A DNA stretch of 44,138 nucleotides from assembly GCA_017656505.1 (NCBI GenBank), contig JACDNU010000018.1:1-44138 (forward strand), read 5' to 3'. Source of the DNA: Archaeoglobus sp. (GTDB lineage: Archaea > Halobacteriota > Archaeoglobi > Archaeoglobales > Archaeoglobaceae). Shown in pieces: positions 1-44,138 of this stretch. The position numbers and the translations under genes are program-made. Positions within the stretch are counted from its first letter, which is position 1. Each line of letters opens with the position of its first letter. The notes under the pieces are model-generated. The model was not told the DNA's origin, made no database searches, and saw only the letters and a program-made list of their open reading frames with translations.

Positions 1-55
1 GGGTTTGGGAGTTTAAGAAAAGAAATTGAGTTGTCTATTCAGCAAGCACCCTATA
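1..55. repeat. Left arm of 55-bp terminal inverted repeat
   Basis: The first 55 bases are the exact reverse complement of the last 55 bases (44084-44138). The match stops at base 56 (a on the left, c on the right when reverse-complemented). No gene lies in this arm. An exact length of 55 equals the final k-mer of a common metagenome assembler setting, so the simplest reading is that both contig ends stop at the same repeated genomic sequence, such as an insertion-sequence end, in opposite orientation. A real linear element or an invertible segment is the alternative. Confidence 0.95.
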
Positions 56-258
56 ATAGATTAATAAATTGATTGAAAACCATTTATGGCTTTCAAATTT
101 TAAATTTATTTGCATATTTCCGAAATTTTAGTGGGTATTTCAACATTTTTAAAACATGTTAGGGGGTAAGTTTTTATTCTCGAATTGTTGATTTTAATAG
201 TGTAATTTTTTAATTTTGGGGTGGGAATTAAGTTCGGAAAAATTGAAAGGGTGGTTGA

Positions 259-1959
259 ATGCTGTCAACGTACCTTGTAATAATAGGAGTGGTAATATAT
301 CTGGTGCTTTACTACACCTATGGCAAGGGACTGGAAAAGAAGGTCGTCAGGGCAAGTGAGGATCGCGAAACTCCTGCACACAAGCTTTACGATGGAGTTG
401 ACTACATTCCTGCACATCAGGCAGTGCTCTATGGCCATCACTTCGCTTCTATTGCTGGGGCGGGGCCAATAGTAGGGCCAGCTCTTGCGATGGCGTGGGG
501 CTGGCTTCCAAGCTTGCTATGGATCTGGTTTGGTAATGTTTTCATTGGTGCTGTTCACGACTACCTCGCTTTGATGAGTTCCGTCAGATACGATGGAAAG
601 TCAATTCAGTGGATAGCGGGAAGAATAGTTGGTAAACGAACAGGCATAACCTTCCCGATCTACATCTGGTTTACTCTGGTGCTCGTTATTGCTGCTTTTA
701 CAGCCGTCATCTCTAAGCTGTTCAATTCGGTACCTCAAGCAGCAACTGCTTCTCTGCTGTTCCTGGTTGCTGCGGTGATACTCGGCTACCTGCTCTACAA
801 GGTGAAGCTGAACTTCTACGTGGCAACGATTATAGGTTTGATAATGCTCGTAGCTTCCCTTTGGATTGGTTTCCTCAATCCGCTAGTCTTAGACTATCAT
901 TCTTGGAACATAATCATCTTCATTTACATAGTCGTTGCCGCTTCGCTTCCAGTTTGGATTCTACTGCAACCTAGAGACTACCTCAACGCTTACATCCTCT
1001 GGTTTGGTTTAGCCACAGCTGGAATCGCCTTCATAGCTTTGGCAAAACCAATAACAGCTCCAGCTTTCACAGCTTTCACAGCAAACGTTGTTGGAGGACA
1101 GCCATCTCCATTCTGGCCAGCGGTACCTCTAGTCATAGCATGCGGAGCTTTATCAGGATTCCATTCCCTCGTCGGCTCTGGAACAACCTCGAAGCAGCTT
1201 GACAAGGAAGTTCATGGCCTACTCATAGGCTACGGAGGAATGTTCACCGAAGGTTTCCTTTCGACGATAGTCGTAGTCTCGATTGCTGCCTACGGTGTTA
1301 CACTGCTCGGACTTCCAGCCGCTCAGTGGAGCACGGCTTACATAAAATCTGGAGGTGGTCTGGGAGCGTTTATCTCAAGCTTTGCACAGGGATATGCGGA
1401 CTTCTATGGCTATCAAGTTACATTCTGGAAGACATTCGCGACTCTTTGGGTTTCGGCCTTCGCTCTTACGAGTTTGGATACCGCAACGAGACTTGGAAGA
1501 TTCGCATGGCAGGAGATCTTCGAGCCTTTGTACGACAGAAGTCCAAGCTTCCATAGCTTCATCGCAAACAGATGGATTGCATCTTTCATAGCCTCCGCTA
1601 TAGGTGTCGGGCTTGCATGGGCAGGAAGTTACACGATCCTTTGGCCAGCTTTCTCAGGCATGAACCAGTTGCTTGCATCAATTGCAATGATTACGGCAGC
1701 AATCTGGGTTTCAAAGATTCAGAGGCCGGCAAAAGCCTGGGGTTACGCTGTACTAATTCCAGCGCTATTCCTCTGGATAACCGTTACCGCAGGTTTGATA
1801 TGGTATATAGTCTCGATTTCCATAGCTAATCCTCTAACGAATGCAGTTGTCAAGACTATACTTGGGATAGGCCTCATACTGAACTTCATTCTGATAGCAG
1901 AATTCGCAAATGCCTATAGAAAGCCAGCAGAAGAGTTTGCTGCGATGCCCACAACTTAA
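259..1959 (+). CDS. cstA: Carbon starvation protein CstA-type transporter
   Basis: Polytopic membrane protein of 566 residues with well over ten hydrophobic segments. It belongs to the CstA family of peptide/pyruvate importers. The family hallmark lies at residues 40-80, where the frame reads YGHHFASIAGAGPIVGPAL, followed by a WIWFGNVFIGAVHDY segment. Bacterial CstA proteins are about 700 residues; this one matches the shorter form seen in archaea and clostridia. The ATG is preceded by a purine-rich GGGTGG a few bases upstream. It stands alone: 258 bp of AT-rich DNA lie upstream and a T-rich stretch (about 1979-1992) follows. Substrate cannot be read from sequence; peptides or pyruvate are the family precedents. 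Confidence 0.93.
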   Translation: MLSTYLVIIGVVIYLVLYYTYGKGLEKKVVRASEDRETPAHKLYDGVDYIPAHQAVLYGHHFASIAGAGPIVGPALAMAWGWLPSLLWIWFGNVFIGAVHDYLALMSSVRYDGKSIQWIAGRIVGKRTGITFPIYIWFTLVLVIAAFTAVISKLFNSVPQAATASLLFLVAAVILGYLLYKVKLNFYVATIIGLIMLVASLWIGFLNPLVLDYHSWNIIIFIYIVVAASLPVWILLQPRDYLNAYILWFGLATAGIAFIALAKPITAPAFTAFTANVVGGQPSPFWPAVPLVIACGALSGFHSLVGSGTTSKQLDKEVHGLLIGYGGMFTEGFLSTIVVVSIAAYGVTLLGLPAAQWSTAYIKSGGGLGAFISSFAQGYADFYGYQVTFWKTFATLWVSAFALTSLDTATRLGRFAWQEIFEPLYDRSPSFHSFIANRWIASFIASAIGVGLAWAGSYTILWPAFSGMNQLLASIAMITAAIWVSKIQRPAKAWGYAVLIPALFLWITVTAGLIWYIVSISIANPLTNAVVKTILGIGLILNFILIAEFANAYRKPAEEFAAMPTT

Positions 1960-2008
1960 CTGAACCTCAAAACTAAAGTCTTTTATTTTTTTAGCTCCAA
2001 TAGAAGAT

Positions 2009-2278
2009 ATGAAAATCTCGGACTTGATCTTCTTCTTAAAAGGATTCCTTGGTGCATTTAAAAAAGGGTCAACAGAAATGATTGAATACGAGCTTAGAGA
2101 ACTTGAGAACATCTTTGCTCTGGTTCAGATGGGATTCTTTATAGGTATCCCCAGCCCTCCACCAACCATCATAATCAGAACTCTACCCCATATGGCAAGA
2201 GAGATCTTCATTATGACAAAGAGGGTGAGCGATGATGATGCCTTGGCTGAGATGGCTGGTGTCTTCGATATAACCTAG
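2009..2278 (+). CDS. Small conserved-looking protein upstream of ArsA-like ATPase
   Basis: An 89-residue protein I cannot assign to a named family. The N-terminal half is amphipathic, the middle holds a hydrophobic stretch ending in a PSPPPT turn (about residues 45-58), and the C-terminus is acidic. The ATG lies about 25 nt after a T-rich TATA-like element (CTTTTATTTT near 1979), which fits a leaderless transcript. Only 12 bp separate its stop from the ATPase gene, so the two are almost certainly cotranscribed. A role as partner or substrate adaptor of that ATPase is a guess from position only. Confidence 0.7.
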   Translation: MKISDLIFFLKGFLGAFKKGSTEMIEYELRELENIFALVQMGFFIGIPSPPPTIIIRTLPHMAREIFIMTKRVSDDDALAEMAGVFDIT

Positions 2279-2290
2279 CCAAAGGTTGAG

Positions 2291-3229
2291 GTGAATAACG
2301 GTATTGATAGTATGAAACTCACAAAAATGTTCTTCATCCTCGGAAAAGGGGGTGTAGGTAAAACAACCCTATCTGCCGCTATTGCAAGAAAGTATTCTGA
2401 AAAATCAAAAACCTTAGCTGTATCCCTCGATCCTGCCCACAACTTAGGCGATGTTTTTGAAAAAAAGCTAGGAACGAAGCCAAAGAAAATTGCTGAAAAC
2501 CTATATGCTGCTGAAATAAACTTGGATGATGCTGTCAAGGATTATATATCTAACCTCCAGCGAACGCTTAAGCATGCTTACCGATATCTCACAGTTATAA
2601 ATCTCGAAAAGTACTTTGACGTTCTTGAAAACTATCCTGGCGTAGAGGAGAGTGCTTTGCTCGAAACGATGAGAAAATTAATTAAAAAAGACGAGTACGA
2701 AACGATAATTTTCGACACTCCACCCACCGGCCTAACGATAAGAATACTCATTCTAACGGAGATGACACTCATATGGCTTAAAGAGCTGATAAACATAAGA
2801 AGAAAGATTCTTGATAAGAGAAAGGCAATAGAGAAGATCCAAGGAGAAATGTGCGTTGTGATAAATGGCGAAAAATTTGAGATTCCCACTTCAGAAGAAA
2901 GGGATGCTGTGATAAAGGAAATGAGGCAGTATGAAGGGGAGATGCAAGAACTGGTTTCAAAGATAAGAAATAAGGAGCTTTCAAGCTTCATTGCAGTTCT
3001 AAATCCAGATCAGCTCTCATATTTAGAGACAAAAAGAATCATGGAGAATCTTAAAAAAATAAACCTTGAATTGGGCGGTTTAATAATAAACAAGTTCGAA
3101 GACAATGAGATCAGTGCAAAAATTAATAAAGAATTTTCGAATTTAAAGATTTACCAGGTTCCAAGAATGAAAGAAACCCGAGGATTTGAAGCTCTGGAAA
3201 AAATCTCAGGCTTTCTGACAGATATATGA
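2291..3229 (+). CDS. ArsA/Get3-like ATPase (SIMIBI class)
   Basis: Single-domain ATPase of 312 residues. The deviant Walker A GKGGVGKTT lies at residues 18-26, a switch-type SLDPAHNLGDVF follows near 45, and the family signature FDTPPTGLTIR is near residue 140. These identify the ArsA/TRC40 family, whose members energise arsenite efflux or deliver tail-anchored membrane proteins. No CxxC zinc pair and no paired arsenite cysteines are visible, and no ArsB pump is nearby, so arsenite export is unlikely. The start is ambiguous: GTG at 2291 or ATG at 2312; the Walker A favours a short N-terminus. It is the middle gene of a tight three-gene operon with a small protein and a membrane-anchored protein. 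Confidence 0.85.
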   Translation: MNNGIDSMKLTKMFFILGKGGVGKTTLSAAIARKYSEKSKTLAVSLDPAHNLGDVFEKKLGTKPKKIAENLYAAEINLDDAVKDYISNLQRTLKHAYRYLTVINLEKYFDVLENYPGVEESALLETMRKLIKKDEYETIIFDTPPTGLTIRILILTEMTLIWLKELINIRRKILDKRKAIEKIQGEMCVVINGEKFEIPTSEERDAVIKEMRQYEGEMQELVSKIRNKELSSFIAVLNPDQLSYLETKRIMENLKKINLELGGLIINKFEDNEISAKINKEFSNLKIYQVPRMKETRGFEALEKISGFLTDI

Positions 3230-3239
3230 GGTTGTTGAT

Positions 3240-3881
3240 ATGGTATCCGCAGAAATTGTAACCCTTTTACTTTTACTGGCAGGAGCGGCGGTGATTCAGT
3301 TTTTCAGGGGAAGAAAGCTCAATCTCGGTTTGGTTGAGTTCTACGCAAGCAAGAGCGTGAAAGCTTTCAAACCAATCGATAAAACCTACACGTGGATTGG
3401 AGGATACATCGGCTATCGGGCAAATTTTGAGCTCGAAGATGGTTTAAAGCTTGAATACACTCTAACCCTTTTGCCCCGGCACAGTCTCCTCTACTTCCCA
3501 ATCTCTCTCCTTACAAATCGCCATGATAAACTCTTCCTCGTTTTCAGGTTGAAGGAGCTCGGAGGCGAGGCTCACCTGATAAAGAAGGGATATTATCGAT
3601 TCAGACCGAAAATTGAGGACGAAGTTGCTCTTAAAAAAGAATTCGTTAAGGTTGGAGAACACAATTACGAGTTGCTTTATGATAAGAAAAAGTATGCCGA
3701 TTGGATTCTAAACTTCATCCAAGGGTTTTCTAAGGTTGAGAATGTAAAGCATATTTCCCTGACGAGATCTACCAAAGTTCTTTACATCCAGATGAAACCC
3801 GAGTTGGAAACAATCGAAAGGGATTTCGAATACATTTACGATTACATTAAGTCTTACTCTCCAAAGCTGAAGAATTCTTGA
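3240..3881 (+). CDS. Membrane-anchored protein of ArsA-like operon
   Basis: A 213-residue protein with one N-terminal transmembrane helix (residues 5-23) followed by a soluble domain rich in aromatic and basic residues, probably cytoplasmic because of the RGRK flank. I do not recognise a named family. It begins 11 bp after the ATPase stop, with a GAGGTTG ribosome-binding site before ATG. Position suggests it acts with the ArsA-like ATPase at the membrane, for instance as a docking partner, but nothing in the sequence proves this. Confidence 0.7.
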   Translation: MVSAEIVTLLLLLAGAAVIQFFRGRKLNLGLVEFYASKSVKAFKPIDKTYTWIGGYIGYRANFELEDGLKLEYTLTLLPRHSLLYFPISLLTNRHDKLFLVFRLKELGGEAHLIKKGYYRFRPKIEDEVALKKEFVKVGEHNYELLYDKKKYADWILNFIQGFSKVENVKHISLTRSTKVLYIQMKPELETIERDFEYIYDYIKSYSPKLKNS

Positions 3882-3914
3882 TTGGTCTACTAATTTATCA
3901 ATTCAACTTAAATT

Positions 3915-4197
3915 TTAAAAATTCTGGGCGTAAATCTCTCCTCTTCCAGCCTCAATTATCCTGTATCTGAGATTCATTTCTTTCAAAACCCGTTCTATCT
4001 TCCTAACTAGAGAGCGGAAACCATCCAAAGAATGGGCATGCATGCGACACAAGAAGAGTTCAGATAGGCAAAGTTGACGTAGATGTTGTAAATGCCATCT
4101 TTAATTTCTCAACAATCCCTAAATCAATTATGCTCACGCCAGTTTCAGGCTCTTCTATCCTTTTTAACTCCCCTAGAATTTCCAAACCCACACCCAT
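3915..4197 (-). pseudogene. Frameshifted DUF59/MIP18-type gene (Fe-S assembly factor family)
   Basis: The gap between 3882 and 4323 has no open frame, but the minus strand reads as a broken gene. From ATG at 4197 one frame gives MGVGLEILGELKRIEEPETG then VSIIDLGIVEKL, the signature of the DUF59/MIP18 (SufT/PaaD-like) family. The next frame continues as DGIYNIYVNFAYLNSSCVAC, where a conserved cysteine pair is expected. A third frame finishes with RSLVRKIERVLKEMNLRYRI and a TAA at 3915. Two frameshifts therefore break an otherwise normal-length gene of about 94 codons. Frame-to-frame continuity is clear; the family call rests on the first segment. Confidence 0.72.
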
Positions 4198-4323
4198 AAT
4201 TGAAATAAAACTACTTAAATTGTAGGGTTAGAAACTTAAAATAACTTTTTGAAAAATATTCCAATAAACTTTAAATAATATGAAAAAACATTCCACAAAT
4301 TGTCAGTAAAATGGAGGGATTTT

Positions 4324-5409
4324 GTGAGAAGCCTAGATAAGGAAGCCATTGAAAATCTAGCAGTGGGGGCAGCAATTCTCGGAACTGGCGGTGGAGGAGA
4401 TCCCTACATTGGAAAACTAACGGCAATCCAAGCTTTGGAGGAAGGATACGAGATAAACGTGGTGGATGTGGAAGAGGTGCCCAAAGATGCCCTAATCATC
4501 CCTTCAGCGGGAATGGGTACTCCGACTGTTATCGTGGAAAAACTTCCAAGAGGGACCGAGATAATCAACGCTTTCAAGGCTTTGGGGGAGTATCTGGGAA
4601 AAGAAGTGTATGCAACGATGCCCATCGAGGCGGGCGGCCTGAATTCCACTTTTCCTCTAGCAGTAGGAGCGAAAATGGGGATACCGATTGTGGATGCCGA
4701 CGGAATGGGAAGAGCTTTTCCCGAGCTTCAAATGACGACTTTCCACATAAATGGAGTTACAGTGACTCCGATGGCGTTAGCGGATGAGAGAGACAACATC
4801 GTTATTCTCAAGACATGCGATAACTACTGGGCTGAGTGGATTGCAAGGGATATCACCATACGCTTTGGAGGCACAGCCTGGATTGCTTTGTATCCGATGA
4901 CCGGCAAGGAGCTTAGAAAAGCTGCCATTCCCGGCACTCTAGGCCTTGCTGAGAGGCTTGGAGAGGCTGTGAGAGAGGCAAGAGAAAGAAAGGAGAACCC
5001 TATTGATGCTGTTCTAAACGCTTCCCAAGGATTCGAGCTGTTCAAAGGCAAGGTTGTGGATGTCGAGAGAAGAACCACAGGAGGGTTTGCCAGAGGAGTT
5101 GTGAAAATCGAGGGATTCGATGAATACTCCGGAAACACCCTGGAAGTCCACATCCAGAACGAGAACCTCGTGGCAATAAAAAATGGAGATGTTATCGCCA
5201 GCGTTCCGGATCTGATAACCATCCTCGATCTCGAGACGGCTGTGCCCATTACAACTGAGTCGGTGAAATACGGCCAGAGGTGTTTTGTTATCGGGATTCC
5301 ATGCAGCGAAATGTGGAGGACGGAGAAAGGCTTGGAGGTTGCAGGGCCAAAGTATTTCGGTTACGACGTTGAGTACGAACCAATAGAGGAAATCATGGGG
5401 GAGGTTTGA
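4324..5409 (+). CDS. DUF917 family protein (S-methyl-thiohydantoin desulfurase-like), copy 1
   Basis: About 361 residues. The N-terminus carries the glycine-rich LGTGGGGDPYIG motif and the centre the DADGMGRAFPELQMTTFH block, both hallmarks of DUF917, which I recall being renamed for S-methyl-thiohydantoin desulfurase. A TTG at 4300 keeps the same frame, but GGAGGG at 4313-4318 sits five bases before GTG 4324, making GTG the better start. The stop overlaps the next gene (TGATG at 5407-5411), implying translational coupling and a complex with the HyuA-like ATPase. A paralogue with the same central block lies at 11806. Substrate is inferred from the neighbouring racemase and permease. Confidence 0.88.
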   Translation: MRSLDKEAIENLAVGAAILGTGGGGDPYIGKLTAIQALEEGYEINVVDVEEVPKDALIIPSAGMGTPTVIVEKLPRGTEIINAFKALGEYLGKEVYATMPIEAGGLNSTFPLAVGAKMGIPIVDADGMGRAFPELQMTTFHINGVTVTPMALADERDNIVILKTCDNYWAEWIARDITIRFGGTAWIALYPMTGKELRKAAIPGTLGLAERLGEAVREARERKENPIDAVLNASQGFELFKGKVVDVERRTTGGFARGVVKIEGFDEYSGNTLEVHIQNENLVAIKNGDVIASVPDLITILDLETAVPITTESVKYGQRCFVIGIPCSEMWRTEKGLEVAGPKYFGYDVEYEPIEEIMGEV

Positions 5410-6962
5410 TGAGTTATAGGGTTGGTATTGATGTTGGAGGCACGAATACCGATGCCGTGATTGTTGACAAGGATAACAGGGCTATCGCCAAGATTAAAGT
5501 AGCAACAACAGAAGATGTCACTACAGGAATTTTAAACGCTCTAGAAGGTGTTTTGAAGGAATCTGCCGTTGATACATCAGAAATAAAGTATGCGATGCTT
5601 GGCACAACCCACTGTACGAATGCGATTGTGGAAAGAAAGAACTTGGCAAAAGTCGGGATTATTCGCATAGGAAAGCCCGCGACACTATCGATAAAACCGC
5701 TGATATCCTGGCCCGACGACTTGGTTAATGCCATCGGAGGTTACATGCACATTATCAGCGGGGGACACGAGTACGATGGAAGAGAGCTATCTCAGCTCGA
5801 TGAGAATGAAGTGAGAAAGGCTTTGCAGGACTTCAAGGAGAAAGGGGTCGAGGCATTGGCTATCTCAGCCGTGTTCTCTCCAGTAAACAATGAGCATGAG
5901 ATGAGGGTTACCGAGATTGCTAGAGAGATCCTTGGTGATATTCCGATAACACTCTCGCACGAAATAGGTAGCATAGGACTGTTAGAGAGGGAAAATGCTG
6001 CGGTAATAAATGCAGCCGTTGTCAAGGTTGCAAAGACTGCGATAAAATCCTTTGAGAATGCATTAAAAGAAAAGGGAATCGATGCCCGGCTATACATCAC
6101 CCAGAACGATGGTACTCTGATGTCAGCGGAGTATGCGTTGAGGTATCCGGTGTTGACAATTGCTTCTGGGCCCGCAAACAGCCTGAGAGGTGCCGCATTT
6201 TTGTCCGGGTTGAGAGATGGTATCGTCGTAGATGTTGGAGGAACTACAACTGACATCGGTGTTCTCGTTAACGGATTTCCAAGAGAGAGTTCAGTAGCTG
6301 TGGAGATCGGCGGTGTGAGGACGAATTTCAGAATGCCGGATCTGATCTCTATAGGCCTTGGAGGGGGCAGCTTAGTCAGATTCGAGAATGGTGTTGAAGT
6401 TGGTCCGGAAAGTGTTGGATACAGACTAGAAAAAGAGGCCCTCGTTTTTGGTGGAGACAAGCTTACAGCCACCGATATAGCTGTCTATCTAAAGAGAGCT
6501 GAGCTGGGAGACCCATCGAAGCTGAAGGACCTTGATAGCAAATTAGTGGAAAAAGCAGCGGATAAGATGAAAACCATGGTTGAAGAGGCAATTGACAGAA
6601 TGAAAACGAGCCCAGAGCCAGTTCCAGTGATACTGGTTGGTGGTGGAAGCATACTCCTTCCAGATAGTCTGAAAGGAGCTTCCAAAGTGGTAAAACCGGA
6701 GAACTTTGAAGTTGCGAACGCAATTGGAGCTGCAATCGCTCAGGTGAGCGGGGAGATCGACAAGGTCTTCTCTCTTGAAGAGAGAGGAAGAGAGGAAGTT
6801 CTCAAAGAAGCAAAGGAGATTGCCATGAAAGAAGCTATCAAGGCGGGAGCAGATCCGGATACTGTAGAGATAGTGGATGTGGATGAGATCCCTCTTGCAT
6901 ACCTGCCAGGTAACGCAATAAGGATTAGAGCGAAGGCTGCAGGTTACCTGAAAATTTTGTGA
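5409..6962 (+). CDS. Short HyuA-like hydantoinase/oxoprolinase family ATPase
   Basis: About 517 residues of the ASKHA fold. Phosphate loops are GIDVGGTNTD at the N-terminus and DVGGTTTDIGV near residue 275, and a late VILVGGGSILLP adenosine motif lies near residue 408. These define the hydantoinase A/5-oxoprolinase family, which uses ATP to activate a cyclic amide or lactam. It is shorter than typical HyuA (650-700 residues) because the C-terminal domain is missing, and no HyuB gene is present. The gene starts inside the DUF917 stop codon after a GGGGAGG site (5398-5404), so DUF917 may replace HyuB as partner. Substrate is likely a hydantoin-like ring, but this is context-based. Confidence 0.9.
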   Translation: MSYRVGIDVGGTNTDAVIVDKDNRAIAKIKVATTEDVTTGILNALEGVLKESAVDTSEIKYAMLGTTHCTNAIVERKNLAKVGIIRIGKPATLSIKPLISWPDDLVNAIGGYMHIISGGHEYDGRELSQLDENEVRKALQDFKEKGVEALAISAVFSPVNNEHEMRVTEIAREILGDIPITLSHEIGSIGLLERENAAVINAAVVKVAKTAIKSFENALKEKGIDARLYITQNDGTLMSAEYALRYPVLTIASGPANSLRGAAFLSGLRDGIVVDVGGTTTDIGVLVNGFPRESSVAVEIGGVRTNFRMPDLISIGLGGGSLVRFENGVEVGPESVGYRLEKEALVFGGDKLTATDIAVYLKRAELGDPSKLKDLDSKLVEKAADKMKTMVEEAIDRMKTSPEPVPVILVGGGSILLPDSLKGASKVVKPENFEVANAIGAAIAQVSGEIDKVFSLEERGREEVLKEAKEIAMKEAIKAGADPDTVEIVDVDEIPLAYLPGNAIRIRAKAAGYLKIL

Positions 6963-6994
6963 TTTGAAGTCTTATATTTGCGGAGGTGTTTTAG

Positions 6995-8326
6995 TTGAGT
7001 GAAAGCGAAAAAACAGAGCAGATGTTTAAGGATTTTGAGAGGGAGCCAGTTCCAGCTGAGCTTAGAAAGAATTGGCTGGAAATGGGGTTGGTCTGGGTTG
7101 GAATCGGGATGTGTCTTGCTGCATTGATGCTTGGAGGTGTCGTTGGATTTGGTCTTGATTTGGCTTCTGCAGCAGGGGCGATTTTACTCGGTAGTCTGGT
7201 TTTAACAATTATAAACGCTCTGTGCTCGGTTGTTGGAGCTGATACGGGCTTGTCCACTGCAATGATTGGTAGATTTGCATTCGGGGATGTAGGCGTTTAT
7301 ATTACGGCTGCGATTCTCGCACTGGGATGTTATGGCTGGTTTGCTGTTCAGCTGGGTCTCTTTGGCGAAACGGCTGTTGCTGGAATTCAGATGATTACCG
7401 GTTTCTCTGCGAACACCCAGCTGCTGATCATTATCGGGGGTATCCTGATGATTACCACAGCTATTTACGGCTATAGAGGGATTGCTCTGCTCAGCAAAAT
7501 CGCCGTGCCATTGATGGTTATTATACTCCTTGCTTCTCTCGTCAAAATTTTGGGTGAACATCCATGGGGTGAGCTAATTGCTGAAGGGCCACCTGGCGAT
7601 CCCATGCCTTTCGGTGTTGCTGCTTCGATAATAGCCGGATCATTCATGGTCGGAGCTGTTATAGGCCCTGACATAACGAGATACGCAAAGGATAGAAAGC
7701 ATGCGGTTGGAGCTGCGATACTCGGATTCCTAATCGGTTTCAGCCTGATGGTATACCTTGGCTCAATTCTCGCCCATGCGGTTGGAGAATGGGACGCCGT
7801 TAAAATAATGATTGGACTTGGATGGGGATTGATAGCGATCATAGTTTTGGTGCTTGCTCAGTGGACAACCAACGACAACAATCTGTATTCAGCTGCTCTT
7901 GATCTCTCAGTCATTTTCAGGACTTGGCCCAAATGGAAGCTCACTTTAGCGGCGGGCATTCTTGGCATCATAATCGCTTTGAGCGGGATATACGGAAAAT
8001 TTGTCCAGTGGTTGATGATCTTAAGTGCCACTATTCCTCCAATAGGCGGTGTTTACGTTACCGACTACTTCCTCTTCAACAGGGACTTCTACAGATTCGA
8101 GAACCTGGATAAGGTTCCAAAATGGCGACCGATAATGTTCATAGCCTGGATTGCCGGTTCCTTCGTTGCGTTCTGCACAACTCCTCCCCCGACTGGGTTC
8201 GGATGGTTTACCTTCACAACCGTCTCAGCCGTTGATGCCTTTATTGTTGCCGTAGTGGTTCAAGCGGTTCTTACAGCGTTGTACAGAAAATCGAAGGGAG
8301 GATGGCCTGAGGCAACTCCTATGTAA
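6995..8326 (+). CDS. NCS1 family permease (CodB/Mhp1-like)
   Basis: A 443-residue membrane protein with about 12 helices and the NCS1 (nucleobase:cation symporter-1) look: a charged N-terminus ending in PVPAELRKNW, glycine-rich helix 1, and a central GPDITRYAK segment typical of cytosine/allantoin/hydantoin permeases. The start is TTG at 6995, six bases after a strong GGAGGTG (6982-6988), so no ATG is needed. Mhp1 of this family carries benzyl-hydantoins. Here the permease sits between the HyuA-like ATPase and a hydantoin-type racemase, so it probably imports the pathway's substrate. A T-rich run (8327-8368) follows and may end or attenuate transcription. Confidence 0.92.
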   Translation: MSESEKTEQMFKDFEREPVPAELRKNWLEMGLVWVGIGMCLAALMLGGVVGFGLDLASAAGAILLGSLVLTIINALCSVVGADTGLSTAMIGRFAFGDVGVYITAAILALGCYGWFAVQLGLFGETAVAGIQMITGFSANTQLLIIIGGILMITTAIYGYRGIALLSKIAVPLMVIILLASLVKILGEHPWGELIAEGPPGDPMPFGVAASIIAGSFMVGAVIGPDITRYAKDRKHAVGAAILGFLIGFSLMVYLGSILAHAVGEWDAVKIMIGLGWGLIAIIVLVLAQWTTNDNNLYSAALDLSVIFRTWPKWKLTLAAGILGIIIALSGIYGKFVQWLMILSATIPPIGGVYVTDYFLFNRDFYRFENLDKVPKWRPIMFIAWIAGSFVAFCTTPPPTGFGWFTFTTVSAVDAFIVAVVVQAVLTALYRKSKGGWPEATPM

Positions 8327-8385
8327 ATTTTTATTTATTTGATTTTTTTATTTATCTCTTAATTTTTCAAAAAGAGGTGATGGAA

Positions 8386-9114
8386 TTGAAAGAAATGAGA
8401 ATTAGGATAATAGTTCCTATAATTGTCGATGTTTTTAACGAGGAGGTTGAGAGGGAATTCAAAACCTATGCTTCTGAGAAAACCGAGATTGAAGTTGTCA
8501 ATCTGGATAGAGGAACTGCATCCATCGAATCGGAATTCGATGAGGCTCTTGCAGCTCCAGACATAATCAAAAAAACCATCGAAGCGGAAAAACAGGGGTT
8601 CGATGGAGCGATTATAGATTGTTTTGGGGATCCGGCTGTAAAAGCTGCGAGAGAGGCTGTAGACATCCCTGTTGTTGGAGCGGCCGAACCTTCCATGCTG
8701 TTTGCCTGCTCACTGGGGCATAGATTCTCCGTTGTAACAGTTCTGGAGAACGTAATTCCCATGATTGAGAATATAGCCAAGGTGCTTGGTGTATACGACA
8801 AGCTCGCTTCCGTAAGGAGTGTCGATATACCTGTTCTCGAGCTGCACGACAAGGACAAACTGAAAAATGCCTTGCATGATGAGATGCTAAAAGCGATCAA
8901 GGAGGACAAGGCCCACGTTTTGATTTTGGGGTGCACAGGAATGATGGGTTTGGCAAACGATCTGCATAACATGCTCAAAGAAGAAGGGTTTGATGTGCCA
9001 GTGATCGATCCGGCAGCGGCATCCATCAAGTTCATCGAAGCCTTGCTAGGATTGGGAGTGAAGCAGAGCAGGTTGACCTACATGAAACCGCCTGAAAAGG
9101 AGAGAAACGTGTAG
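8386..9114 (+). CDS. Asp/Glu/hydantoin racemase family protein
   Basis: About 242 residues. The two catalytic cysteines of cofactor-independent racemases are visible: AIIDCFGDPA near residue 80 and LILGCTGMMG near residue 185. The spacing and the following ELHDKD region match hydantoin racemase (HyuE) rather than glutamate racemase. Start codons GTG 8377, ATG 8380, TTG 8386 and ATG 8395 share the frame; GAGGTG at 8374-8379 favours TTG 8386. It follows the NCS1 permease and would interconvert enantiomers of a 5-substituted hydantoin or related amide before hydrolysis. Aspartate or arylmalonate-type activity cannot be excluded. Confidence 0.87.
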   Translation: MKEMRIRIIVPIIVDVFNEEVEREFKTYASEKTEIEVVNLDRGTASIESEFDEALAAPDIIKKTIEAEKQGFDGAIIDCFGDPAVKAAREAVDIPVVGAAEPSMLFACSLGHRFSVVTVLENVIPMIENIAKVLGVYDKLASVRSVDIPVLELHDKDKLKNALHDEMLKAIKEDKAHVLILGCTGMMGLANDLHNMLKEEGFDVPVIDPAAASIKFIEALLGLGVKQSRLTYMKPPEKERNV

Positions 9115-9139
9115 CGAATAATTGACATAGAAAGATACC

Positions 9140-9655
9140 ATGAGCTCGATTTTTGATGTTATAAAGAAGAGAAGAAGTATCAGAAGATTTCAGAGAAGGG
9201 CAATCGAAGACGAGAAGATTAGACAGCTCTTGGAGGCGGCAATCTGGGCACCTTCAGCAGGAAATCACCAACCCTGGGTATTCATCGCTGTAAGGGATCC
9301 AAAGAGCATAGAAAAGATCAAAGTTGTATCTCCAGGCATTTTCGATATACCAGCAGCGATCATAGTTGTTTGTAGAGATATGAGGATCGCAGAAAAAGCC
9401 GGCAATCCAGAATTATCCATCTTTGATATCGCAATGGCATCACAGAACATGCTGCTAATGGCGTATGAACTTGGCCTTGGCTCTTGTCCTGTTAAATCTT
9501 TCAACCAGAAAGCAATCCAGGTACTTCTCGATCTGCCAGAGCATATAGTCCCAGAGCTGCTGATTACCCTCGGGTATCCTGCAGAAGAGCCATCTCCACG
9601 TGAGAGGAGAGATGGAGTCATATTTTTTGAAAAATATGGGCATAAGCAGGGGTGA
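9140..9655 (+). CDS. Nitroreductase-family flavoprotein
   Basis: A 171-residue protein beginning with the family's RRSIRRF phosphate-binding motif and followed by APSAGNHQPW, the FMN-contacting segment. The C-terminal LGYPAEEP closes the standard fold. Length is typical of small nitroreductases, which act as FMN dimers reducing nitro, enone or quinone substrates with NAD(P)H. It lies between the racemase and a DUF6092-like gene, whose GTG start region overlaps its stop at 9653-9655, so it belongs to the same transcription unit. It could reduce an unsaturated hydantoin-type intermediate, but this is a guess. Confidence 0.88.
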   Translation: MSSIFDVIKKRRSIRRFQRRAIEDEKIRQLLEAAIWAPSAGNHQPWVFIAVRDPKSIEKIKVVSPGIFDIPAAIIVVCRDMRIAEKAGNPELSIFDIAMASQNMLLMAYELGLGSCPVKSFNQKAIQVLLDLPEHIVPELLITLGYPAEEPSPRERRDGVIFFEKYGHKQG

Positions 9656-9660
9656 AAGCA

Positions 9661-9975
9661 ATGGCGGAGAATGAAAATAGAGATCTTAAAAACAGAGATC
9701 TGAAAGACGACCTTTTTGAGCTCATTTGCTTCATGCTCTCCAGTGCCAGAGGACTCATGGATGAGCCAAAAGCCTATGGGCCATTCAGGATTATAGATTC
9801 AGTAAGCAGGCTGATTTCCATACTTGAAAAACATCAGTTAGCTGATGATTTTTTAGTAAGGGAAAAAAAGAAAATTGAAGAAGGAAAGTATTCTGTAATG
9901 GATGGAGAAGATAAATTCAGAGAATTTTTGGATGGTTTAATGGTTGATTTCGCTGAAGAACTCAAGAAAAGATAA
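9661..9975 (+). CDS. DUF6092-like small protein
   Basis: About 104 residues. The core FELICFMLSSARGLMDEPKA followed by YGPFRIIDSVSRLI resembles the DUF6092 family, which I recall from amide/hydantoin catabolic clusters; function unknown. GTG at 9652 is in frame, but AGGGGTGA (9648-9655) sits correctly for ATG 9661. The N-terminus holds an exact in-frame repeat NRDLK-NRDLK, produced by a 15-bp duplication (9676-9690 and 9691-9705), so its length is not conserved. It is flanked closely by the nitroreductase and the epimerase. Confidence 0.68.
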   Translation: MAENENRDLKNRDLKDDLFELICFMLSSARGLMDEPKAYGPFRIIDSVSRLISILEKHQLADDFLVREKKKIEEGKYSVMDGEDKFREFLDGLMVDFAEELKKR

Positions 9976-9989
9976 AAAGGAGACCTAAA

Positions 9990-11108
9990 ATGGGAATGAA
10001 AATAACAAAAATAACCGCTGAAAAATACGATCTATCTCTGGTAGAGCCTTTCAGAATTTCCTTAGGGACTATTACAAAGGCAAATAACATTCTCGTACAG
10101 ATTTTCAGCGATGATTCCGGAGATATCTCCGGAGACAGGTTCAAAGATAACTCCAAAGATGATTTCGAAAATCTTGTTGGGATAGGGGAGGGTTCGCCTA
10201 CCTACAAAATCACCGGAGATAACCAAGAGGGAGCTTTGGCCTTCGTGCAAGATATTGCCCCTCTGCTTGTCGGCCAAGAGTTAGACATTCAGGCAATAGA
10301 TGAGACCCTGAATTCATTCGTAAACATGACCGGTGCAAAAGCTGCGATTAATATCGCGATATACGACCTTATTGGCAAGGAGCTTTCCAAACCCATTTTC
10401 AAATTACTTGGAGGATACAGAAAAGAGATAGAAACCGATCTGACGATCGGCATTCTTACGCCGCAAGAAGTGAGGGAGAAAGCGATAGATGCAATATCAA
10501 AAGGGTTTAAAATACTGAAAATTAAAGTTGAGGGGGATGTTGAACAGGATTTAAAGAGAATCGAGGCGATTAGCGATTTAGGAGTTAAAATCAGGCTTGA
10601 CGCCAATCAGGGCTTCACTCCAAAAGATGCAGTAAAATTCATCCAAAAGCTCTCCAATTTTGAAATAGAGCTCATCGAGCAACCGGTTCCATTTTGGGAC
10701 ATAGATGGATTGAAATACGTAAAGGAGAACAGTGACATACCAGTTTTCGCGGATGAAAGCGTTCATTTGGCAAGAGATGCTTTAAAGCTTGTGCAGGAGA
10801 AGTGTGTGGATGGAATAAACATCAAACTCATGAAGTGTGGAGGTTTAAGCGAGGCAATTAAGATAATCAATATCGCCGAAGCTGCGGGAATCCCATGTAT
10901 GATCGGCTGTATGCTTGAATCAAGAGTCTCCCTTACCGCTGCAGCCCATCTCGCTTTAGCTTTTAAGAACATCAAGTATGTAGACCTTGATTCGCACCTC
11001 TTCTTGAAAGAAGATCCAGTTTCAGGTGGGATGGAGATCAAAAATGGAAAGATAACAGTTCCAGATACTCCAGGACTGGGTATTTCAGGAATAGTTGGTG
11101 TTACGTAA
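9990..11108 (+). CDS. Enolase-superfamily dipeptide epimerase-like enzyme
   Basis: A 372-residue protein of the mandelate racemase/muconate-lactonising group. The KIKV catalytic lysine motif is near residue 177. Metal ligands are DANQG (about 204), IEQP (about 229) and ADES (about 255), and the second catalytic lysine is in NIKLMKCGG (about 279). The late GCMLES and LDSHLFL blocks match L-Ala-D/L-Glu epimerases and relatives. A GGAG site precedes ATG. The capping domain carries an unusual Asp/Ser/Gly-rich insertion (about residues 41-61) that contains an 18-bp palindrome. Within this cluster it could epimerise an N-acyl or N-carbamoyl amino acid or dipeptide. Confidence 0.88.
   Translation: MGMKITKITAEKYDLSLVEPFRISLGTITKANNILVQIFSDDSGDISGDRFKDNSKDDFENLVGIGEGSPTYKITGDNQEGALAFVQDIAPLLVGQELDIQAIDETLNSFVNMTGAKAAINIAIYDLIGKELSKPIFKLLGGYRKEIETDLTIGILTPQEVREKAIDAISKGFKILKIKVEGDVEQDLKRIEAISDLGVKIRLDANQGFTPKDAVKFIQKLSNFEIELIEQPVPFWDIDGLKYVKENSDIPVFADESVHLARDALKLVQEKCVDGINIKLMKCGGLSEAIKIINIAEAAGIPCMIGCMLESRVSLTAAAHLALAFKNIKYVDLDSHLFLKEDPVSGGMEIKNGKITVPDTPGLGISGIVGVT
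10116..10133. repeat. 18-bp perfect palindrome inside the epimerase gene
   Basis: tccggagatatctccgga reads the same on both strands. It lies in the stretch encoding the Asp/Ser/Gly-rich insertion of the epimerase, suggesting the insertion grew by local copying. Confidence 0.9.
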
Positions 11109-11170
11109 ATGGAATGTGATTACTAGGAAGAATGAAGATAATTAAAAACCTAATCTTTTTAATTTTACGT

Positions 11171-11213
11171 GTAAAAATTTGTAAAAAATTTGTAAAAATT
11201 GGAAAGTATAAAT
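11171..11213 (+). promoter_or_regulatory. Phased GTAAAAATT repeats and TATA box before Lrp-type regulator gene
   Basis: Three copies of gtaaaaatt begin at 11171, 11181 and 11192, so they are spaced about one helical turn. A TATA-like gtataaat follows at 11206-11213, about 25 nt before TTG 11236. The arrangement fits an operator read by a dimeric Lrp-type protein on one DNA face and a leaderless mRNA. Autoregulation is inferred. Confidence 0.5.
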
Positions 11214-11235
11214 CCGGCCGAACGGTAAATGGAGA

Positions 11236-11712
11236 TTGACGATTAGCCAACCAAATGATGTGGTTGCGATGCTAGATGAGATAGACAAGGGCATTCTTAG
11301 GCTTCTCCAAGAGGATGGGAACATATCCCTGAGTGAGATAGCTGACAAGCTGAATGTTGGCGTAGCAACTGTCCACAGAAGAATCCAGAGACTGAAGATG
11401 GAGAAAATAATAAAGAAGAAAATAGTTGTGATAGATCCGGAAAAAATTGGTAAGAAAATCTTTGCATTTATCGAAATCAAAACATCACCTAACTATGAAC
11501 AAAAGATATTAGACATTTTATCTTCCATGGAAGAGATTACAGAGGTCTATCTCGTTACCGGTGATTTCGATCTTATAGTAAAACTTGTCGTTGAAGATAT
11601 TAAAGAATTCACACAAGTTATTGAGAAAATTAGACAGATTAAAGGGGTTGTGGATACGAGGAGTGCCATAGTTATAAAAACGAAAAAGGAGGAATACAAG
11701 ATAAAGATCTAA
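11236..11712 (+). CDS. Lrp/AsnC family transcriptional regulator
   Basis: Up to 158 residues: an N-terminal winged helix (LDEIDKGILRLLQEDGNISL, then SEIADKLNVGVATVHRRIQRL) and a C-terminal RAM domain (EITEVYLVTGDFDLIVKL) that binds amino acids and builds octamers. The start is either TTG 11236, about 25 nt after a TATA box and so possibly leaderless, or ATG 11269, which would give the usual MLDEIDK N-terminus. It sits between the epimerase and the second DUF917 gene and is the obvious local regulator of amino-acid-yielding catabolism. The end of the gene is followed by a perfect 14-bp tandem duplication that includes its stop codon. Confidence 0.92.
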   Translation: MTISQPNDVVAMLDEIDKGILRLLQEDGNISLSEIADKLNVGVATVHRRIQRLKMEKIIKKKIVVIDPEKIGKKIFAFIEIKTSPNYEQKILDILSSMEEITEVYLVTGDFDLIVKLVVEDIKEFTQVIEKIRQIKGVVDTRSAIVIKTKKEEYKIKI

Positions 11713-11725
11713 AGATAAAGATCTA
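11698..11725. repeat. Perfect 14-bp tandem duplication at regulator gene end
   Basis: aagataaagatcta occurs at 11698-11711 and again at 11712-11725. The first copy encodes the last residues and stop of the Lrp-type gene. A second small duplication, gtctaaac twice, follows at 11750-11765. Confidence 0.95.
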
Positions 11726-11805
11726 GAAGATGATAGATAGAATTTGAAGGTCTAAACGTCTAAACGAAACGCATAATAATCTGGAAAAATTGAATGGGGA
11801 GTTCC

Positions 11806-12834
11806 ATGATAAAAATCTCTGAAGAAGTTGTAAGGAAGATCGCGAAAGGAGCGGAAATCTTGGGAAGTGGAGGTGGTGGACAGACTTACATCTCCGAACT
11901 CATGGCCCTCCAGACTCTCAAGGAGGACAAAACCACCCATCTCATTGAGGCAGAAAGTGTTCCCAACAACGCTTTGGTTCTCACAGTTGCGATGATGGGT
12001 TCGCCTTTAATTTTAAAAGAGAAGATACCGAACGGGTTGGAGGCTAGAAACGTTTTGAAATTACTCGAAAATTATTTCGGTGAGGAGACCTATGCCATTG
12101 TCCCGATAGAGGGTGCTGGTCTGAACTCGTTGACATCAATCGTTGCCGGCCTCAATTTAGGAATACCGGTAATAGATGCTGATGGGATGGGAAGAGCCTT
12201 TCCTGAGCTTCAGATGACGACTTTCCACATCTCTGGAATTTCTATCACTCCAATGGCAATTTCCGATGAGAAGGGGAATACAATATTCGTGGATTCGATA
12301 AACAACGAATACGGGGAGTGGTTTGCTAGGGGTGTAACAAGGTTGATGGGGGGTTATTCATGGATATCCTGCTATGCGATGACAGGAAAGGAGCTGAAAA
12401 AAGCTGCAGTTAAAAATACCCTCTCAAAAGCGATGGAGATAGGAGAGATTCTTTTGTCTGAATTACCTCCTGAATCAAAGCTGGAGAGAATCTGCGAATT
12501 TACGAAAGGAGCGATGCAAAAAGGGAAGGTTGAAAGAGTTAGAAGAATGAAATTCGGAAAATTTTATGGAGGAGAAGCAGAAATAATGGGGGAGGAAAAG
12601 ACCAAAATCATTTTCCAGAACGAATACCTCGTTGTGGAGAATCGGTCTGAAAGGATAAGCGTGCCAGATATTATAACCCTAGTTGACAGCTTTACCTTAA
12701 GACCAATTACAACTGAAGAGATAAGGGCTGGGATGAACGTATATATCCTCACGATGCCCTCAGATGAAAAATGGAAGACTGAAGAAGGACTAAATGTGGT
12801 TGGGCCGAAAACATTTGGATTGGATGAAAACTAA
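11806..12834 (+). CDS. DUF917 family protein, copy 2
   Basis: About 342 residues. It has the same LGSGGGGQTYI N-terminal motif and an identical DADGMGRAFPELQMTTFH block as copy 1 at 4324, with divergence elsewhere. ATG 11794 is in frame, but GGGGAG at 11796-11801 points to ATG 11806. It is separated from copy 1 by the whole cluster and stands just after the Lrp-type regulator. It has no adjacent HyuA-like gene, so it either pairs with the single ATPase at 5409 or works alone. Specificity relative to copy 1 cannot be read. Confidence 0.86.
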   Translation: MIKISEEVVRKIAKGAEILGSGGGGQTYISELMALQTLKEDKTTHLIEAESVPNNALVLTVAMMGSPLILKEKIPNGLEARNVLKLLENYFGEETYAIVPIEGAGLNSLTSIVAGLNLGIPVIDADGMGRAFPELQMTTFHISGISITPMAISDEKGNTIFVDSINNEYGEWFARGVTRLMGGYSWISCYAMTGKELKKAAVKNTLSKAMEIGEILLSELPPESKLERICEFTKGAMQKGKVERVRRMKFGKFYGGEAEIMGEEKTKIIFQNEYLVVENRSERISVPDIITLVDSFTLRPITTEEIRAGMNVYILTMPSDEKWKTEEGLNVVGPKTFGLDEN

Positions 12835-12849
12835 ATGGAAAAATTTGAT

Positions 12850-12917
12850 TGTTCAGATTCTTAGTTCAGATTCCTTGTTCAGATTCTTTGCAAAGCTGCG
12901 ATCTTTTCAGTGCAGCA
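12850..12917. repeat. Displaced copy of part of the downstream radical SAM gene, with tandem triplication
   Basis: gttcagattc occurs three times between 12850 and 12886. The last copy leads into a segment (12875-12917) that repeats coding bases 13136-13182. Twenty-five bases are identical (12893-12917 and 13158-13182), and a 4-bp gap lies just before them. The copy lies beyond the 3' end of the gene it derives from and is not in a usable frame. Confidence 0.88.
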
Positions 12918-12993
12918 AATCCAAATTCTAAATTCTTAATCTTGAAACTTACAATTCTAAAACTCAAGAATTCGTGATTAAAAAATTAAAAAT

Positions 12994-14076
12994 TCAACGC
13001 ACAAGATCGAGAGCATATCTTTTCGCGATTTCCATCGCCTCTCTCATCTCATCACTCCTTAGCCTCCTAGCAATCTCCGGATAGTCGTAAGCTTTGTAAG
13101 TTGGATAATACTGAAACATCAGATTGAACCTTGGATTGTTCAGATTTCTTGCAACCCAAGCTGCGATCTTTTCAGTGCAGCATTCAATATGTCCCGGCAT
13201 TACAAGGTGCCTTATAAGCAACTCACCGTTTTTCTCAGCTCTTTTGAAATTCCTCGTGATTATCTCCCAGTAATTCTTCACTTTGCTGTATTTCAGCGCG
13301 CATTCATCGTTTCCATACTTGAAATCTCCCAACCAGACGTCCACAACATCCTCGATTATTTCTGCAAGCTCACTAGAATGGTACATGTTGGAATTCCACA
13401 CGACTGGAACGTTCGATTCAACATTCCTCAAAATTTTCAGAATTGTGTGGGCATGCTGATCTGGATTTCCTCCCACAAAGTTCACGTTTCTGCTCCCTTG
13501 TCTGTATCTTAAGTCCACAATTCTGGCGATTTCTGCTTCATCAACGGGATAATCATCGTGATAGACTATATCGTAATTCTGGCAGAAAACACATCGAAAG
13601 GTGCACCGATTGAAGAAGATCGTGTGGGAAGGGATGAGTTCGGGCTCTTCTCCCATATGCAGGAATTCTGAGGAATAGTAGCTTTTATCAGTGCACTTGC
13701 AGAAACCTTTCTCGCTGTAGCGATTTACCTCACATCTCCTTTCACAGAAGCAGCAGCTTTCGAGCATCTTTTCAAGAATCTTAACTTTCAGATCGAGGAA
13801 ACTAAAGGCAGCCTTTTTCTCCGCAAACTTATTGCCATCAATTTTTCCCGAATCCAGTTCTTCTTTTATCTCTTTAAATTCTTCTTTTGCCTCCGAATGA
13901 ACTTTCAACAGATGCTCTAACTCAGATTCCAATCTTTCTCCTAACCTTTCACCTAACCTTCCTTCTAACCCTCCTTTTAATCCTCCTTCTAATCTTTCTA
14001 CCTCGATCCTCTTGGCTATCTGGAATTTGGCGATTGCATTGTTAAGATTTATCCGACTGTATCTATCAAGCCCCAC
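12994..14076 (-). CDS. PflX/COG1313-type radical SAM protein
   Basis: A 360-residue protein. The radical SAM cluster motif CTFRCVFCQNY lies near residue 160, preceded by a cysteine-rich CCFCERRCEVNR segment that typifies the PflX group of pyruvate formate-lyase activase relatives. The substrate of this group is not established. The N-terminal 20-75 residues are unusual: a low-complexity, probably coiled-coil region with EGGLKGGLEGRLGERLGERL encoded by imperfect tandem repeats (about 13925-14000). Homologues normally start near the cysteine-rich part, so this is an added segment. No pyruvate formate-lyase gene is nearby. Confidence 0.85.
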   Translation of the reverse strand: MGLDRYSRINLNNAIAKFQIAKRIEVERLEGGLKGGLEGRLGERLGERLESELEHLLKVHSEAKEEFKEIKEELDSGKIDGNKFAEKKAAFSFLDLKVKILEKMLESCCFCERRCEVNRYSEKGFCKCTDKSYYSSEFLHMGEEPELIPSHTIFFNRCTFRCVFCQNYDIVYHDDYPVDEAEIARIVDLRYRQGSRNVNFVGGNPDQHAHTILKILRNVESNVPVVWNSNMYHSSELAEIIEDVVDVWLGDFKYGNDECALKYSKVKNYWEIITRNFKRAEKNGELLIRHLVMPGHIECCTEKIAAWVARNLNNPRFNLMFQYYPTYKAYDYPEIARRLRSDEMREAMEIAKRYALDLVR

Positions 14077-14204
14077 GATTTAAAATATGAAAACAGGTTA
14101 AAAATTGTTTAGGTTTTTAAGTTTGTTTTAGATCTCAAGGATTTTTAGGTTTGTACTCAATTTGGGAGATTATAGTTTTATACCCAATTTTATACCCTAA
14201 TTGA

Positions 14205-15485
14205 CTAGCCCTTAATCTCAATCCCCAAAAACTTCAGCCAGGGAGTGTAGGTATTCTCAACCTGAACTTTTTCCCTGCCACCAACTTCAATCTTCTTGAG
14301 CAGCTCATAGATATTTCCGTAGAGCATTCCAGTTTTTATTGGCATTCCATCATAAATTGCTGGCGAGATCTCAAGGCTGAAATCCCCGCTTATGGGATTG
14401 GATGTGTGAGCACCGGTAAATGAATGTATGTACAAAGCCTTACCATAGTCTTTCCCCTCCTCCACCTCTATCAAAACATTGGTTGGCAGCGTTGCCGGAT
14501 AGCTGTTTCTCTCCTGCCTTATCCCATTCCCAGTAGGATCTGCGGAAAATTCATTCGCCCATTTCCAATCTTTGAGGAAATCTTTCAGAATCCCCTTTTC
14601 CACGATTTCTGTTCTTTGTGTAGCATTTCCCTCGTCATCGAAAGGAGAACTCATAAGCAACCCATCTTTTCTTCCATCATCGATCAGGCTTACCTCCCCA
14701 AATATTTTCTGATCTAATTTGTTTGCGAGCGGGCTTCTTCCCTTCACCACATTCTCCACCGAAAAAGCCGGATATAAAGCATGGAAGAGGAGTTGATGAG
14801 TTGCAAGGGGCGAAAGGACAACATCATACTTCCCAGGCTCGATCTTCGATCCTTTGGCGGAATGCTTTGCGAAGGTTGAGGCATTTTTTGCCATTCCTTC
14901 CAAATCGATTGAGGAATCCCGAGCTGAGGCAAGATCATATGCTGCTCCTTCTTCAAATACGCATTCTATGAAGGCAGAAACAAAAGTTTCATTGCTCTCC
15001 AACTCCGCCCCCGAAGAGTTCAAAATTTTCTTTTTTATTTCTGAAACTTCAACAACTCCTTCTGCGGGATTGACACCTTCTTCAACTGCAGAAATCACTA
15101 TTTCTCCTGCCTCCTTCAGCCAATCCCCTTCTATCTTCCCGTATATCCCATTAACCCTGGAGAATCCACCTTCGGGAAAATCATTCAGTCTTTCCTCAGA
15201 GATTTTCGTGATCTTTACCGCCCGTTCACATGCATCGATTAAGGCGTTAGCATCGGTTGTGAAGGAAAAACCCACTCTTCCATTCACTATTGCTCGAATT
15301 GCAACACCCTCCTCTCTTTCCTCGACAAGATGTTTTATCCTTCCCTTTTCGATTCTAACTGCTTTTTTTACCTCAACTTCGTGAAAGATTTCCCAAGCAT
15401 CGGAATTGAATTCGAGAAACTTAATTGGCGGCTCAAGTTCCATCTGAAAGTCTATCCGGTCCATCTTGCCTATCTTACCCTTCAT
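14205..15485 (-). CDS. tldE: TldE/PmbA family protein
   Basis: About 426 residues, with the modulator-of-gyrase fold and no HExxxH motif, as expected for the non-catalytic TldE/PmbA partner. C-terminal features include SFTGAHTSNPISGDFS, characteristic of the family. GTG 15494 shares the frame, but AAGGTGG just upstream favours ATG 15485. It lies directly after TldD on the same strand, and the two proteins form a heterodimeric metalloprotease that trims unfolded or modified peptides. In archaea the physiological substrate is unknown. Confidence 0.9.
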   Translation of the reverse strand: MKGKIGKMDRIDFQMELEPPIKFLEFNSDAWEIFHEVEVKKAVRIEKGRIKHLVEEREEGVAIRAIVNGRVGFSFTTDANALIDACERAVKITKISEERLNDFPEGGFSRVNGIYGKIEGDWLKEAGEIVISAVEEGVNPAEGVVEVSEIKKKILNSSGAELESNETFVSAFIECVFEEGAAYDLASARDSSIDLEGMAKNASTFAKHSAKGSKIEPGKYDVVLSPLATHQLLFHALYPAFSVENVVKGRSPLANKLDQKIFGEVSLIDDGRKDGLLMSSPFDDEGNATQRTEIVEKGILKDFLKDWKWANEFSADPTGNGIRQERNSYPATLPTNVLIEVEEGKDYGKALYIHSFTGAHTSNPISGDFSLEISPAIYDGMPIKTGMLYGNIYELLKKIEVGGREKVQVENTYTPWLKFLGIEIKG

Positions 15486-15508
15486 TTCTACCACCTTATT
15501 CCCATTCT

Positions 15509-15540
15509 TCAGCCTCCGTCAGCCTCCACCTTCAGCCTCC
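15509..15540. repeat. Threefold 9-bp repeat between tldD and tldE
   Basis: tcagcctcc occurs at 15509-15517, 15519-15527 and 15532-15540. On the coding strand the units read GGAGGCTGA, which supplies the TldD stop codon and several ribosome-binding-site-like GGAGG motifs ahead of tldE. Confidence 0.9.
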
Positions 15541-16812
15541 CCCGACGAAAGCCTCAACCACAGTATACGGTGCTCCGTCTGCAACGGGAACGAGCTGTCC
15601 AGCCTTACCACAGAAACCGGGATCGAATCTCAGCCCTTTCCCAACCTTTATTTTCTTTAAGATCTCCAAGGTATGTCCGCTTAAGGAGACATCCCTTATC
15701 ATTTTTCCGATCTCTCCATTAATGATCAGATACCCATACTGAGCGCTGAATTGGAAGTAGCCTGTAGCGGGATTCGTCTCTCCGCCTCTCGTTCCCACCA
15801 AGTAAACTCCATTCCCCACACTCTCCAGCAATTCATCGAGGCTGTAATCTCCCTCTTCGATGTAGGTATTACTCATTCTTATAAGCGGTTCTGCAACTCC
15901 TTGACTCCTCGAATTTCCCGGCATTCCCTTCATTTTTTTCGCAGTCTCACGGGAATGCAGAAATTCTTTGAAGATTCCCGCCTCGATAACTGCCTTCCTC
16001 CTCGCCTTAACTCCCTCGTCATCGAAAGGAAAGAAACCAAATTCCTCTATTAATGGATCATCGTAAACGTATAACTCCTCAGGGCCTACCTTAATTCCTG
16101 TTTCCCTGAGAATACTCGCCCCTCTAAGCAAATGATCCGCTTCAACCGCATGCCCAAAGGCTTCATGGATGAAAACTCCACCCAGCGAGGGATCCATCAG
16201 CACGGGCATTCTGCCTGAGGGGGGGCTTAAAGCACGTAATAGCTCCTTTAGCTTCGAGACTAAATCGCTTGCCATCTCAAAAGGTTCGTTTCCCGAAACA
16301 ACCTCGTAACCTCCAGCCCTGAAAAGCCTTTTTGAGAGGAATTGAAGGGTGGTGTCTTTCCCAACCACCTGGATTGCTATTCCCGTTCTCGGCACAACAT
16401 AGCTAACTTCATCACCAAAAGAGTTTTTGTAGTGAAATTCCCTTATGTTCTCGAGGTAACTTATTCTCACACTTACGATGTAGTCTGCTTTCAACTCCTT
16501 TTCGATCTCCTTTAAGAGCTTGACCTTCTCTTCGATGTCGATGCTGTCAACGTTTATCTTCTGCTTCATCTCGTAATGCCCGCTGTAAGAGCTTTCATCT
16601 ATCTCCACTTCTCCCTCCAAAGTGTTTCTTTCTGCAAGTTCCAAACCGGTTTTGTCATCAACCAAACCATTAAAAAATCCCCATGAACCGTTTTTCAGGA
16701 CCCTAAAGCTCTTTCCAGCAAAATTCTCATGTTTTGGTTTTTCAATCGATCCATTCTCAAGATTTAAGGTGAGAGACCTAGTTTTTAGATACCTTATGTC
16801 ATAAAAACTCAT
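15532..16812 (-). CDS. tldD: TldD family metalloprotease
   Basis: A 426-residue protein with the zinc-binding HEAFGHAVEADH (HExxxH) near residue 215, which marks the catalytic TldD subunit, and a closing MIRDVSLSGHTLEILKKI block typical of the family. The downstream tldE overlaps functionally and is separated only by short GGAGGCTGA repeats. The start is ATG 16812, about 107 bp after the DUF22-like gene's end region on the other side. Length and motifs are normal. Confidence 0.93.
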   Translation of the reverse strand: MSFYDIRYLKTRSLTLNLENGSIEKPKHENFAGKSFRVLKNGSWGFFNGLVDDKTGLELAERNTLEGEVEIDESSYSGHYEMKQKINVDSIDIEEKVKLLKEIEKELKADYIVSVRISYLENIREFHYKNSFGDEVSYVVPRTGIAIQVVGKDTTLQFLSKRLFRAGGYEVVSGNEPFEMASDLVSKLKELLRALSPPSGRMPVLMDPSLGGVFIHEAFGHAVEADHLLRGASILRETGIKVGPEELYVYDDPLIEEFGFFPFDDEGVKARRKAVIEAGIFKEFLHSRETAKKMKGMPGNSRSQGVAEPLIRMSNTYIEEGDYSLDELLESVGNGVYLVGTRGGETNPATGYFQFSAQYGYLIINGEIGKMIRDVSLSGHTLEILKKIKVGKGLRFDPGFCGKAGQLVPVADGAPYTVVEAFVGGG

Positions 16813-16919
16813 ATGCTTACTTGATCCCTAAAATAAAATGGTTTTGCTATTTTTCTGCTTCTTGGATTGAGGATTATTCAATGCAGCCAAGATGGAGAAA
16901 AAATAGAGAAGTATAAAAA

Positions 16920-18071
16920 TTACCTCATCGGAAAAAGTCCTCCGTGCTTCAAAACGAGTGTTTCCGGTTCGTAGAGGATTGTAACATGGTACACATTGAT
17001 CATACCCAGTAGATCTCCTTCTCTTATTTCCATATCTCTGTAAGGCAAGAAAACTGCTCGATCCACTCGCTTTTCATCCTCCACCATCTTTAATGGCCCC
17101 TTTGTAAAGACATCCAGCAACGTTCCACTGCCGTTCGTTCCGATCAGAGGTTGAACTATCGTACCTGCTGGAAAGTCTATCTCCTCTATTTTTATGACTT
17201 CAAGGTTATCAGCTTTTAATTCCTTGCTTTCTGCCGCCAAAACTGGCTCTATCCTGCCCATCGAGCTTCTCTTAAAATGGAACGGTTTTATCTCAAATTC
17301 TTTCCTTAAAACTTCATCCCCTTTCCAATAAACGAGATTTCCTTTAAAGGATCTCAAAAGGTACTTCATCAGGCTTTTTGATCTTTCACCAACTGAGACA
17401 TTATAGACGTTGAGAACTCCAAGGATGTCTCCTCTTTGTACCTCTCCATCAAAAACGGGCATGAAGAGGACTTCAGAAACCGTTCTGTTCTCCTCGATCT
17501 TTTTTGGTCTTCCATGTAGATGCAGATCCAGCACAATTCCGTATGCGTTCCTCATGATAAAGAGTGGAACTGGAATCGTGTTCCCAGGGATCTCAATGGA
17601 TGAAATTCGTATCAAAATGGGGTTTCCTTTTTTCACATTTACATCTTCATCTGAGATAAGAGGAATCCATTCAGCGAGATGCCACCTTCGATACCACATC
17701 TCGGAAACTTTGACGGCAGTTCTCCTGATCCCTCCATTTGTATAGGCGATCTTGATTTCCCTTTTTGAAAGTTGATTCTCAACCATCCTCAATTCTGGCT
17801 CCTTCCCAAGAATAAAAACCTTGATGACTCCGAGCAAATCGCCTTCTTTAACAAATCCGTTCTCAATTGGAAGGAAATAAACCTCCTCTAGTCTTTTCGG
17901 TTCATCAATGTTCATAGAATCCCGAACATCCCGAACATCGAGAACCATTCCCAAAGCATGTCTTACCACGGAAAGTATGGAAGAGATCGTGGACGGAAGC
18001 AAATCTATCGGCTCAATGCCTATCCTTTTTACCCTTCCTCTCTTGACTCCAACATCCTCGGCTGCAACCAA
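16920..18071 (-). CDS. DUF22-like protein with three internal repeats, disturbed 5' end
   Basis: About 383 residues built from three related units, each ending in a motif of the form F(L/M)P...G(D/E)(L/I)LGV(I/L)(K/N)V: near residues 67-85, 205-225 and 343-365. This resembles archaeal DUF22 proteins; function unknown. The first unit is short at its N-terminus compared with units two and three. In the same frame upstream lie ATG 18137, three more codons, TGA (18123-18125), then codons that read AYKPGAYKLTNYAYLKL into the annotated TTG 18071. A 16-bp palindrome contains the TGA. The original start was probably ATG 18137, so the present gene is either translated from TTG or damaged. Confidence 0.7.
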   Translation of the reverse strand: MVAAEDVGVKRGRVKRIGIEPIDLLPSTISSILSVVRHALGMVLDVRDVRDSMNIDEPKRLEEVYFLPIENGFVKEGDLLGVIKVFILGKEPELRMVENQLSKREIKIAYTNGGIRRTAVKVSEMWYRRWHLAEWIPLISDEDVNVKKGNPILIRISSIEIPGNTIPVPLFIMRNAYGIVLDLHLHGRPKKIEENRTVSEVLFMPVFDGEVQRGDILGVLNVYNVSVGERSKSLMKYLLRSFKGNLVYWKGDEVLRKEFEIKPFHFKRSSMGRIEPVLAAESKELKADNLEVIKIEEIDFPAGTIVQPLIGTNGSGTLLDVFTKGPLKMVEDEKRVDRAVFLPYRDMEIREGDLLGMINVYHVTILYEPETLVLKHGGLFPMR

Positions 18072-18092
18072 CAGCTTCAGATAGGCGTAGTT

Positions 18093-18127
18093 CGTGAGCT
18101 TATAAGCCCCTGGCTTATAAGCTCACG
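18093..18127. repeat. Perfect 16-bp inverted repeat with 3-nt loop
   Basis: Arms cgtgagcttataagcc (18093-18108) and ggcttataagctcacg (18112-18127) pair fully. On the minus strand this hairpin falls between a possible ATG (18137) and the TTG start (18071) of the DUF22-like gene and carries an in-frame TGA. Removing 21 bases would leave a continuous frame MKNAYKLTNY. It lies 48 bp beyond the lon stop, so a terminator or operator role is also possible. Confidence 0.9.
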
Positions 18128-18174
18128 CGTTCTTCATAATTAATAATTAATCATTGAGTTTTAAAAAAGTTTTG

Positions 18175-20046
18175 CTAACTGGAAATTTTCCTCAGTTTCC
18201 CTAACAGCCTGGTTTTGTTGCTTCCACTCAGCAAGCTGTATTCAAGAACTTCATCTATTCTTGCAACGGGGATTATCTCTATCTTGCCCTGATTCTCGCT
18301 ATCAAGCAAAACATCATCAAGGTTGTCTTTCGGGATTATCACCCTCTTTATCCCCGCCTGAATTGCTGCTTCAATCTTCTGCGTAACACCACCAACAGGC
18401 AAAACTTCTCCTTTGACAGAAAGCGACCCTGTCATCGCAACACTCTGATCGACTGGGATTCCTTCTATGGCAGATATCACAGCAGTTGCTATACTTATGC
18501 TTGCCGAATCTCCTTCAACCCCTTCATAAGTTCCAACAAACTGGATGTGAACGTCCATGTCTGAGATGTCTTTGCCTATGTACTTCTTTATGATTGCAGA
18601 GACATTCATAACAGCTTCCTTAGCTATCTCCTGCAACCTACCTGTTGCTATAACTTTGCCTTCTTCCTTACTCAAAGCTGGGGTGACCTCTGCCATAATT
18701 GGCAGCACAACTCCAGCCGATTCACCGATAACGGCTAAGCCGTTAACTCTTCCCACTTCTTCCCCTTCAACTATGAAAAGACGGTAATCTCTTCTTCTTT
18801 CGATGTATTTGTCTGCAAGCTGCTCTTCAATCGTTTTTGCAATCTTTTTCGCCCTCAAAACATGCTCTAACCTTACAATATCAGAGTTTTCACTCTTTGC
18901 TATGTCTCCAGCGGTTCTTATCAGCCCTCCAAGCTCTCTAAGTCTAAGAGTTAGGTGGTTTCTCCTTCCCGCCCTTCTCTTAGCCTCCCTGATTATCTCC
19001 GCCGTAGCATATCTGTCGAAGTGTGGTATTTTTCCGTCTTTGATTACTTCCTGAGCGACGAAGCGTACGAGCTTTCTCCTGTTCTCCTCAGTATCTTTCA
19101 TCGTATCGTTCATGTAAATTTCGTAGCCATAGCCTTCGATTCTGCTCCTCAAAGCTGGATGCATTCCCGTTAATGCATCGAGATTTCCTGCTGCCACAAG
19201 AATGAAATCACATGGCACCGGCTCAGTTCGAACCATCGCACCGCTGCTTCTTTCTGATTGGCCTGTGATTGGGAACTTCTTCTCCTGGAGCGCTGTGAGG
19301 ATCTTTTGTTGGGATTCAATCGTTAGGGTGTTTATCTCATCTATGTAGAGAACTCCCTTATGGGCCCGATGGATTGCTCCTGCCTCCACCCTTTCGTGAG
19401 CAGGAGTTTCAAGCCCGCCGCTCTGGAAAGGATCGTGCCTCACATCTCCGAAAAGAGCCCCCGCATGGGCTCCTGTTGCATCTTCAAAAGGTGCGGTTTG
19501 CTTATCTTGATTGTTCACAAGGAGTTTGGGGATGTTTCTCTCCTCCTTTGGAAGAAGATATCTTGCGACGAGAAAGAGCATCGCAGCAGCTATGATCCCC
19601 CAAAGAATTTCACCCTGAATGGCAGCATAGCCTACGATAAATATGACAAGCATGAAAAGGAAGAAGTTCCTCGCCTGAGCTTTCTTCATCGCCTCCTGCT
19701 TGTACGCATCGACTATCTCCTTTCCCTTACCAGCAGGAACCGTTCTGATCTTTGGCTGGTTTGAGTCCTCGGGATTTGGATAAACGAGTATGTCTTCTAA
19801 CTCTTCTTTTGGCAAAAGCTCAGCCATTGCCTTTGCCAGCATCGACTTTCCGGTGCCAGGGGAGCCTATTAGCATCACATGCCTTTTCTGAACTGCCGCT
19901 TTCTTTATTGCCTCTACAGCATCATCTTGGCCAATTACCTGGTCAACCAGCTTCTCTGGAACTTCGATTTCAGCAGTGGTCTCGAATTCCGTGTAGCCGA
20001 CAAGTTCATCTACGTCTTGGAGTTTTTCTAGGGTTACTTCTTTCAT
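18175..20046 (-). CDS. lonB: Membrane-anchored archaeal Lon protease (LonB)
   Basis: A 623-residue ATP-dependent protease. Walker A is GSPGTGKS at residues 61-68, two transmembrane helices lie at about 128-165 inside the AAA domain, and Walker B reads LYIDEINTL near 235. The protease domain carries the serine in EGDSASIS (about 515) and the lysine in GVTQKIEAA (about 558). No N-terminal substrate domain is present, which is the LonB pattern. A clear TATA element (tatataaatt near 20075) and a GGTAATC spacing precede ATG. It degrades unfolded and membrane-associated proteins. Confidence 0.97.
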   Translation of the reverse strand: MKEVTLEKLQDVDELVGYTEFETTAEIEVPEKLVDQVIGQDDAVEAIKKAAVQKRHVMLIGSPGTGKSMLAKAMAELLPKEELEDILVYPNPEDSNQPKIRTVPAGKGKEIVDAYKQEAMKKAQARNFFLFMLVIFIVGYAAIQGEILWGIIAAAMLFLVARYLLPKEERNIPKLLVNNQDKQTAPFEDATGAHAGALFGDVRHDPFQSGGLETPAHERVEAGAIHRAHKGVLYIDEINTLTIESQQKILTALQEKKFPITGQSERSSGAMVRTEPVPCDFILVAAGNLDALTGMHPALRSRIEGYGYEIYMNDTMKDTEENRRKLVRFVAQEVIKDGKIPHFDRYATAEIIREAKRRAGRRNHLTLRLRELGGLIRTAGDIAKSENSDIVRLEHVLRAKKIAKTIEEQLADKYIERRRDYRLFIVEGEEVGRVNGLAVIGESAGVVLPIMAEVTPALSKEEGKVIATGRLQEIAKEAVMNVSAIIKKYIGKDISDMDVHIQFVGTYEGVEGDSASISIATAVISAIEGIPVDQSVAMTGSLSVKGEVLPVGGVTQKIEAAIQAGIKRVIIPKDNLDDVLLDSENQGKIEIIPVARIDEVLEYSLLSGSNKTRLLGKLRKISS

Positions 20047-20187
20047 GATTACCTAAAACTAAGCTCAATTAATTTATATAGGTTATGCAACAATGATTAG
20101 GAAAATATCGAGCGTTTTTCCCATTTTTGATTAGAAATAAGGATAAAAATTTTGAATTATTGCTTGGAATTATTGAATGGTTTTACG

Positions 20188-20222
20188 GTCTATAGTCTCA
20201 CAGTCTTGCGGTCTTACGGTTT
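20188..20222. repeat. Degenerate 8-bp tandem repeats just after nrdJ
   Basis: Units gtctata, gtctcaca, gtcttgcg and gtcttacg follow each other without gaps and end two bases before the nrdJ stop codon region. They lie in the 3' flank of the gene, in the 177-bp gap before lon, which otherwise holds only the lon promoter. Confidence 0.85.
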
Positions 20223-20223
20223 C

Positions 20224-22470
20224 TCATCCACATTTCGTATATCCACACATCCTGCACGTCATGCATCCTTCTCCATACTCCAAAACATTTCCACACTCGG
20301 GGCAAACACCGCCGATCATCTTGGTCTTCGGCTTCTCCTCAAACTCCGTCAGAGGTTTGATTCCTTCGAGATCAACTCTGATCTTTGTGTATTCTCCCCT
20401 CAGATATCTTTCAAGGACCTTTGCAACTCCATCGGCACATGAAGTGATTATCTCATTTTCCTCGAAGCCTATAGAGGGACACCTTATCCCCTTAAGCTGC
20501 CTGATTATTGCATCCGGATTTACCCAGCTCCTTAAGGCTATGGAGATAAGCCTTCCTATCGCTTCGGTCTGCGAGGCAGCACATCCACCGCTTTTGCCGA
20601 GCTGAACGAATACCTCTGCTATGCCATGCTCGTCCTCGTTTATCGTAACATAAAGCGATCCGCATCCTGTTTTCGTTTCAATCGTTCTACCCCGCGTAAC
20701 CTTCGGCCTAGGCCTTGGCTCTATGAGCGTTACCGGCTTGACTGCATGAATCTTTTCCCTCTTCTTTTCCTCTTCCTTTCTCTTCAGGCTTAATACCTGC
20801 TCTTCTCTGCTTCCATCCCTGTAAACCGTCAACCCCTTACAGCCAAGCTCGTATGCAAGTATGAAGGCCTTCTCAATGTCCTCCCTCGTCGCATGGTTCG
20901 GAAGGTTTATCGTTTTGCTGACAGCATTGTCGGTGTACTTCTGGAATGCAGCCTGCATGCGAACATGCCATTCGGGAGCTATTTCGAGGGCGCATTTAAA
21001 GACCCTCCTAATTTCCGCCGGAATCTCCTCTATTCCTTCTAACGTTCCGGTTTCTGCAATTCTGGAAATTAGCTCCTCGCTGTACAGCCCTGCTTCTTTC
21101 AAATATCTCTCAAAAATAGGATTTACTTCGAAGAATTCTTCTCCATCCAAGATGTTCATCCTTCTGTATGCTACGGCAAATATCGGCTCTATACCACTCG
21201 AGCAGCCGGCTATGATGCTTATCGTGCCTGTTGGGGCTATGGTTGTTGTGGTTGCATTCCTCATTTTAATTCCCTTCTTTTCCCATACGCTGCCTTTCCA
21301 GTTCGGAAAGACCCCTCTCTCCTCTGCCAAAGCTTGCGATGCCTTATGGCTTTCCTCTTGGATGAATCCCATCACCCTCTCGGCGAGCTGCAAGGCTTCT
21401 TCGCTGTCGTAAGGGATTTTTAACATGAAGAGCATGTCGGCCCAGCCCATAACACCAAGACCGATTTTTCTGTTCGCGAGGGTCATTTGCTCGATTTCAG
21501 GAATCGGATAACCGTTAACGTCAACCACATCATCCAGAAATCTAACGCATGCCCACACAACCTCCCTCAGATGATCCCAGTCAATATCTCCGTTTTTAAC
21601 AAATTTGGCAAGATTTATGCTTCCCAAATTGCAGGATTCGTACGGAAGTAGAGGCTGTTCCCCGCATGGGTTAGTAGCTTCTATTTCTCCTACATGCGGA
21701 GTTGGATTGAATTTATTTACTGTATCTATAAAAACAGCCCCGGGCTCGCCATTTCTCCATGCTCCATCCACCATCAGATCGAAGATCCTTCTTGCAGGAA
21801 TCTTTCTCACAACTTCACCAGTTCGAGGATTTATGAGCTCGTAATCCTCATCTTTCTTTAAGGCCTCCATAAACTTGTCGGTGACAGCTACGCTTATGTT
21901 GAAGTTTCTTAGAACCCCTTCCTCCCTCTTCGCCGTGATGAATTCTTCTATGTCGGGATGGTGGACGTTAAGAATTCCCATGTTCGCTCCTCTTCTCCTC
22001 CCTCCCTGCTTTATCTGCTCGGTTGCCGCATCAAATATCTTCATAAAGCTTACTGGCCCGCTTGCAACCCCCATTGTTGATTTTACAATATCGCCAGCGG
22101 GCCTTAGCCTCGAGAAACTGAAGCCCGTTCCGCCTCCCGATTTCTGAACCTTCGCCATATCGGTCAAAGCCTTAAATATACCCTCGATTGAGTCCTCAAC
22201 AGGAATTACGAAGCATGCAGATAGCTGATTTAAGCTTGTGCCCGCATTCATTAGCGTTGGGCTGTTCGGCATGAAAATCTGGTTGTAGATTAAGTCGAAG
22301 AATTTCTTCGCCCAATGCTCTACATCGTTGCCGTAGTTCTCCTCAGCCTTTGCTATTGCTTTTGCTACCCTCCAGCACATCTCCTCGGGAGTTTCGATTA
22401 CCTTCCCATCTTCGTCTTTCAGCAGGTACCTTTTTTGAAGTACAACCTCAGCAGTTCTCGATAGCTCCAT
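20224..22470 (-). CDS. nrdJ: Adenosylcobalamin-dependent (class II) ribonucleotide reductase
   Basis: A 748-residue enzyme that reduces ribonucleotides to deoxyribonucleotides. The substrate loop PNSPTLMNAG lies near residue 70, the active-site NPCGEQPLLPYESCNLGSIN near residue 265, and a C-terminal zinc ribbon CPECGN...CRMCGYTKC closes the protein. The redox cysteines and the class II architecture need vitamin B12 coenzyme and no oxygen. A strong AGGAGGT lies just before ATG 22470. No NrdB or NrdD is present in the window. Confidence 0.96.
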   Translation of the reverse strand: MELSRTAEVVLQKRYLLKDEDGKVIETPEEMCWRVAKAIAKAEENYGNDVEHWAKKFFDLIYNQIFMPNSPTLMNAGTSLNQLSACFVIPVEDSIEGIFKALTDMAKVQKSGGGTGFSFSRLRPAGDIVKSTMGVASGPVSFMKIFDAATEQIKQGGRRRGANMGILNVHHPDIEEFITAKREEGVLRNFNISVAVTDKFMEALKKDEDYELINPRTGEVVRKIPARRIFDLMVDGAWRNGEPGAVFIDTVNKFNPTPHVGEIEATNPCGEQPLLPYESCNLGSINLAKFVKNGDIDWDHLREVVWACVRFLDDVVDVNGYPIPEIEQMTLANRKIGLGVMGWADMLFMLKIPYDSEEALQLAERVMGFIQEESHKASQALAEERGVFPNWKGSVWEKKGIKMRNATTTTIAPTGTISIIAGCSSGIEPIFAVAYRRMNILDGEEFFEVNPIFERYLKEAGLYSEELISRIAETGTLEGIEEIPAEIRRVFKCALEIAPEWHVRMQAAFQKYTDNAVSKTINLPNHATREDIEKAFILAYELGCKGLTVYRDGSREEQVLSLKRKEEEKKREKIHAVKPVTLIEPRPRPKVTRGRTIETKTGCGSLYVTINEDEHGIAEVFVQLGKSGGCAASQTEAIGRLISIALRSWVNPDAIIRQLKGIRCPSIGFEENEIITSCADGVAKVLERYLRGEYTKIRVDLEGIKPLTEFEEKPKTKMIGGVCPECGNVLEYGEGCMTCRMCGYTKCG

Positions 22471-22585
22471 ATTCTACCTCCTAACTATAATGAGCTGCAA
22501 ACTATTTTTAAACTTTCACTGGAAATGAAGGCTACAGCAAAATCGAAAAGGAAATGGTCTTATAGTTCCCACAAGATTTTCTGAT

Positions 22586-23374
22586 ATGTCTAAGCTTTCC
22601 AAACTTCTCAGCATCGTGGCCACCGAAAGGAAAAACGGCAACAGCGTTCTCGCATCTAAATACATTGCAAAGAAATTGGGAGCTGAGCTCGAGATCGTTA
22701 ATCTCGCAAAGCTTGACATAAGGCCGTGCAAAGCATGCTACAAGTGTCTTTATGGAGAGGATTGTTTGATCGATGACGATGTTGAAGATATTTTTACAGC
22801 CATTGAAGGAGCTGACGCGATACTGATTAGCTCCCCCGTTTACTGGCTAGATGCAACAGGGAAGTTCAAGGCTTTCTTGGATAGATGTTTCATGTCCCTC
22901 AGATATCGCGAAAAATTTAGAGGTAAGAGAGCTCTTGTGCTAACTTACCATGGATTCAACGAGATGGTTGGCTGGGCGTCAGCAACGCATTTAGTTTTGG
23001 CAAGAATCCTCGGCTTTGACGTGCTTGCCAACATAGAACTAAGAGCTGCGCTTCCAGCCGAAATTTTCACGGATAAAGAGACCTTCAAAAAACTCGAGCT
23101 TGCGGCAGAACTTCTGAGGAAAGGGGAAGTCAGGATTTTCGAAAACCAATGTCCTGTCTGCATGAGCGTGATTTTCAGAGTTGAGAATGGACACCTCCTC
23201 TGCCCGGTTTGCGGATCGAGGCTCGATGCTCAGATGAATCTAATCGAGAAGGGAGAGAGGTTTTCGGAAGAGTGGATAGTAGAGCATTTCAGCAAGGAAC
23301 TTGTAGGCTTAAAAGAGAAATTCAAGGAGATCAAAGATGAGCTAAAGGAGGCTGCAAAGATAGTCGAAAGATAG
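22586..23374 (+). CDS. Iron-sulfur flavoprotein with C-terminal zinc ribbon
   Basis: A 262-residue flavodoxin-fold protein. CKACYKCLYGEDC near residues 49-61 has the compact cysteine spacing of archaeal iron-sulfur flavoproteins (4Fe-4S), and ISSPVYWLDATGKFKAFLDR is the FMN-binding loop. Unlike the usual family members it adds CPVC and CPVCGS (about residues 190-212), a likely zinc ribbon. The final codons are produced by an 11-bp tandem duplication (23356-23377) whose second copy supplies the TAG stop. Role: FMN/Fe-S electron transfer or NAD(P)H-dependent reduction; partner unknown. Confidence 0.85.
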   Translation: MSKLSKLLSIVATERKNGNSVLASKYIAKKLGAELEIVNLAKLDIRPCKACYKCLYGEDCLIDDDVEDIFTAIEGADAILISSPVYWLDATGKFKAFLDRCFMSLRYREKFRGKRALVLTYHGFNEMVGWASATHLVLARILGFDVLANIELRAALPAEIFTDKETFKKLELAAELLRKGEVRIFENQCPVCMSVIFRVENGHLLCPVCGSRLDAQMNLIEKGERFSEEWIVEHFSKELVGLKEKFKEIKDELKEAAKIVER

Positions 23375-23377
23375 TCG
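23356..23377. repeat. Perfect 11-bp tandem duplication creating a stop codon
   Basis: aaagatagtcg occurs at 23356-23366 and 23367-23377. The second copy, shifted in frame, gives the TAG that ends the flavoprotein gene. Without it the frame would end at a TGA a few codons later. Confidence 0.95.
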
Positions 23378-23402
23378 AGATTGAGTGATTGAACTAAAGA
23401 TT

Positions 23403-23789
23403 ATGGATTGCGTTTTCTGCGAAATAATCGCGGGCAAGAGAGACTGCTTCAAAATATACGAGGATGAGAACGCAATAGCTTTCCTAGACATCAATCCTGT
23501 GGTGGAAGGACATACGCTTGTGATGCCTAAAAGACACGTGGAAAAGCTGGAAGACCTGAGCGATGAAGAGGCTGTCTTCGTTTTTAGAGCTATTAAGAGG
23601 GTTGTTGAACTTTTACTCAAAAAGCTTCAGGCAGATGGTTACAATGTCGTCGTCAACGTTGGCAGAATAGCCGGACAGGAGATCTTCCACCTCCACTTCC
23701 ATATTTTTCCGAGGAAAAAAGGGAGTTCCCGCAGCGGTAGTCTGGAAGAGGTCTACAGAAAGATTATGGGGATGAAATTTAAATCTTAA
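23403..23789 (+). CDS. HIT family nucleotide hydrolase/transferase
   Basis: About 128 residues with the histidine triad HLHFH near the C-terminus and the N-terminal CVFCEIIAG zinc-type segment of the Hint/Fhit-like HIT group. These enzymes hydrolyse nucleotide phosphoramidates or dinucleoside polyphosphates. GTG 23385 is in frame, but the family's usual MDCVFCEII start is ATG 23403. It follows the flavoprotein by 28 bp and ends 4 bp from the convergent radical SAM gene. Confidence 0.92.
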   Translation: MDCVFCEIIAGKRDCFKIYEDENAIAFLDINPVVEGHTLVMPKRHVEKLEDLSDEEAVFVFRAIKRVVELLLKKLQADGYNVVVNVGRIAGQEIFHLHFHIFPRKKGSSRSGSLEEVYRKIMGMKFKS

Positions 23790-23793
23790 GAGA

Positions 23794-24792
23794 TCAAAGA
23801 AACTTCCAACCCAAGAGATGCAGATTCCCTATATTAACCCTTTCCAGATATTTCTTGGCAGCGTTGTAGCATTTCTTAACTTGCTCGATAGGCGTTACCG
23901 GCATATCGCTTAGCCTGTAATCAGGATGGAAAACTAAAAGACTGTATGGGATCTTTTTATCAAAGGAAGCGATGAACGAGGCAATTCCTTCAACCTCAGT
24001 CTCATCAACGTAATAAGGAACCATCAACGTTGTTGCCGATATAACCTCCGGAGCCGTGTCGAAGACAACCTCGAAATTCTTCAGCGTTGGCTTATTACTT
24101 CTGCCCGTGAGAATGCTATGCAAATTCTCGTTCCAAGCTTTAAGGTCGAATTTGATCGTACCATTGGTTTGAGAGCTTATTTCCGCTGCTTTCCTTACAT
24201 ATTTCTCTCTGCCACCTCCATTCCACTCCCAGCAAACCATCAAATCCTTTTCTTTAGCTGCTTTTTCGCTGAATCTGAGGGCAAATGTCAGCTGCGGTTC
24301 TGGGGAGCCTCCGAAATGGCAGATACATTTCACTCTCGCTTTCATCGCAGCTTCTACCATCTCATCTATCGTGTAAGCCCTTGCAACTTCCACGCTCTTG
24401 TGCTGCCAGTTCTGGCAGAAGAGGCAATCGAAGTTGCAGCCGTAGTAGAAAACCGCAAGATTTGTCCCATGCATTTTGCTTCCCTCGCAAAACCAAGCGT
24501 TGCAGCAGTTCGTTGGCAGAGGATCTTCGTAGTACGAAAGGAGAGCTTTGTTTGGAGTAGCTAGATTGAATCTTTTTCCTTCAGCTGTGCCTCTCAATCC
24601 GCATAGGCCAACGGTGTTCTCTGTAAAAACACAAAAATTCGTACAAAGACAGCATTTTCCTGTCAACTCAGCTTCTTCCAGTCGGAGCACCCTATGGAGA
24701 TTCTGATAAACTTCTTTATCCTTTCTGGCACAGTCAGGGCAGATGGGCAAATTTTTCGAATACACCTTTTTCCCGCAGCTGACGCACCTCAT
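23794..24792 (-). CDS. Radical SAM protein of the pyruvate formate-lyase activase-like group (second)
   Basis: A 332-residue protein. The N-terminal zinc ribbon CVSCGKK...CPDCARK is followed by a cysteine-rich CCLCTNFC segment. The radical SAM motif GCNFDCLFCQNW is near residue 120 and a late LLVFHPDYRLSDMP segment is typical of the activase-like group. It differs from the proteins at 12994 and 39865 in its zinc ribbon and C-terminus. The substrate is unknown. It is probably cotranscribed with the thioesterase gene that starts at 25261, which ends 10 bp upstream of this ATG. Confidence 0.83.
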   Translation of the reverse strand: MRCVSCGKKVYSKNLPICPDCARKDKEVYQNLHRVLRLEEAELTGKCCLCTNFCVFTENTVGLCGLRGTAEGKRFNLATPNKALLSYYEDPLPTNCCNAWFCEGSKMHGTNLAVFYYGCNFDCLFCQNWQHKSVEVARAYTIDEMVEAAMKARVKCICHFGGSPEPQLTFALRFSEKAAKEKDLMVCWEWNGGGREKYVRKAAEISSQTNGTIKFDLKAWNENLHSILTGRSNKPTLKNFEVVFDTAPEVISATTLMVPYYVDETEVEGIASFIASFDKKIPYSLLVFHPDYRLSDMPVTPIEQVKKCYNAAKKYLERVNIGNLHLLGWKFL

Positions 24793-24802
24793 ACGCTAAT
24801 AA

Positions 24803-25261
24803 CTAAATTTCCCCACCATTCCCACCAATTTTTTCAACCAATTGCTTTAACTCGGGTGGGGTATCCATTATGTAGAAAGTTGCTGTTGCAATAGCCACGA
24901 TATCGCCATTCTGCTTTGCTTCAGCAGTCGAAACAGCTATCTTGCTCCCAATGCTTATAATTCTTCCTTCAGCCACAAGCTTTCCACCTTTGACGGGTTT
25001 AAGATAGTTAACCTTTATCTCAGCCGTCACAGCGATCTTGCCTTGTTTGAGAAGTTCTTTGTTAACTATCAGTCCCGCAGCGGAATCAAGAATGCTCGCT
25101 ATCACACCTCCGTGAGCAGTTCCAAATGCCTGCTTGTGCTTTCCCTCGATTTCAATCTCAACCCTAACGTTATCGCCGATGATAGGAGACATACCAATCA
25201 ATCTGTACCAACCTGAACCCCTAACCTTTTCCTCGAAGAACTTCAGGAATTTCTCTTCCAT
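24803..25261 (-). CDS. PaaI-type hotdog thioesterase
   Basis: A 152-residue single hotdog domain. The family motif AFGTAHGGVIASILDSAAGL contains the conserved histidine-glycine-glycine that binds the CoA thioester. It hydrolyses acyl-CoA esters, often aromatic or hydroxyphenyl-acyl. It lies immediately upstream of a radical SAM gene on the same strand, and the plus-strand acyl-CoA synthetase begins about 200 bp away. The 186-bp gap between them holds only AT-rich promoter DNA. Confidence 0.9.
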   Translation of the reverse strand: MEEKFLKFFEEKVRGSGWYRLIGMSPIIGDNVRVEIEIEGKHKQAFGTAHGGVIASILDSAAGLIVNKELLKQGKIAVTAEIKVNYLKPVKGGKLVAEGRIISIGSKIAVSTAEAKQNGDIVAIATATFYIMDTPPELKQLVEKIGGNGGEI

Positions 25262-25465
25262 ACTTTCACTTCAGCGTTCCTCGTTATAACATTTTGTTAT
25301 CCCCTTTAATTCTTTTTAACTCTTCAATTTCACTTCCTATAATTTGAAGCATAAATCCGATACTATTCAAAGAATCAGAAGCTAAATCCAAAATTGCTTG
25401 CCAAAATCAGAAACAAATTCGAAAGTTATTTAATTTGAGCTGCAAATATGAAATCCGGTGGTTGG

Positions 25466-27535
25466 ATGGAAAAATCGATAATGCTGATGGAGCATGAAGC
25501 AAAAGAACTCCTGAAAGATTTTGGAATTAACGTTAATCCAACTTTTCTCGCAAAAAATGAGGATGAAGCAGTCAGAATTGCAAAGGAGTTGGGTTTTCCA
25601 GTTGTGCTTAAGGTGGCTTCGAGCAAAATCTCCCATAAATCAGATGTTGGGGGTGTCATCCTCAACGTAACAGACGAGAACGGAGTAATTAAGGCCTTTA
25701 GAAGGCTGAAGTCAATCCCTAACGCTGAGGGTGTTAGCGTTCAACCCATGGCTAAGAAGGGCATAGAGATTATCGTCGGAGTTGTCAGAGACGAGCAGTT
25801 CGGGCATGCAATTTTGTTCGGGGCTGGAGGACTGGCGGTTGAGCTTTACAAAGACGTTTCTTTCCGTGTTCTTCCTGTAAATGAGAGGGAGATAAGGGAA
25901 ATGATAGAGGAAACGAAGGTCTCCAAACTCTTGAAAGGATTCAGAGGGATGAAAGGAGATTTAAATGCAGTGATCGAGCTCATAATGAAGATAGAAGACC
26001 TCGTAAAAGACAAACCCGAAATAAAAGAGTTGGATTTGAATCCAGTCTTCGTTTACGACAGAGGATACTCTGTAGTAGATGGCCGAATCGTTTTTGGAGA
26101 GGGAGAATGGGAAGAAGAGATCCGAAAAGGCGGAATTGAGAAGTTCTTTTACCCTGAATCCGTTGCGGTTTTTGGATCTTTCAAAATTGGAAAAGCGGCC
26201 TTCACCATCCTGTATAACCTCGTAAATCTGAAGTACAAGGGCAGAATCTACCCTGTAAGCCTTCAAGGAGATGAAATATTCGGCATAAAGATTTACAGGA
26301 GTTTGGATGAGTTGCCTGAAACCCCCGATATTGCTGTTGTTGCCACTCCTGCCGCTTCGGTTCCAGAACTCATCCTCAAATGCGCCAGGAAAGGTGTGAA
26401 GAATGCAATAATAATAAGCTCCGGTTTCAGAGAGGAGGGTGAGGAGGGTGCCAAGTTAGAAGATAGAATTCTCGAAATAGCAAAGGAATACGGAATGAGA
26501 ATTGTAGGGCCAAATACCACGGGCATCCTTAACCCTGAGAACGGCTTCACATCATCCTTTGCAATTCTTCAAGAGATAAAACAGGGAGGAATCGGGATAA
26601 TCGCCCAGACAGGGCTTTTCCTTGGAATTCTGATGAACCATATCGCCTCAAGCCATCCTGCCATCGGCTTCAGCAAGATTGCAGGACTTGGTAACAAATG
26701 CGATGTGCAAGACCACGAAATCCTCGAGTTCATGCTCGAAGATGGAAAAACCAAGGCTGTTGGAATCTATGCTGAAGGTTTCAAGCATGGGAAAGAGTTT
26801 TTAAGGGTTGCAAGGAAGGCACTAAGCTTGAAAAAACCGCTCGTTGTTTTCAAATCTGGCATTACGGATTATGGAAAGCGAATGGCTTTAAGCCACTCAG
26901 CATCCCTTGCCGGAGACGACAGGATATTCGATGCCATCTGCAAACAGCTGAATCTTGTAAGGGTTTTCAGCTATGAAGAGATGCTTGAGACGCTGAAGGC
27001 TTTTTACCTCCAGCCTTTACCGAAAGGAAATAGAGTTGCGATTCTGCACTATGTCGGTTCAGGCTGCGTTCAGGGAGCGGATGAAGCTTACTTGGGCGGA
27101 TTATCACTTCCAGAATTTTCCACAGAAAGCTTCGAGAAAATTTCCAGAGTTACTCCCGAATGGCACAGGGTTGGAAATCCATTCGACATCTGGCCTTCCA
27201 TAGAATTTTTTGGTGTGGAGGAGGCTTACAACACCACAATTCAGGCAGCTTTAGAGGATGAAAATTTTGATTCGATTATAGTTGGAACTTGGGCTGTAGG
27301 TAAGATCTACCCGAACTACATCCCTCCCTTCGATCTGCTAAAAGAGTATGTCGAAAAATACGAGAAGCCAATCTACTTCTTCATCGAAGGAGATAGAAAT
27401 GCTGTTTTCGAACTTAAGAATGAGTACGAGACAAATGGCTTTCCGGTCTTTCCAGATATAGCTACCACCATAAGAATACTTTCGAGGGTTGTCAGGTATT
27501 CACTCGATCTGTCGAAGTCAACCAAGAAAATTTAA
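25466..27535 (+). CDS. ADP-forming acyl-CoA (acetate-CoA ligase type) synthetase, fused beta-alpha order
   Basis: About 689 residues. The ATP-grasp beta part comes first (residues 1-230, with VVLKVASSKISHKSDVGGV), followed by the CoA-binding alpha part with VAVFGSFKIGKAAFTILYNL and the phosphohistidine loop ALSHSASLAGDD. The catalytic histidine is therefore present. These enzymes convert acyl-CoA, ADP and phosphate to acid, CoA and ATP during archaeal amino-acid and sugar breakdown. ATG 25448 is in frame, but a TATA element near 25427-25434 and GGTGG at 25457-25461 favour ATG 25466. Substrate range cannot be read. Confidence 0.9.
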   Translation: MEKSIMLMEHEAKELLKDFGINVNPTFLAKNEDEAVRIAKELGFPVVLKVASSKISHKSDVGGVILNVTDENGVIKAFRRLKSIPNAEGVSVQPMAKKGIEIIVGVVRDEQFGHAILFGAGGLAVELYKDVSFRVLPVNEREIREMIEETKVSKLLKGFRGMKGDLNAVIELIMKIEDLVKDKPEIKELDLNPVFVYDRGYSVVDGRIVFGEGEWEEEIRKGGIEKFFYPESVAVFGSFKIGKAAFTILYNLVNLKYKGRIYPVSLQGDEIFGIKIYRSLDELPETPDIAVVATPAASVPELILKCARKGVKNAIIISSGFREEGEEGAKLEDRILEIAKEYGMRIVGPNTTGILNPENGFTSSFAILQEIKQGGIGIIAQTGLFLGILMNHIASSHPAIGFSKIAGLGNKCDVQDHEILEFMLEDGKTKAVGIYAEGFKHGKEFLRVARKALSLKKPLVVFKSGITDYGKRMALSHSASLAGDDRIFDAICKQLNLVRVFSYEEMLETLKAFYLQPLPKGNRVAILHYVGSGCVQGADEAYLGGLSLPEFSTESFEKISRVTPEWHRVGNPFDIWPSIEFFGVEEAYNTTIQAALEDENFDSIIVGTWAVGKIYPNYIPPFDLLKEYVEKYEKPIYFFIEGDRNAVFELKNEYETNGFPVFPDIATTIRILSRVVRYSLDLSKSTKKI

Positions 27536-27568
27536 ATCTTGTCTGCTGATTAGCTTTCGGGTGTTAGG

Positions 27569-28579
27569 ATGATCGAAGTTGGGATTGTCGGAGGGAGCGG
27601 ATATACTGGCTCTGAACTCTTGAGGTTGCTTTGCTTTCATCCTGAAGTTGAGATAAAAACCGTAACTAGCAGGAAGTATGAAGGTAAAGAGATTTGGAGA
27701 CTTCACAGCTTCCTAAAAGGATTTTACGATTTAAAGTTCGTGAATCCCGAACTGAAGTATTTTGATGGCTGCAAAGCTGTATTTCTGGCTGTTCCACACG
27801 GTGAGGCGATGAACTTCGCTCCCCAATTCCTTGAAATTGGAATCAAGGTTGTAGATATTTCAGCGGACTACAGGCTGGACAAAGAAACCTACGAAAAGGT
27901 GTACCAGAAGGAGCATACCGGTTTCGACATCGAAGCCAAACCAATTTACGGACTAACAGAACTTTACAGAGAGGAGTTAAAGGGGGCAGAGCTCGTCGCG
28001 AATCCGGGATGCTATCCGACCGGAGCTATCCTCGCAGCCGCTCCTCTTGCAGCTGAAGAGCTGATTGAAAGGGTTGTATTCGATTCTAAAAGTGGAATAA
28101 GTGGTGCTGGAGCTTCTGTTAGCGAATTCACTCACTATCCAAACTTGCATGAGGCGATCGTTCCCTACAAAGTAACAGATCACAGGCATTACTGGGAGAT
28201 GGTCCAAGAGCTGGGGAAGCTGCAAGCAGAGGTTAAGGTTTCTTTTACACCCCAAGTTTTCCCCGGTTCGAGGGGTATCCTGACAAATGCCCACATCTTT
28301 TTAAGGGGTGAGCTCGAGAAAGGAGAGATTCAGAAAATCTACGAGAAATTCTATTCAGGTTGTTACTTCATACGCTTCCAAGAAACGGTAAGGCTAAGCT
28401 ACGTCAGAGGAAGCAATTTTTGCGATATTGGAATCTTCCCAGGGGAAGACAGAGTGGTTGTTTCATCTGCTATAGATAACTTAGTTAAAGGTGCAAGCGG
28501 GCAGGCGATCCAAAACCTGAACCTTATGTTCGGCTTAAAGGAGGAGGCTGGTCTTAACTTTCCGCCTCTCTTCCCCTGA
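27569..28579 (+). CDS. argC: N-acetyl-gamma-glutamyl-phosphate reductase
   Basis: A 336-residue dehydrogenase of arginine biosynthesis (third step, NADPH-dependent). The Rossmann motif GGSGYTGSELLRLL lies at residues 8-21 and the catalytic cysteine in NPGCYPTGA near residue 149. Length is normal. GGGTGTTAGG precedes the ATG. It stands alone here; no other arg genes are nearby, although archaeal homologues can also act on LysW-bound intermediates. Confidence 0.95.
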   Translation: MIEVGIVGGSGYTGSELLRLLCFHPEVEIKTVTSRKYEGKEIWRLHSFLKGFYDLKFVNPELKYFDGCKAVFLAVPHGEAMNFAPQFLEIGIKVVDISADYRLDKETYEKVYQKEHTGFDIEAKPIYGLTELYREELKGAELVANPGCYPTGAILAAAPLAAEELIERVVFDSKSGISGAGASVSEFTHYPNLHEAIVPYKVTDHRHYWEMVQELGKLQAEVKVSFTPQVFPGSRGILTNAHIFLRGELEKGEIQKIYEKFYSGCYFIRFQETVRLSYVRGSNFCDIGIFPGEDRVVVSSAIDNLVKGASGQAIQNLNLMFGLKEEAGLNFPPLFP

Positions 28580-28648
28580 TTTCTCGTTAACTTTATAATT
28601 TTACTATAATTCTACCCTCTTCCTTCTCCGGTTATTCGATAACTCGAT

Positions 28649-30058
28649 CTATCTGATCTTTTTAGCAAGGATCGCAAGAATCAGTATCGCAATTAAAATG
28701 GCAAGATGGCTAAAATCATCGAAAGATGGTTTGCCGGGCAGAACGTTAACCGCAAAAATGGCTGACTTTTCACTCTCGCCAAATGCTATCAACGCTTGAA
28801 TAGCATAACTCTGAGGTGGTAAATCCCCAACACTAACTTCGAATTTGAGAGTTTTCTCTTCTCCGCTTCTGATTTTATCAATCAATGCTTCTCTGGTCTT
28901 AACAGCAATACCAAATGCAGGTTCCAAAATCACCCTAACATTCCTCGCATCTCTGCCAATATTCTTTATTGAGACCTCCAGAATCTGTTCTTCGTTCGGC
29001 AAAAGGTTATTTTTAGCCCAAACCTCGAATTTTGGCTCAATGATGGTTTTCAAGAGCAATTCTCTACTAAAACTCTCCTTCCTCGGCACAGGAGAGAGAA
29101 TCGTGAGCAATCCAGTGATTTCAACCTTCCTTTCAACGCTTTCAACATTCCCCTCTAAACCAAATCTTTCATCGGTTTCGAATTCCAAAGTTAAAACCTT
29201 CGACTCGCCCGGGTTGAGCCATCCTACAGGGATTTTCTGCCTAAAAATTTCCGATTCGAGTGTTAGATCTATTGGATAAAGATAGGGGTTGAAAATATAG
29301 AGCGTTAGATTTCCCCTACCCTTTTTCACTTCAACCTCAGCTGGCAGACTCAGAACCCCTTTAGCTTTATCTTCAAATCTGAGCAAAATCCTCTGGCTTT
29401 CCTCCCCTTTTTTCCAGCCCCCATCAAAGTACTCGTAACTAAGATTTAAGATCAGAATTTCTTCACTGTTTGGATAGTAGAAAGTTAAAGGAACTGTCAT
29501 CTTCGATGGAAGAACTGGAATTATAGCGAGTTTGGGGTAAAAATTGCCGGTAATGGTAACGTTTCTTGCCAAACCGCCTTCATTAGTCAGAAATATTCTA
29601 AAATTTTTACCTGGATAAACCTCTTCTCCGATCACCTTTATTCTTGGCGTAGAAGGGGGGATTGCGTTGAAAGTGAAGTTGAAGGTTTGCCTTTCGAGAA
29701 CTGGACCGGTTGAATTTTGGTAAATGTAATACTCAATCTGGAGAGTCAGATTTTCCTCTCCCTCAGTTTTATTGGAAACGAAAAAGGGGAAGGCGACATC
29801 AAAAACGCTCGATGCGTTGATAAACTCAAAGAAGGTTTTGTTTGAAATTATCTCCACATTTTTCCCACCTTCGAGAGTTATCGATACGTTATATGCCGAT
29901 ACGTTTCCACTCTTAATCAAAAATTGAATTGCATCTAAACCTGAAATGTTCTTACTTCCCAGAACTTCGGCCGAAAAGTCCTTTGCGGAGCTTTGAGCAG
30001 ATAAAGTTGATAAAATTAAAATCAGGAAAATTACGAGGAAAATTATTCCCATTCTCAC
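28649..30058 (-). CDS. Membrane-anchored COG1361-like exported protein of ABC operon
   Basis: A 469-residue protein with an N-terminal signal or anchor helix (residues 3-20), a long beta-rich extracellular region resembling repeated Ig-like/CARDB domains (for example EEQILEVSIKNIGRDARNVR), and a C-terminal transmembrane helix just before the final KKIR. Such proteins accompany ABC-2 exporters in archaea. GTG 30058 overlaps the permease stop (GTGA), so translation is coupled. ATG 30052 is the alternative start. It is the last gene of the operon 31980-28649. Function is unknown: a surface or accessory subunit is most likely. Confidence 0.75.
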   Translation of the reverse strand: MRMGIIFLVIFLILILSTLSAQSSAKDFSAEVLGSKNISGLDAIQFLIKSGNVSAYNVSITLEGGKNVEIISNKTFFEFINASSVFDVAFPFFVSNKTEGEENLTLQIEYYIYQNSTGPVLERQTFNFTFNAIPPSTPRIKVIGEEVYPGKNFRIFLTNEGGLARNVTITGNFYPKLAIIPVLPSKMTVPLTFYYPNSEEILILNLSYEYFDGGWKKGEESQRILLRFEDKAKGVLSLPAEVEVKKGRGNLTLYIFNPYLYPIDLTLESEIFRQKIPVGWLNPGESKVLTLEFETDERFGLEGNVESVERKVEITGLLTILSPVPRKESFSRELLLKTIIEPKFEVWAKNNLLPNEEQILEVSIKNIGRDARNVRVILEPAFGIAVKTREALIDKIRSGEEKTLKFEVSVGDLPPQSYAIQALIAFGESEKSAIFAVNVLPGKPSFDDFSHLAILIAILILAILAKKIR

Positions 30059-30981
30059 AAAACCTCACCTCTCTTTTTAATTCCGAAAACGATCATGGAG
30101 AGGGAAAGGGCTATTAAGGAGTACAGGATTAAAAACGGCATCCTTTCCAAAGATGGATCCAGCACCTGGGTTAAGGGGAGGAGGTAGGATACTCTTTCTG
30201 GCAAAGAATGAAGAGAATAAAAGGTAGCGATTGCATTTGCAAAGAGAAACAACGTTGCAAGAATTACAGCATTTTCCTTAGAAAAAGCCGTAGAGAAAAC
30301 CATGCCGGCTGAGGCTGAGGCTGCCATTAAAAGGAGCAGGAAAAGAATCAGTTTGGTGGAATAAAGAGAAAGAACTATCATGCCCAGAAAAACCGGAACG
30401 AGACTCATAAGGAGTACAGCCAAGAATTTTCCGGTGATTACTTCAAAAGCTGAGAATCTGTAAAGGATTAGTAAGCGAAGGGTTCCCGTTTCCCGCTCCC
30501 TCGAAATCGTTGTTGAGGCAAGAAATAGGCTGCTCGCCTGCGCAATAAGGGCAAGAAACAGGAAGGAAAGTGATGGGAAATAGGAAATTTTCGAGTCCGA
30601 AAGAACAGACTGAATTGCACTTGCCGTTTTTATCCCATAAAACGAGTTCTCCGCGAAAATTTGTGGTTTCTTACCAACCACGATAAAGGCAGAGATTTTT
30701 CCTCCTTTCAGCATTTTAAAAGCCTCTTCCTCCGTAGCAACAAAGTAAACATTGGATGAAAGCTTTGAAATTGAATGCACATTGCCATAGCTACTGGCAT
30801 CACCGGTATCATTGGCTACCACAGCGATGGATGTATGGGAGTTGAGGGGTGATTGGGATAACAAAGGCAACGAGGGCAACAGGAGCAACAGGGGGAAGAG
30901 GATTATCAGAGAAAGCAAACCGCTTCGTCTCGTCTCCTTTACTTCCTTCCCAATCATCCTCCAGATCTTTGTCAAATTCAT
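30055..30981 (-). CDS. ABC-2 type permease subunit
   Basis: About 308 residues. The N-terminal helix (residues 22-42) precedes an extracellular loop of about 110 residues and then five hydrophobic segments, the classical ABC-2 (NatB-like) layout. ISRERETGTLRLLILYRFSA is the family's coupling segment. GTG 30984 and ATG 30981 are both in frame after AAGGTG. Exported substrate is unknown. It lies between the unusual ATPase gene and the exported-protein gene and shares their operon. Confidence 0.85.
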   Translation of the reverse strand: MNLTKIWRMIGKEVKETRRSGLLSLIILFPLLLLLPSLPLLSQSPLNSHTSIAVVANDTGDASSYGNVHSISKLSSNVYFVATEEEAFKMLKGGKISAFIVVGKKPQIFAENSFYGIKTASAIQSVLSDSKISYFPSLSFLFLALIAQASSLFLASTTISRERETGTLRLLILYRFSAFEVITGKFLAVLLMSLVPVFLGMIVLSLYSTKLILFLLLLMAASASAGMVFSTAFSKENAVILATLFLFANAIATFYSLHSLPERVSYLLPLTQVLDPSLERMPFLILYSLIALSLSMIVFGIKKRGEVL

Positions 30982-30994
30982 CACCTTACTTTTG

Positions 30995-31014
30995 AAAGAT
31001 TTCTAAAGATTTCT
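30995..31014. repeat. Perfect 10-bp tandem duplication between ABC genes
   Basis: aaagatttct occurs at 30995-31004 and 31005-31014, followed by further imperfect copies into the end of the ATPase gene (to about 31040). Confidence 0.9.
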
Positions 31015-31023
31015 AGAGAATCT

Positions 31024-31980
31024 CTAGGGAATTTCTAAGGCTTCCTCTAGGGCTTCTTCTATTCCAGTTTTCTCCACTTCCAAGCTTTCGAGCTTTATTC
31101 CTCGCCTCAAAAGCATTTCAACAAGCTCGGGAATTGCGTAGGCATAGTTATCCACCCACACCCTGATTCCCGTTTCGAAGGCGGTATATTTGAAACCGAA
31201 TTCATCCAAAGCTTCTATTGCTTTTTCCATCTTGATGGGTTTGAGGAGGATACAATCTCTTCTCATCTTGGCAAGCTTAAATTCAAAAGCTGACCCATTT
31301 TTGAACGCTAAAATCCTGTCACACTTCTCCAGCTGCTTAGTATCGTTGGTGGCAATCAAAATTCCAATTTTCGATGCTTTTAGCTTTTCAACCACTTCCC
31401 AGAACTCAGGAAAGGGTTCCTCAACCAACAGAGCTGCTGGTTTATGAACTATCGCCACCCCAAGGATGATCCTTCTCTTAAAGCTCTCCTCAAGATCCTT
31501 ATACAGAACATCCCCGTAATCTTCTACACCCAAAAAACCCAAAACCCCTTCGACTCTATCAGCTTCTTTTATGTCCTTTGCAGAAGCGAAAAATTCCAAG
31601 TTTTCCCTAACGGTTAGATTTGGATAAAGCGATATATTTCTGGAAAAACATCCAAGATATCCAAAACTTTCACATGTTATGTTGCCTTCGTAGTCTAAAA
31701 AACCGGTTATAGCAGCTATAATTGCCCTTCCCTCTCTCAAACCATAGATCCCGAGGATCTCGCCTTTTTTTAAAGCGAAAGAGACAGTTTTGATTGATGG
31801 CTCCTTTAGTGATAGACTGTCAACGTTCAAAGCAGTCTCAGTTTTTTTAACCTCTTCGATTTCTTTGGCCTTTTCAGTTCTTTCAGTCTTTTCAGTTCTT
31901 TCGGCCTCCTCAGCTTCTCTAACTTCTCTAGCCCCTCTAGCCTCTCCAGCCTCCTCAGCACCTTCAGACCCTCTAACCAT
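31024..31980 (-). CDS. Degenerate ABC transporter ATPase with low-complexity N-terminus
   Basis: A 318-residue protein. Residues about 3-48 are almost only E, A, R, T, K and V (for example EEAERTEKTERTEKAKEIEE), encoded by imperfect tandem repeats at 31840-31975. The ABC domain follows, but its key motifs are altered. The Walker A position reads GLREGRAII without the lysine. The signature is LEESFKRR instead of LSGGxxQR. Walker B reads ALLVEEP. The switch histidine is asparagine (IATND). The Q-loop-like YPNLTVRENLEFF is intact. It starts just after a TATA-like element (near 32009). It should bind but probably not hydrolyse ATP normally. Confidence 0.82.
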   Translation of the reverse strand: MVRGSEGAEEAGEARGAREVREAEEAERTEKTERTEKAKEIEEVKKTETALNVDSLSLKEPSIKTVSFALKKGEILGIYGLREGRAIIAAITGFLDYEGNITCESFGYLGCFSRNISLYPNLTVRENLEFFASAKDIKEADRVEGVLGFLGVEDYGDVLYKDLEESFKRRIILGVAIVHKPAALLVEEPFPEFWEVVEKLKASKIGILIATNDTKQLEKCDRILAFKNGSAFEFKLAKMRRDCILLKPIKMEKAIEALDEFGFKYTAFETGIRVWVDNYAYAIPELVEMLLRRGIKLESLEVEKTGIEEALEEALEIP

Positions 31981-32016
31981 TTATTCAAAAATTGTAAAAA
32001 TAATATTTAAGTCTAT

Positions 32017-33183
32017 TTAAGTCTGCCCATGGTTTATCTCCTCTTCCGAAAAACCGGAAGTTAAAAGAGAGATTGAGAGGGCTGATGCAATTGTGATGCC
32101 AGCTGTTAAAATGAAAACAGCGGGATAATCATAGGCATCTGCCACAAACCCCATCACAGCAGGCCCCATAAAAACTCCAAGCTGAAGGGAAGTGCTCGAT
32201 GCTCCCATTGCAAACCCCCGCATCTTGGGAGAGACTATATCCGAGAGAAGCGCAAAGCCTGCCGGGTTCGCCATCCCCATTCCGATTCCAGTTACGATCG
32301 ATGCCAAAACTATGAGGAGGAAGTTAGAGGACAGAAAGCCCAGGACTCCAATAGCTTCCAAGCCCAGTCCCAACAGAATTACGGGCTTTCTTCCGATTCT
32401 ATCGCTAAACTTTCCTGCCGGAACTCTAACTATCGCTGAAGCGAGAAATAAGGCTGTTGTAAGTGTTCCAACCATTGTAACATCCACTCCGAACTTTGGC
32501 AGATAAAGCGGAATTGCAAAAATGCCAATTATAGCACTTCCGAAAGTGGCGAAAAATGGGGTTGCTACAGCTCCTATTGCATTCCTCTCGGGCTTGAGTT
32601 TCTTAAATTCACCGAAGATTGCGGATCTTTTCACCTCATCCATTCCTTTAAGGAAAAACAGAGAGATTAAACCAACGAGAGCGACAAGACTGCAGAAATA
32701 AAAGGTTGGTACGAAGCCGTAGGTAGAAGCTACAAAACCACCCATTATCGGGCCGAACGAATATCCAAGCATGGTAAAAGTTGCGATCCAGCCCAAAGCT
32801 TCTCCTCTTCGCTCTGGTGACAAATCTATGGCTAAAGCATTCGATGCTGGTACGAAAAGGGCCATTGCCAATCCATGCAAAAGCCTTGCCAAAAAAAGCT
32901 CGGTAAAATTTGCTGCTGAAGCATAGAAAAAAGGGGTTAGAATGAAGATTAGCATCCCGATCACGATCATCCTGAATCTTCCGTACCTATCTGCCATAAG
33001 ACCGAGGGGCATCATGGTCAGAGAAGTTGTTAGGGCAAAACCTCCAGCAATTATTCCCGCTTCAGTTTCCGAGGCTCCTAGAAATATGGCGTAAGGAGCG
33101 ATAATCGGAAAAACTATGCTTGAAGATGCGTATGCACAAAAACCCGAGACGTACAAGGCGGTTTGTTTTGACATTCCAACCAT
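32017..33183 (-). CDS. MFS transporter
   Basis: A 388-residue protein with 12 predicted helices and two copies of the MFS loop motif: GLMADRYGRFRM after helix 2 and GKFSDRIGRKPV after helix 8. These indicate a drug or small-molecule:proton antiporter of the DHA type. ATG 33183 follows AAGGTG; ATG 33174 is possible. The upstream DNA (33190-33238) has tandem copies of caccttatctaac. The gene ends 37 bp from the ABC ATPase ATG, but nothing links them functionally. Confidence 0.9.
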   Translation of the reverse strand: MVGMSKQTALYVSGFCAYASSSIVFPIIAPYAIFLGASETEAGIIAGGFALTTSLTMMPLGLMADRYGRFRMIVIGMLIFILTPFFYASAANFTELFLARLLHGLAMALFVPASNALAIDLSPERRGEALGWIATFTMLGYSFGPIMGGFVASTYGFVPTFYFCSLVALVGLISLFFLKGMDEVKRSAIFGEFKKLKPERNAIGAVATPFFATFGSAIIGIFAIPLYLPKFGVDVTMVGTLTTALFLASAIVRVPAGKFSDRIGRKPVILLGLGLEAIGVLGFLSSNFLLIVLASIVTGIGMGMANPAGFALLSDIVSPKMRGFAMGASSTSLQLGVFMGPAVMGFVADAYDYPAVFILTAGITIASALSISLLTSGFSEEEINHGQT

Positions 33184-33239
33184 TCTAATAGCACCTTATC
33201 TAACAACACCTTATCTAACCGTATCTAACCACAACGCAT

Positions 33240-33668
33240 CTAAAGCAGCGGTTCAAGGTAGCGGCTGAGGTTTTCAATGTTCTTCACGTCTCTTCCAACA
33301 ATTCGGAAAATTCTCTTTCTGAATTCGGTGTTGACGGATATCCCCCTAGATCTGAAAAGCCTATCCAGCCTTTTTTCAATTTTTTTACCCTCCACATCCC
33401 AGTCCGAGAGGATTATAACCTCCAAATGCAAGGATTTCAAGTTGACCAGCGAATCAACCAAATCAACATCCGATTGAGTCGAGGCTAAAACGATCTCACC
33501 CTTGATGCCCAGATTCCTTAATGATTCCCTGTCAGAAGGGCCCTCAACTACTATGACTGCCCCAGCTCTTGATGCCTTTATAAGCTCGTCAAAAATGATT
33601 TTGAGTTCATTTATTTCAACTTCAGTTAGTTTCCCTCTCATTCTATTGTTCTTATTTTTATTATCCAA
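33240..33668 (-). CDS. Small Toprim-domain protein (UPF0292-like)
   Basis: A 142-residue protein with the Toprim signature: VVEGPSDRESLRNLG near residue 40 (catalytic glutamate) and ILSDWDVEGKK near residue 88 (DxD metal site). It resembles the small archaeal primase-like proteins of unknown function. The first residues are a low-complexity MDNKNKNNRMRG, encoded by an AT-rich stretch, so the true start could be further in. The preceding DUF167 gene ends close upstream on the same strand. Confidence 0.85.
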   Translation of the reverse strand: MDNKNKNNRMRGKLTEVEINELKIIFDELIKASRAGAVIVVEGPSDRESLRNLGIKGEIVLASTQSDVDLVDSLVNLKSLHLEVIILSDWDVEGKKIEKRLDRLFRSRGISVNTEFRKRIFRIVGRDVKNIENLSRYLEPLL

Positions 33669-33715
33669 TTTTTTGTTTATTCTATTTTTATTCTACTTTT
33701 ACTTTGATATTTCGC

Positions 33716-34033
33716 TTATTTCTCCATCTCCACCAAACCTGAGAGAGTTTCAATGACCTTTTCATAGGTTGCGTGGATTTTAAGTGTCTTGAGATTCCCC
33801 CTAACTCCTTTGAGTATCTCGATTTTCGTGCCAAAAAGCTTTCCCAATTCTCCGACTATCTCCTTATTCGCTTTGCCCTCCCTTGCTGGACTTTTTACTC
33901 TAATCTCGATGGCCTTCCTCCACTCGTTGTAGCTTCCTATGCTGAAATTTTTCGCTCCAGGAGAGACGCTCACTTGCATCAAAGTGAATCCATCTCCCCT
34001 CCTCAACGCCTTTTCAAACCTCACTTTTAGCAA
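33716..34033 (-). CDS. DUF167 (YggU-type) family protein
   Basis: Up to 105 residues. VSVSPGAKNFSIGSYNEWRK and the REGKANKEIVGELGKLFG segment are the family core; function is unknown. The frame opens at TTG 34033 with no clear binding site. GTG 34024 and a later ATG (near residue 19) are alternatives, but methanogen homologues start several residues before the core, so an early start is preferred. It is followed by the Toprim gene. Confidence 0.85.
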   Translation of the reverse strand: MLKVRFEKALRRGDGFTLMQVSVSPGAKNFSIGSYNEWRKAIEIRVKSPAREGKANKEIVGELGKLFGTKIEILKGVRGNLKTLKIHATYEKVIETLSGLVEMEK

Positions 34034-34121
34034 TGCGGTTTTCTAGGTTTTTATTTCTTGTCCCTTTGATCTTGATCCCGTTTACTGAAAACAATTTAAA
34101 CCTCTTTTAGCTATTTTGCTT

Positions 34122-35093
34122 ATGAAGCTCATCGCGTTCGTTGGTTATCCGCTGAGCGGGAAAAGCACTGCAGCCAAGATTGCAAGGGAATTGGATATCC
34201 CAGTAGTTGTTATGGGGGATATCGTAAGGGAAGAGGTCAAAAAGAGGGGTTTGGAGCTTACTGATGAGAATGCAGGAAAGATCGCAAACGAGCTGAGGGA
34301 GAAAGAGGGCATGGATGCCATCGCTAACAGATGCATTCCAAGAATAAGAGAGGCAGCAAAGAAGAGCGGAATCGTGGTTGTTGATGGAATAAGAGGGATC
34401 GCAGAAGTTGATTGTTTCAAGAGAGCGTTTGGAGATGATTTCATTCTTATTGGCGTTGAATCAAGTTTGGAGAAAAGGTTCGAAAGGGGAAAGAGGAGGG
34501 GAAGAGAAGATGACGTCTCAAGCTTAGAGGAGCTAAAACTTAGAGATCAGCGTGAGGAATCATGGGGGCTGAAGGAGGCTCTTGAGAGGAGCGATATTGT
34601 CATAGAGAATGAAACTGACCTCGAAACTTTCAAAGAAAAAGTGGAGGCGATCCTTAAGGAATTCTCCAAGCTTGTGGAGGTAGAAATAAGGACCAAGATC
34701 TATCCGACAGAGGATGAAGAAAAGGTGATGCAAGCTGTAAAAAACTTCTTCCCCGACGCGGAGTTTAAGATCGTAGAAAAAAATGGTGAGAAGGAGCTGA
34801 TAGCAAAGGCAAAAGACATCTCCTATTTCAGAGATTTGCTCAGAAAGCAAAGGATACTCGATACAGCTCGACAAGAAATGCTAAAAAACGTTTTCGGAAA
34901 TGAAATAACTATTTTTTTAAACAAACAAACTGCAACAGTTTCGAGAGTAAATTTCAGCGATGGGGATGTCGTTCTCTCCCCCCTAGCCGTAACTTTCAGG
35001 CTGTATGGGATCGATGCACAGAGATTCATTGATTATCTTGCTCCCCCCACAAAGGATGGAAAGCCCATCAAAGAAATCGAGCTGTTCGAATAA
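34122..35093 (+). CDS. UPF0200-UPF0201 fusion protein
   Basis: About 323 residues. The first 180 are a P-loop kinase-like domain (FVGYPLSGKSTAAKIA), related to dephospho-CoA or adenylate kinases (UPF0200). The rest (about 185-320) is UPF0201, a putative RNA-binding domain. The same fusion exists, as I recall, in Archaeoglobus fulgidus, which supports the lineage call. TTG 34116 is in frame, but a TATA-like element near 34093 and the usual MKLIAFVGYP start favour a leaderless ATG 34122. Function is not known. Confidence 0.88.
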   Translation: MKLIAFVGYPLSGKSTAAKIARELDIPVVVMGDIVREEVKKRGLELTDENAGKIANELREKEGMDAIANRCIPRIREAAKKSGIVVVDGIRGIAEVDCFKRAFGDDFILIGVESSLEKRFERGKRRGREDDVSSLEELKLRDQREESWGLKEALERSDIVIENETDLETFKEKVEAILKEFSKLVEVEIRTKIYPTEDEEKVMQAVKNFFPDAEFKIVEKNGEKELIAKAKDISYFRDLLRKQRILDTARQEMLKNVFGNEITIFLNKQTATVSRVNFSDGDVVLSPLAVTFRLYGIDAQRFIDYLAPPTKDGKPIKEIELFE

Positions 35094-35188
35094 TTGACTG
35101 TATTGACTGCATCACTGCATCAATTACCATCGAAATTACTATCGAATTTATAGCAACCTATAAGTATTCCAAAGGGAGAATTTTTCCC

Positions 35189-35581
35189 ATGACAATTCTT
35201 GTAGCCCTAAGCCCATCCGAAAGAAGGACTAGAGTAATGGATTTTGCCGTTGAGGAAGCAAAGCTAAGGGGAAAGAAGCTTGTTATCGTGCATTCCCTCT
35301 ACGGAGGAGATAAAACTTCTGAAGAGGAAATTGAGCGGGGAGAGAACCTGCTGAAGTGGGCAGAGGAAAAGGCAAAAGATGCTGGACTCGAGGTTGAGAC
35401 CCATCTCCTCGTGAGGGGAAAGGATGCTGCAGACGACATTCTCGATTTTATGAAAGAGATCAAGCCAGACATGGTTGTTGTTGGGGTTAAGAAAAGAAGT
35501 CCGACCGGAAAGCTCATTTTTGGGAGTGTACCTCAAAAAATCATCCTTAATTCCGAGGTCCCGGTTGTTTCTATAAGGTAG
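35189..35581 (+). CDS. Universal stress protein (single UspA domain)
   Basis: A 130-residue UspA fold. The ATP-binding GVKKRSPTGKLIFGSVPQKI loop (GxxxRxxxGKxxxGS) is intact, so it should bind ATP. The usual ILVALSPSE N-terminus follows a short AAAGGGAGA site. The region before it (35094-35188) contains small repeats such as gactgcatcactgcatc. Role: stress-linked nucleotide-binding protein. Confidence 0.9.
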   Translation: MTILVALSPSERRTRVMDFAVEEAKLRGKKLVIVHSLYGGDKTSEEEIERGENLLKWAEEKAKDAGLEVETHLLVRGKDAADDILDFMKEIKPDMVVVGVKKRSPTGKLIFGSVPQKIILNSEVPVVSIR

Positions 35582-35645
35582 TTCAGGACTAGTTTTTCAA
35601 CTTTATTTGCTCAAACTTGCTCAAAACAAGAAATGGATGTATTAA

Positions 35646-35722
35646 GCATGAGCATTTAAATGAGCATTTATGAGCATGTTTCCCCACAAAAAATTAAATA
35701 TTTAATTTGATCAGTATTGATC
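35646..35722 (+). promoter_or_regulatory. Repeats and palindrome before the CoA-transferase pair
   Basis: Upstream of the first CoA-transferase start lie three copies of tgagcat (35649-35676) and an 18-bp palindrome aaattaaatatttaattt (35691-35708) containing a TATA-like core. Two ttgatca copies (35707-35721) follow. The palindrome ends about 15 bp before ATG 35723. A promoter with operator sites is plausible, not proven. Confidence 0.5.
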
Positions 35723-37054
35723 ATGTCGAATAGTTTTTTTGAGTGGGCGAACGAGCTGTTTAGCAGGGAAAAGATTTTCGAGAAACCAGAGGCTTTGAAG
35801 GGAATTCGAGTCTTGGATGTCTCACAAGTGCTAATAGGCCCAGAAACTGCCTCCCTTCTCGCAGATTTTGGAGCTGAGGTTATAAAAATCGAACCTCCTG
35901 GAATGGGGGAGCTTCTGAGGAGCGTGGATCTCTGGAGCAGGTTCTGGAGAAATAACTCCGTTGGCGTTATGTGGGTGCAACGAAACAAGTATTTCTTTGG
36001 CTTAAACCTAAAGCATCCAAAAGGAAAAGCGATTTTCTATGAGCTTGTTAAGCGAAGCGATGTTATAGTCGAGAATTACGTCCCCGGTGTGATGGAGAGA
36101 CTGGAGATAAGCTATAAGCACCTGAGCGAGATAAATCCGAGGCTGATCTACATTTCAATAAGCGGTTTCGGACAGTGGGGTGAAAGGTGGAACTGGCCAA
36201 GCTGGGATGCCGCTGGCCAAGCTGCAAGTGGAGCTTCTGCTGTAAGCGGTTATGAAGGGAGGATTCCGATGAAGCTGCCGTATTATCCGGGAGACATGCT
36301 GGGAGGGGCTGCAGCTTTTATGGCTGTTGTTGCCGCCCTCTATCATAGAGAAAAGACCGGAGAGGGGCAGTACATCGATGTAACCCAAGCAGAAAATCTC
36401 GCAAGACATCTAAGTTTTATTTGGAGTTATGTGTCAATGAAGGGAGAAGACTGGAAGAGAACAGGCAACAAAGATGTCTCAATGGTCGCAAATGCGTTCA
36501 AGTCAAAGGATGGTAAAATTGTTACAATTTCCGCGATTAGCAGCGAACATTTCGAGGGATTATGCAAGGCGATGGGAAAGGAGGAGCTGTTTGAGAAGTA
36601 TTCCGACCTTGTTTCCCGCCTAAAACCCGAAGCAAGAGAGGAAATTGATAATGAAATAAAAGGTTGGGTTGAAAACCAAGAAGCTGATAAAATAATCGAG
36701 CTTAGCGCTGAATACGGATTTTCCGCTGGCATTGCCAGAAACAGTATGGAAGTTTATGAGGATGAACACCTCCGGGAGAGAGGAACAGTTTGGATGTATA
36801 ACGATCCGGTTTTTGGAGATATGGTTCATGCTGGAAACCCGATCAAGCTGAGCGAAACCCCTGCAAGAGTGAAATGGACTGTTCATCCGGTGGGCTACCA
36901 TAATCGCTACATCCTTAAGAGTATCCTCGGCTTTACGGATGAGGAAATCAGGGAGCTTGAAGAAGAGAAGGTCATCGGTTACTGGGTTGATTTCTTCGGC
37001 AGAACTCCACCACCAGAGTTCGATCCTCAGAAAGATCCACTATTCAGGTGGTGA
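35723..37054 (+). CDS. CaiB/BaiF family CoA-transferase, catalytic-aspartate copy
   Basis: About 443 residues of the class III CoA-transferase family. GIRVLDVSQVLIGPETASLL starts the fold and the YYPGDMLGG segment near residue 200 supplies the catalytic aspartate. These enzymes move CoA between carboxylic acids through an acyl-aspartyl anhydride. TTG 35717 is in frame; ATG 35723 is preferred. The paralogue at 37059 starts 4 bp after this stop, so a heteromeric enzyme is likely. Substrate unknown. Confidence 0.9.
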   Translation: MSNSFFEWANELFSREKIFEKPEALKGIRVLDVSQVLIGPETASLLADFGAEVIKIEPPGMGELLRSVDLWSRFWRNNSVGVMWVQRNKYFFGLNLKHPKGKAIFYELVKRSDVIVENYVPGVMERLEISYKHLSEINPRLIYISISGFGQWGERWNWPSWDAAGQAASGASAVSGYEGRIPMKLPYYPGDMLGGAAAFMAVVAALYHREKTGEGQYIDVTQAENLARHLSFIWSYVSMKGEDWKRTGNKDVSMVANAFKSKDGKIVTISAISSEHFEGLCKAMGKEELFEKYSDLVSRLKPEAREEIDNEIKGWVENQEADKIIELSAEYGFSAGIARNSMEVYEDEHLRERGTVWMYNDPVFGDMVHAGNPIKLSETPARVKWTVHPVGYHNRYILKSILGFTDEEIRELEEEKVIGYWVDFFGRTPPPEFDPQKDPLFRW

Positions 37055-37058
37055 TACC

Positions 37059-38360
37059 ATGGAGTGGCATGAATACTCGAAAGAATATTTTGAGATTGAA
37101 AAGGCTAAGCTGAAATCTGGCCCGCTGGAAGGAGTTGTTATCTTGGATGTTAGCTATGCAAGCCCGGCTGCAACCTTCGCTTCAGCCTTGCTTGCGGAGA
37201 TGGGGGCAGAAGTTATAAAGATCGAACCTCCAGAAGGTGACGAGCTGAGGAAACTCTCCCCCTATGGTGAGTTCTATCTGAACGATACGGGTTTACCATA
37301 CCTAATAGAGGGCAGAAATAAAGAGTTCATAACGCTGAATCTTCAGAAAGAGGAGGGAAGGGAGCTTTTCAAGAAACTCGCGATGCATGCTGATGTGATA
37401 CTCGAATCCTTCCAGCCTGGATGGATGGATTCTGTTGGCATTGGCTACAGACAGCTAAGGGAGATAAACCCCGGCCTGATATGGGCTTCCTTCTCAGCCT
37501 ACGGAAGCTTTGGAAAGAATGCAGAAAAATTTGCGAAGGTTCCGGATTCTCCCCTCTTCGGCGTGGCGATGAGCTCATACATGGAGGCAAGCAGAGAACT
37601 GCCTGAAGCGGGAGAGCCTTACAATCTTCCAACTGCACCGGGCTTCTGGATGGCCACAAACCTAGCAGGAGTTTATGCAGCAGGAGGTGTCGTTCTCGCT
37701 TTATACTACAGAACGAAAAGCGGAAAGGGACAGATGATAGATATTACATCTCTCGACTCAATGGTCCATGTTGGGCCAAGCGTCTTCTGGAGTCATGCTC
37801 ATGGGGAGCCTTTGTTCGTGGGAGTACTTCCTTTGGACTATGCGGTCTTCCCCTATGCCTACTGGAGAATCAAAGATGGTTATGTTTTTGCTTCTGGCTT
37901 CACAGATCCAAATTTCAAGGCTTTGATTACTCAGCTTGGAGCTGAAGAGCTTTTCGAGAAATATCCGAACGTTTTTGCGAGGATTAAGCTTGAAAACCAG
38001 AAGGTTTTGTATAAAGAGCTTGCTGAGAAATTCGAACAGCTAACGTTTGCCGACTTAACAAAAAGAATGCTTGAATGGAGAGAGCAGAACAGAGAGGGTG
38101 TTGCGGTTTACATGAAAATAACAACACCAAAAGAGGTTCTAGAAGAAAGTTACTGGAAGGAGAGAGGAGATTTCAGGGACGTTAAGGTTGAAGATAAAGA
38201 GATGAAGGTGATCGAGCCGGTCTGGAGGTTGAGCAAGACCCCCTTAAAGCTGAAATGGCTGGCCAAAAAGGTCGGAGAAGATAACGGATTCGTTTACAAT
38301 AAGTTCCTTGGACTTGCAGGAAAGGATTTAGAGGAGCTGAAAAAAGCAGGTTTGATCTGA
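37059..38360 (+). CDS. CaiB/BaiF family CoA-transferase, copy lacking catalytic aspartate
   Basis: About 433 residues. GVVILDVSYASPAATFASAL starts the fold. Where the first copy has PGDMLGG, this one reads FWMATNLAG, so threonine appears to replace the catalytic aspartate. A longer open frame extends upstream to 36939 inside the first gene, but GGTGGTGA (37046-37053) and ATG 37059 give the real start. It probably is the non-catalytic partner subunit, as in two-subunit CoA-transferases such as the benzylsuccinate type. Confidence 0.87.
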   Translation: MEWHEYSKEYFEIEKAKLKSGPLEGVVILDVSYASPAATFASALLAEMGAEVIKIEPPEGDELRKLSPYGEFYLNDTGLPYLIEGRNKEFITLNLQKEEGRELFKKLAMHADVILESFQPGWMDSVGIGYRQLREINPGLIWASFSAYGSFGKNAEKFAKVPDSPLFGVAMSSYMEASRELPEAGEPYNLPTAPGFWMATNLAGVYAAGGVVLALYYRTKSGKGQMIDITSLDSMVHVGPSVFWSHAHGEPLFVGVLPLDYAVFPYAYWRIKDGYVFASGFTDPNFKALITQLGAEELFEKYPNVFARIKLENQKVLYKELAEKFEQLTFADLTKRMLEWREQNREGVAVYMKITTPKEVLEESYWKERGDFRDVKVEDKEMKVIEPVWRLSKTPLKLKWLAKKVGEDNGFVYNKFLGLAGKDLEELKKAGLI

Positions 38361-38398
38361 TTTTATATCACTAATTTTTCTATTTTTTACAAATATTT

Positions 38399-39304
38399 TT
38401 ACAAACTCCCCCCAAGGATATTCGTTTTGAATTCTACCTCTTCTTCGAGCAAGGTAAAGCGAAAGCTCTGTCCAAGCACTTCAATTGTTGGCATTATCTC
38501 AACTCTAACCACAGAGCTCTCCCCATTCCTGAGGTGACTCACCCACCACTCAGCCAGCTTCATGTTATCGATTTCTGTTGTGAAGGTTAGCTTTGTATCA
38601 CTTTTTGCGGGTAGCCAGAGGCTTTTTTTGGTTGATCCTTCTCCAATCTTAATGCCGTTCATCCATATTGTGTAGTCGATTCTTGTCAGTGGAATTGGGA
38701 AAGCATAGGGGTTGCTGAAAACGGCTTCATGGATGAACTCCGTTCTCGTTTCATTAATGTCTCCAAGCTTAGTTGTCATGGATGAATAAATTCGGATTGG
38801 TCCTATAGCAAGGGGAAGCTTCTCATAATTCATGCTACTAACGATACTCGTTTTTATAACGCTTCGTTGTTCGAAAGGCCATGAAAACTCAGTTACTTTT
38901 AAGTCGAAGACTATCTTTCCTCTCAAAACAACCTCACTTTTCTCTCCGTTTTTGAGATGGCTGACCCACCATTCCGGAATCTTTGGGTTTTCTATCACAG
39001 TAGAAAGCTTTATTTCGGTCTGCTCTCTAGGTTTGAGTTCAGCTACCGCATTCTTTCCTTCCCCCATTTTTATACCGTTCATGTACAATTCAGCTTCTAT
39101 TTCTTTAATGGGTATAGGAACGGGGTTGGGATTGTAGGCAACGACTGTAGTAACTATCTCAGTTGTTTTATCCGTTATTTTGCCCCACTCATGGTTGATG
39201 CTTTTTATTTCTGGCTCTCCCAGCTTCAGACCAAAGCAGCCGAGTAGAGCTATCACGATGAGTGTCACGATGAAAATTACCGAGAGTCTCAAGTTCTCAC
39301 CCAT
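38399..39304 (-). CDS. Membrane-anchored protein with two LEA/WHy domains
   Basis: About 301 residues. An N-terminal helix (residues 8-24) ends in ALLGC, a possible lipobox, and two related domains of about 125 residues follow. Each contains AY(N)P..(V/F)PIP and a WWVSHL(K/R)NGE segment: TTVVAYNPNPVPIPIKEI then AVFSNPYAFPIPLTRI. This is the LEA14/WHy fold associated with desiccation or surface binding. TTG 39307 or ATG 39304 starts it. The regulator gene at 39400-39774 lies just upstream on the same strand. Confidence 0.85.
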   Translation of the reverse strand: MGENLRLSVIFIVTLIVIALLGCFGLKLGEPEIKSINHEWGKITDKTTEIVTTVVAYNPNPVPIPIKEIEAELYMNGIKMGEGKNAVAELKPREQTEIKLSTVIENPKIPEWWVSHLKNGEKSEVVLRGKIVFDLKVTEFSWPFEQRSVIKTSIVSSMNYEKLPLAIGPIRIYSSMTTKLGDINETRTEFIHEAVFSNPYAFPIPLTRIDYTIWMNGIKIGEGSTKKSLWLPAKSDTKLTFTTEIDNMKLAEWWVSHLRNGESSVVRVEIMPTIEVLGQSFRFTLLEEEVEFKTNILGGSL

Positions 39305-39399
39305 CAAAATTTACCCTAATGGTATAACCTCCCTTGATAAAAGGTTACCCATTAAGTTGCAAGATCTAAAAGGCTATTTATAAGCTACTTATAATATCC

Positions 39400-39774
39400 T
39401 TATAGTATCCTCACCAGCTTTTCTTCTTCCATTTCCCTGATTTCTTCGATATTTCTTAGGAGGGTGTTGACCCATTCATTTATGCTCGAGATCATTTTAT
39501 CCCTGAAATCTTCAAAGGGAACTGGTTTGTAAACGTGAACGTAACCACCATGCCTCAGTATTCTGTACTCTTTAATTACCAAACCCTTATCAACTAGATT
39601 CTGAAGTGCGCGATAAACGCTGCTCTTATCCTTCTCCATGGTTTTTGCTATTTCGCCCGCTGTTGTTGGGTTATTTTTTAGCAAAAATGAGTAGATCTCA
39701 ATCTCGAAACATGAAACGTCAAGAGCACATTTCAAGGTGCATTTTAAGTGCTCCTCACATCTGAACTCGGCCAC
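39400..39774 (-). CDS. TrmB-like winged-helix regulator (short)
   Basis: A 124-residue protein. The wHTH core AGEIAKTMEKDKSSVYRALQ with the following NLVDKGLVIKEY matches TrmB/MarR-type regulators, but no TrmB sugar-binding domain is present. The N-terminus holds four cysteines (CEEHLKCTLKCALDVSC), which could bind a metal or sense redox state. GTG 39774 is the only plausible early start. It lies upstream of the LEA-type gene. Confidence 0.82.
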   Translation of the reverse strand: MAEFRCEEHLKCTLKCALDVSCFEIEIYSFLLKNNPTTAGEIAKTMEKDKSSVYRALQNLVDKGLVIKEYRILRHGGYVHVYKPVPFEDFRDKMISSINEWVNTLLRNIEEIREMEEEKLVRIL

Positions 39775-39864
39775 AAACTAGCTGGCGAAAAACAGTATTT
39801 TAAATTTTAGTTTTTGAGTTCGAGGTTAGAATTTTCACAGACCTATTGAAGAACTGTTGTGGAG

Positions 39865-40866
39865 CTACTGCAGAACTACTATTGCAATCTTTCTTCCACA
39901 GTTAAAACATCTGTCGCCTTCAAGTCTGTTCTCAATTAACCTGAATCCGTTCCTCCTAATCAAAAGAACACCACATTCTGGGCAGAAAGTGTTCTCAAAC
40001 CGATGATGGACGTTTCCAATGTAAACGTAATCTATTCCCTCTTTCTTTGCTTTCATAACCGCTTCTTCAAGCAGCTTAACCGACGTTGGAGGATCGGAGG
40101 TCAGATAGGCGGGAAAATATCGGGTAAAATGGATCGGGACCTCAGGATCCAAGTATTTTAGGTGGTTGGAGATTACCTCATCGATTAGCTCTGGATTCTT
40201 GTACATTGGGGGTGAGAGTAGACAAACCACCTCAACATGGATGTCTTTTTTCCTTGCAAACCTTGCATTCCTCCAGATGTACTTGCTCTTTCCACCCTTT
40301 GATATTCGTGCATAAACCCCGTCTCCCCCTTTAATGTCGAAATTCGCCGCATTTAGGCCAGCATCGATCAGCATTTTCAACGCCTTTGGCATCATGTAGC
40401 CGTTTGATACAATCGTGTTTCTTAGGTTGTTCTTTCTCGCCAATGGAAAGAGGTCAAGAAGGTATTCAAAAAGCAGCGTCGGTTCGTTGAAGCTGGCACA
40501 CGTACTTCTGTCCCCGTTTTTCAATGCCATTTCAATAAGCTTTTCGGGACTAATTGGATTAAAATCCTCAGGAGGAGGTCTCTTGGAAAGATGCCAATTC
40601 TGACACCACGGACAATCGAGATTGCACGAATAAGTTGAGAAAGTCAGGCTTGATGAGCCGGGTAAAAAATGAAAGAAGGGTTTTATCTCCATCGGTCTGC
40701 TCTCTATCGCACTAAGATTTCCATAGGTGAGTGTTTTCAGAGTTCCCTTTTCATTATACCTTGCTCTGCAATGCCCAAAGCTATTTTCAGCTACTCGGCA
40801 CCTGTTCCAGCAGAGGAGGCATCTGATTTTGCTCTCTCCATCTCGCCAAAGCTTTGCTTCAATCAC
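39865..40866 (-). CDS. amrS: AmmeMemoRadiSam-system radical SAM enzyme (AmrS-like)
   Basis: A 333-residue protein. CLLCWNRC begins the cysteine-rich part, CNLDCPWCQNW (near residue 83) is the radical SAM cluster motif, and a C-terminal zinc ribbon CPECGV...CFNCGRK closes it. This is the AmrS architecture, whose usual partners are AmrA (AMMECR1) and AmrB (Memo); neither is in this window. The reaction of this family is not established. Confidence 0.88.
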   Translation of the reverse strand: MIEAKLWRDGESKIRCLLCWNRCRVAENSFGHCRARYNEKGTLKTLTYGNLSAIESRPMEIKPFFHFLPGSSSLTFSTYSCNLDCPWCQNWHLSKRPPPEDFNPISPEKLIEMALKNGDRSTCASFNEPTLLFEYLLDLFPLARKNNLRNTIVSNGYMMPKALKMLIDAGLNAANFDIKGGDGVYARISKGGKSKYIWRNARFARKKDIHVEVVCLLSPPMYKNPELIDEVISNHLKYLDPEVPIHFTRYFPAYLTSDPPTSVKLLEEAVMKAKKEGIDYVYIGNVHHRFENTFCPECGVLLIRRNGFRLIENRLEGDRCFNCGRKIAIVVLQ

Positions 40867-40938
40867 GATACAGTTTAAAATTAAAATTTTAATTTAAAAA
40901 AGTTAATGCTGAAGGTATAGATATGTTAACTCTTGAAA

Positions 40939-41334
40939 CTATGCCAGTTCGATCCAGCTAGAAGTTGCTCCGCCCACAAATTTGATTTTTCCCTTCTCCT
41001 CCAACCTACTCACAGCTTTAGAAATCTTATGCCGGTCTTCTTCCAAGATTCTCGAGAGTTCCTGAACCGTCGTCTTTTCCCTTTCCTTGAGAAATCTAAC
41101 TATCTCGTACTCTAGCATCTCTTCCGGGGTTGCAACCGGGCAGATGTATGTTCCACCTGAGGGATCGGACTCGTATCTAACCAGACCCTCCCTCTCAAGC
41201 TCTTTCACAACTTCAGTGACTTCATCAACAGAAAGATTGAGTGCCCTTGCAATGGTGGTTATCCTTGGGCGAAATTCAACCCTCTCCTCACACCCCTTCC
41301 TAATGTACTCCAAAACCTTCTCCTTTTCTGTCAT
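40939..41334 (-). CDS. Double winged-helix DNA-binding protein
   Basis: A 131-residue protein made of two wHTH units: TTIARALNLSVDEVTEVVKE near residue 25 and TVQELSRILEEDRHKISKAV near residue 88. No ligand domain is visible. A regulator role is likely; target unknown. The upstream 41335-41493 region is AT-rich with no gene. Confidence 0.75.
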   Translation of the reverse strand: MTEKEKVLEYIRKGCEERVEFRPRITTIARALNLSVDEVTEVVKELEREGLVRYESDPSGGTYICPVATPEEMLEYEIVRFLKEREKTTVQELSRILEEDRHKISKAVSRLEEKGKIKFVGGATSSWIELA

Positions 41335-41493
41335 AATTTAATATGTTTTTTTGAAAAATATAAATATTTCCGGGTTTTTCACTTTAAATGGAAACCCAAC
41401 CGCCCATAAAACTCCAAAAAATCAATAAATACAAATAATAACTAAAATAAAACCTATAAATAAAACTAATTGAGGTCTGATTTTGAGTTTGAT

Positions 41494-42174
41494 TCAGAGT
41501 ATTTCGACTGGAAAGTCAGGATTTATAAGCAAAACAGAATTGCTATCGGCCTCGTAAATAAGATTTATCGCTTTGATTTCAACTCCTTGGCTAGCAGCTT
41601 TCCGAAGAAGTTCTGCAATAACAGCATCAGCTTCTTTGTTTGGTTTGAACGCCTTTACTCCAGGAACTGCTGCAATGAACAGAATAAATGTTTTGCAATT
41701 GTTCGCTGCTTTAATGAGTTCAGAAATGTGCTTTCTACCCCTCAGGGATGGGCAGTCAGGATACATCGCGTATTCTCCTTGCCTTAAAGCCGCGCTTTTA
41801 ACCTCCAAATACACGGATTCAGGACAAAGAAATAGATAATCAATTAGCGAATCGTTTATCCTTTGATTTCTCTTAAAATCCCTGCATTTGAGCCAAGGAA
41901 TAAGATCAAGTTTCAAAGCATTCTCAAAAGCTTTCATCTGAAATTGGGTGTCTATTAGAGCGGCTTTTCCGAGATCTTCTACAGCGAAAAGTCTGTAGTC
42001 TGTTTTTCCTTTCTCCTTCTCTATGCAGTAAGCCTTTCTTCCACGAATAAGATACTCTTGGAGTCTCCCTGTATTGTTAAGGTGTGCTTTTCGGATTCTT
42101 CCTTCCACCTCAATCTCCACAACAAATCTATTAAGCCGTTTCACGATTTCGCACTCTTTTCCATGGATTTCCAT
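41494..42174 (-). CDS. sfsA: SfsA family protein (putative DNA/RNA nuclease-like)
   Basis: About 226 residues. RKAHLNNTGRLQEYLIRGRK is the family's N-terminal block and SVYLEVKSAALRQGEYAMYPDCPSLRG (split here: EVKSAALRQG and YPDCPSLRGRKH) the C-terminal nuclease-like core with EVK. GTG 42186 shares the frame, but the TATA element shared with the divergent Usp gene suggests ATG 42174. Role in archaea unknown; E. coli SfsA was tied to maltose gene expression. Confidence 0.9.
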   Translation of the reverse strand: MEIHGKECEIVKRLNRFVVEIEVEGRIRKAHLNNTGRLQEYLIRGRKAYCIEKEKGKTDYRLFAVEDLGKAALIDTQFQMKAFENALKLDLIPWLKCRDFKRNQRINDSLIDYLFLCPESVYLEVKSAALRQGEYAMYPDCPSLRGRKHISELIKAANNCKTFILFIAAVPGVKAFKPNKEADAVIAELLRKAASQGVEIKAINLIYEADSNSVLLINPDFPVEIL

Positions 42175-42199
42175 GAGCGGTTCCACTTTTTAGCATTAA

Positions 42200-42216
42200 A
42201 ACAAAAATTTAAGTAT
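42200..42216. promoter_or_regulatory. Shared divergent promoter of sfsA and tandem Usp gene
   Basis: aaatttaagt at 42206-42215 is a TATA-like element on the plus strand, about 25 nt before ATG 42236 (leaderless pattern). Its reverse complement acttaaattt serves the minus strand about 30 nt before ATG 42174. The two genes therefore appear to use one core element in both directions. Confidence 0.45.
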
Positions 42217-42235
42217 TTTCTGCAAATGTAAGAGC

Positions 42236-43129
42236 ATGGGTTTTGAAAGTGCTGAAAGTACTGAAAGTGCTGGGAGTATCTTTGAAAGAGTTCTAATTCC
42301 AACCGATTTTTCCCGATATTCCAAAAGGACCCTTGAATGCGGAACTGAGCTAGCCGAGATAGGAGTCAAAGAGGTTGTCCTTGTCCACGTAGGAACGTAT
42401 GATCCTTTCCTTTTATCTCTCGCAAGAGTTGATGTGGATGATTTTGTGGAGAAACTGGAAGAGGAGAGTTCTCAGAAGCTGGACGAGATGGCAAAAATTC
42501 TAGAGGAGAAGGATCTGAGGGTTAAAAAGCTCTTTTATACAACTTCCAGCGATCCTGCGGAGAAAATTCTGGAAGTGGCAGAAAGAGAGGAGGTGGACTT
42601 GATACTGATGGGTTCGAGAGGACATGGACTGCTGCGAAGCAAATTGATCGGTGGGATATCAGAGAGTGTGGTAAGAAAATCCAAGATACCTGTTCTGCTT
42701 ACAAAATTCCGGGTTGTTGAGGAGGCTGGAGAATACTACTGCCAGCTCACCTTCGCAAGACTTTTTGAGAACGTGCTGTTCGCAACAGATACAACCCACG
42801 ACTCTCGGATTGTCGCTTTCCTGAAAAAGGTAGCTGCTAGAGGTGAGATATTCTTCGTGCACGTTGTGGAGAGATCAAAGGAGAGTGAGATAGCGGAAGA
42901 GGTTGAGAAGGCTGGAGAAAGCCTTAGAGCTCTGCAGGCTGAGGTTGGAAAGGGTGAACCCATAATAACATGGGGTGATGCCGTTAAGGAGATTTTGAAG
43001 GTTGCTAAGGAGAAAAATATATCGCTTATTGTCATAAGGGCAACCGGAAAAGACGGAAGCAGGGAACTTGGAAAGACGGCAGATTCAATAATAAGACATT
43101 CAAAAGTACCTGTGTTGGTGTTCAAGTAA
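42236..43129 (+). CDS. Tandem (two-domain) universal stress protein
   Basis: A 297-residue protein with two UspA domains. Domain 1 (about 15-160) keeps the ATP loop GSRGHGLLRSKLIGGISESV. Domain 2 (about 175-297) has the degenerate RATGKDGSRELGKTADSI and may bind weakly. The N-terminus repeats GAAAGT(G/A)CT three times, giving ESAESTESA before the first beta strand. The start is probably leaderless at ATG 42236. Confidence 0.9.
   Translation: MGFESAESTESAGSIFERVLIPTDFSRYSKRTLECGTELAEIGVKEVVLVHVGTYDPFLLSLARVDVDDFVEKLEEESSQKLDEMAKILEEKDLRVKKLFYTTSSDPAEKILEVAEREEVDLILMGSRGHGLLRSKLIGGISESVVRKSKIPVLLTKFRVVEEAGEYYCQLTFARLFENVLFATDTTHDSRIVAFLKKVAARGEIFFVHVVERSKESEIAEEVEKAGESLRALQAEVGKGEPIITWGDAVKEILKVAKEKNISLIVIRATGKDGSRELGKTADSIIRHSKVPVLVFK
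42245..42271. repeat. Threefold 9-bp in-frame repeat in Usp gene
   Basis: gaaagtgct, gaaagtact and gaaagtgct follow each other at 42245-42271, with a fourth, more diverged unit after. They encode residues 4-12. Confidence 0.9.
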
Positions 43130-43169
43130 ACTAACGGAGCAATTGTATAAGGCTTCAAATCTACTTTTT

Positions 43170-43574
43170 CTAAAGATCCTCAGCATCTTTTCGGCTTTTA
43201 ATTTCAATCTCCGTATCAACGCCAGAATCTCCAATGCCAACATTTTCAGTGCAAATATTGGCAACGCTAACCTCAACCCCATCAACCAAATTCCTGAGGG
43301 CTTTCAAATACCTTCCAACCTCCTCGGCTCCTTTTTCCGTTATCTCCACAGCCGTTCTCGGCCTGTCGGCAATGACCTTTCTAAGCTTTACGTATTCCTC
43401 TTTCTCAAGCCTTTTAAGATGGGAATCAAGATTTCCGGGAGTGATTTTAAGGATTTCCAGCAGATCTTTAAAAAGAACTCTTCCCCTAGGAAGAAGATAT
43501 AGCATTATACTCAGCCTAACCGGACTTCCGAGAGCATTGTTTTCGATAAGCTTTTCGACTAGCTCCCGGAACAT
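43170..43574 (-). CDS. Winged-helix regulator (ArsR/MarR-like)
   Basis: A 134-residue protein. SPVRLSIMLYLLPRGRVLFK then ITPGNLDSHLKRLEKEEYVK is a wHTH that starts directly at the N-terminus, as in archaeal HTH_27-type regulators. A C-terminal tail with two cysteine-poor acidic stretches follows. It starts 16 bp after the stop of the membrane protein gene, and the gap is two copies of tgtcaccttat (43577-43587, 43589-43599) that carry the AAGGTGACA ribosome-binding site. It probably regulates that membrane gene. Confidence 0.85.
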   Translation of the reverse strand: MFRELVEKLIENNALGSPVRLSIMLYLLPRGRVLFKDLLEILKITPGNLDSHLKRLEKEEYVKLRKVIADRPRTAVEITEKGAEEVGRYLKALRNLVDGVEVSVANICTENVGIGDSGVDTEIEIKSRKDAEDL

Positions 43575-43590
43575 TCTGTCACCTTATTTG

Positions 43591-44025
43591 TCACCTTATG
43601 GCTTTAAAAGCAGAAACCAAGTATGCAAGAACAGTGAGGCTAAAGGCGAAGGCTATAGAGAAACCAGCGTACACCATGCTAGCTTGAACGCTTCCAACGG
43701 TGGGAATCGTTACAGCTGGAATTAGAAATGCCGGGATCATCTCCTTTTCAAGGCTCTTGGCAAAATAAAGATAAGTCATGAACATGCCGAAAACGGAGAT
43801 GCTGATAAAGGAAAGAAATCCTACTGCAATGGAATACTGCAGCCCCATAGCGTTTGAGAGGACATTAGGTATAAGCACCCATCCTACAATCGAACCGGCA
43901 ATCCATGAGAGAGCAATTCCCATGCCAAATGCTGGTGAACTCTTCGTATCACCATAACTTCTGAAGAGATTCACCAGCCTTTTCCATATCTTGCTGGAGA
44001 AGTACGCGAAGACAATGAATGCCAA
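43591..44025 (-). CDS. Polytopic membrane protein, N-terminus cut at the terminal repeat
   Basis: From TTG 44025, 144 residues with about four transmembrane helices; I recognise no family. The same frame stays open upstream to 44109 and reads LRIVPWQLTAIYWALAFIVF, which looks like genuine protein sequence. No ATG, GTG or TTG exists in that extension before the TGA at 44110-44112, inside the terminal repeat. The gene is therefore probably truncated by the repeat or the contig end. The winged-helix gene at 43170-43574 follows and is likely cotranscribed. Confidence 0.72.
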   Translation of the reverse strand: MAFIVFAYFSSKIWKRLVNLFRSYGDTKSSPAFGMGIALSWIAGSIVGWVLIPNVLSNAMGLQYSIAVGFLSFISISVFGMFMTYLYFAKSLEKEMIPAFLIPAVTIPTVGSVQASMVYAGFSIAFAFSLTVLAYLVSAFKAIR

Positions 44026-44083
44026 TGCCCAGTAAATTGCTGTCAGCTGCCATGGTACAATGCGGAGAGGGGAAACTATTATG

Positions 44084-44138
44084 TATAGGGTGCTTGCTGA
44101 ATAGACAACTCAATTTCTTTTCTTAAACTCCCAAACCC
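44084..44138. repeat. Right arm of 55-bp terminal inverted repeat
   Basis: Exact reverse complement of bases 1-55. The reading frame of the membrane protein ending at 43591 stays open into this arm and meets a TGA (minus strand) at 44110-44112. The gene therefore appears cut by the repeat. Confidence 0.95.

Follow-up and report, generated by a model that had tools for sequence, protein, structure and literature searches.

The pairing of a DUF917 protein with a short HyuA-like ATPase probably represents, to judge from sequence comparison, a widespread and undescribed ATP-driven route to the opening of ring-shaped amides, and in Archaeoglobus sp. it lies within a nine-gene block that we interpret, with a probability of about one half, as an operon that takes up and degrades a small cyclic amide, the most probable candidates being cyclic dipeptides (2,5-diketopiperazines) or compounds closely related to them. 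No description of the HyuA-DUF917 pair was found in the literature searched. All nine genes were found on the + strand of the window (the whole 44,138-nucleotide stretch of DNA analysed), as an earlier, sequence-only reading had listed. Three sister genomes have these genes in the same order, with 65-98% identity, and dN/dS is 0.02-0.11 in the only comparison in which dS was unsaturated; consequently, the block is real, is beyond chance, and is under strong purifying selection. Genes one to seven are spaced by 50 bp or less, and the overlap already noticed between DUF917 copy 1 and the HyuA-like gene amounts to 4 bp, as does that between the nitroreductase (9140-9655) and DUF6092 (9652-9975) genes.

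DUF917 copy 1 (4324..5409; S-Me-THD_N/_C fold; PF06032, 1.1e-61; PF20906, 1.2e-77) is followed by the short HyuA-like ASKHA ATPase (5406..6962; Hydant_A_N, 2.4e-47; Hydantoinase_A, positions 1-174 of 291). Among the 80 loci nearest to copy 1, which are spread over Bacillota, Chloroflexota, Deinococcota and several archaeal lineages, DUF917 directly adjoins a HyuA-like gene of approximately 520 residues in 76 (512-653 aa, median 522), with a median spacing of a 4-bp overlap. A 77th locus (L071) has lost the start of HyuA at a contig end, and the adjacency was not found in L057, L069 and L089. A conserved neighbourhood, which had earlier been suggested as a check, is thus present far outside this lineage. 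The divergence of DUF917 is closely matched by that of HyuA (r=0.969) and not by that of the adjacent NCS1 gene (r=0.159), and in 7 of the 8 loci that hold two DUF917-HyuA pairs, DUF917 and HyuA of one pair have both diverged. Together with the absence of HyuB, this near-universal adjacency and matched divergence back the previous suggestion that the short HyuA has DUF917 as its partner. No natural HyuA-DUF917 fusion was found across the 80 loci searched; such fusions occur in fungi.

Several features suggest what the two partners may do. Both ATP-phosphate motifs (1 and 2) are retained in the short HyuA, where D9 and D276 do not vary across 62 sequences; its best PDB match is N-methylhydantoinase (5.5e-41), and the top Foldseek matches of its model are N-methylhydantoinase, acetone/acetophenone carboxylase and caprolactamase. 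We propose that it is a substrate-activating subunit, with DUF917 copy 1 as its ring-hydrolysing partner. Indeed, CapA activates a lactam for hydrolysis by CapB (PMC8453981), a precedent that we count in favour of our interpretation. As in the HyuAB ATP-dependent lactamases and hydantoinases (caprolactamase CapAB, 5-oxoprolinase, N-methylhydantoinase), a HyuA-type ASKHA ATPase with two DxGGT phosphate motifs stands beside a second protein, and ATP-driven opening of a ring amide is likely in the window system as well. However, the window HyuA, at approximately 520 aa, differs from these enzymes in lacking the GxxPGP adenosine motif, which occurs in 0 of the 62 short HyuA sequences and which we count against our interpretation, and the usual C-terminal domain (PF19278), whose absence the sequence-only reading had remarked upon and which is missing from all 62 aligned members, while a long HyuA control from a related locus possesses it. 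The partner differs too, as DUF917 has another fold and is without the zinc ligands of CapB. HyuB (PF02538), previously said to be missing, was found neither at the locus nor genome-wide in a search whose controls matched, nor in 3 of 4 relatives that carry the operon or its core. A second HyuA-like gene in the genome (G000:C77, 498 aa) was considered as an alternative partner, yet its relatives in L036 and L037 sit in neighbourhoods without DUF917, and it is therefore treated as a different paralogue.

The missing GxxPGP motif and C-terminal domain would also suit an ATPase serving to mature or reactivate DUF917, with DUF917 itself hydrolysing the substrate, as the name of the thiohydantoin desulfurases implies, without ATP per turnover. 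In keeping with such a role, DUF917 proteins more distant from copy 1 have no adjacent short HyuA, and several DUF917 copies per HyuA occur in Chloroflexota and haloarchaea. However, the fold of the HyuA model is far nearer to substrate-activating HyuA/Apc/Acx/CapA proteins (TM 0.66-0.77) than to the activator ATPases, 1hux among them (approximately 0.3), and the tight one-to-one divergence of HyuA and DUF917 likewise argues against maturation, which we regard as distinctly improbable.

With regard to DUF917 itself, the AlphaFold model of copy 1 (pLDDT 93.6) matches only the uncharacterised 2o3i in the PDB and has no structural similarity to HyuB, and on that account homology of DUF917 to HyuB is rejected. 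In DUF917, neither His nor Cys is conserved, and a CapB-like zinc site is consequently absent; we count this, like the structural dissimilarity to HyuB, against our interpretation. Copy 2 (11794..12834; PF06032, 1e-54) is 44% identical to copy 1, has no HyuA of its own and, as a member of alignment A3, keeps every residue invariant therein. All 72 DUF917 alignment members match thiohydantoin-desulfurase models (best E 1.3e-36), and the fold family is shared with the thiohydantoin and S-methyl thiohydantoin desulfurases (NF058529, NF058532). However, against these two models copy 1 scores 110 and 107 bits and copy 2 scores 64 and 85 bits, compared with cut-offs of 440-450, and the window protein is linked to an ATPase; membership of the desulfurases is rejected, and no account of a thiohydantoin desulfurase was found in the literature searched. 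Of the substrates put forward by the sequence-only reading, a cyclic amide is retained (hydantoin being possible, cyclic dipeptides or related rings favoured), whereas its sulfur analogue is not. DUF917 occurs in many genomes, mostly with no assigned role, and the pairing offers a testable one, as the hydrolytic partner of a ring-amide-activating ATPase that operates without HyuB.

The nitroreductase and DUF6092-like genes had been recognised previously, yet their identity had been missed. Judged by homology, their products are counterparts of cyclodipeptide oxidase (CDO) subunits A and B: the best PDB match of the nitroreductase is AlbA of albonoursin synthase (8uc3_A, 1e-33), that of the DUF6092 protein (PF19585, 1.3e-27) is AlbB (8uc3_D, 1.5e-8), and PF19585 is equated with CDOB in excerpts of Andreas et al. 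2024 (PMC11055893). The overlapping gene arrangement is that of AlbAB, and the FMN-phosphate arginines R24/R28/R175 are conserved as R11, R15 and R154. Unlike AlbAB, the window protein has an alignment gap at Cys115, the covalent-FMN residue, which according to the same excerpts is confined to CDPS-linked CDOs, such that its absence is expected in other members. The operon also appears catabolic, and no CDPS gene was found in the genome in a search that had no matching positive control, on which basis host-made cyclodipeptides were set aside. At G000:C7, DUF6092 is matched only weakly (24.8 bits, below cut-off); this gene has no recognised operon neighbours and was discarded.

Linkage of CDO, DUF917 and a hydantoin racemase, in archaea included, was published in 2024 (Andreas et al., PMC11055893), and among CDO loci that we sampled independently of DUF917, 17 of 37 have DUF917 within 7 kb; a short HyuA as partner of DUF917 and a dipeptide epimerase are not described in the excerpts of that paper. 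CDOs of known function are biosynthetic according to these excerpts, which would favour biosynthesis, not breakdown, as the role of the cluster, with a modified cyclic dipeptide or hydantoin as its natural product. We consider this highly improbable, given the CDPS search, which was empty but had no matching positive control, the catabolic appearance of the permease, racemase, epimerase and peptidase context, and the absence of CDPS from 88% of CDO clusters stated in the same source. Under a degradative interpretation, non-biosynthetic CDO-like enzymes would gain a job. In one relative (G057), DUF917, HyuA, NCS1, racemase and epimerase are present without the CDO pair, which is therefore dispensable; we count this against our interpretation.

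The remaining genes bear on the identity of the substrate. The CodB-like NCS1 permease (6995..8326; PF02133, 3.9e-25) matches CodB (7qoa, 2e-48) and the hydantoin permease Mhp1 (2.6e-10), and the Asp/Glu/hydantoin racemase (8377..9114; PF01177, 1.9e-43, 149 bits against a cut-off of 31) is closest to hydantoin/allantoin racemases (3qvj, 7.7e-38; allantoin racemase 5lfd, 1e-30) and has, as reported before, both catalytic cysteines (Cys82 in DCFGDP, Cys185 in LGCTGM). To our knowledge, characterised relatives of both proteins handle hydantoins, allantoin or nucleobases and never peptides, which counts against cyclic dipeptides. The same two-part ATP-dependent ring opener may instead act on a product of nucleobases or amino acids, namely a 5-substituted hydantoin, a dihydropyrimidine or an allantoin-like ureide, with the CDO (de)hydrogenating the side chain and the racemase inverting C5. 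The N-methylhydantoinase match of HyuA and the sigma-54 or PucR-like regulators (PucR assigned by eye) upstream in some Bacillota are consistent with this, and hydantoin/allantoin substrates are favoured for non-CDPS CDO clusters in the excerpts of Andreas et al. (PMC11055893). However, CN-hydrolases (possible carbamoylases) number only 2, compared with 4 M19 dipeptidases, among 55 scanned genes flanking DUF917-HyuA cassettes, and a dipeptide-epimerase homologue lies within the operon, and we consider a hydantoin or ureide substrate rather unlikely.

This enolase-superfamily (MR_MLE) protein (9990..11108), previously described as dipeptide-epimerase-like, matches dipeptide epimerase 3jva (1.9e-80) and L-Ala-D/L-Glu epimerase 1jpm (1.9e-70), and alignment with both reveals the KxK, the D/E/D metal ligands, the second Lys and the conserved DxD (D332/D334), which in such enzymes contacts the ammonium group of the dipeptide. 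Its score against NF041118 (L-Ala-D/L-Glu epimerase) is 270.7 bits, below the cut-off of 500, and a dipeptide epimerase occurs at only 1 of the 80 DUF917-HyuA loci, a rarity that we count against our interpretation. Of 25 CDO loci selected, 12 contain a gene cluster with an M29-like representative, and oligopeptide transporters lie near some relatives. Together with the CDO-like pair and the epimerase homologue, these peptide-handling neighbours make cyclic dipeptides or similar rings a likelier substrate than thiohydantoins.

Degradation of cyclic dipeptides is little understood (PMC3852281), and no diketopiperazine hydrolase was found in the literature searched. Tentatively, and with somewhat less than even confidence, DUF917 and short HyuA may constitute a class of two-component, ATP-driven hydrolases of amide rings that has not been described before and occurs in both Bacteria and Archaea. 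Its hydrolytic part would have a fold with no relation to HyuB, and here the enzyme would act with the CDO-like pair and epimerase in cyclic-dipeptide degradation. Such a pairing would suggest how anaerobes and archaea break peptidase-resistant cyclic-dipeptide rings. In the proposed pathway, the ring would be imported by the NCS1 permease, and its alpha-carbon adjusted by the racemase and the CDO-like flavoenzyme (epimerising or (de)hydrogenating). The short HyuA would then spend ATP to phosphorylate the ring amide as the lactim, and DUF917, in complex with this ATPase, may hydrolyse the C(=N)-O-phosphate, opening the ring. The epimerase could turn the resulting dipeptide into an isomer that cellular peptidases accept, and the product may be sensed by the Lrp/AsnC-type protein (11236..11712; PF01037, 2.5e-19; HTH_AsnC), a probable local regulator whose gene keeps its position in the block in the three sister genomes.

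A short HyuA-like ATPase and DUF917 form a widespread pair. A DUF917 alignment was used to scan 84,980 genomes, and we kept the 80 loci most similar to copy 1, the first DUF917 protein of the nine-gene operon at 4324-12834; in 76 of these, DUF917 has a HyuA-like gene no more than 1.5 kb away, and the complete copies of that gene have a median length of 522 residues (range 512-653). A 77th locus with HyuA (L071) has the gene cut by a contig end, while of the others outside the 76, L057 starts at a contig end and L069 and L089 carry a short HyuA farther away. The 80 loci include Bacillota, Chloroflexota, Deinococcota, haloarchaea and Thermoproteota, and the median spacing of 89 adjacent pairs is a 4-bp overlap. 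DUF917 distances correlate at 0.97 with those of HyuA and at only 0.16 with those of the neighbouring NCS1 permease (the same 55 trios), values that are descriptive because the sequences are related, and joint inheritance explains part of the former. Two pairs occur in 8 loci, one being diverged in both members in 7 of them. These statistics hold for the copy-1 subfamily, and no such ATPase was found in the vicinity of distant DUF917 proteins. HyuB, whose absence the sequence-only reading had claimed, was not found anywhere in the window's genome, nor in the sister genomes G097 and G155 or in G057, of another genus; the sister G254 carries two. We found no description of the pair in the open-access papers searched.

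In Chloroflexota (L093, L104, L115 and others) two to five DUF917 genes accompany one short HyuA, and haloarchaea have three DUF917 genes. The closest outside pair (81% DUF917 identity) belongs to a Syntrophobacterales MAG (L039:9992-12759), which also holds a separate cyclodipeptide oxidase (CDO) pair ~32 kb away (L176), suggesting archaea-bacteria transfer or a misassembled MAG.

The HyuA-DUF917 pair probably works like an ATP-dependent lactamase. The HyuA model (pLDDT 90.9) is nearest to N-methylhydantoinase, acetone and acetophenone carboxylase and caprolactamase subunits, and both phosphate-loop aspartates are invariant. All 62 short HyuA sequences lack both the C-terminal domain PF19278, which the sequence-only reading had already reported missing from the window's protein, and GxxPGP, the adenosine motif described for CapA. 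The DUF917 model (pLDDT 93.6) matches only the uncharacterised structure 2o3i. Its near-invariant polar residues, among them E72, E102, N107, D124, D126, R130, E134, R249, N279, E280 and D296, are all acidic, Asn or Arg; none is His or Cys, and DUF917 therefore has no copy of the zinc site of CapB. The scheme proposed for caprolactamase has CapA convert the lactam into an activated lactim and CapB carry out the hydrolysis (PMC8453981). By analogy, DUF917 would act on a C(=N)-O-phosphate, in chemistry resembling the sulfur removal from S-methyl thiohydantoin after which the family is named. The pair departs from the ATP-dependent lactamase family on three of its membership tests, and is therefore classed as a variant of that type.

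All nine predicted genes were recovered on the + strand in the order claimed, seven of them spaced by at most 50 bp (including two 4-bp overlaps), with 127 bp before the regulator and 81 bp before the second DUF917 copy. Their order is identical in G254, G097 and G155 (on the opposite contig strand in the last), which, with the adjacency in 76/80 loci, bears out a conserved neighbourhood elsewhere; flanking genes were matched in G254 only. Given dN/dS of 0.02-0.11 and dS of 1.0-2.2 against G097 (synonymous sites are saturated against G155), the operon is real and selected. It is rare within its phylum, DUF6092 being detected in 5/394 genomes (4 above cut-off) and DUF917 in 6/247. G057 retains DUF917 and HyuA at 73-74% identity together with diverged permease, racemase and epimerase, and lacks the CDO pair. 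Its DUF917 gene (L032:10682-11755) contains a single in-frame TAG stop, reflecting either sequencing error or gene decay.

The sequence-only reading overlooked one component, namely that the nitroreductase and DUF6092 proteins resemble a CDO, with best PDB matches to AlbA (1e-33) and AlbB (1.5e-8), respectively. Andreas et al. defined CDOB with PF19585 (PMC11055893). The CDOA-like protein keeps the FMN-phosphate arginines and lacks the covalent cysteine, in agreement with CDOs outside CDPS clusters, in which it is likewise reported absent (PMC11055893). Hydantoin racemase and DUF917 are described there as enriched near non-CDPS CDOs, so the CDO-racemase-DUF917 linkage is not new. Among 37 CDOB loci sampled in three other phyla independently of DUF917, partners within 7 kb were DUF917 (17), racemase (8), short HyuA (7) and NCS1 (5). 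A Peptococcaceae contig found via DUF917 (L080) carries NCS1, DUF917, HyuA, racemase, CDOA and CDOB, in the window's order except that NCS1 precedes DUF917. Three Chloroflexota clusters (L178, L180, L184) bring a CDO, fused as CDOA-CDOB in L184, together with two DUF917 copies and a long HyuA, and L180 adds a Hydantoinase_B gene; in these clusters both ring-opening systems may share one pathway.

Neighbourhood evidence on the substrate is suggestive rather than decisive. Cyclic dipeptides are favoured by the CDO pair, by epimerase motifs (KxK, metal ligands, second Lys, DxD) that align with known dipeptide epimerases, by an M29-like aminopeptidase representing a gene cluster present in 12/25 CDO loci (clusters were profiled through representatives), by oligopeptide transporters near some relatives, and by M19 dipeptidases, a joint commonest family among the genes flanking DUF917-HyuA cassettes, yet only 4/55 of them. 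Hydantoin-like rings are favoured by the racemase, by a permease of the CodB/Mhp1 type and by the resemblance of HyuA to N-methylhydantoinase.

Upstream of the operon lies a CstA-family carbon-starvation protein (259-1959), a family whose members are often peptide or pyruvate transporters. Two adjoining genes at 14205-16812, by eye a TldD/TldE (PmbA) protease pair, also neighbour the operon in G254. The 44-kb window further encodes three radical-SAM-like proteins, one confirmed by Pfam (12994-14076) and two called by eye from cysteine motifs (23794-24792 and 39865-40866).
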